45,053 bases of DNA from a virus: the IMG/VR virus record IMGVR_UViG_3300013100_000015, positions 1 to 45,053 of that record; one strand, given 5' to 3'. Both the position numbers and the translations under genes were made by a program. The notes beneath the pieces were generated by a model, which made no database searches, was not told the DNA's origin, and saw only the letters and a program-made list of their open reading frames with translations. Position 1 is the stretch's first letter; every line of letters starts with the position of its first letter. This document shows, in pieces, positions 1 to 45,053 of this stretch.

Positions 1-532
1 ACTGCGACCAGTCCGTGATGCGTGGAAGCTGAAGCTCACGGTTGTACGGCTGATCGTAGAGAATCTGAGTCCACGTAGGCTCTTCGTAGTGCCCGGTGAT
101 TCCAGGCTTGTCATCGAACAGCACATCACCACGGAGGCCGGTCTTGTCATTCGCAAAAACGATGCTCTTGCGGATGCCGAAGTCACGCTCGATGGAGTCT
201 GCCTTGTCCTGAAGACACGTGGGGTTGTCCCACCACGGGCTGGTGGCGATCTGCACGTGATGACCTTGCTCGATCATCTTGGCGATGGCCTCCTGAGACC
301 CTGGAAGGGTCCTCAGTTCTCCGTAGAAGCCTGGGTGGTTGAATACCTCATCCACCACTGCGGCTTCCTCAGGAGTGAGGTTCAGACGGAGGTTGAAGCT
401 CCTCTGATCGACAGCCCGAGGGATGTTGAGCAGATGCGGAGCCTTCTCGTTCAGAATCTCATCCCAACGGTACCCCCAGTCATAGAGGGTACCGTCCGCG
501 TCTACGAGGATGTGGAGCTTAGGAAGCGACAT
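1..532 (-). CDS. HAD-family 5'-nucleotidase, truncated at window edge
   Basis: Reading leftward from an ATG at 532, the frame stays open to base 1, giving about 177 residues with the C-terminus beyond the window. It opens with a HAD motif I, VDADGTLYDW (nucleophile Asp11, acid/base Asp13), followed later by QIATSPW (motif II Thr/Ser) and FDDKPG (motif III acidic pair). This layout matches the 5'(3')-deoxyribonucleotidase (NT5C) group, which removes phosphate from nucleoside monophosphates. In a phage it may tune nucleotide pools; action on nicotinamide mononucleotide is possible given the NAD genes nearby but is only inference. The start overlaps the upstream gene's end by 14 bases. Family confident, substrate unknown. 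Confidence 0.8.
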   Translation of the reverse strand, partial: MSLPKLHILVDADGTLYDWGYRWDEILNEKAPHLLNIPRAVDQRSFNLRLNLTPEEAAVVDEVFNHPGFYGELRTLPGSQEAIAKMIEQGHHVQIATSPWWDNPTCLQDKADSIERDFGIRKSIVFANDKTGLRGDVLFDDKPGITGHYEEPTWTQILYDQPYNRELQLPRITDWSQ

Positions 533-755
533 CGCCTACCTTCTTCCGGGCGAGGTAGTCCTGAATCTCCTTGCGGAACCTGTTGGCATTCCACACGCTC
601 CAGACGATCAGAAGTCCGTTCAGGATGGCGAACAGGCTACCGACCTGAAGGTTGAGGAAGAGGGAGTAAACGCTGAACAGCGCCAGACCGATCCACAGGA
701 CGAGGAACACGATGCCGGTGATGAACTCCCAGCGGTACTGATACTTCATCATCAT
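519..755 (-). CDS. Small two-helix membrane protein
   Basis: About 78 residues. Two hydrophobic stretches (EFITGIVFLVLWIGLALF and a second around FAILNGLLIVW) predict two membrane helices, followed by a basic cytoplasmic tail (NRFRKE, ARKKVG). The start is ambiguous among GTG 758 and ATGs at 755, 752 and 749; I chose 755 because it forms a TGATG junction with the stop of the lipoprotein gene upstream. It lies in an operon of envelope proteins (lipoprotein and another membrane protein), which suggests a role at the host membrane, such as superinfection exclusion. No family recognised. Confidence 0.7.
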   Translation of the reverse strand: MMMKYQYRWEFITGIVFLVLWIGLALFSVYSLFLNLQVGSLFAILNGLLIVWSVWNANRFRKEIQDYLARKKVGDVAS

Positions 756-1189
756 CACTTCTCGTCGTCCTCATCGTCATCATCGGCGCTCGTCTGAAGC
801 TCGATGTTCGGAATGATTGTCTCCGGGCGGAAAATCACCTGATAGTGATACGGGTCCGCATCCGAAGGCTCGGTCTGAATCGCCGTCACGGAAACGTTGT
901 CTCCCATGCGGAAGATTTCCTTAACGTACTTGTCCTCACCGATCTTGCAGATTACGGTGGTCTGATTCTCCGGGTCATCGTTACCGAGAGCGCAACGGCC
1001 CTCGATTTCGAAGAGGTAGGTGTCGTTCAGATCGTTGTGAAAAACTACCTTGCGGTTAATCTCGAAAGAGTCCGCATCCTTGGAGAGGTTGTAGGATGCA
1101 GTATCTGACTGACTGCTACATCCCGCCAGGCCAACAGCTACAGCGGCGAACGCAATCGCGCCAGCGGCGATCTTGGTTACTTTATTCAT
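755..1189 (-). CDS. Secreted lipoprotein (beta-sandwich lipoprotein type)
   Basis: 144 residues. The N-terminus is a lipoprotein signal: MNKVTKIAAG, a hydrophobic core, then the lipobox LAGC at about residue 24, so Cys would be lipidated and the protein anchored outside the cell membrane. The mature part begins with YNLSKDADSFEINRKVVF, a pattern I recall from the lipoprotein annotated as beta-sandwich lipoprotein in many actinobacteriophages. Two further Cys (GRCALG, VICKIG) could form a disulfide. The C-terminus is a run of Asp/Glu. Function is unproven; exclusion of competing phages is a plausible inference from its surface location. Confidence 0.82.
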   Translation of the reverse strand: MNKVTKIAAGAIAFAAVAVGLAGCSSQSDTASYNLSKDADSFEINRKVVFHNDLNDTYLFEIEGRCALGNDDPENQTTVICKIGEDKYVKEIFRMGDNVSVTAIQTEPSDADPYHYQVIFRPETIIPNIELQTSADDDDEDDEK

Positions 1190-1193
1190 GAAA

Positions 1194-1466
1194 TTAGGCT
1201 CCTGCGGCGATAAGTTGAATCAAAGTGACGACGTGAATGACGATCTGGATAACAACGAAAATTTCCCAGGCGACACCGAGCACCCAACCGATGAGCGCTC
1301 CTCCGAGGAGGCCGACACCTGTGTTGTCATCGAGACCCTTGCTCTTGGAGGCACCGATGAGTCCACCAGAGATGACAGTGACCCAGAAGATGATTCCGGT
1401 GATGGCGTGTCCGACGAAGAGCCAGATGACACCCCAGATGATTGTTGAGAGAATGGTAGGTTCCAT
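1194..1466 (-). CDS. Small membrane protein, leaderless
   Basis: 90 residues starting MEPTILSTIIWGV. It is almost wholly hydrophobic, with about three predicted helices separated by a glycine-rich loop (GGLIGASKSKGLDDN, then GVGLLGGALIGWVLG). A longer in-frame start at 1502 exists, but a promoter with its -10 seven bases upstream of ATG 1466 makes the shorter, leaderless form much more likely. First gene of a leftward operon continuing into the lipoprotein, the two-helix protein and the HAD nucleotidase. No family recognised. Confidence 0.72.
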   Translation of the reverse strand: MEPTILSTIIWGVIWLFVGHAITGIIFWVTVISGGLIGASKSKGLDDNTGVGLLGGALIGWVLGVAWEIFVVIQIVIHVVTLIQLIAAGA

Positions 1467-1473
1467 AGTTCTA

Positions 1474-1502
1474 TTTATACGTGCACGTACGGCTATTGTC
1501 AA
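1474..1502 (-). promoter_or_regulatory. Sigma70-type promoter of the lipoprotein operon
   Basis: On the minus strand: -35 TTGACA (1502-1497), 17 bp spacer, -10 TATAAA (1479-1474), then seven bases to ATG 1466. The -35 overlaps the stop codon of nadR. The expected transcription start falls at or next to the ATG, so the mRNA would be leaderless. Confidence 0.85.
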
Positions 1503-2539
1503 GCCTGTGCTTCGTATTCCTTTCCACGGCGCTGATAGGTGAGTGGTTCCTGGTAGAGGAGGGTGTTGTTGATGATGTCCACGGCGGCAGTCAGACGACC
1601 CTTCAGGTCATCCTCATCGAGAACGACGTAAGGAAGATCGAACTCCTCCAGAATGTTGATCCAGTACTGATCGTCAAGCTCGCGCTTGTCCCCTCCATAC
1701 CGAAGAGGGTCGGCCTCGAAGGGAATGTTCGACTTGGTGACGATGTAAAGGTCACTACGAAGCAGACTGGCGTGCATATCCAGCCTCCCAGGAACGCTCC
1801 AGTGGTCCCAGTTCCGCCAGTACCCCAGGGTCGAGAAGAGGTCCGTATCCTGAATCACCAGAGGCTTCAGAGCGGTGTCGAACGTGGCCTCCTGGAGGGC
1901 CTTCTGTCCCAGATAGATGGCATCCATCTTTGCCACCGTCAGTTCGGAACCCACTGCTTCCAGATAGGGACGTGCCCACTCAGGAAGTGTCGTGGATTCA
2001 CGAAAGAGCTTTCCCAACTCATTGGTGAGAGTGGTCTTGCCGGTAGATTCGGCACCGAAGATGGTAACCGTCTTCTGAAGAAGGACGCGGAACTCGGGGA
2101 TCATCTGATCCCACTCCCCGAACCAATCCTTTCGTACTTCAGTGCCCTTGGTGTAGCGGACCTGACGATGAAGATCGTAAGGCATGAACACGCCGCGAGC
2201 AACTTCTGCCAGCTTCTTGCCGTACATCTCGGAAGCTACGATGTAGTCTCCCTTTTCGAACCCGTGGTCATTCAGGAACCTAACCCACATGTCCCAGAAT
2301 CCTGGGTCATCCTCTGGCTCCTGAGGAAGTTCGCGGTGAATGCGATGAACCGTGATGATGTCGCTGATCTTTTCGACCGCGAGAACCAGGGACTCGAAGC
2401 GCTCTTCATAGTACGGCTCGTCAGGCTGAGTGTTCAGGATGACTTCAACCCGACCAGTAAGCATGTGAGCGAACTTGATGAGGTCAAGGTGTCCCAGCGT
2501 GGGCGGAAGTGCTGTCATCAGCACGTAGCTCTTAGTCAT
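1499..2539 (-). CDS. nadR: NadR-like bifunctional NMN adenylyltransferase / ribosylnicotinamide kinase
   Basis: 346 residues from ATG 2539. Start chosen because AAGGAGAAG lies 7-8 bases upstream and the 8-base overlap with pncA fits coupling. The N-terminal nucleotidyltransferase domain has TLGH (Thr14 to His17) and a KGTEVR motif near 131-136 matching the SGTQIR region of enteric NadR. The C-terminal kinase domain has a P-loop GAESTGKT (162-169) and VIQDTD (229-233). NadR enzymes phosphorylate nicotinamide riboside to NMN and adenylate NMN to NAD. The DNA-binding domain of enterobacterial NadR is absent, so this is purely metabolic. It sits with pncA and next to pnuC. Confidence 0.93.
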   Translation of the reverse strand: MTKSYVLMTALPPTLGHLDLIKFAHMLTGRVEVILNTQPDEPYYEERFESLVLAVEKISDIITVHRIHRELPQEPEDDPGFWDMWVRFLNDHGFEKGDYIVASEMYGKKLAEVARGVFMPYDLHRQVRYTKGTEVRKDWFGEWDQMIPEFRVLLQKTVTIFGAESTGKTTLTNELGKLFRESTTLPEWARPYLEAVGSELTVAKMDAIYLGQKALQEATFDTALKPLVIQDTDLFSTLGYWRNWDHWSVPGRLDMHASLLRSDLYIVTKSNIPFEADPLRYGGDKRELDDQYWINILEEFDLPYVVLDEDDLKGRLTAAVDIINNTLLYQEPLTYQRRGKEYEAQA

Positions 2540-3146
2540 TGCCGTACTTCTCCTTTGCCCATTCGCGGCCATCGTAGACCTTGACGCCAAACTGTTCCAG
2601 GTCCTCAGTCACGTACTCATCACGCTCGGGGTGAACGGATGCGGTGAAGTCCTTGATAACGTTCACCTTGAACCCCGCCTGAGCGAGGTCCTTTGCCGTG
2701 TGGAAGACACAGTAGTCGTAAGCGATTCCCACGACATCCACCGTGTCTACGTCGAAGTACTTCAGCGCCTCTACGAGTCCTACACCGTGAGAGTTCTTGC
2801 CCTCAGCGCCACTGTAAGCCGCCTCGTACTGCCCCTTCATGAAAACCCGCTCGCGGACATCATCCTGGTCATCCAGATCGATCAGAGGAGCGGCGAAGCT
2901 TGCTCCATCCGATCCAGCGACACAGTGGACGGGCCAAGAGTCCTGATAGTCAGGCTCATCCGAGAAGTGGCTACCGGGCTGGATGTGCCAGTCGGCGGTA
3001 AAAAGGACCAAGTGGCCCTGAAGTTCGAACACGGGGATCACTGCGGCGGCGAGGTTGTCAGCTACCTGCTGACCTCCTGCGACGGCAAGCGAACCGCCCT
3101 CCACGAAGTCTTTCTGTACATCTACTACTACAAGTGCATTGGTCAT
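2532..3146 (-). CDS. pncA: Nicotinamidase
   Basis: 204 residues, isochorismatase-like hydrolase fold. The catalytic triad is visible: Asp9 (VVVDVQKDF), Lys104 (VFMKGQ) and Cys146 (AYDYCVFHT); metal ligands Asp52, His54 and His60 lie in TADWHIQPGSH, and WPVHC follows, all as in nicotinamidases. It converts nicotinamide to nicotinic acid for the deamidating salvage route to NAD. First gene of the pncA-nadR pair. Its own leaderless promoter ends six bases before ATG 3146. No downstream PncB or NadD/NadE is visible here, so host enzymes would have to complete that route. Confidence 0.94.
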   Translation of the reverse strand: MTNALVVVDVQKDFVEGGSLAVAGGQQVADNLAAAVIPVFELQGHLVLFTADWHIQPGSHFSDEPDYQDSWPVHCVAGSDGASFAAPLIDLDDQDDVRERVFMKGQYEAAYSGAEGKNSHGVGLVEALKYFDVDTVDVVGIAYDYCVFHTAKDLAQAGFKVNVIKDFTASVHPERDEYVTEDLEQFGVKVYDGREWAKEKYGND

Positions 3147-3152
3147 GTCTTA

Positions 3153-3181
3153 ATCCTAGGTGAAGGGTGGTTCGCTGTCAA
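3153..3181 (-). promoter_or_regulatory. Promoter of pncA-nadR, leaderless
   Basis: On the minus strand: perfect -35 TTGACA (3181-3176), 17 bp spacer, -10 TAGGAT (3158-3153), six bases, ATG 3146. There is no usable ribosome-binding site, as expected for a leaderless mRNA. Same geometry as the promoters of pnuC, the clamp operon and the first genes of both arms. Confidence 0.85.
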
Positions 3182-3182
3182 A

Positions 3183-3980
3183 TCAGCGGAGGGCGTTGAA
3201 CTTGGCGGGGATGGCAGGCTTCCACTTGGGTGCCTTCTTCTCCACGGCCTCGCGCATGGCCTTACCGGCAGGGTGGTTGGTCATCGACTTCTGACGGTTG
3301 TACGCCTTCTGCCACTCCCACCAACCCCATACCGAGGCAATGCCGAACACCAACTGCTGGATGGCGGCGAAGTACAGACCGCTCGTGAAGTACAGAACGG
3401 TACCGGCGAGGTTCACACCGATGATCCAGACCCACCAGTTCTCCAGCTTCTTGCGGTCGAGCATGAACTGTGCCAGAAGGGTGAAGACGAGGATGGCGCT
3501 GTCCCAGAATGCGAAGGTACCGCCGAGAAGGGAGACACCAAGCACTGCTCCACCGTATGCGGCGGCAGTGACCAGGAGGTACAGCGGGATCAACTTGGGC
3601 TTGATGTGCTCGACCTGGAGCTTCGGCTTGGAGTCCTTACCCCACATCGAGAAACCGACGAAGAGTGCGATAGCGAGGTACGACGACAGGAAGGCGGATG
3701 CCAGAAGGTTTGCCTGAAGGTACGTCACGATGAACAGGGCGGATGCGGCGGCACCGATCATGTAGAACCAGCGGCGGCGCTTCACCGAGAGATAGAAGCT
3801 GGCATAGTTAAGTGCCGTCGCTCCGACCTCGAATCCATTCAGAGTGGTGATCCATCCCGCCCACGTGGCGATGAGGAAGCTGAGAACGGTCGCGACAATC
3901 GAGATGATCGCCGCCTGTACGAAGTCGTTCTTGAGGAACGACGGCACTCTTGTCAGTGCGGGAAGGTAGGGAATAGTCAT
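3183..3980 (-). CDS. pnuC: Nicotinamide riboside transporter PnuC
   Basis: 265 residues with seven or so hydrophobic helices. The C-terminal signature LENWWVWIIGVNLAG followed by GIASVWGWWEWQK matches the conserved Trp-rich region of PnuC, which moves nicotinamide riboside across the membrane by facilitated diffusion, driven by its phosphorylation inside by NadR. The basic C-terminal tail (KKAPKWKPAIPAKFN) is cytoplasmic. It has its own leaderless promoter and sits directly upstream of pncA-nadR, so uptake, kinase and adenylyltransferase are together. Family assignment firm. Confidence 0.93.
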   Translation of the reverse strand: MTIPYLPALTRVPSFLKNDFVQAAIISIVATVLSFLIATWAGWITTLNGFEVGATALNYASFYLSVKRRRWFYMIGAAASALFIVTYLQANLLASAFLSSYLAIALFVGFSMWGKDSKPKLQVEHIKPKLIPLYLLVTAAAYGGAVLGVSLLGGTFAFWDSAILVFTLLAQFMLDRKKLENWWVWIIGVNLAGTVLYFTSGLYFAAIQQLVFGIASVWGWWEWQKAYNRQKSMTNHPAGKAMREAVEKKAPKWKPAIPAKFNALR

Positions 3981-3986
3981 AACTCA

Positions 3987-4015
3987 TGTATATACCCGAA
4001 CCCAGAGTTTGTCAA
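3987..4015 (-). promoter_or_regulatory. Promoter of pnuC, leaderless
   Basis: On the minus strand: -35 TTGACA (4015-4010), 17 bp spacer, -10 TATACA (3992-3987), six bases, ATG 3980. Near-consensus, so pnuC is expected to be strongly expressed early by host RNA polymerase. Confidence 0.87.
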
Positions 4016-4017
4016 GC

Positions 4018-4293
4018 TCAGTGCTTGCGATGCCAGTTCAGGTGGATAGCCACGTCATGGATCAACAGACCACATTCCAGGCATCCCATCTCGCCGTTGT
4101 CACCCTCGCGGTCGATGAGACCCATCTGAATCGCATCTTCGGTAATCTCCACATCTACGCGGAGCTTCCAGTACATCAGGGCAATCTCAGGCGTGTAGCC
4201 CTTGTGCTCTCCGAACCTGTCGTCAACGATCCAGTAGTACGGCTCGACATGGATGATTTCTGGAGTCGGGTATCCCCGGTAGGTATCGCTCAT
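4018..4293 (-). CDS. Small protein with C-terminal zinc-finger-like motif
   Basis: 91 residues. The last third holds CLECGLL followed by IHLNWHRKH, giving two Cys and several His spaced as in a C2H2-type zinc site. The N-terminal part (PTPEIIHVEPYYWIVDD) has no recognised fold. It lies just after the sliding clamp gene on the same strand, with nine bases between the clamp stop and this ATG, and a TAAGAT box ends six bases before the start. Zinc or nucleic-acid binding is inferred from the motif only. Confidence 0.68.
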   Translation of the reverse strand: MSDTYRGYPTPEIIHVEPYYWIVDDRFGEHKGYTPEIALMYWKLRVDVEITEDAIQMGLIDREGDNGEMGCLECGLLIHDVAIHLNWHRKH

Positions 4294-4299
4294 ATGTCC

Positions 4300-4305
4300 A
4301 TCTTA
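4300..4305 (-). promoter_or_regulatory. Possible -10 box, leaderless start of the 4293 gene
   Basis: TAAGAT on the minus strand ends six bases before ATG 4293, the same spacing as the stronger promoters, but the region 17 bp further up (TCATGG) is a poor -35. The box overlaps the end of the sliding clamp gene. The same hexamer precedes terL by six bases at 17545. Confidence 0.4.
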
Positions 4306-5511
4306 CTTCACGAAATTGGGAGCCATGACCATCAGAGAACCCACGAACTGCTCGGATTCGTGGTAGATCGGTGCTTGCTTGTTCTTCGTGGACTCACCCA
4401 GTCGAAGCTCAATCTCGCGTCCATGTACACAGGACAGGAACTCCAGAAGGTAGCGATGGTTCAGCGCAAGGTCCTTCTGAGTGGCAGGACCAATGTACTC
4501 TGCCGCAATGCCTTCCTGAGAAGCGTTACCGTTACGATCCCTTGCGCGCACGAGCACAGTCCACTCGCCCTTAGTCTGTCGCACGGACAGGAACAGAGCA
4601 GAGTACTCCGGATCAGCGTTGACTCGCACGCGCTTGATAGCCGAAATGAGTTCGTCACGGTTCACGATCAGCTTCTCCTCATTCTGGAGAGCAGGACCGA
4701 GCACAAGGTGATTCACGGCAGGGAACTCGAAGTTCAGTCGCTGAGTGTACAGCCGAGTGTCACCCAGAGACAGCGATACTGTCGAGTGGCTGGATCGAAT
4801 CTGAACCGTAGGCTCGCTGGAAGCTCGAAGCTCCTTGATAGCCGTCTCGATGAACCTCAGCGGGAAGGTGGACTTGAAGAGCTTGTCCAGGGAAGGCACC
4901 GTGACCTTGTGAGCGCGCACGCCATCACATGCAGTGATCTGAGACTTGGAGACCTCAGCCTGCATCAGGGACTGTCTCGCGGTCGTGCGAGCTACGGCAG
5001 GAAGAACAAGCTCCAACGCATTCAGAAGCTCATCTCGATCTACGTCAGAGACTTCCCACTGCGTGTCGTCGTCCGGAGTGAAGACCGGCAGGGTAGCCTC
5101 GACGGGAGGAGTGTTCACAGTCCATACAGCGCGACCAGAGCGCACAGTGGCCGTTCTTCCAATGACGTCGATACGGACGGTGTTCTCAGGAGCGAGCTTG
5201 AGAATATCAAGCATGCGCTTGCCAGGAAGAAGAACATCACCGGACATACGTACTACGGCAGGACCCACCACTGTGATGGCACGTTCGCCATCAGTGGCAG
5301 ATACCTCAACGGTATTCTTGCCATCGAATGCCTCTAGGAGCACATATGTCGTGTTCGGAATGACTTCCTTGGCCGGAGTCACTTCCACGGCGCTGGAGAA
5401 CAGAGCCACGAGGCTATATGCCTGTGCAGAGAACGAAAGACGAGCATCTACCGGAAGAATCTCCGGAACTAGCTCGTCTTCTCGCTCTGACAGATCAAGA
5501 AGATCGGTCAT
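4303..5511 (-). CDS. dnaN: DNA polymerase III beta sliding clamp-like protein
   Basis: 402 residues, close to the ~370-400 of bacterial DnaN. Three-domain clamp signs include SATDGERAITV near residue 72 and ITACDGVRAHKV near 190, matching the conserved ATDGxR strands, plus a regular beta pattern throughout. A clamp encircles DNA and tethers the polymerase. The C-terminus (SLMVMAPNFVK) replaces the usual MPMRL-like ending, so the fit to host clamp loader may differ. ATG 5511 forms a TGATG junction with the coiled-coil gene upstream. A DnaX-like loader is encoded at 12905, suggesting a phage-specific clamp system. Confidence 0.88.
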   Translation of the reverse strand: MTDLLDLSEREDELVPEILPVDARLSFSAQAYSLVALFSSAVEVTPAKEVIPNTTYVLLEAFDGKNTVEVSATDGERAITVVGPAVVRMSGDVLLPGKRMLDILKLAPENTVRIDVIGRTATVRSGRAVWTVNTPPVEATLPVFTPDDDTQWEVSDVDRDELLNALELVLPAVARTTARQSLMQAEVSKSQITACDGVRAHKVTVPSLDKLFKSTFPLRFIETAIKELRASSEPTVQIRSSHSTVSLSLGDTRLYTQRLNFEFPAVNHLVLGPALQNEEKLIVNRDELISAIKRVRVNADPEYSALFLSVRQTKGEWTVLVRARDRNGNASQEGIAAEYIGPATQKDLALNHRYLLEFLSCVHGREIELRLGESTKNKQAPIYHESEQFVGSLMVMAPNFVK

Positions 5512-5762
5512 CAGGCCCCCAAGTCGTCAAGCGACTTCTCGGTGGCGGCGACCTTCTCCAGAAGCTTTTCCTCGAACTCAGCACGAAGAGAGATTGCTTG
5601 ATCGACAGAGGAGATTCCGAACTCCTCCCTGAGAAGATTCTGAGCCTCTTCCTGCTCCGCCTGTGCGCGCTCGCGGAGGACATCGTTACGTGCCTCTTCC
5701 TGAGAGGCCTTGGCGATCCGCGCCTTAATGTCAGCTAGTCGAGATTGGATGTCAGTGCTCAT
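5511..5762 (-). CDS. Small coiled-coil protein, leaderless
   Basis: 83 residues, nearly all predicted helix, rich in Ala, Glu, Arg and Gln with heptad-like spacing (IKARIAKASQEEARND, RERAQAEQEEAQNLL). First gene of the clamp operon, with a leaderless promoter just upstream and a TGATG junction to the clamp gene. It might be a clamp partner or a structural adaptor; nothing in the sequence proves this. No family recognised. Confidence 0.7.
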   Translation of the reverse strand: MSTDIQSRLADIKARIAKASQEEARNDVLRERAQAEQEEAQNLLREEFGISSVDQAISLRAEFEEKLLEKVAATEKSLDDLGA

Positions 5763-5768
5763 AGTCTA

Positions 5769-5797
5769 TGTTTACGCCTCGGGGTGTCTCAGAACAA
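5769..5797 (-). promoter_or_regulatory. Promoter of the clamp operon, leaderless
   Basis: On the minus strand: -35 TTGTTC (5797-5792), 17 bp, -10 TAAACA (5774-5769), six bases, ATG 5762. The stretch GAGGCGTAAACAT, three bases, ACTATGAGC closely matches the promoter-start regions at 10187 and 12650 on the plus strand, so three early operons share nearly the same start segment. Confidence 0.78.
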
Positions 5798-6664
5798 GTT
5801 GACGCGCTTGTTACCGCTGTTGCCGTTCACCGGTGTGAACCTGGAGCAAGCGTGCTTGACATTGCACCACGAGCATGCAGAGATAGGAGCATCCGGCTCG
5901 ATGTTGTTGCGCCAGATGTCATCAGCCATCTGTAGGACGTGAGTCTCAAGGATCGTCCTGTCCTGGTCTCCGAGTGTGAACAGCTTCTGAGTCTCTTTGC
6001 AGAGAGGCTGAAGCAGACCTACCTCGAAGGTGGGAGATTCGAACATAACATCGACTGCAAGATCATAGAAAGACAGTTGCCCCTTGGTCTTCTTCCAGTA
6101 GTAGTTGTCCTTCGTGTGCTTCACGTCGTAGACGGCCCACTGAGCCGGAAGCTCTAGAGTCTGGGGACGACGCACGATGATGTCCATAAAACCAATAAGA
6201 AGAATCTGGGACATCTCACCGCTCGGGTGAGGAGCCATCAGCGGAGCCTTGAAGCTGAAGTCCACGTCGTACTCGTAGGGCAGGACAAGCTCATTCAGGT
6301 CTGGCTCGATAGTACGAACGGCATCCTGGCAGTCCTTGATAATGCTATCGCGGTCCTTGTCGTCCTTCCAGCGGAGTTGCTTGCCTCTCTCCTCAAGCGC
6401 ATCCTGTTCACGCTGAACGACAGACTCAACCATGTCCACCATGAGTCCGGGGTTGCTGTACGGGTCGTCAGCGAGCCAATCACGCACAACGCGGTCGGTG
6501 ACGGTGCCAGGGAAGAACACGCGCTGGTTCTCCATCTTGGCCTTCTTGCCGGTACGCTGAAGGTAGCCCTTCTGCTTGCACTCCATGTGCGTGCGTAGGC
6601 CACTCCAGCTAATCTTGATGTCAGTCATTCGTCCGCAATTCTTGCACTTGGTGATCCTTGACAT
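5789..6664 (-). CDS. Cas4/RecB-like PD-(D/E)XK exonuclease with iron-sulfur cysteines
   Basis: 291 residues. The nuclease core shows Asp161 (GFMDIIV), Asp180-Val-Lys182 (AVYDVKHTK) and QLSFY (Gln196, Tyr200), the PD-(D/E)XK and QxxxY pattern of RecB/Cas4 nucleases. Cys29 plus Cys264, Cys267 and Cys273 (CSWCNVKHAC) are placed like the Cas4/AddB 4Fe-4S ligands. It probably resects DNA ends for recombination. An extra CKNC pair lies at residues 7-10. Starting at ATG 6628 would remove it and give an 8-base overlap with the whiB-like gene, so the true start is uncertain. Downstream of whiB and sbcD-like genes in one operon. Confidence 0.87.
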   Translation of the reverse strand: MSRITKCKNCGRMTDIKISWSGLRTHMECKQKGYLQRTGKKAKMENQRVFFPGTVTDRVVRDWLADDPYSNPGLMVDMVESVVQREQDALEERGKQLRWKDDKDRDSIIKDCQDAVRTIEPDLNELVLPYEYDVDFSFKAPLMAPHPSGEMSQILLIGFMDIIVRRPQTLELPAQWAVYDVKHTKDNYYWKKTKGQLSFYDLAVDVMFESPTFEVGLLQPLCKETQKLFTLGDQDRTILETHVLQMADDIWRNNIEPDAPISACSWCNVKHACSRFTPVNGNSGNKRVNLF

Positions 6665-7022
6665 ACACTACCTGCGCCACCTTACGTACCTTGGCACGTA
6701 GGTTGAACTCCTTCTGAATCTTGCGAGCATCGTCCCTAGAGACATAACCACGCTCGAAGCGATATCCTGCCCGGATACCTTCAGCTTCGTTGTCGGACAG
6801 AGCGTCACGTAGGCATAGCTCGCGCACGGGGCAGGCATAGCAGATATTCTTGGCGACTAGGGCCTGCGGGTCCGGAACGTATTCGTCCTCTTCCCAGGTA
6901 CCTGCGTCGATGTTGTCCCAGGCTGTAGCTAGGGATGGTTCGGCGGTGACAGCATCTCTACATGCCGCCTTCTCTCGGAAGTCATCCGAGAAGTCAGTCT
7001 TCGTAGGGGTACGATGGCTCAC
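6621..7022 (-). CDS. WhiB-like iron-sulfur transcription regulator
   Basis: 133 residues. Four Cys at 21, 61, 64 and 70 (AACRDA; NICYACPVRELC) form the WhiB C...CxxCx5C cluster site. The turn usually written G-I/V-W-G-G reads GIRAG here (82-86), so the Trp that contacts sigma factor in typical WhiB proteins is missing. A basic C-terminal tail (KIQKEFNLRAKVRKVAQ) fits DNA binding. WhiB proteins bind the main sigma factor and redirect transcription in Actinobacteria, and phage versions can interfere with host homologues. ATGA junction with the phosphoesterase gene upstream. Confidence 0.9.
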   Translation of the reverse strand: MSHRTPTKTDFSDDFREKAACRDAVTAEPSLATAWDNIDAGTWEEDEYVPDPQALVAKNICYACPVRELCLRDALSDNEAEGIRAGYRFERGYVSRDDARKIQKEFNLRAKVRKVAQVVYVKDHQVQELRTND

Positions 7023-8065
7023 GGGGCTACCTCTTCCAGAAGTTCGATGCTCACAGCTTTTACAGGCTCTTCAATATCCATACGCCTGACATGCTCGATG
7101 ATCGAACCGGTGGAAGAGATGTCCAGTGTTGCTGACCCTACTTCATCTAGGAAGCTGTCCAAATCCATCTTGACTTCCTTCTTCTCCTGTGCCTCGACCA
7201 GCTTGAATACCTCACTGGCGGGCTTGTGGGGGATGTCTACGGGCACGAAACCGTGCTCGGGTGTCCATAGTGCTACCTGAATCTTGCGGGCCAGGTTGTA
7301 CTCGTGTAGCGATCCGCGCGAGATGGCACCCATGTTGGCGTACTCGACACCATCGACTTCGAACTTGTAGTGAGGCTCGTGGATGTGACCGTAGTACAGG
7401 TACCCTGCGTTGCCCATAGCTTCGCTGACCTCTGGGAGAGGTAGAAGCTCGAACATCACATTGTCAGCGACAGAGGGCGGGTAGATCGGAGCATGGGTGA
7501 CAGCCAGGGACTTGTCATTTCCCCAATGATACCCGTGAGGGAATCCGCCTCTCCATTCGGAAAAGGCTTCCTCAATAGTTCCAGGAGACAGCCAGCGTTG
7601 TTGCCACGGGATGCCACAGACGGGGATGCTGGGATGCCATCCCGAAAGCTCATGAAGCACCCCGGACTCATAAAGTACTCCCAGCGGTTGCTTCTCTAGA
7701 GAGTCTAGACGGTCGCTAGTGATGTCATGGTTGCCAGTAACCACAAGTGGAGGAGTCCTATACTCTTGAGCTACCTTCATAAGTTTCAGGACGGTGCTGT
7801 GGCTCGTTCGGGAAGGCTGTTTGTGGTGAAAGATGTCTCCAGCCCACGTCACGGCGTCAGCGTTCAAAGCCTTCTCTAGCTTGGCGACGAAGCTGAGCAT
7901 TTCGAGAATATCGTCCGTGTACGTGTCATAGCACGAGGACGGCGGACGGTCGCTTAGGTGAATGTCTCCCACGCAGATAACTCGTACGGAGGAGTTGGCG
8001 ATGATGTCCTTCAGTTCGGCGGCAGTAGCTCCGGGGCGCTGAGGGACGTTAGTGCTTCCAGACAA
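7019..8065 (-). CDS. SbcD/Mre11-like metallophosphoesterase
   Basis: 348 residues from TTG 8065, chosen because AGGAG lies seven bases upstream and four bases after the previous stop; the longer frame to 8137 would overlap that gene. Motifs: GDIHLSD (metal Asp and His), AGDIFHH, TGNHD, THAP and GHIHEP, the full calcineurin-like set of SbcD/Mre11 nucleases. These process DNA ends and hairpins with an SbcC/Rad50 ATPase. The matching SbcC-like half is on the opposite arm at 11095. The C-terminus (after about 290) is acidic and lacks a clear SbcD capping domain. Confidence 0.88.
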   Translation of the reverse strand: MSGSTNVPQRPGATAAELKDIIANSSVRVICVGDIHLSDRPPSSCYDTYTDDILEMLSFVAKLEKALNADAVTWAGDIFHHKQPSRTSHSTVLKLMKVAQEYRTPPLVVTGNHDITSDRLDSLEKQPLGVLYESGVLHELSGWHPSIPVCGIPWQQRWLSPGTIEEAFSEWRGGFPHGYHWGNDKSLAVTHAPIYPPSVADNVMFELLPLPEVSEAMGNAGYLYYGHIHEPHYKFEVDGVEYANMGAISRGSLHEYNLARKIQVALWTPEHGFVPVDIPHKPASEVFKLVEAQEKKEVKMDLDSFLDEVGSATLDISSTGSIIEHVRRMDIEEPVKAVSIELLEEVAP

Positions 8066-8069
8066 GGAA

Positions 8070-8435
8070 TTACTCCTGGGTAGGGATCGGCAGAGTGATA
8101 GTGCCGGTGTGAGTCGAGTGGTGGCCGTGTGCGCCACGGGTACGGTACTGACGTACCTCAGAAATCAGATCAAGAAGATGAGCCTCAGCTACCTTCCAGT
8201 CGCGCTCTTCCGTAGAGTTGGAGAGCTTCGGAGAAGCCTGAGCTTCCTTCATGGTCTGTCCCCACGTCTCCAGCATGAGGATAATCTCATCTGCGACGGC
8301 TGTTTGGACATTGCCCATGATGTAGTCAAGGAGAGAGCCACCATAGCTAGCCAGGACGTGGTTGGGGAACCTCTGGGAGAACTTCTCCTCAAAGGCCTCG
8401 ATAGCGTCCTCGAACGCTGGGTCTCTATCTGACAA
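8070..8435 (-). CDS. Protein of unknown function, probable TTG start
   Basis: 121 residues from TTG 8435. The frame can be extended to GTG 8483, but that start would lie inside a perfect hairpin that follows the upstream gene, whereas TTG 8435 has GAGGT five bases upstream. The protein is mostly helical and acidic (DPAFEDAIEAFEEKF, IILMLETWGQTMKEAQ) with a Thr/His-rich tail. It sits directly upstream of the SbcD-like gene with four bases between, so it may act in the same DNA-processing operon. No family recognised. Confidence 0.66.
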   Translation of the reverse strand: MSDRDPAFEDAIEAFEEKFSQRFPNHVLASYGGSLLDYIMGNVQTAVADEIILMLETWGQTMKEAQASPKLSNSTEERDWKVAEAHLLDLISEVRQYRTRGAHGHHSTHTGTITLPIPTQE

Positions 8436-8456
8436 TGTGTACCTCAGTACTATGTT

Positions 8457-8493
8457 ACTCCCAAGGGTGGTAAGATATGCCACCCTTGGGAGT
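8457..8493 (-). terminator. Perfect 14-bp hairpin after the 8499 gene
   Basis: ACTCCCAAGGGTGG (8457-8470), a nine-base loop (TAAGATATG) and CCACCCTTGGGAGT (8480-8493) are perfectly complementary. It lies six bases beyond the stop of the leftward membrane protein gene. There is no strong T-run on the minus strand after it, so it may be a weak terminator, an mRNA 3'-end stabiliser or an operator. A TAAGAT box sits in the loop on the plus strand. Confidence 0.6.
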
Positions 8494-8498
8494 TGTTA

Positions 8499-9002
8499 TT
8501 AAGGGGAAACCTCGTAAAGGTTCGTGGTCACAGAACCCTTCGGAACGTGGAACTCGTACCAGTCAGCACTTTGAACGTTCCACGGAACCCAGAAGTCTGC
8601 GTACCAATCCCAAGTCTGCTTGAGAAGGTAAGGCTGGTCCTGCTCGTCCTCGTAGATGTCGGCCCGGTCACTACCAACACGATCCGCGTGGAACCCTCCG
8701 TCTTCGTACTCAACGATGTAGGAGAGAGTAGAGCGATCTGACACGTACCCGGAGACCACGAAGATGCCCCCATGCGTTACGCCCTGAATCCCGTCCTTCG
8801 ATGCGACAGCGGCGAGGTTGACCTTCTCCTCAGCGACCATGACTCCACGACCGGGGTTGAAGAGTCCGATGAAGCAGACGACTACCAGGACGATAGCGCC
8901 GGTAAAGAGTGTTGCGGGGGCAGTGAACTCGGGGTCCTCACTGAAGATGATTGTCAGGACGAATGCGACGATGACAAGAGCGAGAACGATCCAGAAGATC
9001 AT
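8499..9002 (-). CDS. Membrane-anchored protein of unknown function
   Basis: 167 residues. Two hydrophobic helices at the N-terminus (IFWIVLALVIVAFVLTIIF, then ATLFTGAIVLVVVCFIGLF) are followed by a soluble domain of about 110 residues rich in Tyr, Trp and Asp, with beta-like segments (FVVSGYVSDRSTLSYIVEYED, QTWDWYADFWVPW). This looks like a membrane-tethered domain. Start ATG 9002 overlaps the stop of the gene upstream as ATGA. Last gene before the hairpin at 8457. No family recognised. Confidence 0.75.
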   Translation of the reverse strand: MIFWIVLALVIVAFVLTIIFSEDPEFTAPATLFTGAIVLVVVCFIGLFNPGRGVMVAEEKVNLAAVASKDGIQGVTHGGIFVVSGYVSDRSTLSYIVEYEDGGFHADRVGSDRADIYEDEQDQPYLLKQTWDWYADFWVPWNVQSADWYEFHVPKGSVTTNLYEVSP

Positions 9003-9553
9003 GCATTCACCACCGAGGGAAGCTCGGCGTCGAACATCGCCTCAGCAAGCTTCTTGGAGCGAGCCTTGAACTTCTTCGAGACATCGAAGCCGTTGACGTT
9101 GCGCTTGACGGTGAAGGAACGCTCACGACCCGGAGCACCAAGCTCGTCGCAGAGCTTGTCGTACTCAGAGCAGTGACCCGACTTGGTAGCCACCCGAGCG
9201 GCATCTTCCCAAATCCAGGCGATACGAGGATCATCGACGGAGATTGCTCCCTCAGGGGCCTCACCGATACGACGAGGACGTGGAGCGTTCGGATCGACTT
9301 CGTTGAAGTAGGTGTCCAGGGCTTCGTTGTCGGAGGGATCGACGTAGATGGGCAGTGTGCGCGCCATGTTGGGATAGTTCTGCTCTACTCCACGTACCCA
9401 GATGGACTGCTTGCCGACCTTCTGGATGACGACCTCAGTGTCCGAAGGGATCGTGGTGTGGCCGTAGTAGCCCCCGATGTACTGTCCCGAGATGTTGTGC
9501 TTCAGGGTCAGAACCTGTCCCTCGTGAAGAAGAGGGGATGTCGTCGTGGTCAT
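8999..9553 (-). CDS. Hypothetical protein
   Basis: 184 residues from ATG 9553, with AAGGAG just upstream. The N-terminal third (LLHEGQVLTLKHNISGQYIG and VVIQKVGKQSIWVRG) looks like a small beta-barrel, and the C-terminal part (SFTVKRNVNGFDVSKKFKARSKKLAEAMFD) is basic. Nucleic-acid binding is possible but unproven. ATGA junctions on both sides place it in a three-gene operon starting at 9747. No family recognised. Confidence 0.72.
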   Translation of the reverse strand: MTTTTSPLLHEGQVLTLKHNISGQYIGGYYGHTTIPSDTEVVIQKVGKQSIWVRGVEQNYPNMARTLPIYVDPSDNEALDTYFNEVDPNAPRPRRIGEAPEGAISVDDPRIAWIWEDAARVATKSGHCSEYDKLCDELGAPGRERSFTVKRNVNGFDVSKKFKARSKKLAEAMFDAELPSVVNA

Positions 9554-9747
9554 GCTTGCTCCTTAGATGTGATGACGATGTAGGTTCCACCGAACCTCAC
9601 CATGTAGTCTTCCAGATCGTGCTCTCCGATGTCAAGTACTTCTTTCAGATGCTTCTCCTGATTGAGTACATCGAGAAGGTACCTATGCTGAAGCAGGCGC
9701 GCGGTGTGCAACCGGTGCACGGCATGGTTCAGTTCATCGAGTGTCAT
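9550..9747 (-). CDS. Small helical protein, first gene of leftward arm
   Basis: 65 residues, His- and Leu-rich helices (NHAVHRLHTARLLQHRYLLDVL) with a short C-terminal strand (GTYIVITSK). It is the first gene leftward of the divergent region, read from a near-consensus leaderless promoter, so it should be among the earliest products after infection. Overlaps the next gene as ATGA. Function unknown. Confidence 0.72.
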   Translation of the reverse strand: MTLDELNHAVHRLHTARLLQHRYLLDVLNQEKHLKEVLDIGEHDLEDYMVRFGGTYIVITSKEQA

Positions 9748-9753
9748 GATCTA

Positions 9754-9782
9754 GTTATACGCTTACGTGCGCTTCATGTCAA
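9754..9782 (-). promoter_or_regulatory. Leftward arm promoter, leaderless
   Basis: On the minus strand: -35 TTGACA (9782-9777), 17 bp, -10 TATAAC (9759-9754), six bases, ATG 9747. Confidence 0.87.
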
Positions 9783-9788
9783 ATCGTG

Positions 9789-9797
9789 TGCTACACT
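9789..9797 (+). promoter_or_regulatory. Possible extended -10 facing right
   Basis: TGCTACACT: an extended -10 with TACACT, but no convincing -35. If used, transcription would begin at about 9804, directly at the base of the terminator hairpin, giving an RNA of only about 45 bases. Confidence 0.35.
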
Positions 9798-9804
9798 AGG
9801 TACT

Positions 9805-9849
9805 GTCCCCAGAGCAATTGGTCCCCGCCTTAGCTCTGGGGACATTTTT
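9805..9849 (+). terminator. Rho-independent terminator (rightward)
   Basis: GTCCCCAGAGC (9805-9815) pairs perfectly with GCTCTGGGGAC (9833-9843) across a 17-base loop and is followed by ATTTTTG. The loop contains CCCCGCCTTA (9823-9832), which is fully complementary to TAAGGCGGGG at 9901-9910, so an alternative fold exists. It terminates rightward transcripts and would protect the rightward early genes from spurious transcription. Confidence 0.8.
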
Positions 9850-10170
9850 GTGCCGGTTGGGGCCGTGACCTCGAATCGGGGTGTATGATCGATCTTGCCG
9901 TAAGGCGGGGGCTGTCGTAAACCGACTCCAATCACTCCATAGTTGATGCCTCTCGAAAAATGAAGTTGAGCTAGAAACCCTCCTTCATCCGAGTTGAGAC
10001 TGTGATGGTGCCTCCCTAACTCCTGAAGAGTTGGATGACAATGGTGTCTCCTGCTCAACGCTTCGTGCGTGGGGGGTAGGGGGGCATTATCCAATATCCA
10101 GTCTCAACATCGAAAATGAAGAATAAGCTAGTACTTCTAGCGTGCGCGAGGCACGGGTGTGTCCGCGTGC
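9850..10170. other. Gene-free divergent region with inverted and direct repeats
   Basis: No convincing gene here; frames that run through it lack ribosome-binding sites. It holds TAAGGCGGGG (9901) complementary to the terminator loop, GTTGAGACTG (9993-10002) complementary to CAGTCTCAAC (10099-10108), a short hairpin around AACTC/GAGTT (10018-10031), and an imperfect direct repeat ATGGTGCCTCC / ATGGTGTCTCC (10005 and 10041). A structured non-coding RNA, control region or replication origin would each fit; none is proven. Confidence 0.5.
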
Positions 10171-10199
10171 TTGTCCACTCCACGCCTGAGGCGTATACA
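10171..10199 (+). promoter_or_regulatory. Rightward arm promoter, leaderless
   Basis: -35 TTGTCC (10171-10176), 17 bp, -10 TATACA (10194-10199), six bases, ATG 10206. The block GAGGCGTATACAT, then ACTATGAGC, recurs with few changes at 12650 and (minus strand) 5762. Confidence 0.83.
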
Positions 10200-10205
10200 T
10201 GGACT

Positions 10206-10436
10206 ATGAGCGACAACGAACTCGACCACAACAACAAGGTCTACCCGTCTATCGACGGACTTGTAGGACAAATCGTGGATGCACTGGAGACGAGCAGTGA
10301 CTACGTGTGGTACTCCTTCAAGCGTCCGATCTTTGGTCCCGGTGATAGTGAAGTGCTTCTCGAAGCCATCTCCTACGATGAGGATGGCGAGGAAGAGAAG
10401 TTCTACCACGTCAAGATCGTCGTAGAGGCTATCTGA
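10206..10436 (+). CDS. Small acidic protein, first gene of rightward arm
   Basis: 76 residues from ATG 10206, set by the leaderless promoter; the frame extends upstream to 10116, but that would place the promoter inside the gene. Acidic (SDNELDHNNKVYP, YDEDGEEEKFYHVKI) with alternating strand-like segments. It starts a run of small genes joined by TGATG/ATGA overlaps. No family recognised. Confidence 0.7.
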   Translation: MSDNELDHNNKVYPSIDGLVGQIVDALETSSDYVWYSFKRPIFGPGDSEVLLEAISYDEDGEEEKFYHVKIVVEAI

Positions 10437-10585
10437 TGGCCGTGCCTGACTTTTACGAAGTAGAGGTCACCATCACCAAGGGTGGTTACCCTATCAATGC
10501 AGTCTTCATCGCTGACGAAGATCACACGTGGGCAATGAAGCGACTTGAGAAATGGGCACACGAGGCTCAGGAGTTGGATATCTGA
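10436..10585 (+). CDS. Small hypothetical protein
   Basis: 49 residues (begins MAVPDFYEVEVTITKGG, ends AHEAQELDI). Supported by TGATG junctions at both ends and a typical codon pattern. Probably a beta strand pair followed by one helix (TWAMKRLEKWAHEAQEL). Function unknown. Confidence 0.62.
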   Translation: MAVPDFYEVEVTITKGGYPINAVFIADEDHTWAMKRLEKWAHEAQELDI

Positions 10586-10974
10586 TGACGAACCTAGAAT
10601 ACGATTATGTAGAAAACTACCCGGACTACCTTAAGTGGGTTCCGGTGGACATCACCGAAGACATCTTCAAGGTGACTCTGGAGAAGAACCTCCAGCTTCC
10701 CATCTTTGAGGCAGAGGATGGTGAAGGTCTCTATGGATATGGTGCCATCGAGCCAGAGCTTTTCTTGATGTACGCCAACCTCTACGACTACCAGACCACG
10801 GGCGAGCTTATGCCGTACGGTGGGGTATCCGCAGTGAAGACAGGATGGTTCCGTACCGTCCGTCGCGAGGACATGCTGGAAGACCCGGAGTTCCGCTTCG
10901 AGCCTCTGGAAGTCAATCTTGGTGATACCACTCCTGAGACCGGCAAGATCATGATGACTTGGATCGACAGATGA
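10585..10974 (+). CDS. Hypothetical protein
   Basis: 129 residues from ATG 10585, where the TGATG junction with the preceding gene argues against the upstream in-frame start at 10552. Tyr- and Glu-rich, acidic, beginning MTNLEYDYVENYPDYLKW and containing FRTVRREDMLEDPEFRFEPL. No family recognised; it belongs to the early rightward operon. Confidence 0.72.
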   Translation: MTNLEYDYVENYPDYLKWVPVDITEDIFKVTLEKNLQLPIFEAEDGEGLYGYGAIEPELFLMYANLYDYQTTGELMPYGGVSAVKTGWFRTVRREDMLEDPEFRFEPLEVNLGDTTPETGKIMMTWIDR

Positions 10975-11102
10975 ACCTCGAAGGAATCTACAGTTTCGCG
11001 GTTTACGTCTTCCTCTTCGCAGGCTTCCTGAGGTACGGCATGTGGAGGACATCCAAGGGTTCCTACCCTGGGTACGAGGGCATCATGGGGTACCATGATT
11101 GA
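10971..11102 (+). CDS. Small membrane protein
   Basis: 43 residues with one hydrophobic segment near the N-terminus (YSFAVYVFLFAGFLRYG), then a polar Gly/Tyr tail. ATGA overlap with the gene before and an 8-base overlap with the SbcC-like gene after it support translation. Function unknown. Confidence 0.6.
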   Translation: MNLEGIYSFAVYVFLFAGFLRYGMWRTSKGSYPGYEGIMGYHD

Positions 11103-11745
11103 TCTGACGACCTTGGAGAGGCGTGTCGCTACCAAGACCCGAGAGCTTCAAGAGCTTGAGGTCGAGGCACGTATGACCCTCACACGAGCCAAGGAAGTCA
11201 AGGAGCAGATCGACTCCCTCCAGAAGGAGATTACCCACCTGGACAAGGCCGGACTGGTCTTGAACTCCATCGGTGAGGAACGTCAACTGAAGGCACAGGA
11301 CACCATTGAGCAGTTGGTCACCCGTGGCCTACAGCAAATCTTCGATGACTCCCTCAGCTTCCACATCATCCAGTCCGTCAAGGCGAAGGCCGCAAACGTC
11401 GATTTTGTCGTCCGTACCACTTTCGCTGATGGCGGTATCGTGGACACGCCGGTGATGGATGCTCGTGGCGGTGGACTCGCGGCTACTATCGGATTCCTCC
11501 TCCGTGTGGTCATCCTCTTGCTGAAGAACGGCAAGGACAAGGACAATATCTTGATCCTGGATGAGACGTTCGCTCACGTGTCCGACGAGTACCTGGAGGG
11601 CGTGGGAGAGTTCCTACGTGAGCTTGTAGACAAGACCGGTATCCAGATCGTGATGGTGACTCACCAGCCCGTGTTCGGAGAGTACGCAGATGCCGTGTAT
11701 CGCTTCACAGCGGTGAACGGAAAGACGAAAGTAGAGACACTGTAA
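11095..11745 (+). CDS. SbcC/Rad50-like half ATPase (no Walker A)
   Basis: 216 residues. Residues 1-80 are a coiled coil (RELQELEVEARMTLTRAKEV). The C-terminal half resembles the second lobe of SMC/Rad50 ATPases: a signature-like ARGGGLAATIG (123-133), Walker B NILILDETFA (151-160), D-loop (HVSDE) and switch His190 (MVTHQP). No Walker A P-loop exists in this protein or nearby, so it is half of an ABC-type ATPase. It probably works with the SbcD-like nuclease at 7019 in DNA end processing, but would need a partner or act without ATP hydrolysis. Confidence 0.82.
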   Translation: MIDLTTLERRVATKTRELQELEVEARMTLTRAKEVKEQIDSLQKEITHLDKAGLVLNSIGEERQLKAQDTIEQLVTRGLQQIFDDSLSFHIIQSVKAKAANVDFVVRTTFADGGIVDTPVMDARGGGLAATIGFLLRVVILLLKNGKDKDNILILDETFAHVSDEYLEGVGEFLRELVDKTGIQIVMVTHQPVFGEYADAVYRFTAVNGKTKVETL

Positions 11746-12173
11746 TGGGACATTACCTGAGCGAGATGTCTGACGGGCCGAGCGTTTCTACGCCTCCCCG
11801 CAGACGCAAAGGGCTGGAAGAGAAGACTCGACGTGTCATCAGCGGCCCGGATACCGTGCTCGGCAGTATGGACGAGGAGACGGCTCACGTCGAGTACGTA
11901 GCCGACTTTGATGTCTACGACTATGACGCTCGGTGGATTCCCAAGCGTCCTGACGACCCGGAGAACAGCGAGTACAAGCCCCAGCGCATCCATCTCTACA
12001 GTCCTGCCCGCGCGACTGAAGAAGATCAGATCAAGTATGGCCTTCAGGCCATCCGTATGCACGGAAACCAAGATATTACCGGGCGTCCAGGGCTGGTCAT
12101 GAAGCGCACGGTCACGTATGGGCCGTGGGAAGTCATCGCGGAAACCGAAGAGAGCAGTGAGGGGTGGTACTGA
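11745..12173 (+). CDS. Hypothetical protein
   Basis: 142 residues. The N-terminus is basic and Pro/Ser-rich (STPPRRRKGLEEKTRRV); the middle is acidic and Tyr-rich (VEYVADFDVYDYDARW). The stop of the SbcC-like gene overlaps this ATG by one base, so the two are probably translationally coupled. No family recognised. Confidence 0.7.
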   Translation: MGHYLSEMSDGPSVSTPPRRRKGLEEKTRRVISGPDTVLGSMDEETAHVEYVADFDVYDYDARWIPKRPDDPENSEYKPQRIHLYSPARATEEDQIKYGLQAIRMHGNQDITGRPGLVMKRTVTYGPWEVIAETEESSEGWY

Positions 12174-12337
12174 TGAAGTTCACAAAGAGAACCTATAAGA
12201 GGGCACAGGCTCGTATCATCGAACAGCTTGCCGACATGGGACCAGTAGAGGTCTATAACGGCGTGTTCCGCAAGAAGTTCGAGCACGGAGTAGCCATCGT
12301 CAATCGCGGTACCCGTGAGAAGGGTCTGTGGAAGTAA
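12173..12337 (+). CDS. Small basic protein
   Basis: 54 residues, strongly basic (MKFTKRTYKRAQARIIEQL, RKKFEHG). TGATG at the start and TAATG at the end tie it to its neighbours. Small size and charge fit a nucleic-acid or host-protein binder; that is inference only. Confidence 0.63.
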   Translation: MKFTKRTYKRAQARIIEQLADMGPVEVYNGVFRKKFEHGVAIVNRGTREKGLWK

Positions 12338-12651
12338 TGGACTTCGATGATGACGACGTAACCACCATGCCTTTCGTGCTCACTCAGAAGCACGGTGGAG
12401 AGTATGACGACGAGGCATTCGGAGCAGGATGGCATCTGGGAATCCTAGACGCACGACTTACCCTATCCGACATGGCCGGGTTGATCGTTCCTCCCCTCAT
12501 CCTCCGAGACAAGTGGAAGCAACAGGCAGACCTCATCGCCATGTCTCGTGGCATGATCGTGAAGATTACCCCTCTGGAAGAACAGCCTGGATACTCGGTG
12601 TACGTGTTCGCCCCGGCAGACGCTTTCCAGTCTGACGACGAAGACCTTTGA
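12337..12651 (+). CDS. Acidic hypothetical protein
   Basis: 104 residues from ATG 12337 (TAATG junction). Acidic at both ends (MDFDDDDVTTMP; FQSDDEDL), with a hydrophobic centre (GLIVPPLILRDKW) and strand-like segments (MIVKITPLEEQPGYSVYVFAP). The next promoter lies over its 3' end. Function unknown. Confidence 0.68.
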   Translation: MDFDDDDVTTMPFVLTQKHGGEYDDEAFGAGWHLGILDARLTLSDMAGLIVPPLILRDKWKQQADLIAMSRGMIVKITPLEEQPGYSVYVFAPADAFQSDDEDL

Positions 12652-12661
12652 GGCGTATACA
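12633..12661 (+). promoter_or_regulatory. Second rightward early promoter, leaderless
   Basis: -35-like TGACGA (12633-12638), 17 bp, -10 TATACA (12656-12661), six bases, ATG 12668. The -35 is weaker than elsewhere, but the GAGGCGTATACATAGAGTA block repeats the 10187 promoter nearly base for base. Confidence 0.75.
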
Positions 12662-12667
12662 TAGAGT

Positions 12668-12898
12668 ATGAGCACTACTACCCAAGTAACCCAGAACACT
12701 CCCCGCAAAGTGATCGAGCGAGCGCTACATCTGGGGGCGCACCTAAGTTGCGTAGAGGCCGACCAGCGCGGAGCTTGCGCTGAATGCTCGATCATCATGC
12801 ACGAGGTCTTTGAGCACTTCTACGGTCATGCGATGAGCGCTGAAGCGGCACTAGACCTGATCCTAATTGACATCCTGAACGATCGAGAGAGTGAATAG
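12668..12898 (+). CDS. Small Cys/His protein upstream of clamp loader
   Basis: 76 residues. LSCVEADQRGACAECSIIMHE and FEHFYGH give three Cys and several His that could bind a metal. Leaderless start at 12668, six bases from the gene for the DnaX-like protein, so the two are probably cotranscribed. No family recognised. Confidence 0.7.
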   Translation: MSTTTQVTQNTPRKVIERALHLGAHLSCVEADQRGACAECSIIMHEVFEHFYGHAMSAEAALDLILIDILNDRESE

Positions 12899-12904
12899 AA
12901 GAAA

Positions 12905-13990
12905 ATGACTGAAGTCCTAGCCCTCAAGTACCGTCCACGGACGTTTGCTGAGGTCATCGGACAGCGCATCACCGCCGTCGTCCTGGACAGGATGGTGACC
13001 TCAGGTGATGTGCCTTCAGGTCTTCTCTTCACAGGCCCGAGGGGTAGCGGCAAGACCAGCACGGCTCGCATCTTGGCAAGTGTCCTGGATGCTGGAGAGC
13101 CTATCGAGGTTGACGCCGCTTCCCACGGTCTTGTAGCTGACGTTAGAGCGATGATCGACTCCCTCCGCTACTCCAGCGGTGGAGAATACCGTGTCGTGAT
13201 CTATGACGAGGCTCACAGCATGTCCAAGGAGGCCTTCAATGCCCTCCTGAAGACCCTGGAAGAGGGTCCAGAGGCCACAATCTTCATCCTGGTCACCACG
13301 GAGCCTGACAAGATTCCCGAGACCGTGAAGAGCCGTCTGATGGAATTCACCTTCCGCAAGATCAGCCCGAAGGACATCTTCGACCGACTGACATACATCC
13401 AGAGCGTCGAAGGAATCCTTGCTGACATCGAGCTTCTGAACTACATCTCGCACAGAGCCGATGGATCAGCCCGTGACGCGATCATGATGCTGGATCAGTG
13501 TTGGAAGGCAGGCATCTCCGACAAGGAGACCTTCATGGAGATGTCAGGAGAGGTAGAGGTCGCCCCAGACCTTGTTCTGGCTCTCCTCTCCGGAGACCAC
13601 TCCTACGTCTTCAAGGTTACCGACGAACTCTCTGAGCGCGTGCCTGATCCTTCCAGGCTTGCAGGCATGCTGACGACAGTTCTCAAGGACGTGCTGATCC
13701 TGAAGTCCGGTGGCGGATCAACTCACAAGGAAGAGACTACCGCCAAGCTGAAGACCATCGCACTGCATCTGGAGTCCGAGCGCATCGTCGCCGGTATGAA
13801 GATGCTGTGGGACCTTCGAACACGTGTGCGTGCATCGAGTGATCCACGTGGTAACCTTGATCTAGCTCTTGTCCTCATCACGGACATCTTCACTCAGGGT
13901 CGCCAGCTTGTCCCGCCTGTAACAAAGCAGGCACCAGTTGTGGCACTTGCACCTGAAGAAGGGCGTAAACTTACTCTGGCAGAACTCTAG
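12905..13990 (+). CDS. dnaX: DnaX-like clamp loader AAA+ ATPase
   Basis: 361 residues. Walker A GPRGSGKTS (44-52), Walker B with DEAH (101-104), sensor 1 (ILVTTEPDKIPE) and KSRLMEF corresponding to the SRC arginine-finger region of clamp loaders. Compared with bacterial DnaX (gamma/tau), the zinc module between Walker A and the VDAAS motif is missing: only a few residues separate ASVLDAGEP from IEVDAAS. Clamp loaders open the sliding clamp and place it on primed DNA. The partner is probably the phage DnaN at 4303. The polymerase is not in this window. Confidence 0.9.
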   Translation: MTEVLALKYRPRTFAEVIGQRITAVVLDRMVTSGDVPSGLLFTGPRGSGKTSTARILASVLDAGEPIEVDAASHGLVADVRAMIDSLRYSSGGEYRVVIYDEAHSMSKEAFNALLKTLEEGPEATIFILVTTEPDKIPETVKSRLMEFTFRKISPKDIFDRLTYIQSVEGILADIELLNYISHRADGSARDAIMMLDQCWKAGISDKETFMEMSGEVEVAPDLVLALLSGDHSYVFKVTDELSERVPDPSRLAGMLTTVLKDVLILKSGGGSTHKEETTAKLKTIALHLESERIVAGMKMLWDLRTRVRASSDPRGNLDLALVLITDIFTQGRQLVPPVTKQAPVVALAPEEGRKLTLAEL

Positions 13991-13999
13991 GAGAGATAG

Positions 14000-14983
14000 A
14001 TGGCTAAGAAGATTCTCGTGACCGGAGGCTCAGGCTTCATCGGTGGTCACATCATTACCGAGCTACTAGCTAACGGCTACAAGGTGATGGTGTTCGACCA
14101 CTCACTACCCGGACAGGTGATGGACCCTCTAGGCCCTCGCGCCGTGGAGTACTTCCACGGGGACATTCGAGACGCCACGGCAGTAACGGAAGCGGCGGCA
14201 CACGTGGATGGCATCATTCACCTAGCCGCCGTTCTCGGTACCCAGGAGACGATCACGAACCCACGACCCGCCGCTGAGACGAACATCATCGGTGGTCTGA
14301 ACGTCTTCGAGGCCGCAACCCAGTACAAGATTCCTGTCGTGTATGCCGGTGTGGGCAACCACTGGATGCGTACAGAGGGTGGCGGCACGTACACGATCAC
14401 CAAGACGGCAGTCGAAGACTTCGCCAAAATGTACATCAAGAATCGCGGCGCAAAGATCAACGTCGTGCGACCGGTGAACGCCTATGGCCCCGGACAGAGT
14501 GTAGCCTATCCGTTCGGCTCCTCCAAGGTCCGCAAGATCATGCCGAGCTTCGTCATGCGCGCCATCACTGGAATGGATATTGAGGTTTACGGTGGCGGTA
14601 CACAGATCAGTGACTGCGTACACGTGCGCGACGTAGCCAAGGTCTTTGTAGCCGCGCTGAAGTACACTGAGGATCACGGCGCTCTGTGGAACCCCCGAGA
14701 CCCCTCCTACCAGTCTGACTCTTTCGAGGTAGGTCCTCCGAGGGATAAGTACACCGTCAAGGACATTGCAGAACTGGTCGTCAAGGTGGCCGAGTCTGAG
14801 TCGAAGATTGTCGATCTGAAGATGCGTCCAGGTGAAGTTGAGGGCGCTATCGTCAAGGCGAACCTCATCACTTTGAGGCATCTCAAGGAGTACGGAATCG
14901 ATCCCGACGAGTTTATCAAGCTGGAGGACGGTATTCGAGAAACAGTCGAATACTACCGCGAGTGGGATAGACTACAGTCATGA
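14000..14983 (+). CDS. NAD-dependent sugar epimerase/dehydratase (extended SDR)
   Basis: 327 residues. Nucleotide-binding TGGSGFIGGH at the N-terminus (residues 8-17), FHGDIRD and IIHLAAVLG, and a catalytic YTITK (Tyr-x3-Lys) near 132-136, typical of GalE/RmlB-like extended SDR enzymes acting on nucleotide-sugars with NAD(P). AGGAGAG precedes ATG 14000. It is followed, with overlaps, by glycosyltransferase genes, so it probably makes the donor sugar for them. The exact sugar cannot be told from sequence. Confidence 0.9.
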   Translation: MAKKILVTGGSGFIGGHIITELLANGYKVMVFDHSLPGQVMDPLGPRAVEYFHGDIRDATAVTEAAAHVDGIIHLAAVLGTQETITNPRPAAETNIIGGLNVFEAATQYKIPVVYAGVGNHWMRTEGGGTYTITKTAVEDFAKMYIKNRGAKINVVRPVNAYGPGQSVAYPFGSSKVRKIMPSFVMRAITGMDIEVYGGGTQISDCVHVRDVAKVFVAALKYTEDHGALWNPRDPSYQSDSFEVGPPRDKYTVKDIAELVVKVAESESKIVDLKMRPGEVEGAIVKANLITLRHLKEYGIDPDEFIKLEDGIRETVEYYREWDRLQS

Positions 14984-15681
14984 GTCAAAAGAGGATCATC
15001 CATAGGTATTGGTCTGGGCCTAACGAAATGCCTGAGGCCTACAAAGAGTACGGCCAGAAATGGGAAGACCTCAATCCCGGATGGGTGGTCCTAGATCATG
15101 GTGAAGAAATCATTCAATTGTGGCCCGACCTCGCAGATGTGTTCAATCACCTATACGAGCGAGACGCCGGAAACGACTCCATCGAACTCCACGTTCAAGT
15201 TGCAGATGTTGTTGGATACGCCCTCATCCGCGAGTTCGGGGGAGTCTACGTAAACTGTGACATGGAGCCTGTCTCTCCCATTGAAGGCAGGCTTCCAGAA
15301 TCCCCGTGGGCGAGCTACGAGAACGAAGAGGACTGGCGCATCGTCAACGCCGCTATCGGCGCTCCACAGCCCCAGGATAGCTTCTGGGTAGACCTTCTGG
15401 CTGGACTACCTGCTCGCTACTTCTCTCGACCCTACGATGAGATGGTGATGTCTACCGGTCCTGGTTATCTCACCGATTTCTACCATGCGGACGCCAACAA
15501 CCCACGTCTCTTGATTTTTCCGAAGAGCACATTCAACTCCGTACACTGGAAGCAGATCGAGGCCGGTGGGGACGCTACTGGATTCGAGTATCCAGAAAAT
15601 GCCATCGCCGTCCACCACTGGGGTCACAAAAAAGACCAGCGCACTAACTACATCGAGGGCAACACACATCATGAAGTCTGA
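14980..15681 (+). CDS. Glycosyltransferase, GT32-like
   Basis: 233 residues. Begins MSQKRIIHRYWSG, like the IPKIIHQ(I/T)W start of GT32 (Och1/capsular) enzymes, and carries REFGGVYVNCDMEP, equivalent to the GGxYxDxD donor/metal site with NCD in place of the usual DxD. It should transfer a sugar from a nucleotide-sugar donor. ATGA overlap with the SDR gene. Target unknown: virion protein, DNA base or cell surface. Confidence 0.84.
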   Translation: MSQKRIIHRYWSGPNEMPEAYKEYGQKWEDLNPGWVVLDHGEEIIQLWPDLADVFNHLYERDAGNDSIELHVQVADVVGYALIREFGGVYVNCDMEPVSPIEGRLPESPWASYENEEDWRIVNAAIGAPQPQDSFWVDLLAGLPARYFSRPYDEMVMSTGPGYLTDFYHADANNPRLLIFPKSTFNSVHWKQIEAGGDATGFEYPENAIAVHHWGHKKDQRTNYIEGNTHHEV

Positions 15682-15892
15682 AGAAACCTTTATCATGAAG
15701 TTCAGCATCTTGGGAATGGCGGAAGAGTCCATCGGAGTCGCTACCTTTACCTTGGACACTGAGCTGTCCGCCGAAGAGAATTTGGCCCGTGCTCTGCCCG
15801 CAGTAGAGGCGGCGGGAAATAGTGCAGGAGAATCCCTTGTAGAACCATTTCTCAAGTACCTCGAAGCTAAAATGAGGGAAGAGGATGCGTAA
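15671..15892 (+). CDS. Small hypothetical protein between glycosyltransferases
   Basis: 73 residues from ATG 15671, overlapping the GT32-like gene by 11 bases and the next gene by 8; an alternative ATG lies at 15695. Mixed strand (TFIMKFSILGMAEESIGVATF) then helix (SAEENLARALPAVEAAG). Unknown; possibly an accessory of the sugar transfer system because of its position. Confidence 0.6.
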   Translation: MKSEETFIMKFSILGMAEESIGVATFTLDTELSAEENLARALPAVEAAGNSAGESLVEPFLKYLEAKMREEDA

Positions 15893-16595
15893 GACTCTGT
15901 TCATCACAGCCGCTAACCGTCCGGGATACTTCAGAGAAGTGATGAACTCCTGGCGTATGGTGCGCGGCTTCTACGACTGGAAGGTAGTCATCCGCCTAGA
16001 GCCGAGCGACTACGTTCCCGAGCATCTATACATCATCGAAGAGCTAGAGCACGAGCACATCCAGGTCATCGTCAACCCTCAGGTCTACGGCGTCCTTCAT
16101 CACCCTTGGGTAGGGTTCAATGACCTCTTCCAGTTCTCCGAGTTCGTCGTCCGCGCTGAGGACGATCTGCTCGTTACAGACGACATCCTAGAGTACTTCG
16201 AGTGGGCCGCAGAGCACTACCGAGACGATCAGGACGTGGCCGCTGTCATCGGCTTCACACCGGCTAACCTTGTAGGTGGAGCAAGCGACATCGAGCGTAC
16301 TCAGTCCTTCTCTCCGTGGGTGTGGGGAACCTGGCAGGATCGCTGGGACGAGTACATTCGAGACACCTGGGACCACGACTACTCGACGTTCAATGAATCT
16401 CCAGGCTTCCAGGCCGGATGGGACTGGAACCTAGACACTCGTGTCCTCCCGCGATTGGGTAAGTCTTGTGTGCGACCGTACCTCTCCCGCGTCCAGAACA
16501 TCGGTGTGCACGGCGTTCACGGCACCCCAGAGAACTTCGTACAGGCTGTCAGGTGGCTTCCTCACCTAGACTCCGTAGAGTACCAAGAGCGATAG
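15885..16595 (+). CDS. Glycosyltransferase, GT-A fold
   Basis: 236 residues. The start MRKTLFITAANRPGYFREV is the usual GT-A opening (strand then NRP), and FVVRAEDDLLVTDDILEYF holds the EDD donor/metal site; this resembles GnT-I/GT2-type enzymes. The region FTPANLVGGASDIERTQSFS and PWVWGTWQDRWDEY is Trp-rich, probably the acceptor side. The stop TAG lies inside a copy of the GCGATAGTA motif. Third enzyme of the sugar group at 14000-16595; acceptor unknown. Confidence 0.8.
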   Translation: MRKTLFITAANRPGYFREVMNSWRMVRGFYDWKVVIRLEPSDYVPEHLYIIEELEHEHIQVIVNPQVYGVLHHPWVGFNDLFQFSEFVVRAEDDLLVTDDILEYFEWAAEHYRDDQDVAAVIGFTPANLVGGASDIERTQSFSPWVWGTWQDRWDEYIRDTWDHDYSTFNESPGFQAGWDWNLDTRVLPRLGKSCVRPYLSRVQNIGVHGVHGTPENFVQAVRWLPHLDSVEYQER

Positions 16596-16597
16596 TA
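16589..16597 (+). promoter_or_regulatory. GCGATAGTA late motif, copy 1
   Basis: GATAGT as -10 ends seven bases before ATG 16604, fitting a leaderless transcript. The TAG inside the motif is also the stop of the glycosyltransferase gene. First copy, at the border between sugar genes and virion genes. Confidence 0.65.
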
Positions 16598-16603
16598 GTA
16601 GAT

Positions 16604-17068
16604 ATGAGTGAAGAGACTGACGCCCTACGTGACCTAGACGCCGCACCAGCGAACCCGCTAGACGGCATCTTCGTCCTGCCTAGGCACATCGCCGCCGACC
16701 CGCTCATTCAGGGCTGGTATGACGAAATGGTAAGGCAACTCCGTAGGGAGGCTGAGGGTATCCCGATGAAGGCCGCTCAGTTCACGCTCATGGAGCGAAT
16801 CGCGTACTTCTACGCCAACATGCGCTACCAGGAACTGAACGACCCTGACATGTCTGATCGTCAGCGCCAGGCGAACATCTCTACGTGGCAGACGATGCTT
16901 GACCAGTTCAACCGTCTCCTAGAGAAGCACAATGACAAGCTCATGAACGAGATGGTCCTGAAGGTTCAGGAGATTCTAAAGAACCGTCTCCTGCTCATCT
17001 CTGATCCTTCCGAGCGGGCCGCACTCCGCCGCGCATACGCGGAGGACTTCGCAAACCTCGACCTCTAA
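16604..17068 (+). CDS. Possible small terminase subunit
   Basis: 154 residues from ATG 16604 (the frame runs further up but inside the previous gene). Mostly helical with basic and acidic patches (GWYDEMVRQLRREAEG, LMERIAYFYANMRYQEL, MLDQFNRLLEKHNDKL). Position two small genes before the large terminase and a helical make-up fit a small terminase subunit, which recognises phage DNA for packaging. No clear DNA-binding motif is visible, so the call is contextual. Confidence 0.55.
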   Translation: MSEETDALRDLDAAPANPLDGIFVLPRHIAADPLIQGWYDEMVRQLRREAEGIPMKAAQFTLMERIAYFYANMRYQELNDPDMSDRQRQANISTWQTMLDQFNRLLEKHNDKLMNEMVLKVQEILKNRLLLISDPSERAALRRAYAEDFANLDL

Positions 17069-17077
17069 GGAGACAGT

Positions 17078-17242
17078 ATGTGTAATGGCAAGTGTGATTG
17101 TGAGACAGGACCCCAGGAGGCTCAGCGCCTTCAGCGTGACGCTACGAAGTCTCGCGCCGATGGACCACTAGGACCTGTAGTAGACCCTGAGGATAACGAC
17201 AAGCCTCAGCCTGGAACAGAGGACGTACCCGATGCTAACTGA
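17078..17242 (+). CDS. Small Cys-rich N-terminal protein
   Basis: 54 residues beginning MCNGKCDCETG, with three Cys in the first eight residues, then a polar, Pro/Asp-rich disordered tail. TAAGGAGACAGT gives a good ribosome-binding site. Overlaps the next gene by 11 bases. The Cys cluster might bind metal; function unknown. Confidence 0.66.
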   Translation: MCNGKCDCETGPQEAQRLQRDATKSRADGPLGPVVDPEDNDKPQPGTEDVPDAN

Positions 17243-17522
17243 GTCTGATTACCAGTTCATCGCCCTCTCCAGTTCCGCATCTCTGGCAGAAGTGCCCGGA
17301 GACAACAACTGGATCGAGAAGAAGGGCGGCAACCTGCCTCCCTACGTTCGTAAGCTCGCCCGAGGCATCATGAAGAGCGGAAAGAGTAAGTCGCAGGCAA
17401 TTGCTATTGCCATCAGCCGCATCAAGAAGTGGGCCTCGGGCGGGGATGGTGTTGATCCGGATACTCGTGCAAAGGCCGCGAAGGCTCTGGCACAATGGGA
17501 AGCACTAAAGGCCAAGAAGTAG
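17232..17522 (+). CDS. Conserved phage protein upstream of terminase
   Basis: 96 residues. The central pattern NWIEKKGGNLPPYVRKLARGIMK, followed by SQAIAIAISRIKKWASGG and KAAKALAQWEALKAKK, resembles a small domain I recall in actinobacteriophage virion-module proteins. It is basic and helical. Function is not established. It is the last gene before terL. Confidence 0.68.
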   Translation: MLTESDYQFIALSSSASLAEVPGDNNWIEKKGGNLPPYVRKLARGIMKSGKSKSQAIAIAISRIKKWASGGDGVDPDTRAKAAKALAQWEALKAKK

Positions 17523-17544
17523 AACATTTGGGCGAATGTACTGC

Positions 17545-17550
17545 TAAGAT
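17545..17550 (+). promoter_or_regulatory. -10-like TAAGAT box, leaderless start of terL
   Basis: TAAGATAGTAGTATG: TAAGAT ends six bases before ATG 17557 and is followed by the same AGTAGT as in GCGATAGTAGTA copies. No -35 consensus 17 bp upstream (GAACAT). No ribosome-binding site precedes the ATG, which supports a leaderless start. Confidence 0.55.
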
Positions 17551-17556
17551 AGTAGT

Positions 17557-19452
17557 ATGTCCACTTTTAAGACCCTAGCGGAATTCTTCGAAGAGCCTGA
17601 AGAAACCGTCCAAGAGGGAAGTCTAAGCTCTATCTTTGCCGAGGAGCCGGTAGACCTTCGTACCTTTATCCGAGACCCCAAATTCCTCGGTCAGACGAAC
17701 GTCGAGCTATCTCCTGAACAAGCGCGCGCCATTCAGGTAATCGAGCGTGTCTACTATCCAGACCTATATCCGCGCATGGCGGAAGAGTTCGAATTCGGTG
17801 AGTACTGGGGCCAGGACATCCCTAGCGCTAACCTTATCACTCTCCAGTGGGGTAAGGGATCGGGTAAGGACGCCATTTGCCGTTGGGCCTCGCTCCGTGT
17901 GGCATATCTACTTCTCTGCCTCAAGTCTCCGCAGTTGTACTTCGACATGCCTGAGACTGACTCCATTCACCTTCTGAACATTGCCGCTAACGCTCCTCAG
18001 GCTAACCGAGCGTTCTTCAAGCCTATGACCACTGCCGTCAAGCAGGGATGGTTCAAGGGCAAGGCAATCATCCGTCAGGGTGAAATCGAGTACGACAAGA
18101 ACATCTTCGCCGTGTCTGGTCACTCTGACGCTGAAGGTCAAGAAGGTCTGAACATCATGCTTGGTGTTGCTGACGAGATTGACGCCTTCAAGGCCAAGGA
18201 TGAGATGGTCGGAACGGGTAAGAAGCTCCGTGAGGCTTCCACATCCGCTGAGTCGATTCTAGAAATGCTGAAGACCTCCGCATCTACTCGATTCCCGAAG
18301 ACCTACAAGCGCGTAGCCATTTCCTACCCTCGCTACCTTGGATCGACTATCCAGCAGTTGACCACAGAAGGTCGTGAGTCGAACGAGAAGTACGGCGCGC
18401 GCTCTATTCACTACGTCTCCGGACCCCTAGCTACTTGGGATGTCAACCCCCGTATCTCTGGTAAGGAAGACTTCTTCGAGGACTATGAGAAGGACCCTGT
18501 AGGTTCTGCCGCCAAGTACGAGTGCAAGCCTTCCCGAGCTATCGACCCGTTCTTCCGCAACATGGACATCTTCAAGCTGGCCGTGGATAACGATGTCATG
18601 CCTCTCACCATCGACTACAAGCCGGTGAACTACTACTCCCCTCACTACCACCGCAATGTGCGTGGCTGGGAGCCGATCTTCCACTTCTCTCCTGACTTCA
18701 AGCCGATCCAGGGTGCTCGCTACGCACTCCACGGTGACCTTGCTATCAAGGGTGACCGTGCCGGTATCGCTATGAGCCACGTCGAGAAGTGGGAACACTT
18801 CGACGCCACTCTGGTGGACAATGAGGGAGCGAACTATCAGAAGGAGATTGTTCGTCCTCTGATTCGCAATGACTTCACCATCTCGTTCGAGGCTAAGGCT
18901 GAGGCACGAGACACCAATGGTGACCCACTTCCCCGCGAAATCCAGATTCGATGGGTACGAATGCTGGCTGAAGAACTCCAGAACCGTGGATTCCCTATCA
19001 GCCTATTCACTTTCGACAGCTTCCAGTCTGCGGACACTATTCAGATTTTCACGTCCCAGGGCGTGGAGTCAAACAAGGTATCTACCGACCGTGATCCATC
19101 CCTATGGTCGTCCCTCAAGGACGTAGCATCTGAGGGTCGTCTACGCATGCCATTCGATCAGCTACTTATGAATGAGCTTGAGGCACTTTCTAGAATTGAC
19201 AACGGAAAGGTAGATCATCCGCCGAACGGCTCTAAGGACTTGGCGGACGCATTCTGTTGCTCAATCGCTGGTGCCATTGTCGTAGGTGGAGAGGAATCCC
19301 CCGATGGCGCGATAGTAGATGTCGGAGGCGCATACTTCATGACGGGTCCTGCGCTTAGCCCGCTAGAGGGCATGGACGACGTATCGCAGACGTTGGGCGA
19401 TCCGATGGGTATGCCACTAGGATTCCCGGATAGAGGAACATATGGCTGGTAA
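17557..19452 (+). CDS. terL: Terminase large subunit
   Basis: 631 residues. The ATPase domain has a P-loop-like LQWGKGSGKDA near residues 97-107, where Asp replaces the usual Thr/Ser after Lys, and Walker B GVADEIDAF near 205. The nuclease domain shows HGDLAIKGDRAG (RNase H-type Asp), FDSFQSADT and SKDLADAFCC. TerL pumps DNA into the procapsid and cuts it. A leaderless TAAGAT promoter precedes it, and a GCGATAGTA copy lies in its 3' end ahead of the portal gene, which it overlaps by 11 bases. Confidence 0.93.
   Translation: MSTFKTLAEFFEEPEETVQEGSLSSIFAEEPVDLRTFIRDPKFLGQTNVELSPEQARAIQVIERVYYPDLYPRMAEEFEFGEYWGQDIPSANLITLQWGKGSGKDAICRWASLRVAYLLLCLKSPQLYFDMPETDSIHLLNIAANAPQANRAFFKPMTTAVKQGWFKGKAIIRQGEIEYDKNIFAVSGHSDAEGQEGLNIMLGVADEIDAFKAKDEMVGTGKKLREASTSAESILEMLKTSASTRFPKTYKRVAISYPRYLGSTIQQLTTEGRESNEKYGARSIHYVSGPLATWDVNPRISGKEDFFEDYEKDPVGSAAKYECKPSRAIDPFFRNMDIFKLAVDNDVMPLTIDYKPVNYYSPHYHRNVRGWEPIFHFSPDFKPIQGARYALHGDLAIKGDRAGIAMSHVEKWEHFDATLVDNEGANYQKEIVRPLIRNDFTISFEAKAEARDTNGDPLPREIQIRWVRMLAEELQNRGFPISLFTFDSFQSADTIQIFTSQGVESNKVSTDRDPSLWSSLKDVASEGRLRMPFDQLLMNELEALSRIDNGKVDHPPNGSKDLADAFCCSIAGAIVVGGEESPDGAIVDVGGAYFMTGPALSPLEGMDDVSQTLGDPMGMPLGFPDRGTYGW
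19309..19317 (+). promoter_or_regulatory. GCGATAGTA late motif, copy 2 (inside terL)
   Basis: Within the last 150 bases of terL, about 125 bases upstream of the portal start 19442. If a promoter, it adds portal and downstream transcription without terminase. Confidence 0.5.
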
Positions 19453-21340
19453 GGACGACGAAGACAACAAGCTTGAGGCAGGCGAGGTCGCGGCTAACAA
19501 CCCGAACGCCTTCCCAAAGCCGAAGGACAGTGAGCTTGGCATCGAACTCGGTGTGGAGCAAAACCTGCCCTTTGCTGTACCCTTCAGCGACGGCCTTGGA
19601 AAGAAGGCACGCCAGGACAAGGAGCTACGAGAGCTTCTTCGTGACGAGTCCGAAGAGCAGGGTCCTTCTGTATCCCAGCTAATCGCTATGCGCCGTCTGG
19701 ATGGTCAGGCTCGTGCTCTGTATCGTCTACTCACGCTCCCTCTGCGTGCCGCTCTCTCCAAGAGCACCTTCATCCCCGCCGATGGGGGAGAAGAAGAAGC
19801 AGAGTTCATCGATCACCAGTTCAACCTCCCACCGGCATCCGGTGGTATGACTGTGACCTTCCACAGGTTCATGGCTCAGCTTCTCCAGGCTCTGTTCGAC
19901 GGGTTCTCTCCTTTCGAGATGGTCTACGACTACTCTACGTACGGTCCTATGAAGGGCAAGTACTACCTGAAGAAGATGGCCTACCGCCAGCCAAACACCA
20001 TCACCGTTATCGAGGACGAGGATGGCCACTTCGCTGGCTTCCGTCAGCGCGCCTACGCTAACGGCAAGGCTTACGATGTCGTGATCCCTCGCGAGCGTGC
20101 GTTCTACTTCGCCGCTCAAGAGGAAGAGCGCAAGTACTACGGTGTGAGCTTCTTCCAGAGTGCGTTCTACCACTACGACAAGAAGATCAAGATGTACTAC
20201 ATCGCCCACCTGGCCGCTCAGCGTGCCGCCGTGGGTACTCGTGTGGGTAAGTTCCCGACCAACATGTCTGAGATTCAGAAGCGCCAGTTCGCTCAGAACC
20301 TCTCCAACCTGGCCGTGGCACAGTGGATGCTCGTTCCGATGGACGCTGAGGTTGAAATCCTCAAGGACAGCGGTTCCTTCGCGTTCCTGGACTACATCAA
20401 CCACCACAACCACATGATGGCTCAGTCCATCCTTGCGGGCTTCTTCGACTCTGACACAGGTACAGGCGAGAGTGACAACACTCTCGTCAAGTTCGGCACG
20501 CCTGGCGACACCATGTTCTTCCTGATGCTTCAGGCCATCATGGACGACATCGCCAACTCGATCAACCACTACATCATCCCGCCGCTCATCGACTGGAACT
20601 TCTCGGGTGGAAAGTACCCGACATTCCAGTGGTCTGAGATTACGGCTGAGCAGAAGTCTCTCATCTACGAGACCTTCAAGACGCTCGCCAACGCCGAGAC
20701 TGTATCCCCTGAGTTCACCCGTGAACTAGAAATCAAGATGGCCGATGACATGGGCCTTGAGATTGACTGGGATGAGGTCGAAGCTCGCGAGGCCATTGAG
20801 AAGGAATCCGAGAACATGGTCAACGGTCTCGACGCAGACGGTAAGCCTCTGCCGAAGGACGCTATGGGCAACCCGATCCTCCCAGGTCAGGACAACCCGG
20901 ATGCCGCCCTCCAGGCTTTCGAGACTCAGGCCGCTGGCGCTGGTGCCATTCCAGAGGCTACAGATGAAGAGAAGAAGGCTGTCAAGCTCTCTGCCGACGA
21001 GAGCCTACTAGACATGGCTTCTGACCTTCTGAAGCTCGCCCGTCCTACCTCCGGCTCGTACCGAACGGTACGTACTCAGGAGGGTGCAGAGCGCTTCGAC
21101 GTATCCATTGGTCAGCAGATTCCTGCTGGCGCTGGACGAGACGAAGAGGGCGGCAAGCGCAAGGTAACTGTCGAGCGTCTGATGTCTCTCCGTTCCCAGT
21201 TCGATGAGGCTAAGCGCGCCGGTAACCAGGCCGTTGCCGACAAGGCTATGGAAGCCCTGAAGAAGGCAGTCTACGACTACACAGGTTCCTGGTCTCCTTC
21301 CATGTTCATCCAGACGATGAAGAAGCTCCCGACTAAGTAA
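19442..21340 (+). CDS. Portal protein (Mu gp29/DUF935-like)
   Basis: 632 residues. The core FMAQLLQALFDGFSPFEMVYDY and LPLRAALSKSTFIPADGG match the Mu-type portal family, which forms the dodecameric ring at the head vertex through which DNA enters and to which the tail joins. N- and C-terminal extensions are acidic and Ala-rich (LEAGEVAANNP; ALQAFETQAAGAGAIPE). Followed by a MuF-type gene, as expected for this portal type. Confidence 0.9.
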   Translation: MAGKDDEDNKLEAGEVAANNPNAFPKPKDSELGIELGVEQNLPFAVPFSDGLGKKARQDKELRELLRDESEEQGPSVSQLIAMRRLDGQARALYRLLTLPLRAALSKSTFIPADGGEEEAEFIDHQFNLPPASGGMTVTFHRFMAQLLQALFDGFSPFEMVYDYSTYGPMKGKYYLKKMAYRQPNTITVIEDEDGHFAGFRQRAYANGKAYDVVIPRERAFYFAAQEEERKYYGVSFFQSAFYHYDKKIKMYYIAHLAAQRAAVGTRVGKFPTNMSEIQKRQFAQNLSNLAVAQWMLVPMDAEVEILKDSGSFAFLDYINHHNHMMAQSILAGFFDSDTGTGESDNTLVKFGTPGDTMFFLMLQAIMDDIANSINHYIIPPLIDWNFSGGKYPTFQWSEITAEQKSLIYETFKTLANAETVSPEFTRELEIKMADDMGLEIDWDEVEAREAIEKESENMVNGLDADGKPLPKDAMGNPILPGQDNPDAALQAFETQAAGAGAIPEATDEEKKAVKLSADESLLDMASDLLKLARPTSGSYRTVRTQEGAERFDVSIGQQIPAGAGRDEEGGKRKVTVERLMSLRSQFDEAKRAGNQAVADKAMEALKKAVYDYTGSWSPSMFIQTMKKLPTK

Positions 21341-21348
21341 GGGGCGCT

Positions 21349-22134
21349 ATGACCTCCTTCAAGGAGCAGATGCGAGTACACGAGGCCTCCAGGGAAGCAA
21401 CCTCTGCCCTGGAGGCTGTGTCTCGTAGCGCCATCGAGCGTATCTTCTCCGAGTGGGAGTCAGACATTCATGATGCCCGTAGCGTGCGCTGGGAGCTAGA
21501 ACGAGTAATTCGTAACGCCTACCGATCCAGCGCTAACGTAGCTCGTAACGTGGCCTCTGAATCCTCTGGCCTGCCTGACTGGTCATCTGCCGAAGTCTTC
21601 AACTCTTCCTACCTCCAGTCGCTGATCCTGGACGTTCGTCGCAACCTCCGTGACTACAAGAGCGGCAACCTCTCCAGGGAAGGTGCAGTCTCTCGAATCC
21701 AGCACTCTGCCGGTGTAGCCGCACAGCGTGGATACACGGATCAGACCATCGCTTCCTACACAGAGCTTGAGGACTTCGGCCTGGAGCTACGCAAGTACTG
21801 GGTGGCCAACTTCGTCAACAACACCCCGTGCCCTGCATGCACGCGCCTACACGGCACGGCTGTGGGATTGCATGAGATGTTCCGCACGGAGACAGGCGAG
21901 CCTGGAGTCTACCGTGACCTCATTGGTCCTCCCCGCCATCCGAACTGCAAGTGCCGCCTCTACATCTTCGTGGTCTCGCTGGAGAACGCCTTTGAGTCTC
22001 CCAACTTCGAGAAGCCTCAGGAAGCTCCTCAGATGATGAGCACTGACGACGTGAAGAAGATGCCGCTGTCTATCTTTGGAGCCGTCAGAGCGAGCCTGAG
22101 CGCCATTCTGAGCTTCCTACGAAAGGGACGCTGA
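21349..22134 (+). CDS. MuF-type minor head protein
   Basis: 261 residues. The signature is visible near 160-205: TPCPACTRLHGTAVGLHEMF followed by GPPRHPNCKCRLYIF, the CxxC, His and CxC pattern of the Mu F / SPP1 gp7 minor capsid family. The N-terminal half is helical. MuF proteins sit with the portal inside the head and may enter the cell with the DNA; in many phages they carry C-terminal toxin or enzyme domains. Here the enzyme domains appear instead in the separate giant gene at 22454. Confidence 0.9.
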   Translation: MTSFKEQMRVHEASREATSALEAVSRSAIERIFSEWESDIHDARSVRWELERVIRNAYRSSANVARNVASESSGLPDWSSAEVFNSSYLQSLILDVRRNLRDYKSGNLSREGAVSRIQHSAGVAAQRGYTDQTIASYTELEDFGLELRKYWVANFVNNTPCPACTRLHGTAVGLHEMFRTETGEPGVYRDLIGPPRHPNCKCRLYIFVVSLENAFESPNFEKPQEAPQMMSTDDVKKMPLSIFGAVRASLSAILSFLRKGR

Positions 22135-22355
22135 TGCACTTCCAATCCTCCCGTATCATGTTCGACTCCCTGGACGCCGCAGTGGAGGGACTACTGGTTG
22201 TGCTCGAAGACGCACGCGAGACAGTCTTCAAGTACAGCTTCGGTTCCCTATCCGCAGAACAGGTCTACGCCTCTGGTCTCATGCTCATCGGAGAGATTGA
22301 GGAAGTCACCCACAAGCTGGAGCAGATCGCGGGCACTACCCGGTACGACGACTGA
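22134..22355 (+). CDS. Small helical protein
   Basis: 73 residues, helical and acidic (SLDAAVEGLLVVLEDARETVFKYSF; LMLIGEIEEVTHKLEQIAG). Starts at the TGATG junction with the MuF gene. Followed by an intergenic stretch with a GCGATAGTA copy. Could be a chaperone or injected partner; no family recognised. Confidence 0.66.
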   Translation: MHFQSSRIMFDSLDAAVEGLLVVLEDARETVFKYSFGSLSAEQVYASGLMLIGEIEEVTHKLEQIAGTTRYDD

Positions 22356-22357
22356 GC

Positions 22358-22366
22358 GCGATAGTA
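22358..22366 (+). promoter_or_regulatory. GCGATAGTA late motif, copy 3
   Basis: Lies immediately after the stop of the 22134 gene, about 90 bases before the giant gene. A second -10-like TATGAT follows at about 22416. The 98-base gap holds no gene. Confidence 0.6.
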
Positions 22367-22453
22367 ACGGTAAATCTTCTTTCCCCGCTAGAGAATTCTT
22401 CTTCAATCTTCTGGTATGATGGAGAGGTACGTCCAGAGACTTTAGGAGTCTGC

Positions 22454-25400
22454 GTGAGCACCGAACTAGAACTTGAGTTCATCGAACTAGCCGTAGGTAA
22501 GGGCCGTCGAGTCCAGACCGCTGAAGGTGCTAGGTTCTACGGTCAGCCTATTGGCACGCTCATCACGCCGGACATGATTAAGAAGGCGCGCTCTGCCGCC
22601 AAGGCAAAGGGCATCACCCCGCCCAAGGGTGGCCTCTCTCCGAAGAAGGCACCCCAGGTATCTGTAGGTGCTGGCAAGGCGTCTCCCGCTGGCAACTTCA
22701 ATGCTGATCCATCCGCTGGAGCACCTGTAGGCGCTGACACTTCCGGCAAATTCCAGGTGAAGCCCTCCTCTATCAAGGGTCCTCAAGGATTCAAGGTCGG
22801 CGCTACTCAGTACTCCGCTCCTTCCGGCTCTAAGCTCATTCGTCCGAAGAATCAGGAAGAGTTCGCGTACGTCGTAACTCCGGATGGTTCTGTTCACGCC
22901 TTCACCGCCGCCGGTGAGCTAGACGTACCCGACTACCTAGAGCCTGTCCTTACGAAGAAGTTCAAGGACCTCAAGGGTGATGACACCCTCTACAAGGTAG
23001 ACACCTTCGATGCCCCGTCCTCCTTGGCTGAGCAGAAGCCAGGCTCTACGCTGTCCAAGAACGGCAAGCCTCTGTTCAAGAAGCAGGCCAACGGCGTGTG
23101 GATGAACGAGGACATCGGTGCTGAGCTTACTGACGATGACCTACAGCGCCTCTACGATGGTGGTAGCTTCGATCTGGAGCCTGCCAACACTGTCGAGGAC
23201 ATCGACTTCTCAAAGCTGACTACTGACGAGCTTCAGGCCGCTCTTGAGGCTATGCCTGACGGCAAGCAGATGAAGTTCTCCAAGACTGTCGTAACCAAGA
23301 AGAACGGCAAGTGGAACTCCTCCGCCACAGGAAAGAACACTTCCTCTGAGGACCTGGCATACATGTCAGCAGGTACCGGCTCTATCACAGACAAGCTCGA
23401 CAACCCTGAGGTAGCCCCAGAGCCTGGTAAGGCTGACAAGGCCGCTAAGGAGAAGGAAGCTTCTGACCCGCTTCGTAATCCAGAAAATGAGCTAAATGAG
23501 ACAAATGCTCAGAAGAAGAAGGCGACAGAAGCCAAGGCTACGGGCGCGGAAATTCTAAAGTCCGAAGTCGGAGCAGTGGTATACCATGACGTTGCCGGTG
23601 CCCTCACCAAGCAGGACAATTCCACCTGGGAGAACACTGACGGAGCCTCCTTCGCAGAAGTAAATATTGTTGACTCTGCCAACATGGGTTACATCTCTAA
23701 TGAGCCTTGGACTCCAGAGCAGAAGGATGCTAAGGAGAAGTTCGACGCCGAGAACACCCTGACGGTTGGGGGCAAGGAGCTATCCACCGTAGGTAAGTTC
23801 GGTGAGAACGACCGCTCCGAGGCCATCAAGGCAGATGGCGGATCGACACCGAACGTCTTCGAGCTAGAAGCTACTCCAGAGAACGTTAAGACGTTCCGTG
23901 ACGCCATGCAGAAGTCGCTTGAGGGAAACCCTTACTCTGCATCCGTGTACGTCTACGACGAGTCCGACTACGCGGGTATGCGCCTCTTCCTGTCCGACGA
24001 TGGAAAGAGCGGTATCGCCCTGCACGACGGAGACGAGATTGTCTCCGTCTTCAGCGACCCCAAGAGCAAGAACAAGAAGGTAGCTCGCCACCTAATCTCC
24101 GTAGCTGTGGAGAACGGTGGAAAGCGCCTAGACGCCTTCGACACAGTGCTACCGGGAATCTACGCTAAGGAGGGCTTCATTGTCAAGTCTCGCCTGAAGT
24201 GGGATGACGACTTCGCCCCGGAGAACTGGAACAAGGAAACCTTCAAGAAGTTCAACAACGGCGAGCCGGATGTTGTCTTCATGCAGTACGAGAAGGGCAT
24301 GGAAGACCTCGACTACGAGCCGGGTTCCGGAGACTACGTAGATGACTACGACAAGGGCCTAGCATCCACCGGCGGTAAGGCACAGGACGAGAACGACTAT
24401 CGTCCTGAGATTGGCGACCCTGATAACGAAGAGAACAGCGTAGAGACCACCAAGAGCGGCTACGTTGTCAACGATGAGGTCAAGTCTTCCCTAGCTGAGG
24501 GTAAGAAGATCAACGCCATCCTCAACCTGAAGAACTCCAACAAGGGGATGTCTCTGGCTGAGGCCAAGAAGGAAATCGACGCGATGGTTCTCGAAGGGTA
24601 CCAGCCCGGAGACACCGTAAGTGGAAACATGCTCTGGGAGCTTCCAGAGGGTGCCAAGATCAAGACCGCTTCAGGTGGAGAGTTCACCAAGAACGAGAAT
24701 GGCAACTGGGTCACCAAGAACGGTGGTGTCTTCTCTTCGAGCGATATGTACGATGACGGTATGGATGCTGAGATTGTAAGCAACCCTGCCGCCAAGCAGA
24801 AGAAGATCGAAGCACCGAAGGTTGAAGAGCCTGAGGTTGATCCTGATGAGGAGTTCCACAGCCTTCTCGAAGCGAATGAAGTCACAGTCGAGAAGCTGAT
24901 TGACCTCAAGGCCGGAGACATCATCTCCAACGGTGAGTTTGAGTTCACCAAGGATGAGAACGACAAGTTCGTCAACGACCAGTTCCTATACGAGTTCGAC
25001 GCTGACGACTTCTCCCAGGACATCGACAATGGCAAGATTTCCATTGTCGAGCAGACCGGCTCTGACGATGAAGAAGCCGTAGATGCAGACACCGCAACTG
25101 TAGACGACCTCAAGGCTATGAAGCCGGGTGACTCCGTGAACATCGCGGATTTCAAGTACGTCATGAATGATGATGGGAAGCTGGTTTCGGACACGAGCGG
25201 GTGGCTGTTTGACCCGCAGGAATTCGAGCAGGACCTAAAGACGTGGGGTTCTAAGAAGAGTGACATCACTCCGTCTCAGACTGTCGAAAAGTACGGCGAG
25301 AACGGCAACGAGTTCCTTCCAGAGGCTCAGGCTAAGCAGGCCATCGAGTCCCTGGAAGCACACTCTGGTTTCCAGATCAAGTACGGACTGAAGTCTCTGC

Positions 25401-28400
25401 CTGAGGATCACCCGCTCAAGAACCAGGAGTACCTTGACGGGTACCTCGCTGACGCCAAGCAGAACTTCTCCGACCTTTCCCCTAAGGCCGCTCTGCTCGC
25501 TCAACTGAAGCTGGATGCCAAGGTAGAGAAGCTGGACGAATGGGAGAAGGAGCTTCTTGCAGAGGGAAGCACTGACAAGATTCAGATCGGCTCTCGTACC
25601 CCGAAGACAAACGCTACCGGTGTAACCGGAGGACAGTTCAACAAGGGCGACGTTCAGAGTGCCATCGACATCCTGGAGAACTACAACGGCAAGCTGTTCA
25701 AGAGCGAACTGAACAAGAAGGGCAACCCTCTCGGTAAGCTGTCCCCGAACGACATCGTAGGCTTCGATAAGGACAAGACCCTTACCAAGCAGAAGTTCAT
25801 TGATCTTCTGAAGAAGAAGGTTGCTCCGAAGGAAGCTCCTGTAGAAGAGGCTATGAACAAGCAGTTCGACATCTCTCAGGAGCCTGAAGAGGGTAAGGTT
25901 GTCGCCGCTGATCCGGACATGAGCGCTCTCAAGAATGCCCCGGTGGGTACCATTGTGAGCAGGCCCACTCCTCCTTACATGGGTACGCCTAACGGTCTTC
26001 AGAAGTACCAGAAGAACGAGGACGGCACTTGGTCTAACATTGAGGGAACTACTCCACCAAAGCAGTCTGATAGCGTCTTCTTCTACAACACAGCCATGAG
26101 TGGTGGGCTGAAGTGGAGCGCTCCGGATGTTCCAGAGAGGGAAGACAACGGCCAGTACGCTGACGGTGACCTGATCCAGTCATTCGAGAACTTCAAGAAT
26201 CTGCCGGTCGGCTCTGAAGTCGTTTTCCAGTCTAAGTACGGTGGAGACCCCTCTACCTATGTAAAGACGCGCCCCGACACCTGGGTAGTATCCGATGATC
26301 CAGACCTCAAGCTGAAGGATCAGAACTTCAAGAACTCCGTCGAGGGTGGGTCACTAAGCTACAAGAAGACAGAGCCGACCGCTCCTGACGCTGACGACTC
26401 TCTGGACGCCACGCTCGATGCACACTTCCAGATCATGGCCGAGCTTGACAAGGCTGTTTCCGTTCTGCCCGCTGAGGAGCGCGGCGAGAACGGTGATGGC
26501 TATGTCATCGTGCACACGGAGAAGGGTCCGAAGATCACGTGGGGTAAGTTCGGTGGTGGAGGTATCGCTACCGTAGCCACGGACGAGAACGGCGTGAAGA
26601 AGGTTCTCATCGGTAAGCGCGGAGACCGCGATGAGTGGTACCTGCCGGGTGGAGCTATCGATGAGAACGAGAGCCACCTTCAGGGATCGCTCCGCGAGTT
26701 TACCGAAGAAGTAGAAGATGGTGACGCCATCCTGGACAACATCCAGATTACGCAGGCGTACCAGGCTGTCATCGGAAAGATCGAAGGAACGGATAAGGAC
26801 TGGAAGTACGTCACGTCTGTTGCTACACTGCCTTCCATGATCGATGTCAAGGCACCAGACAGCACCGAGGACTGGGAACTCAAGGAGTACCAGTGGTTCA
26901 GCGCTGAGGAGCTTAATGTACTCGATGCTGAGGGCAAGCTTCACCCTGCCCTGGGAGGAGGAAACCTTGCCAAGATGGTAGGTTTCTACGATACGGAAGT
27001 TGACGACCTTCACGCAGACATCCTCTCCCTCATGAACGAGCCGGACAACCTCAACGAGGATCGCTACGACATCTCCAACTGGAAGAAGGTCGATGGAGGT
27101 CAGGGCGGATCGAACCCTGGCGGCGTGTATGAAGACCCTCTGGGTAACAAGTACTACGTCAAGGAGTCCAACGGCGGTGAGACGCCGATGCATAACGAGG
27201 TCATCGGTGGCGCACTCTACAAGGCCGCTGGCGTCAAGAGCAACGAAGTCTTCTTCGTTACCAAGGGCGATCAGCGTCTTCTGGCGACCCCGTGGATCGA
27301 GAACGACGGGCAGAAGATGCCATCCGTCATTAACGGAGCAGACCCTGAGTTCAAGAAGAAGGCTCAGGCTGACTTCGCTATCGACGCCTGGCTGGACAAC
27401 TACGATGTCGTCGGTATCGGCCCGTGGAACCTTGTAGCTGACGAGAACGGCGATCCTCTGCGCCTTGATCCTGGTGGCTCTATGCTCTTCCGTGCCACGG
27501 GAGCAGAGAAGTCATGGTGGAGTGACGAGCCTACCGCTATCGATGACATGCGCTTCGGTTCCAGCAACTCCAGTGCCTACACGTACCTCCCGAATGTCTT
27601 CGGTGACATGACGGATGACGACGTGAAGGAATCTGCGAAGAAGCTCCTCGCGGTGACCCCCGAGAAGATCAGCACCATCGTCAACTCTTCCGGACTTGAC
27701 GAGGATACCAAGGCCAAGCTGTACTCGACTCTGGTGATCCGTCGCGAGAAGATTCTGGATCGCTTCGGTCTGACTCCTGAGGGAGCGACGATTGACGTGC
27801 CCGAAGCCGTCTCCGGTACCCCTGCATTCACCAAGGGTACGACAGTCAAGCTGAAGGGTACCGGTCAGCAGTTCCAGGTTGAGCTTTCGAACAACGAGGC
27901 CACAGCCGGTCTCGTAGACGGCAAGTTCCTGGTCTTCCTGAACGACGAGCTTACGAGCGACCTGGAAGCTAACTTCAGTGCTCAGCACGCTTTCACATCG
28001 AACGGCGAGAACTTCAAGCAGGCTGAGGCCGTAGAGGTCATCGACCCGAAGAACCCTGGACAGAAGATTCCTGGATTCGTTATGAAGGCCGACTGGTCAA
28101 GTGGTCTCGTACAGGTCATGACAGGCGCTGAGGGTGGAGAAACAACCAGCATCGAGGTAGACAAGTCTCACATCACGAAGATGCCTCATCAGGCTCCACA
28201 GCGCGTCGAGCTTCCAGAGGGCTACGCTAAGGTACCTGAGGGCCAGAAGGCATTCGGCAAGTACCCGAACCTGGGTTACTACGTCACCGTGGACGAGAGC
28301 GACGAGACTCACGTCTATGGAATCGATGGTAGTTCTTGGGCAGGAGGACCTAAGGCCGCTTACGAGCAGGCATTCAAGAACCCTGAAAGCTCCTGGCAAG

Positions 28401-30322
28401 CTTGGAGCGGAGATGGTTCCGCTCCAGAGCCGCAGGCTACCCCAGAGGTCGAGACTCCTGCCGATGGTCCGAAGGACAGCGCGGGTCAGGTAGTCGCTAT
28501 GGGCGACAACGTGACTATCGTCAAGTACAACAAGGGCGGACTCTCCAACAAGGCCACCATCGTCTCGATCAACTCCGAGAAGGGAACCGCAAAGGTTCGC
28601 CGTCTGGACGAGAACGGTGTGCCTATGGTGGGCGAGAACGGCAAGCCACTGTACGCTACGATGTCGCTGTCTAGTCTCCGCAAGGACAACCAGACCGTGA
28701 ACGAGAGTGGTCTGCCTACAGGCATCACCCTGTCTGGTGGAGACAAGAATAGCCCTCTGTACGGACAGCCTGAGCCTGTCGCACCAGCGGCTACTCCACA
28801 GACCGAACCTGATGCCCCAATTGTCTCCGACGAGTGGATCAGCAAGGCCACAGAGGCTTACAAGGCCTACCGCTCCAAGAAGGGCCTCCCTGAGAAGGAC
28901 CTGAAGCTGTCTACCACTGCTTGGGGACCTATCGAGAGGGCCATGAAGGGTGACGAGTCTGCGCTGACCGCTATCAAGACCAAGGGCTACCTGGACGAAG
29001 ACCCGGCTCTGTATGAAGAAATTCAGCAGGCCATCGACGCACAGAAGCTCAAGTACGCTGACATCATTGCTCAGCACGAGCAGGCCGTAGCCGACTACCA
29101 GAAGCAGAAGTCCGAATGGATGACTGCCAATGGTGTTGCCTCCTACACGCCGATCAAGCACGAGCAGACTCTTCAGATGAACGAGAACGAGTCCAAGGAC
29201 TGGGCACTCAAGAAGTACACCAACATCTTGGGCAAGCTCTCCTCGAAGGCTAAGCAGGGTCTCCAGAATCAGAAGGTCTCTTCGGAGTGGCAGAAGGTTA
29301 TTCGTAAGCTTCCTGCTATCCTGGGTCTTCGTCGTGAGGACGTTGCTAACGCGCCTGGAGTGTATGACGAGAACATGCAGACGTGGGATAACATCAAGGA
29401 AGCCACAGAACAAGCAGGGCCTGTAGGAGAGCCTTTCCGCGCCGTACGTACCATCACGTTCGACCGACTGGTTGGACCAGATGGTAACCCTCTTACTGCT
29501 GACAGTGACCTGACGAAGATCATCGGTTCTATCCAGAAGGATCACGGGGCTATGGAGATTGTTCCAGGTTCCATCGATCACGGTGGTAAGATCGCTGACT
29601 TCTACCCTGTCATCATGGACCTTGCGGTTCCTGCTGACGCCAAGGGAATGTACACGGGCTTCGAAGAGTTCTCCTACAATGAAGAGCACGGAATCATCAT
29701 GGAACCTGGACTGGCCATGTACATCTGGGGTGCCGAGCAGAAGAAGATTCCTCAGTTGGGTGGAGCTACGAAGTGGGTCGTCAAGGCCTCTATCATCCCG
29801 CGTGATGTCCTGCCGTACATGAATAACTTCCAGGGCGATCCGATGAGCCACAACATCCTGATCCCTGGTAAGGACACCACGACAGGTATCACTGCATCTC
29901 CGTTCTCGGAAGAGAACTGGGGAAAGAGCACTCTCGCGGAGATTAAGAAGGCCAAGATCGATGACTCTGTTGTGGACTTCGACGGCAAGCAGTGGAAGAA
30001 GATCAACGACATCTCAACGGGAACGAAGATTTGGTGGCAGAACGGTACAGGTAAGAAGGCCTCTGACCAGTTCCTCTTCGACAACTTCATGGGCGAGAAG
30101 CCCGCTCCGGAAGTCTTCGAGACCGTACAGCCTAAGGGATACAGGTGGACTGAATCCAAGCTGGACAATCTGAGCATCGGAGATAACGTCGTAGACAGTG
30201 ACGGAGATATCTGGCAAAAGATTTCTGGCGGTGAATGGAAGCTGATCCAGAAGAATGGCCCTAGCAACTACCTCGAAGTGGGCGAAGTTCGCTCCAGCTA
30301 TGCCGTCGCATCCTACATGTAA
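22454..30322 (+). CDS. Giant polyvalent protein with GNAT-like, Nudix, kinase-like and ART-like regions
   Basis: 2622 residues from GTG 22454 (TTTAGGAG upstream). Regions in order: repeated small modules of the form L-x2-L-x2-G-x-x-V ... K-x-x-x-G-x-W (about 191, 256, 368, 714, 812, 883, 1155, 1243, and again 2492 and 2569); a GNAT-like domain at about 466-612 (SGIALHDGDEIVSVF, LDAFDTVLPGIYAKEGF); a Nudix box near 1398-1420 (GGAIDENESHLQGSLREFTE then EV); a kinase-like domain at about 1540-1760 (GGVYEDPLGNKYYVKES, RLDPGGSMLFRATG); SH3/KOW-like parts; and a possible ADP-ribosyltransferase at about 2125-2460 (PFRAVRTI; NEEHGIIMEPG). Probably packaged in the head and injected. Confidence 0.8.
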   Translation: MSTELELEFIELAVGKGRRVQTAEGARFYGQPIGTLITPDMIKKARSAAKAKGITPPKGGLSPKKAPQVSVGAGKASPAGNFNADPSAGAPVGADTSGKFQVKPSSIKGPQGFKVGATQYSAPSGSKLIRPKNQEEFAYVVTPDGSVHAFTAAGELDVPDYLEPVLTKKFKDLKGDDTLYKVDTFDAPSSLAEQKPGSTLSKNGKPLFKKQANGVWMNEDIGAELTDDDLQRLYDGGSFDLEPANTVEDIDFSKLTTDELQAALEAMPDGKQMKFSKTVVTKKNGKWNSSATGKNTSSEDLAYMSAGTGSITDKLDNPEVAPEPGKADKAAKEKEASDPLRNPENELNETNAQKKKATEAKATGAEILKSEVGAVVYHDVAGALTKQDNSTWENTDGASFAEVNIVDSANMGYISNEPWTPEQKDAKEKFDAENTLTVGGKELSTVGKFGENDRSEAIKADGGSTPNVFELEATPENVKTFRDAMQKSLEGNPYSASVYVYDESDYAGMRLFLSDDGKSGIALHDGDEIVSVFSDPKSKNKKVARHLISVAVENGGKRLDAFDTVLPGIYAKEGFIVKSRLKWDDDFAPENWNKETFKKFNNGEPDVVFMQYEKGMEDLDYEPGSGDYVDDYDKGLASTGGKAQDENDYRPEIGDPDNEENSVETTKSGYVVNDEVKSSLAEGKKINAILNLKNSNKGMSLAEAKKEIDAMVLEGYQPGDTVSGNMLWELPEGAKIKTASGGEFTKNENGNWVTKNGGVFSSSDMYDDGMDAEIVSNPAAKQKKIEAPKVEEPEVDPDEEFHSLLEANEVTVEKLIDLKAGDIISNGEFEFTKDENDKFVNDQFLYEFDADDFSQDIDNGKISIVEQTGSDDEEAVDADTATVDDLKAMKPGDSVNIADFKYVMNDDGKLVSDTSGWLFDPQEFEQDLKTWGSKKSDITPSQTVEKYGENGNEFLPEAQAKQAIESLEAHSGFQIKYGLKSLPEDHPLKNQEYLDGYLADAKQNFSDLSPKAALLAQLKLDAKVEKLDEWEKELLAEGSTDKIQIGSRTPKTNATGVTGGQFNKGDVQSAIDILENYNGKLFKSELNKKGNPLGKLSPNDIVGFDKDKTLTKQKFIDLLKKKVAPKEAPVEEAMNKQFDISQEPEEGKVVAADPDMSALKNAPVGTIVSRPTPPYMGTPNGLQKYQKNEDGTWSNIEGTTPPKQSDSVFFYNTAMSGGLKWSAPDVPEREDNGQYADGDLIQSFENFKNLPVGSEVVFQSKYGGDPSTYVKTRPDTWVVSDDPDLKLKDQNFKNSVEGGSLSYKKTEPTAPDADDSLDATLDAHFQIMAELDKAVSVLPAEERGENGDGYVIVHTEKGPKITWGKFGGGGIATVATDENGVKKVLIGKRGDRDEWYLPGGAIDENESHLQGSLREFTEEVEDGDAILDNIQITQAYQAVIGKIEGTDKDWKYVTSVATLPSMIDVKAPDSTEDWELKEYQWFSAEELNVLDAEGKLHPALGGGNLAKMVGFYDTEVDDLHADILSLMNEPDNLNEDRYDISNWKKVDGGQGGSNPGGVYEDPLGNKYYVKESNGGETPMHNEVIGGALYKAAGVKSNEVFFVTKGDQRLLATPWIENDGQKMPSVINGADPEFKKKAQADFAIDAWLDNYDVVGIGPWNLVADENGDPLRLDPGGSMLFRATGAEKSWWSDEPTAIDDMRFGSSNSSAYTYLPNVFGDMTDDDVKESAKKLLAVTPEKISTIVNSSGLDEDTKAKLYSTLVIRREKILDRFGLTPEGATIDVPEAVSGTPAFTKGTTVKLKGTGQQFQVELSNNEATAGLVDGKFLVFLNDELTSDLEANFSAQHAFTSNGENFKQAEAVEVIDPKNPGQKIPGFVMKADWSSGLVQVMTGAEGGETTSIEVDKSHITKMPHQAPQRVELPEGYAKVPEGQKAFGKYPNLGYYVTVDESDETHVYGIDGSSWAGGPKAAYEQAFKNPESSWQAWSGDGSAPEPQATPEVETPADGPKDSAGQVVAMGDNVTIVKYNKGGLSNKATIVSINSEKGTAKVRRLDENGVPMVGENGKPLYATMSLSSLRKDNQTVNESGLPTGITLSGGDKNSPLYGQPEPVAPAATPQTEPDAPIVSDEWISKATEAYKAYRSKKGLPEKDLKLSTTAWGPIERAMKGDESALTAIKTKGYLDEDPALYEEIQQAIDAQKLKYADIIAQHEQAVADYQKQKSEWMTANGVASYTPIKHEQTLQMNENESKDWALKKYTNILGKLSSKAKQGLQNQKVSSEWQKVIRKLPAILGLRREDVANAPGVYDENMQTWDNIKEATEQAGPVGEPFRAVRTITFDRLVGPDGNPLTADSDLTKIIGSIQKDHGAMEIVPGSIDHGGKIADFYPVIMDLAVPADAKGMYTGFEEFSYNEEHGIIMEPGLAMYIWGAEQKKIPQLGGATKWVVKASIIPRDVLPYMNNFQGDPMSHNILIPGKDTTTGITASPFSEENWGKSTLAEIKKAKIDDSVVDFDGKQWKKINDISTGTKIWWQNGTGKKASDQFLFDNFMGEKPAPEVFETVQPKGYRWTESKLDNLSIGDNVVDSDGDIWQKISGGEWKLIQKNGPSNYLEVGEVRSSYAVASYM

Positions 30323-30333
30323 GGAACTAGAAA

Positions 30334-30762
30334 ATGGCAAATGAAATCCTAGTCATCAGCCCTGAACTGAAGAAGCTGATCGATTCTGTTCCTGTAGAAC
30401 TTCTACGCAGGGGGCCAGAGCGTTACGACTCTCTGCGCCCCTCTGCGCGAGGCTCCTGGAAGACTGTCCTATACGACGGCCTACCCATCGCTGTGGCGTG
30501 GACGGACTGGAAGGAAGGCTTCGGGATTATCAACCTGAAGACCGAAGAACCCACAGACCGTCTAGAGAATTACGTCATCACAGCTAAAGCGCTTGACATC
30601 CCCGCCGGTTGGGCGTATACTTCACTTGAGACAGTTGTATCTAAGTACGAGTTTGACCGAGAGGTAACCCTATCCGGTCAGACGGACGGCAAGCTGAGCA
30701 AGCTCACACAGGACGAGGAGACAGAAGTCGATACGGAAGAGGATGACGATGACACTGAATAA
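30334..30762 (+). CDS. Hypothetical protein after giant gene
   Basis: 142 residues from ATG 30334 (AAGGAACT upstream). A compact N-terminal domain (GSWKTVLYDGLPIAVAWTD, GFGIINLKTEEP) and a strongly acidic C-terminus (DEETEVDTEEDDDDTE). A near-perfect promoter lies inside its coding region at 30593. No family recognised. Confidence 0.72.
   Translation: MANEILVISPELKKLIDSVPVELLRRGPERYDSLRPSARGSWKTVLYDGLPIAVAWTDWKEGFGIINLKTEEPTDRLENYVITAKALDIPAGWAYTSLETVVSKYEFDREVTLSGQTDGKLSKLTQDEETEVDTEEDDDDTE
30593..30621 (+). promoter_or_regulatory. Near-consensus promoter inside a coding region
   Basis: TTGACA (30593-30598), exactly 17 bp, TATACT (30616-30621). Unlike the early promoters, no start codon lies six bases downstream (GAG there); the next starts are 30743 and 30749. 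It would drive the protease/capsid genes from the host sigma factor. Confidence 0.6.
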
Positions 30763-31075
30763 GAAGCTTGAGGGCGACATCACACAGGTTGAGGGGTACT
30801 ACCTCGCCGTAGCTCGTGGTGCCGATTCGGGTGAGTTCATCGGCTTCTATGGCTTCACTCCTGACGGAACCTACATCCGCAACGCGGGTAACTGGATCAC
30901 CGCCACAGGCCCTGCCCTGAACAAGCTCAACGGTGCTCAATTGGTCGAGATGAAGAACACATTCATCCTCCGCTTTGACGCATTGGACAAGAAGGGACTC
31001 CTCCCTCCCGGAGATGATGTCCTGGAAGAGAAGAGCACAAAGGGCAATCCAGGCTCCTGGGATTCACAGAACTGA
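30749..31075 (+). CDS. Hypothetical protein before protease/scaffold
   Basis: 108 residues from ATG 30749; an alternative ATG lies at 30743, but GAAGAGG is better spaced for 30749. Beta-rich (YYLAVARGADSGEFIGFYGF, NTFILRFDALD) with an acidic, Gly/Ser tail. Overlaps the previous gene by 14 bases. Unknown function; position suggests a head-related role. Confidence 0.68.
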   Translation: MTLNKKLEGDITQVEGYYLAVARGADSGEFIGFYGFTPDGTYIRNAGNWITATGPALNKLNGAQLVEMKNTFILRFDALDKKGLLPPGDDVLEEKSTKGNPGSWDSQN

Positions 31076-31082
31076 AATAAAG

Positions 31083-31134
31083 GATCGTCGTTCATACCGA
31101 CATAGTGCGATAGTACTAGGTATGGACGACGATC
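31083..31134 (+). repeat. 16-bp inverted repeat spanning the protease start codon
   Basis: GATCGTCGTTCATACC (31083-31098) and GGTATGGACGACGATC (31119-31134) pair with one mismatch across 20 bases. The right arm contains ATG 31122; the loop contains the GCGATAGTA motif. Confidence 0.75.
31107..31115 (+). promoter_or_regulatory. GCGATAGTA late motif, copy 4
   Basis: TGCGATAGTA: GATAGT as -10 with an upstream TGC (extended -10), ending seven bases before ATG 31122. No ribosome-binding site in between, so a leaderless transcript is expected. Confidence 0.7.
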
Positions 31135-32231
31135 TTGTTTATGTACCCGACGAAGGCAACTCCTTCGTTGAGCTTTCGCGCACCCCTTCGGGTAAGCTGT
31201 ACCGCAAGCACATCCTTACCAAGGGTCCTCTTTACTACCCTGGCGTAAAGGGCGGAAAGATTGACGTAGACGACAAGTTCCTTGATACGGTTGTCAAGAA
31301 CTTCAACGATCACGTCGTATCTCACGTACAGGCACCGGTGGTCGATGGAAACAATTCCCACACCGAAGACCCGTTCCGTAACATTGGTGAAGTTATCAAG
31401 GTTGAGCGTGAGGGTGATAAGCTATACTCGTACATTGACGTACGTGACGAAAAGGCTGTCCCTCTTGTAGGTAAGACTCTTCTTGGTGCTTCTGCTATGT
31501 TCTCCCTCGACTGGAAGAACAACAAGACCAACATGCGTGTTGGACCGGCCCTGATTCACACGGCCATTACCAACAATGCTCATGTCAACGACCTCGAAGA
31601 TTTTGAGGAAGTGCGACTCTCCAATGGAGTGAGCGATAGTAATACACGTACCAGGGCAGTCATGCTGTCTGCCGCACCTAATACACATAAGGATGGTTCC
31701 GAAATGGACCTAGACGAACTGATTGCAGTCCTTAAGGACGAGCACGGTATCGACGTTCCTGAGCTTCAGAAGGCGGCTGGCAAGGCTGACAAGTTCGCCA
31801 AGCTTTCTGCTGAGCTTCAGGAGAAGCTTGCTACGGGCGAGGATGCAGTCCTCAAGCTGAGCAACACCGATGACGAGGCTTCTGCCGAGGACATCGTTGC
31901 CGCAGTTGCTGACCTCGTACAGTCCCGCGTAGAGCTTTCCTCCAAGGTCGATGGCCTTGTCAAGGATGCCGCTACCGCTAAGGCTGAGGCTCGCATCGAA
32001 GAGCTTGTTGCCGGTGGCTTCATCGCCCCTGCCAAGCGCGCCGAGAACCTGGAGCTTCTGCTCTCCAACGCCGAGCTATTCGAGCGTATGGTTCCTGAGA
32101 AGCCGCTCGTCAAGCTCTCTGCTGAGGACGGCCAGGAGCACAAGGATGACTCGCACGACGAGACTGTCGCAAGTGAGGTCGCCCGTCTTTCCGCCGATGC
32201 CAAGGCCAACGGCCTTCTCATCGAGGCCTAA
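31122..32231 (+). CDS. Head maturation protease fused to scaffold
   Basis: 369 residues from ATG 31122; the frame extends to 30975 inside the previous gene, but the promoter motif sets the start. The N-terminal ~190 residues look like a Mu gpI-type capsid protease (RKHILTKGPLYYPG; ALIHTAITNNAHVND). From about residue 195 (MDLDELIAVLKDEHGIDVPE) the protein becomes helical, Ala/Glu/Lys-rich and charged, as scaffolds are. Such proteases cut the scaffold and themselves during head maturation. An internal promoter motif and start suggest the scaffold is also made alone. Confidence 0.84.
   Translation: MDDDLVYVPDEGNSFVELSRTPSGKLYRKHILTKGPLYYPGVKGGKIDVDDKFLDTVVKNFNDHVVSHVQAPVVDGNNSHTEDPFRNIGEVIKVEREGDKLYSYIDVRDEKAVPLVGKTLLGASAMFSLDWKNNKTNMRVGPALIHTAITNNAHVNDLEDFEEVRLSNGVSDSNTRTRAVMLSAAPNTHKDGSEMDLDELIAVLKDEHGIDVPELQKAAGKADKFAKLSAELQEKLATGEDAVLKLSNTDDEASAEDIVAAVADLVQSRVELSSKVDGLVKDAATAKAEARIEELVAGGFIAPAKRAENLELLLSNAELFERMVPEKPLVKLSAEDGQEHKDDSHDETVASEVARLSADAKANGLLIEA
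31633..31641 (+). promoter_or_regulatory. GCGATAGTA late motif, copy 5 (inside protease/scaffold gene)
   Basis: Sits between the protease part and the scaffold part, 62 bases ahead of an in-frame ATG. Confidence 0.6.
31704..32231 (+). CDS. Putative separately made scaffold protein (nested start)
   Basis: 175 residues if translation begins at internal ATG 31704 (codon 195 of the protease/scaffold gene). AAGGA lies ten bases upstream, and the GCGATAGTA motif lies at 31633. The product would be the helical, charged scaffold half alone, as in lambda where Nu3 is made from within gene C. This is a prediction; both forms share the same frame and stop. Confidence 0.55.
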   Translation: MDLDELIAVLKDEHGIDVPELQKAAGKADKFAKLSAELQEKLATGEDAVLKLSNTDDEASAEDIVAAVADLVQSRVELSSKVDGLVKDAATAKAEARIEELVAGGFIAPAKRAENLELLLSNAELFERMVPEKPLVKLSAEDGQEHKDDSHDETVASEVARLSADAKANGLLIEA

Positions 32232-32261
32232 GCCCCTACTACCAGCCCCTAGGAGAACATA

Positions 32262-32672
32262 ATGGTAGAATACGCAGGTAACGCGATTCCAGCCGCTGGC
32301 ATTACGCGCGGTCAGAACGTACCCGACGACGAGATTCTGTACTCGACTGTCGGATTCACACAGAAGGGTGTCACTCTAGCCGCTGGCCAGGGTACGCTCC
32401 TTGCAGGTACCGCCCTTGCACGTAAGACTTCCACGAAGGAATACGTCAAGTTCGCTTCCGGTGGTGGAGATGGTACGGGCACTCCGCTCGGTATCCTCCG
32501 CAAGACGGTTGCAACCGGTTCCGACGCAAACGGTCAGAAGTACATGGGTAACATCGTTATCGCTGGTATCCTCAAGCTTCAGAAGGTTTCTTCGGCTAAC
32601 GGCGGTGTCTCGAACATCACGACTCCTCTTGGAGCAGTCGCTAACGACGTACTCCAGACGTTCAAGTTTTAA
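32262..32672 (+). CDS. Head decoration protein, lambda gpD-like
   Basis: 136 residues from ATG 32262 (TAGGAGAACATA upstream). The order of segments, VTLAAGQGTLLAGTALARKT then GTPLGILRKTVATG and NIVIAGILKL, matches lambda gpD-type decoration proteins, which bind the expanded capsid at three-fold sites and stabilise it. Located between protease/scaffold and major capsid, the expected place. Confidence 0.85.
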   Translation: MVEYAGNAIPAAGITRGQNVPDDEILYSTVGFTQKGVTLAAGQGTLLAGTALARKTSTKEYVKFASGGGDGTGTPLGILRKTVATGSDANGQKYMGNIVIAGILKLQKVSSANGGVSNITTPLGAVANDVLQTFKF

Positions 32673-32773
32673 CCCATCCCTCGCCCCGAGCGGGGGTACT
32701 GAAAGCAGATGGTCGGCTATTTGGTCGTCTATCTGGGGGGCTGAAACATAAAACAGCGGGACGCTGAGGGTGT

Positions 32774-32798
32774 GACTCAGAATTACATATTCTGAGTC
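32774..32798 (+). repeat. Perfect 10-bp inverted repeat before capsid promoter motif
   Basis: GACTCAGAAT, loop TACAT, ATTCTGAGTC. No T-run follows, so it is more likely an RNA-processing or protein-binding site than a terminator. Confidence 0.6.
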
Positions 32799-32819
32799 CA
32801 TCCCTGAGTAGCCCAATGT

Positions 32820-32828
32820 GCGATAGTA
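32820..32828 (+). promoter_or_regulatory. GCGATAGTA late motif, copy 6 (major capsid)
   Basis: TGTGCGATAGTATC in the capsid leader, about 120 bases before the capsid start; preceded by TGC as an extended -10. Confidence 0.65.
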
Positions 32829-32948
32829 TCAATCAGAAGTAAAAACTCAAACTTAGATCAACCAAGTGACATCTTCGGATGTGGTGCAGATCGGGCCTTC
32901 GGGTCGCTGATTCCCTGTAGATAGGCATTTCTACCTTAGGAGATTCCA

Positions 32949-33977
32949 GTGCCTGATATTTCACTCTTCCAGCCAACGGTGCTGATGGGTGTCGTTGAGA
33001 AGTTCACGGCACCTGAGAATCTTACAATGCTCAACCGCATTGACAAGACTCCGCACCCGTTCCCGACTGCACAGTGGGACGTTATCCGTGGTTCGCGCGC
33101 TATTGCTCGCCCGAACGTTCCGAACTCTGAAGCCCACATCGTACCTCGCCTCGGTCGCGAGCAGATGGCCGCTAGCTTCATCTACCTTCGTGAGAAGAAG
33201 GTATTCGAGCCGACTACTCTGTACTGGCTACGTACCCCTGGTGAAATCGCCAAGGTAAACGCCGAGCGTGCAGTTCTCCGTGAAATCACGGACCTGAACC
33301 GTCGTTTCGACAACTTCGCTGAGTACGCCATTTGGCAGATGTTCACGGGTCAGTTCAACCTTCCCGAGGACGGCGATGCTCCGGCTATCAACGTTGACTA
33401 CAAGCTCCCAGCTTCGCACAAGGTCAACGCCGGTACCTCTTGGGCAACCGCTACTCCGAAGCAGATCATCGCTGATGTTCGCGCTTGGAAGCGTCTCGTC
33501 AACCGTGACGGTCAGGTAGTTGCTAACGAGGCTTACGCTTCCGAGAACTCCATCACCGCCATCTTCGACTCCTTCGCTTCGGCTGGTACCACTCCCGCGT
33601 ACCTCCTGTCCGACCGCATGAAGGACCAGTACTACCGTGAGGGTCTGCTTCCTGGATTCCTTGGTATCAACTGGAAGATTCAGGATGCCGTCTTCGACGC
33701 CACGGGTGCGTCGTACACCGAGAACCCGACCGATCCTGGTGCAGAGAAGCCGTTCCTGGCCGACAACCGCATCATCTTCGGTAACTTCACCGAGGGTCGT
33801 CCGTTCGAGATGATCGTTGGACCGACCGCTGACCTTGAGGCTCCTCAGGGCTACACGGGCAAGTTCGCCAAGACCTGGCAGGACAAGGACCCGTCCGGTC
33901 GTCAGTACCTCCTAGAGTGGAACTTCCTGCCGGTTCTGAACCGTCCTGAGCAGTTCGTTTACGCCAACGTCGCGTAA
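32949..33977 (+). CDS. Major capsid protein (lambda gpE family)
   Basis: 342 residues from GTG 32949 with TTAGGAG upstream. Segments such as LREKKVFEPTTLYWLRTPGE, a long central helix region (ERAVLREITDLNRRFDNFAEYAIWQM) and GRPFEMIVGPTADLE fit the phage major capsid protein E group of the HK97 fold. It forms the head shell with the decoration protein. Followed by a strong terminator, consistent with an abundant separate transcript. Confidence 0.9.
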   Translation: MPDISLFQPTVLMGVVEKFTAPENLTMLNRIDKTPHPFPTAQWDVIRGSRAIARPNVPNSEAHIVPRLGREQMAASFIYLREKKVFEPTTLYWLRTPGEIAKVNAERAVLREITDLNRRFDNFAEYAIWQMFTGQFNLPEDGDAPAINVDYKLPASHKVNAGTSWATATPKQIIADVRAWKRLVNRDGQVVANEAYASENSITAIFDSFASAGTTPAYLLSDRMKDQYYREGLLPGFLGINWKIQDAVFDATGASYTENPTDPGAEKPFLADNRIIFGNFTEGRPFEMIVGPTADLEAPQGYTGKFAKTWQDKDPSGRQYLLEWNFLPVLNRPEQFVYANVA

Positions 33978-33990
33978 GCTCTAACAGGCT

Positions 33991-34017
33991 AGCCCCCATC
34001 TTCGGGTGGGGGCTTTT
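33991..34017 (+). terminator. Strong terminator after major capsid
   Basis: AGCCCCCATC, UUCG tetraloop, GGTGGGGGCT, then TTTTCTG: a ten-pair stem (one G-U) closed by C(UUCG)G and followed by T-rich sequence. It ends fourteen bases after the capsid stop begins to leave. Confidence 0.92.
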
Positions 34018-34033
34018 CTGTCCCCTTTTGCGG

Positions 34034-34071
34034 TAAGATAGAAGTTCCGAAGCTCCTCTGGAGCGATAGTA
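34034..34071 (+). promoter_or_regulatory. Late promoter region: TAAGAT box and GCGATAGTA copy 7
   Basis: TAAGATAG at 34034-34041 and GCGATAGTA at 34063-34071, just after the capsid terminator and 21 bases before ATG 34093 (CAGGAGT ribosome-binding site). They would restart transcription for the connector and tail genes. Confidence 0.65.
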
Positions 34072-34092
34072 GATAGAGACCCAGGAGTCCTA

Positions 34093-34776
34093 ATGCCCCG
34101 AACAGCAAACACCACACCTAAGACCACAGCGGCAAAGAAGCCAGCCGCATCCAAGGTAGTCACTGATCCCAAGGAAGTTCTCGATGGCGGACCCAGCGCT
34201 CCTGCCGTAGGAGACGACGATCAGGAGCAGACGACCGAAGAGCACGACAACGGTCAGAACGACAGCGCTCCTACCATCGAGCAGATCGAGCTAGAAGAGC
34301 TTCGTGCACAGCTAGCCGAGTACAAGGCCCGTGAAGAGGCAGAGGCCGCTCAGGGCCGCGCTCAGGCTACCCACTACGAGCCTGTGGATGAGTCCACCCT
34401 GTCTCCGGAGCAACTTCAGATTCGCTCCCTCCAGGACCAGCTTGCAAAGGCCAAGGGCAAGGAAATCGACAAGGCTGAAGAGGTCTACGAGGAGAACGTC
34501 GAAGGCGGCATTCTCGTGCACTTCCTAGAAGATGGACTGTCCTCCAACGGACGCAACTTCTACCGTGGCCAGGAGGTCACCTTTGGCCCTGAGGCCTATG
34601 AGGAGACTCTGGATCGATTCGGAGATTCCTGGATCAACATGAACGACGATGAGCAGTACGCACGTTGGGGAGAGGTCAAGTTCCGTAAGGGACCGTGGCC
34701 GGGTCGTCGCACCTATGAGGAAGACGCCCTCAAGAACAAGTCCATCTCCGAGCAGGCACCGCTCGTCCGTATCTAA
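34093..34776 (+). CDS. Probable head-associated protein
   Basis: 227 residues. The N-terminal 60 are Ala/Lys/Thr/Pro-rich and then acidic (disordered); residues about 65-130 are a coiled coil (QIELEELRAQLAEYKAREEA); the C-terminal 90 form a compact domain (GILVHFLEDGLSSNGRNFYR, EVKFRKGPWPGRR). It lies right after the capsid gene. Function not known; a head or connector component by position. Confidence 0.68.
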   Translation: MPRTANTTPKTTAAKKPAASKVVTDPKEVLDGGPSAPAVGDDDQEQTTEEHDNGQNDSAPTIEQIELEELRAQLAEYKAREEAEAAQGRAQATHYEPVDESTLSPEQLQIRSLQDQLAKAKGKEIDKAEEVYEENVEGGILVHFLEDGLSSNGRNFYRGQEVTFGPEAYEETLDRFGDSWINMNDDEQYARWGEVKFRKGPWPGRRTYEEDALKNKSISEQAPLVRI

Positions 34777-34784
34777 GGAACCCA

Positions 34785-35321
34785 ATGGCCGCTTTTCCTG
34801 AATTTGACGTAGACGACCTTGCCGCTTTCTCCGGTAGGATCACTTCGGAGTACACGAACACGGCCTACGTTCCGTCAGCTATCGCTCAGGCAACCCTTCT
34901 GTTCAAGCTGGGCACATGTCTGGGCGATAGCTGGCCAGATGACCCTACACTCGCACAGCTAGCGCAGATGGCCATTCTGTCTATGGCAGAGGCTATCTAC
35001 GCTGTACAGCCCTTCCAGACCGTTCTAGCGAACCCGTTCTCTTCTGAGACCATCGGTAGCTATTCCTACTCTAAGGTCTCTGGTGCCGTCATGGGAGGTC
35101 TCCCAACAGGCATTACGTGGTTCGACCTAGCCCTGTCTAAGCTGAGCGTGTGCGACCTCACTTCTGGAATCATGGGTGGAGGCATCGAGGTCTTCGAGTT
35201 CGATGGTGCATTCGGTCCCGGATACCTTGACGGCAACGTTCGTTTCCTCAGCCCTGTAGACCTAGATCGACACGAGCGTTGGATGCACGACCCGTCTGAA
35301 GGATACCCCTACTCTGCATAA
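34785..35321 (+). CDS. Head-to-tail adaptor
   Basis: 178 residues. Helical N-terminal half (SAIAQATLLFKLGTCLGDS, LAQMAILSMAEAIYAVQPF) and the order capsid, adaptor, stopper, neck, terminator support a head-tail adaptor that docks on the portal. Sequence similarity recalled for actinobacteriophage adaptors is moderate. Confidence 0.72.
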   Translation: MAAFPEFDVDDLAAFSGRITSEYTNTAYVPSAIAQATLLFKLGTCLGDSWPDDPTLAQLAQMAILSMAEAIYAVQPFQTVLANPFSSETIGSYSYSKVSGAVMGGLPTGITWFDLALSKLSVCDLTSGIMGGGIEVFEFDGAFGPGYLDGNVRFLSPVDLDRHERWMHDPSEGYPYSA

Positions 35322-35328
35322 GCTTTAG

Positions 35329-35348
35329 GACCCCCGCGCAAGCGGGTC
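35329..35348 (+). repeat. GNRA-capped hairpin before glutaredoxin gene
   Basis: CCCGC, GCAA loop, GCGGG inside GACCCCCGCGCAAGCGGGTC, starting about seven bases after the adaptor stop. No T-run follows, so it may be an RNA stabiliser or weak terminator. Confidence 0.5.
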
Positions 35349-35395
35349 ATTAGGAAGCCTTGGAGCTTATATCAGTAACAACAAGGAGATGGCGT

Positions 35396-35668
35396 ATGCC
35401 TGAAATTGAAATCGACAAGCCGACCATCTTCTCCCAGCCAGGTTGCGTGCAGTGTTCCGCTGTCAAGCGCAAGCTCAAGGAGAAGAACGTCGAATTCCAG
35501 GAAATTGACGCCTCACAGGTGCCAGAAGCATTTGCTCTAGTCAAGGATGAGTGGGGATACCAGCGTGTGCCGGTTACCTACTTCCAAGGAAAGCATTTCG
35601 GCGGATACAACCCGTCCGAGGTAGATGCTCTGGTTGAAAGCTACCACTCCGTGTCGGTAGCCGCCTAA
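35396..35668 (+). CDS. Glutaredoxin/NrdH-like redox protein
   Basis: 90 residues from ATG 35396 (AAGGAGATGGCGT upstream). TIFSQPGCVQCSAVKRKL has the CxxC active site (CVQC) after the first strand, and RVPVTYFQGKHFGGY holds the cis-Pro (VPV) and glutathione/substrate loop of glutaredoxins. It would reduce disulfides or ribonucleotide reductase. Its place between head-tail adaptor and stopper genes is odd. Confidence 0.88.
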   Translation: MPEIEIDKPTIFSQPGCVQCSAVKRKLKEKNVEFQEIDASQVPEAFALVKDEWGYQRVPVTYFQGKHFGGYNPSEVDALVESYHSVSVAA

Positions 35669-35677
35669 GCGATAGTA
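35669..35677 (+). promoter_or_regulatory. GCGATAGTA late motif, copy 8
   Basis: Directly after the glutaredoxin stop; GAGGAG ribosome-binding site and ATG 35695 follow. Confidence 0.62.
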
Positions 35678-35694
35678 GTAGCGAGGAGCTAATC

Positions 35695-36081
35695 ATGGAT
35701 CATCTATTCGCAAGCGTAGTGAAGGTACAACGCCTTACTCGTACGCGCACCGATGGAGTGACCAAGATGGAATGGCTGGATCAGCCTGCTCCTCTCAACG
35801 CTATCAGGTGTCGCCTGGATTTGAACTTCCTTCGCCCTGGTAAGGACGTACCTCCGGCCTATGAAGCCGGAACCGCTCCTGACCGCGTAGGAGTCATGTT
35901 CTGTCGCGCAAACAACGCCCTCAGGGCCGGGGATCGCATTGTGACGGTCTCCGGTCCTGTGAGCGGCGTATTCGATCTGAAGGTCATCCCCGACATCGCT
36001 GTTGACTTCTCCAGCGCTCACCACATTGAAGTACAGGTCATCGAGTCCGTTCAGAACCTGGATGGGAAGTGGCCGGAGTGA
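35695..36081 (+). CDS. Head-to-tail stopper
   Basis: 128 residues, mainly beta (FASVVKVQRLTRTRTDGVTK, GDRIVTVSGPVSGVFDLKVI), as in the SPP1 gp16 / HK97 stopper family that closes the portal channel. Placed between adaptor and the gp10-like gene, the usual order. Confidence 0.72.
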   Translation: MDHLFASVVKVQRLTRTRTDGVTKMEWLDQPAPLNAIRCRLDLNFLRPGKDVPPAYEAGTAPDRVGVMFCRANNALRAGDRIVTVSGPVSGVFDLKVIPDIAVDFSSAHHIEVQVIESVQNLDGKWPE

Positions 36082-36440
36082 CCATTCAGATCAAGTCGAA
36101 CTGGAGAGCAGTCGAGCGTGAGCTTGACCGTCTAGAGCACTCTCCTGAAATCGCCGCAGTGTATCTGGATGCTGTACTGAATACCGGCTTCAAGGCCACC
36201 CAAGGTGCCGTCCACATCCTTACCGGATCGCTCAAATCGTCTGGTAAGAAGTCCTCCTCATTCGATGGTGACACCTGGACGGGAGAAATCGTCTACGGTG
36301 GTGTCAGCCTGGGAGTGAACAACCCTGTAACATACGCCATCTACGAAAAGGCAAGAGATGGCGACCACGACTTCTTTACGCCTCTGAAGGCGCTAGACTC
36401 GATGTATGTAAGAGCAATCCTGAAGGCCCTAAGCAAATGA
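36078..36440 (+). CDS. HK97 gp10-like neck/tail completion protein
   Basis: 120 residues from GTG 36078 (GTGA overlap with the stopper); GTG 36069 is an alternative three codons earlier. VERELDRLEHSPEIAAVYLDA and VHILTGSLKSSGKKSS with YAIYEKARDGDHDFF are typical of the gp10-like family (RTGxLkxS; YaxyxExG). It helps complete or join the tail. Confidence 0.8.
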   Translation: MTIQIKSNWRAVERELDRLEHSPEIAAVYLDAVLNTGFKATQGAVHILTGSLKSSGKKSSSFDGDTWTGEIVYGGVSLGVNNPVTYAIYEKARDGDHDFFTPLKALDSMYVRAILKALSK

Positions 36441-36937
36441 CTCAACTCGCCTACGCCGCGCGCAATCTGCTTGCACAGTTCCCATCTGTGACAAGCCTAC
36501 TTGGCGTGGACGAGCTAGATGATCCGATGCTGTACCCGAACCGCCCTGAGGCTACAGTGGAGAACACCGGCAAGTGCCTGGTGGTCATCCGTGTCGATGG
36601 TGGATGGGGAGCTAACCAACACAACACCGCCCGCTTCCCTACTCTTGTCGTAGACATCTGGGCGGACCCTACTCGCAACTCCGATGGCTCTGTACAGATG
36701 CAGGACGCCTCCCTCAAGGCTGAGGCAGTGTTCAAGGCCATCGACAAGATTCTGCATCAGGTGAACAACTCCCTTCCAGGTGGCGGTGCCATCTACTGGG
36801 GAACTCTCACGCAGATCACGAACAAGACCGGAGTCAGGATCACATCCTCCTCCCGCACAAACGATCCGGACGAACGACCAGCCTTTGACGACCAAGGAGC
36901 CGTCATCTGGCAAGTCCGATACAACGTATCGATCTGA
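36437..36937 (+). CDS. Tail terminator protein
   Basis: 166 residues. LLAQFPSVTSLLG at the N-terminus, a central RFPTLVVDIWADPTRN and a C-terminal AVIWQVRYNVSI match the overall form of tail terminators (lambda gpU-like), which cap the tail tube at the head-proximal end. ATGA overlap with the gp10-like gene and position before the tail tube gene support this. Confidence 0.75.
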   Translation: MTQLAYAARNLLAQFPSVTSLLGVDELDDPMLYPNRPEATVENTGKCLVVIRVDGGWGANQHNTARFPTLVVDIWADPTRNSDGSVQMQDASLKAEAVFKAIDKILHQVNNSLPGGGAIYWGTLTQITNKTGVRITSSSRTNDPDERPAFDDQGAVIWQVRYNVSI

Positions 36938-36965
36938 ACTAGAAAATGAAGCCCTGGAGGCTCTT

Positions 36966-38087
36966 GTGAAGGTACTACTCAACATCCCCCTATCGCCGTT
37001 CAGCGGCTACGGAAACGACGGCATTGGTCTAGCTCGTGCCTTCATGCGCTGGGGCGCTGACGTGTACCTCCAGCCCTCTGTAGTGCAGTCTCCTCTCCCG
37101 GAGGACGTAGCTCATCTGCTCACGAAGAAGCTCGAAGCTCCCTTCGATCTGATTATCAACCACCACGACCCTGCCGCCCTGGTCTCCTCAGAGGAGCAGA
37201 AGCGTGCGGGCCATGTCGTCGTCGCATGGACAATGTGGGAGTACTCCAACTTCGGCAACCTTCCGGGGCGCTCGAAGATGAAGAAGAATCTGAAGTACTT
37301 CGATGCTCTTGTAGGCTACGATCCTGTGTCCTCTGACTGTCTTCGTGAGTACTCCCGCAAGGGACAGCCCGTTCTTACCGTACAGGGAGGATTCTGGCCA
37401 GAGGACTGGCCTAAGAGCGAGGAGCGTGACTGGTACAGTGACCGCTTCGGATTCTGCATGGTGGGCCAGCTTCACATGCGCAAGGACCCGTTCGTGGCCA
37501 TCCAGGCGTTCCAGGAACTGAAGAACGATCCCGACATTGAGTTCGAAGGTGCAGAGCTTCACCTGAAGACCAACCTGCCCGGACTACACAGTTCGATGGA
37601 ACAGGTCATCCCCAAGCTTCGCATCCACTACGCTGTGTGGCAGAACGAACTCCTGTACAAGTTCTACGAGTCTCAGCACGTCCTCCTGGCACCTTCCCGT
37701 GGCGAGGGAAAGAACATGCCCGCCCTGGAGATGCAGGCCACTGGCGGTACAGTCATCGCGACGAACTGGGGAGGTCACCAACAGTGGCTCAACAAGGAGT
37801 ACAACTACCCTCTGGACTACACGCTAGCTCCAGTAGACAGTGACTCTCCGAACACCCTCAATGCACGTGCTGACATCGATCACCTGAAGGAACTCATGCT
37901 TGAGGCCTACCAGAACCGCGACGAGGCTCGACGCAAGGGTGACCTCGCGGCACAGATCATTCCCAAGCTATCCTCTTGGGACTCCGTAGTAGAGCGTCTT
38001 CTGCTACAACTCAAGGACTCCACTGAGAATGGGGAGCGACTATGGGCGGCGGCTCAGGCATGCCGTAAGGGAAGGCCAGAACTATGA
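36966..38087 (+). CDS. GT-B glycosyltransferase (GT4-like) in tail module
   Basis: 373 residues from GTG 36966, with GGAGG five bases upstream. N-terminal PLSPFSGYGNDGIGLARAF is the glycine-rich start of GT4 enzymes, and the C-terminal domain has FGFCMVGQLHMRKDPFVAIQ and LLAPSRGEGKNMPALEMQATG, the typical E-x7-E donor region. It should add a sugar to a protein, lipid or nucleic acid. Insertion between tail terminator and major tail protein suggests virion tail glycosylation. Confidence 0.88.
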   Translation: MKVLLNIPLSPFSGYGNDGIGLARAFMRWGADVYLQPSVVQSPLPEDVAHLLTKKLEAPFDLIINHHDPAALVSSEEQKRAGHVVVAWTMWEYSNFGNLPGRSKMKKNLKYFDALVGYDPVSSDCLREYSRKGQPVLTVQGGFWPEDWPKSEERDWYSDRFGFCMVGQLHMRKDPFVAIQAFQELKNDPDIEFEGAELHLKTNLPGLHSSMEQVIPKLRIHYAVWQNELLYKFYESQHVLLAPSRGEGKNMPALEMQATGGTVIATNWGGHQQWLNKEYNYPLDYTLAPVDSDSPNTLNARADIDHLKELMLEAYQNRDEARRKGDLAAQIIPKLSSWDSVVERLLLQLKDSTENGERLWAAAQACRKGRPEL

Positions 38088-38308
38088 CCTCAAGATCAAT
38101 CGAAGTCAGGTGCCCATACGGCCCCCAAAGGCTTTTTATGAAATTGAAGCTTGCCGGTGAATCCCCCACAATCACGGACGACAACTACATGGAATTCTCC
38201 TGCTCTGACTGCAAGAGAAACCTCCGTCGTCAGGGGTTCGAAGTGGATAGGGTCATTCACCAATACGACTTCCTAGGCAATTGGGTAGACACCTTCTTGG
38301 AGTACTGA
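38084..38308 (+). CDS. Small Cys-containing protein
   Basis: 74 residues (ATGA overlap with the glycosyltransferase). Cys10 (EVRCPYGPQRLF) and FSCSDCKRNLRRQG (Cys40, Cys43) could form a partial zinc site, in the style of small Com-like phage proteins. Basic middle part. Function unknown; coupled to the glycosyltransferase. Confidence 0.63.
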   Translation: MTSRSIEVRCPYGPQRLFMKLKLAGESPTITDDNYMEFSCSDCKRNLRRQGFEVDRVIHQYDFLGNWVDTFLEY

Positions 38309-38327
38309 CCATAGGTTCGTACAACGC

Positions 38328-38336
38328 GCGATAGTA
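38328..38336 (+). promoter_or_regulatory. GCGATAGTA late motif, copy 9 (major tail protein)
   Basis: Precedes the tail protein hairpin; the last base of the motif is the first base of the hairpin at 38336. Confidence 0.62.
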
Positions 38337-38365
38337 GTAGCTAGAGTAATCCCACTCTAGCTACT
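38336..38365 (+). repeat. Perfect 12-bp hairpin in major tail protein leader
   Basis: AGTAGCTAGAGT, loop AATCCC, ACTCTAGCTACT, then TCTATTTCT and TAGGAGG. It could terminate readthrough or protect the 5' end of tail mRNA. Confidence 0.68.
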
Positions 38366-38385
38366 TCTATTTCTAGGAGGCCCAA

Positions 38386-38967
38386 GTGGCAACCCCAATC
38401 GTTGAAGGTTTCAGCCTTTCACACGCCGCGATTCTGGACGGTACCACAGGTGCCGAGGCAGTAAACGGTGACATTTACGGTATCCGTTCCGGTTCCATTG
38501 AACTGGACACGGACTCGTACGACAACACTGGAGACGACGCTGTTCTCTCCACGTGGTACTGGTTCAACAAGGCTACGCTAACCGTTCAGTCTGGTTACGT
38601 TCCTTTCAACACCATTGCCCTTCTGTCCGGTTCTAAGGTTACCTCTTCGGGTGCCGCACCGAACGACTTCTACACCCTTCCTCTGTGGGAAGAGCGTCAG
38701 CAGAACACGACTCCGCGTCCTGTTCTGATTCGCGTTCCTTCCAAGGACAAGGACGGTGTTATCCGTACCCTGGACTTCGTTCTCTACAAGGTACAGTTCC
38801 AGCCGATTTCGTTCGACGGTCCTACCTACAAGGACGGCCTCCTACTGAACTACACGGGTACCGCTCTTATGTCCGACAAGGACGAAAAGGGTAACCCTGT
38901 TCTGGACTCGCAGACCGGTCTTCCGACCAGGGCAATTGGACGACTGGTAAGCCGTCCTCAGGTCTAA
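38386..38967 (+). CDS. Major tail protein
   Basis: 193 residues from GTG 38386 with TAGGAGG upstream. Beta-rich: LSHAAILDGTTGAEAVNGDI, STWYWFNKATLTVQSGYVPF, RTLDFVLYKVQFQPISFDG. Position right before the frameshifted chaperone genes and own late promoter motif indicate the tail tube subunit, needed in hundreds of copies. Confidence 0.86.
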   Translation: MATPIVEGFSLSHAAILDGTTGAEAVNGDIYGIRSGSIELDTDSYDNTGDDAVLSTWYWFNKATLTVQSGYVPFNTIALLSGSKVTSSGAAPNDFYTLPLWEERQQNTTPRPVLIRVPSKDKDGVIRTLDFVLYKVQFQPISFDGPTYKDGLLLNYTGTALMSDKDEKGNPVLDSQTGLPTRAIGRLVSRPQV

Positions 38968-39017
38968 GTCTGATAAGCTAGATACAACTTCAAATTAGTC
39001 TGATCCCTGGAGGACAA

Positions 39018-39515
39018 ATGACAACCGAGTCCAACGACGTTGAGGCTCTAGCGCCAAGCTCCGATACTCTTACCCTAGAGTCGGGGCTTGTCGTACGTGT
39101 AGAGCGACTTCGCACCCGAGGCATGTTCAAGCTCCTGAAGGTCGTCACCCGTGGTGGTGGACCGATCCTAATGCAGATTGACCTTGACTTCGAGAATACC
39201 GAAGCCTTCGTACAGCAGTTCCTTGCAGTAGTCATGATGGCTGTTCCGGAAGCGGAGCAGGAAGCCGTCGAGTTCATCCAGTCTATGGTGACTCCCGCTG
39301 ACTACGACGAGAACGCTAAGACCAAGGCGGCTCATCAGAAGAACCAGGAACTCATCGATAGGCTTGTTGCCGAACTCGATGACCCTGCCATTGGTGACAC
39401 GCTTGAAATCATCATGAAGATCGTTCAGAACGAGGCTTCAGACATTGCGGCACTGGGAAAACGCCTAGCGGCGACGTTGAAGATTCAGACGGCTTCACTG
39501 GAAGCCAAGAACTGA
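39018..39515 (+). CDS. Tail assembly chaperone, short form (gpG-like)
   Basis: 165 residues (GGAGG upstream of ATG 39018). Helical and acidic C-terminal half; N-terminal strands (LESGLVVRVERLRTRGMFKL). In lambda-like tails the short form is made in excess and coats the tape measure with the longer frameshift product before tube assembly. Confidence 0.85.
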   Translation: MTTESNDVEALAPSSDTLTLESGLVVRVERLRTRGMFKLLKVVTRGGGPILMQIDLDFENTEAFVQQFLAVVMMAVPEAEQEAVEFIQSMVTPADYDENAKTKAAHQKNQELIDRLVAELDDPAIGDTLEIIMKIVQNEASDIAALGKRLAATLKIQTASLEAKN

Positions 39516-40000
39516 TTCTCAGTGAGGTCCAGGAAATTGATCCGGACGGTCTCCTAGGAGGCTATAGCATCTCATTCGATCTAGTGTCGAAAGAGTATGG
39601 CTGGACAGACGATCAAATCCTGGACCTCACCGTACGCCGCTTCAGACAGATTGTTGCCGCTATTCGCAGGCGACAGCTTTTTGAGCGCCGCGAGCGCATC
39701 ACGTTGAATTCGTGGATGACTCGCCAGCTAGCCACGTTCATTGCCGGTGGGTACATGGTCGATGGTAAGCACGGTAACCCCGCCCTGGATCAAGCACGCA
39801 ATCTCGCCTTTGACGATATTGAAAAGCTCCAGCTAGAGGAATCCGACCTCCGCAACAACCGTGGCGGAAACCTTATCTATGGTAAGGACGAACACGGTAG
39901 GGAAGTTGTCACGGAGATTGTCACCGACCTCTCCAATGTCAAGTCCGATGCATCCGTTATGGCCGCGTTTGGTGATCCTAGTAAGTGGCGTGCGCGATAG
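39018..40000 (+). CDS. Tail assembly chaperone, -1 frameshift product (gpGT-like)
   Basis: A slip at G GGA AAA (39455-39461) moves the ribosome to the -1 frame, read from 39461 to the stop at 40000: 148 codons plus 179, about 327 residues. The -1 frame has no stop between the slip site and the second ORF. The second part is basic (LTVRRFRQIVAAIRRRQLFE). Two-frame chaperones of this kind are conserved in long-tailed phages. The second ORF has a possible GTG at 39584 but no ribosome-binding site, so it is not a separate gene. Confidence 0.88.
39455..39461 (+). other. Slippery heptamer G GGA AAA
   Basis: Zero-frame codons are CTG GGA AAA CGC, so the heptamer is in the X XXY YYZ register. It resembles lambda's GGGAAAG slip site. 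Confidence 0.85.
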
Positions 40001-40002
40001 TA
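39994..40002 (+). promoter_or_regulatory. GCGATAGTA late motif, copy 10 (tape measure)
   Basis: The TAG in the motif is the stop codon of the chaperone frameshift product. Ribosome-binding site GAGGAGG and ATG 40030 follow. Confidence 0.62.
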
Positions 40003-40029
40003 GATAATACGGGAGCCTGAGGAGGCGAG

Positions 40030-43000
40030 ATGGCGGAGGCAAACGAGACCAGAGCCTTTTACAAGGTTGTCTCAGACTTCAACAACCTCCGACGCGACCT
40101 CACACGCACCCGTCAGGAACTAGCCAAGACTCAGGCCGCTGAAAAGGCATTCAACGCCGCCTCTGTCAAGGATCGCGCCGCCTCTACTAAGGCCGCGACT
40201 ACTCGCGCCAAGGCACTGGCATCTGAGAACGTCAGCCTCAAGGCAGTACTCTCCAACCTCACGAAGTACCGTGAGCGTCAGCGCTCCCTACTGGCCCCGG
40301 TTGTCGCGGCAACCAAGGCTATCAACGCGCAGAACCGCGCACTGAAGTCCAACGCTACGAATCTCTCAGCGGCGGCTATCGCGGCAAAGGCATACGCCGA
40401 TGCACAGAAGTCAATCAGCCGCTCTACGGGCGTGTCTTCTGATGCTCTTCGCACTCAGAAGGAGTTCGCTAAGGCTCAGCGTAAGGTCAAGTTCGACACG
40501 GACGACACTACCGAGTCGATCAAGAAGCAGAACGTCGCTATCGATGCGGCACACAAGCTTCGCAACCGATTCAAGGGCACAGGAAAGCTCGACAACTTCC
40601 TAGACTCTCGCTCCCTGGTACGCTTCCGCGAAGAGGGCAACAAGCTCGCTCCGGTCTTCCGTCAGATCGAGATGGGTGGTAAGAGGGCTTTCGATAGCCT
40701 TCAGAAGTTCGGTAACTGGCGTCCACGTCTGGTACCGCCATTCGTCGCGCTCATCCCGATCATCGGTGCCGTTATCGCGGCTCTGAACCCTCTCGTATCC
40801 CTCCTGGGTGCTGTGGGTGGAGCCGCTATCGGTCTCTCTGGGCAGATCGGATCGCTCGCAGGTGCCTTCCTAGCTCTCCCAGGTATCCTTAGCGCAGTAG
40901 CCGCCGGTATCGGTGGTGTCATCGCTTCTATGGGTGGTGTCGGTAACGTCTTCAAGACGTACGGCGCTATGCAGAAGGCTCTGGGTAAGAGTCCTGGTAG
41001 CGGAGGCGGTCAGACTCAGGAAGAGCGAGCAGAGGCTCTAGCCGATGCAGAGCGCAACCTGGCCAAGGCACAGCGCAACGTACAGAAGGCTCAGGAGAAC
41101 CTAAACAAGGCCCGCGAGGAGGCCCTGAAGGACCTGATTGACCTTCGTCAAGAGGTCGGACGCGCTTCGCTTACTGAAGAGCGCGCCATTGCCGACCTCC
41201 GACTGGCTCAGGAAGCCTACTGGAACGTAATGGCCGACCCTGGCTCTACGCTGGGTGACAAGCTCGACGCCGCCGCCAAGATCAAGGAAGCCGAGGCGGA
41301 CCTTCAGGATGTTCGAAAGAAGAACATCAAGAATCAGAAGGACCTTGTTGACGCCGAGAAGAAGGGCATCAACCAGTCCGATAAGGTACTGGATGCTCAG
41401 GAGAGCCTAGCTGATGCCTATGACGCACAGCGTAAGGCTCAGCGTGCCCTCAAGACGGAATCCGCCGGTGGTAGCTCTGCCGTACAGGCACTGAACGACT
41501 ACAACGCCGCTCTGAATGAGCTTTCTCCCTCTGCTCGCAGGTTCGTGCTTGCCATCATTGGTATGCAGGACCAGTGGAAGGCATTCCGCAAGGACCTTCA
41601 GGAAGAATTCTTCGGTCGCTTCGTAGATGACCTAGACCTTCTTCCTCAGGCTCTACGTAACCTCTCTGCCTTCCTGAAGCCTGCCGTAGGAGCGATGGGT
41701 GACCTTGCCGGTGCCTTCCTCCGTATGTTCACGTCCCCCGAGTGGTCACGTGACATGGCCACCATTGGTGAGCAGAACGGTGATGTCATCCGAAACCTGG
41801 GAGACGCCGCACTGTCGCTCTCCACGGCTCTGAAGGACATCGTAATCGCCGCTGGTCCGTTCACGGATTGGCTGACGGGTAAGTTCGCTGAGGGTGCCGC
41901 CAACTTCTCTGACTTCGTAGCTGATGCTCGTGAGACGGGTTCCCTGGCCGGATGGCTTGACAACGTAGCTGACCGCCTTGAGCGTTGGTGGACGATTGTC
42001 AAGAACATCGGTAGGACTGTCTTCAACTTCTCCTCTGCCGCTTCCGAGTTCGGTGACTGGATCACTGACGGTCTTCTAGAAATGACCGAGAACTGGGTCA
42101 AGTTCAGCGAAGAGCAGACCAAGCCTAACTCGCCGTTCAAGAAGTGGCTAGAGGACATCAAGCCTCTTCTCCAGGCTGTCGATGACCTACTCGGTGCTTT
42201 CTTCTCGTGGTTCGCGGAAGAGGCCGCAGACCCGGAGAATATCCAGTCTGCTATCGACCTTCTGAAGATTCTGACGGATGACGTAGGCCCTGCCCTAGCG
42301 CGCCTGATGGACACTCTGGCAGATACAGACATCGATGAGGCCTTCCTGAAGGCTCTGACTTCGATCATCGAGTCCATCGACACCATCATGGAGAACGGCG
42401 GTAGCGCCGCTTTCGAGACCTTCTTCGACATCGTAACGGGATTCTTCGAAGGTGTGGCTGAGTTCACATCTCAGATTCCGAAGCCTGTTCTTGAGGGTCT
42501 ACTTAGCCTGCTCGGATTCCTTGCCGGTGTGACCTTCGTCGGTAAGTTCACGGGTCTGACGAGCCTCCTAGGTGCAATCCTTGGATTCTCCGGAAAGACG
42601 ACACTCTTCGCCGCCATCTCCACGATGGTGAAGGACTTCGGCAAGCTCGATAAGATGAAGTTCAGCGCCCTTCTGGGTAAGGCCGGACTTCTTGCGGGTA
42701 TTGCATCTCTCATCGTCGTAACCTGGAACCAGAACCAAAACACACAGCCTTTCCAGGACTCTCTCGGTAACGCTCTTACGGACCCAACCAAGGAAAACGT
42801 CAAGAATGCCCGTGACGAGGGTATCAAGGACGGAAACGGACTTAAGTGGCTTACCGGTCCAACTAGCCCACTGAACATTCTCACGGGTGGTCAGAGCCTA
42901 GTGAACCTGGGTGCCATCAGTGAGATTCTGCACTTCATTGACGACCTTATGGGTACCAACCTGGCCGGGGAATTCGATAATTTCCTCCAGGACATCATGC

Positions 43001-44664
43001 AGGGCCTCAACGACTTCTCCACAGACGTGGGGAAGTGGATCGATTCGACGTTCCTTCCTATGTGGAATGGATTCTGGGGAGGAATCGGTACCGGATTTGG
43101 TACAACCTGGAATGTCGTTACAGCTAACTGGAACAAGTTCACTCAAACTCTGAGTGCTAACTGGAACAAGTTCAGCGCTCAGTTCAAGATCGGATGGGAC
43201 TCTTACTGGGGCGGAATCCGCAACGGATGGAACTCCTTCTGGGGTGGCGTAGGAGCAACCTTCCAGGGCGCAGTAAACAACCTAGCCAACGTGTGGTCCG
43301 GAATTCAGGAAAAGTTCCGTGGACCGGCCAACTGGGTTATTTCCAACGTATGGAATAAGGGAATCCTTACGTTCTGGAACAACGTAGCGGGAAGGCTCGG
43401 TCTTGCTAAGATCGCCGCCGCTCCGCTGATTGGTGGTGCTCCGAAGTCACAGGGTACCTCTCTTGGAAAGAGTGTTGGGTCTAAGGCGGCGTCTCGATAC
43501 GCTAAGGGTGGCGTCTACGGGGATCAGGGTGTCCTTCCTGGATACACACCTGGCCGCGACGTGCACACCTTCCACTCCAACACAGGTGGAACTCTCAAGC
43601 TCAGTGGTGGCGAGGCCATCATGCGTCCGGAGTTCACCAAGCTCGTGGGCGGAATCGCTGGAGTCAACGCGCTCAACAGCAAGGCTCGTAAGGGTCAGCT
43701 AGCGTTCGCCACCGGTGGTGTCTACCAGAAGAGCATGGGTAGCTCTATCGGAAAGAAGGCCGGAACTACTCTTCAGAAGAAGGCTGACAAGGGAGGCGAC
43801 CTGGATTCTCTAGGTCGCATCTTCACCGACCCTGTAGGATTCGTAGGTGACGGCCTGAAGAAGGTCGCCAGCACTCTTCTATCCGGCATGAGCAACGATG
43901 GATGGTCGGGCGTAGTAAAGAACATCCCAAGTAAGCTCATCGACGGAATGGTTGGCAATGTAAAGTCCTGGTTCAGCGCCAACCCTTCCGGAGGCGGAGC
44001 GGGCGCGAACAATCTCGGATGGCAGAGGCAGTGGGCCATCATTCAGAAGCAGTTCCCTAGTGCTCGACTGACATCTGCATACCGTAGCCCCGGTGGTAAC
44101 GCCGCCGTGGGTGGAGTGAAGGGTTCCTACCACACCCAGGGACGAGCCATTGACGTTACGCCGTCTATGGAAATCTTCAACTGGATTCGTAAGAACTTCC
44201 CGAACTCCCGAGAGCTTATCTACTCCCCTGCCGGAGGTCGTCAGCTTCAGAACGGACAGAACAAGCTCTGGGGAGAGCCTGTACGTAGTAACCACTGGGA
44301 TCACGTTCACTGGGCCATGAAGAATGGTGGCGTCATCCCAGGTCTATACGACAATGGTGGATGGCTACCTCATGGTGGTCTTGCGGTCAACAAGTCTGGC
44401 AAGCCAGAGGCTGTTCTTGATCCTCAGGAGAGTCGCGCACTGAAGGCACTCCTTGGTGGATCGGGACTCATGGGACGTAGCACCTTGGGTTCATCTCCGG
44501 CTTCCGTGCTCTCTCAGGGTGCACCTAAGATCACGGATAACTCGATCAACATTGATAAGGTCATCATGAACAACCCTGTTCCTGAGAAGCCTTCCACTTC
44601 CCTGCCGAAGGCCATTAGGAACATTGCATACATGAGTCTGGCCCGCACCGGCTCAGATTCCTGA
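40030..44664 (+). CDS. Tape measure protein with M15-like peptidase domain
   Basis: 1544 residues; at about 1.5 angstrom per residue this predicts a tail near 230 nm. N-terminal coiled coils (RDLTRTRQELAKTQAAEKAF), hydrophobic segments at about 233-310 (FVALIPIIGAVIAALNPLV; GSLAGAFLALPGILSAVAAG), a long coiled coil at about 335-490, then a Trp-rich part. Near 1345-1430, SAYRSPGGNAAVGG, SYHTQGRAIDV and NHWDHVHWA give the His, Asp and His-x-His metal sites of M15 (D-Ala-D-Ala/endolysin-like) peptidases. It sets tail length, and the peptidase likely opens cell wall during injection. Confidence 0.92.
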   Translation: MAEANETRAFYKVVSDFNNLRRDLTRTRQELAKTQAAEKAFNAASVKDRAASTKAATTRAKALASENVSLKAVLSNLTKYRERQRSLLAPVVAATKAINAQNRALKSNATNLSAAAIAAKAYADAQKSISRSTGVSSDALRTQKEFAKAQRKVKFDTDDTTESIKKQNVAIDAAHKLRNRFKGTGKLDNFLDSRSLVRFREEGNKLAPVFRQIEMGGKRAFDSLQKFGNWRPRLVPPFVALIPIIGAVIAALNPLVSLLGAVGGAAIGLSGQIGSLAGAFLALPGILSAVAAGIGGVIASMGGVGNVFKTYGAMQKALGKSPGSGGGQTQEERAEALADAERNLAKAQRNVQKAQENLNKAREEALKDLIDLRQEVGRASLTEERAIADLRLAQEAYWNVMADPGSTLGDKLDAAAKIKEAEADLQDVRKKNIKNQKDLVDAEKKGINQSDKVLDAQESLADAYDAQRKAQRALKTESAGGSSAVQALNDYNAALNELSPSARRFVLAIIGMQDQWKAFRKDLQEEFFGRFVDDLDLLPQALRNLSAFLKPAVGAMGDLAGAFLRMFTSPEWSRDMATIGEQNGDVIRNLGDAALSLSTALKDIVIAAGPFTDWLTGKFAEGAANFSDFVADARETGSLAGWLDNVADRLERWWTIVKNIGRTVFNFSSAASEFGDWITDGLLEMTENWVKFSEEQTKPNSPFKKWLEDIKPLLQAVDDLLGAFFSWFAEEAADPENIQSAIDLLKILTDDVGPALARLMDTLADTDIDEAFLKALTSIIESIDTIMENGGSAAFETFFDIVTGFFEGVAEFTSQIPKPVLEGLLSLLGFLAGVTFVGKFTGLTSLLGAILGFSGKTTLFAAISTMVKDFGKLDKMKFSALLGKAGLLAGIASLIVVTWNQNQNTQPFQDSLGNALTDPTKENVKNARDEGIKDGNGLKWLTGPTSPLNILTGGQSLVNLGAISEILHFIDDLMGTNLAGEFDNFLQDIMQGLNDFSTDVGKWIDSTFLPMWNGFWGGIGTGFGTTWNVVTANWNKFTQTLSANWNKFSAQFKIGWDSYWGGIRNGWNSFWGGVGATFQGAVNNLANVWSGIQEKFRGPANWVISNVWNKGILTFWNNVAGRLGLAKIAAAPLIGGAPKSQGTSLGKSVGSKAASRYAKGGVYGDQGVLPGYTPGRDVHTFHSNTGGTLKLSGGEAIMRPEFTKLVGGIAGVNALNSKARKGQLAFATGGVYQKSMGSSIGKKAGTTLQKKADKGGDLDSLGRIFTDPVGFVGDGLKKVASTLLSGMSNDGWSGVVKNIPSKLIDGMVGNVKSWFSANPSGGGAGANNLGWQRQWAIIQKQFPSARLTSAYRSPGGNAAVGGVKGSYHTQGRAIDVTPSMEIFNWIRKNFPNSRELIYSPAGGRQLQNGQNKLWGEPVRSNHWDHVHWAMKNGGVIPGLYDNGGWLPHGGLAVNKSGKPEAVLDPQESRALKALLGGSGLMGRSTLGSSPASVLSQGAPKITDNSINIDKVIMNNPVPEKPSTSLPKAIRNIAYMSLARTGSDS

Positions 44665-44670
44665 TAAGAT
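44665..44670 (+). promoter_or_regulatory. TAAGAT box before distal tail gene
   Basis: TAAGATATATG, right after the tape measure stop, 23 bases before ATG 44693 with GTAGGAGG in between. Same hexamer as at 17545 and 34034. Confidence 0.4.
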
Positions 44671-44692
44671 ATATGTAGGAGGCTAGAAGCCT

Positions 44693-45053
44693 ATGGCACT
44701 AAGCACAGATACGTACTGGGACATCAACGGTGTTCCACTTCAGACGTATGCCTACAACGTAACCACGTGGGGTGGAGACCTACAAACTCCTCCACCCCTT
44801 CGTGGTGAGGATTTGACCATTCCATATCGTCCCGGAACGGTGTTTCAGACACGTCGCCCTGACGGTAGATCAATGAGCTTCAATATGTGGGTTAAGGGTT
44901 CAGATTCCGATGGAAATGTACCTGCCAACAAGACAATGCGCGCTGAGTTCGAGAAGAACTTTATGATGCTACGCAACCTGTTCTGGAATCAGGGTAAGCA
45001 GGTAACAATCACCAAGCGTTGGCGAGACTACACTACGGGTAACATGCGTTCTG
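44693..45053 (+). CDS. Distal/minor tail protein, truncated at window edge
   Basis: About 120 residues are visible from ATG 44693 (GTAGGAGG upstream). TWGGDLQTPPPLRGEDLTIP and YRPGTVFQTRRPDGRSMSFN are typical of the N-terminal barrel of siphovirus distal tail (Dit/T4 gp-like) proteins, which form the hub at the tail tip. It directly follows the tape measure gene. The rest lies beyond the window. Confidence 0.83.
   Translation, partial: MALSTDTYWDINGVPLQTYAYNVTTWGGDLQTPPPLRGEDLTIPYRPGTVFQTRRPDGRSMSFNMWVKGSDSDGNVPANKTMRAEFEKNFMMLRNLFWNQGKQVTITKRWRDYTTGNMRS

Follow-up and report, generated by a model that had tools for sequence, protein, structure and literature searches.

How might a phage keep up the NAD of an infected cell, and which steps of the salvage would it leave to its host? 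These questions are raised by a 45,053-base IMG/VR fragment (the window, i.e., the whole stretch of DNA analysed here) in which the genes for PnuC, PncA and NadR follow one another at positions 1499-3980 of the minus strand. The fragment belongs to an actinobacteriophage akin to Microbacterium phage Magritte, which is the closest named phage when terminases are compared (56%) and has none of the three genes (0/3). The adjacency of these genes, described in an earlier sequence-only reading of this DNA, was placed correctly. The window has a sibling, a contig 136,515 bases long, in which almost the whole window region recurs at 94-99% identity and the PncA and NadR genes do not differ by a single nucleotide; the presence of the same locus in this near-identical contig rules out an assembly artefact.

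In transcription order, the left arm (minus strand) encodes a sliding clamp (a beta-clamp-like processivity factor, 4303-5511), a 91-aa protein, PnuC, PncA and NadR, followed by a small membrane protein (1194-1466), a lipoprotein-like protein, and an NT5C-family 5'-nucleotidase (2-532), an enzyme that is also encoded downstream of NadR in the diverged phage L023 (54%). The protein encoded at 755-1189 (minus strand) matches PF25682/PHROG 478, labelled as recombination directionality factor, but reads as a lipoprotein because of its signal-peptide-like start and lipobox (LAGCSS); its relatives occur near the NAD cassettes of L024, L029 and L042. The right arm (plus strand) carries genes for terminase, portal, MuF-like and capsid proteins; where a tape measure would be expected, it encodes a protein of 1544 aa. 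This head-gene arm also encodes a 2622-aa protein (22454-30322, plus strand), the positional counterpart of Magritte gp17 (1991 aa); a Nudix domain (Pfam 1.3e-8, Nudix box nearly canonical) is embedded in it at residues 1374-1490, and if packaged the protein could deliver a nucleotide pyrophosphatase. A DnaX-like clamp-loader ATPase is encoded at 12905-13990 (plus strand), and a 16-bp hairpin without mismatches that leads into T-rich sequence (8457-8493) is likely a terminator, perhaps a bidirectional one.

Three predicted NAD-salvage proteins

The gene identities first proposed from the letters were borne out by family and motif for all three proteins, and by fold as well for NadR and PnuC. 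PnuC (3183-3980, minus strand, 265 aa, intact) is a predicted nicotinamide riboside transporter that matches the Pfam NMN_transporter family (PF04973, 9.5e-32, 110.8 bits for a cut-off of 27.3). Its AlphaFold model matches the solved PnuC structure 4QTN in the PDB (E 9e-7, TM 0.61-0.68), and residues W182, W185, Q171 and D175 are invariant across 30 phage PnuCs. Its score against the TIGR PnuC model falls just below the cut-off, and its specificity among B vitamins is not settled by sequence.

NadR (1499-2539, minus strand, 346 aa from its ATG, intact; a longer ORF, 1499-2590, starts at an upstream TTG) is a predicted NMN adenylyltransferase and ribosylnicotinamide kinase. It matches PHROG 3462 ('nicotinamide-nucleotide adenylyltransferase') over its full length (1.1e-52), and the kinase domain is clear (Pfam AAA_28, 4.8e-18). 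The adenylyltransferase domain is divergent, with a Pfam match below cut-off (E 0.054), and TIGR01526 matches at 2.6e-30, far below its equivalog cut-off (105.8 vs 341 bits). The AlphaFold model (pLDDT 93.8) has the two-domain NadR fold: its best eight PDB fold matches are all full-length NadR structures (TM 0.6-0.7), and the structures matched include NadR bound to NAD and nicotinamide riboside (NR). The window NadR keeps the PTxGH, KGTxxR, Walker A and DTD motifs, and a comparison of 30 phage NadRs shows no or almost no variation at the GH, at the KGTxxR Arg, and at the Walker A and DTD residues. The HxGH position reads TLGH, the first His being replaced by T or S in nearly all phage relatives; TxGH is also found in the related PPAT family. 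The protein begins at the adenylyltransferase domain and has no repressor domain, as had been claimed.

PncA (2532-3146, minus strand, 204 aa, intact) belongs to the Pfam Isochorismatase family (PF00857, 1.4e-20), and its closest PDB entry is M. tuberculosis PncA (3PL1, E 1.7e-41). In alignment with 3PL1, the catalytic D9, K104 and C146 and the metal-site D52, H54, H60 and H74 are all in place, i.e., the Asp-Lys-Cys triad and Asp/His metal site of the isochorismatase fold. Its name as a predicted nicotinamidase rests on motif and nearest relative, and not on the NCBIfam nicotinamidase equivalog PRK11609, since it scores below the cut-off of that model (85.7 vs 174 bits); PRK11609 describes the E. 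coli-type bifunctional nicotinamidase/pyrazinamidase, while the best PDB match here is to the M. tuberculosis enzyme. In a tree, the PncAs of the window and L023 cluster with actinobacterial PncAs (99 SH-aLRT for the set), and those of L063 and Atu_ph07 form a separate lineage. A recent pick-up from a sequenced bacterium was rejected, as the best bacterial PncA is only 53% identical. A scan of genome contigs with the single PncA protein gave no match, whereas an alignment query did.

Leaderless promoters and transcription of the locus

A leaderless sigma70-like promoter precedes PnuC (3987-4015, minus strand, TTGACA-17-TATACA) and another precedes PncA(-NadR) (3153-3181, minus strand, TTGACA-17-TAGGAT), the ATG lying 6 nt after the box in both cases. 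A third copy (1474-1502, minus strand, TTGACA-17-TATAAA) serves the small membrane protein gene starting at 1466, and for all three genes the start point expected from the TTGACA-17-TAnnnn boxes falls on or near the ATG. Promoter scores of at least 10/12 occur at 3 of 54 gene starts vs 1 of 1281 other ATGs (Fisher p 2e-4), so the promoters of PnuC and PncA, already noticed in the sequence-only reading, are beyond chance by position. The promoter type is nevertheless not specific to NAD genes, since the third copy precedes an unrelated gene, and for the same reason these promoters were rejected as proof of early expression. Weaker copies lie ahead of right-arm genes at 10206 and 12668. The sibling PnuC promoter keeps the hexamers with a varying spacer, and L029 has a similar box ahead of its own PnuC.

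NadR is without a promoter of its own. It is preceded by a Shine-Dalgarno-like AAAGGAG (2550-2556, minus strand) inside the end of PncA, which its ATG overlaps by 8 nt; PncA and NadR therefore probably form one message, with NadR translated from the PncA transcript.

Relatives of the cassette and the nicotinamide entry step

To what extent is this arrangement found in other phages? A profile search of IMG/VR returned 43 NadR loci, with PnuC upstream in every one (43/43) and a PnuC-NadR gap of -119 to +1362 nt (29 distinct loci measured), so that PnuC-NadR is a conserved unit. It is mainly large phages that carry such cassettes, most of the records being 60-500 kb long. PncA sits between PnuC and NadR in the window, its sibling and L023, and directly after NadR in L029 (adjacent, in another order); in L063/L064 it precedes PnuC by about 1.5 kb. 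The triad is kept in L023 at 50-60% amino acid identity to the window, and its third codon positions are the least conserved (0.39-0.42 vs 0.61-0.73), a pattern as under selection on the protein. In Microbacterium phages Cece (L002, 5246-6004) and Big4 (L003, 5270-6001), the place held by PncA in the window is taken by a protein of some 250 aa that overlaps the NadR start; the Cece copy has no match in Pfam.

Whole-record searches of 23 PnuC-NadR phage records found NAMPT_N in 13 (one of them scoring below the curated cut-off), the PncA family in 7, neither in 3 and both in 0. This zero overlap has p 5e-4 (2e-3 when restricted to records of 60 kb or more) if kinship is ignored; kinship inflates the statistic, and some records are fragments, so that absences are soft. 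Every phage in the 12-row NadR clade that includes the window has either NAMPT or PncA, never both or neither, and well-supported branches force at least 3 changes of the PncA label. With the Microbacterium group collapsed (9 rows), the split is 5 vs 4 (p 0.008).

A true NAPRT (NAPRTase_N) occurs in just three records, all PncA-bearing (3/7), and where the neighbourhood was read, its gene is close to those of PncA and a NadM-like enzyme; PncA therefore tracks the nicotinate route. The 136 kb sibling contains no NAMPT (PF04095 and PF18127 absent), no NAPRT-fold protein and no phosphoribosyltransferase of this family, so a PncA branch in the window phage would need the NAPRT of its host. NAPRT was found in 83 of 118 Actinomycetes genomes, a class-level frequency, the sample being the class of a Mumia genome and the host a presumed one.

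A candidate two-branch module among known NAD pathways

We propose that the locus is a two-branch phage NAD-salvage module whose nicotinamide entry step is PncA instead of NAMPT, a reading to which we give a probability of roughly 0.78. The reactions of the PnuC, NadR and PncA families are established. In a first, phage-complete branch, PnuC would import nicotinamide riboside, which the NadR kinase would convert into NMN, and the NadR adenylyltransferase would convert NMN into NAD. In a second, host-completed branch, PncA would deamidate nicotinamide, a by-product of NAD breakdown, into nicotinic acid, and host NAPRT, NadD and NadE would turn it into NAD; PncA would thus stand in for the NAMPT by which sister phages re-enter nicotinamide. 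Nicotinic acid enters the Preiss-Handler route, which needs these three enzymes, and is not a substrate of NadR. The NAD salvage role put forward in the sequence-only reading is therefore supported, but a single linear three-step pathway is rejected, as NadR does not use the product of PncA. If the enzymes are active as predicted and flux in vivo follows both branches, the module should keep NAD up whatever drains it, NADase defence being one candidate drain.

Could the three proteins instead act on other substrates, with PnuC importing, for example, thiamine, PncA deamidating another amide and the NadR-like kinase using another nucleoside? Isochorismatase-fold and PnuC-family proteins are diverse, and the TIGR score of PnuC lies just under its cut-off, but we hold this reading to be quite improbable: all three proteins converge on one vitamin, the window PncA is closest to true nicotinamidases, the folds match PnuC, and NadR bound to NAD and NR, and NAMPT and NAPRT are neighbours in relatives. 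Alternatively, PncA may be a passenger with no tie to PnuC and NadR that happened to insert between them, in line with PnuC-NadR being the conserved unit and most relatives being without PncA. However, PncA is found near PnuC-NadR in several arrangements and from at least two PncA lineages, never together with NAMPT, and it has been kept across divergence to 50-60% identity, all of which makes a passenger exceedingly improbable.

What, then, would the salvaged NAD be for? The module may serve to withstand NADase defences of the host (Thoeris, Sir2- or TIR-type), with PncA recycling the nicotinamide that the NADase releases and PnuC-NadR supplying NAD independently, a purpose that comes close to an even chance. 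Phage NAD replenishment by NARP1 and NARP2 is established as a counter-defence (PMC11984713, PMC12774641, PMC13232231), phage NadV, NadM and NadR were interpreted likewise by Iyer et al. 2022 (PMC9503650), and PnuC-NadR is repeatedly accompanied by an enzyme that uses nicotinamide (NAMPT or PncA). In contrast, no known counter-defence gene was recognised adjacent to the cassette, PnuC import and a multi-step host branch look slow for acute NAD collapse, and the same genes would be expected if the module gave general support to phage metabolism. Such support, meeting the larger NAD demand of a phage of about 136 kb (redox, nucleotide and sugar metabolism) with no defence role, is a possibility that we would place somewhat below even odds. 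It fits the concentration of cassettes in large phage genomes, also seen by Iyer et al. 2022 (PMC9503650), and the NAD-dependent epimerase-like protein encoded at 14000-14983, but an epimerase uses NAD catalytically, without consuming it, and no NAD-dependent DNA ligase was found in the 136 kb sibling, so that such a ligase is rejected as a user of the salvaged NAD.

We tentatively suggest that phage NAD salvage is modular, with a fixed PnuC-NadR core and a swappable NAMPT or PncA for nicotinamide entry, and that PncA phages without NAPRT borrow the Preiss-Handler half from their host, so that their counter-NADase capacity would depend on host pncB. If true, phages would have a way of reconstituting NAD that is completed by the host and differs from both NARP1 and NARP2, and with it a further enzymatic route for returning nicotinamide to NAD. 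If right, a phage should gain nothing from its PncA in a host that lacks pncB, a lack to which NAMPT phages would be indifferent, and phage isochorismatase-family genes beside PnuC-NadR could be read as nicotinamidases.

How does this module compare with described systems? Phage NAD salvage by NadV, NadM and NadR has been surveyed by Iyer et al. 2022, whose main text makes no mention of PncA, nicotinamidase or PnuC (PMC9503650). PnuC and NadR have been noted in Atu_ph07 (PMC6102473) and in Ochrobactrum phage OC (PMC7139368), and a nicotinamidase appears, without NAD context, in a table on gut phages of the phAss-1 group (PMC10607447). NARP1 and NARP2 restore NAD against NADase defences (PMC11984713). 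The open-licence literature yielded no account of a phage PncA taking the place of NAMPT. PncA is the new component here, and PnuC-NadR an already known phage pair, carried by Agrobacterium Atu_ph07, Ochrobactrum vB_OspM_OC, Sinorhizobium phiM12, the Caulobacter Ccr phages, and Microbacterium Cece, Big4 and Zooman. These phages have the same transporter and two-domain NadR, close together, as the window, and the Microbacterium NadRs are 51-55% identical to its own, but those nearest the window have NAMPT in place of its PncA. Unlike the window, Cece also encodes a PRPP synthetase, and the gene between its PnuC and NadR has no Pfam match.

NARP1 consists of Adps and Namat, and NARP2 is defined by NAMPT and an NMN adenylyltransferase. 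Salvage of the NARP2/NadV type resembles the window in returning nicotinamide to the NAD pool and in using an NMN adenylyltransferase, but it relies on NAMPT, whereas the window would combine PncA entry with the host Preiss-Handler route; NARP2 membership is rejected, since NAMPT is absent from the 136 kb sibling. Closer in their entry step are the PncA-NAPRT-NadM clusters of jumbo phages (Atu_ph07 around 185-191 kb, and G031/G032), which use PncA for nicotinamide and have PnuC-NadR in the same genome, but bring their own NAPRT and NadM, and a PncA of a different lineage. Bacterial salvage by PnuC/NadR and PncA (as in H. influenzae and M. tuberculosis) involves the same enzymes and reactions, from which the window differs by gathering them in a single phage-borne cassette, with a TxGH-bearing NadR that has no E. 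coli-type repressor domain.
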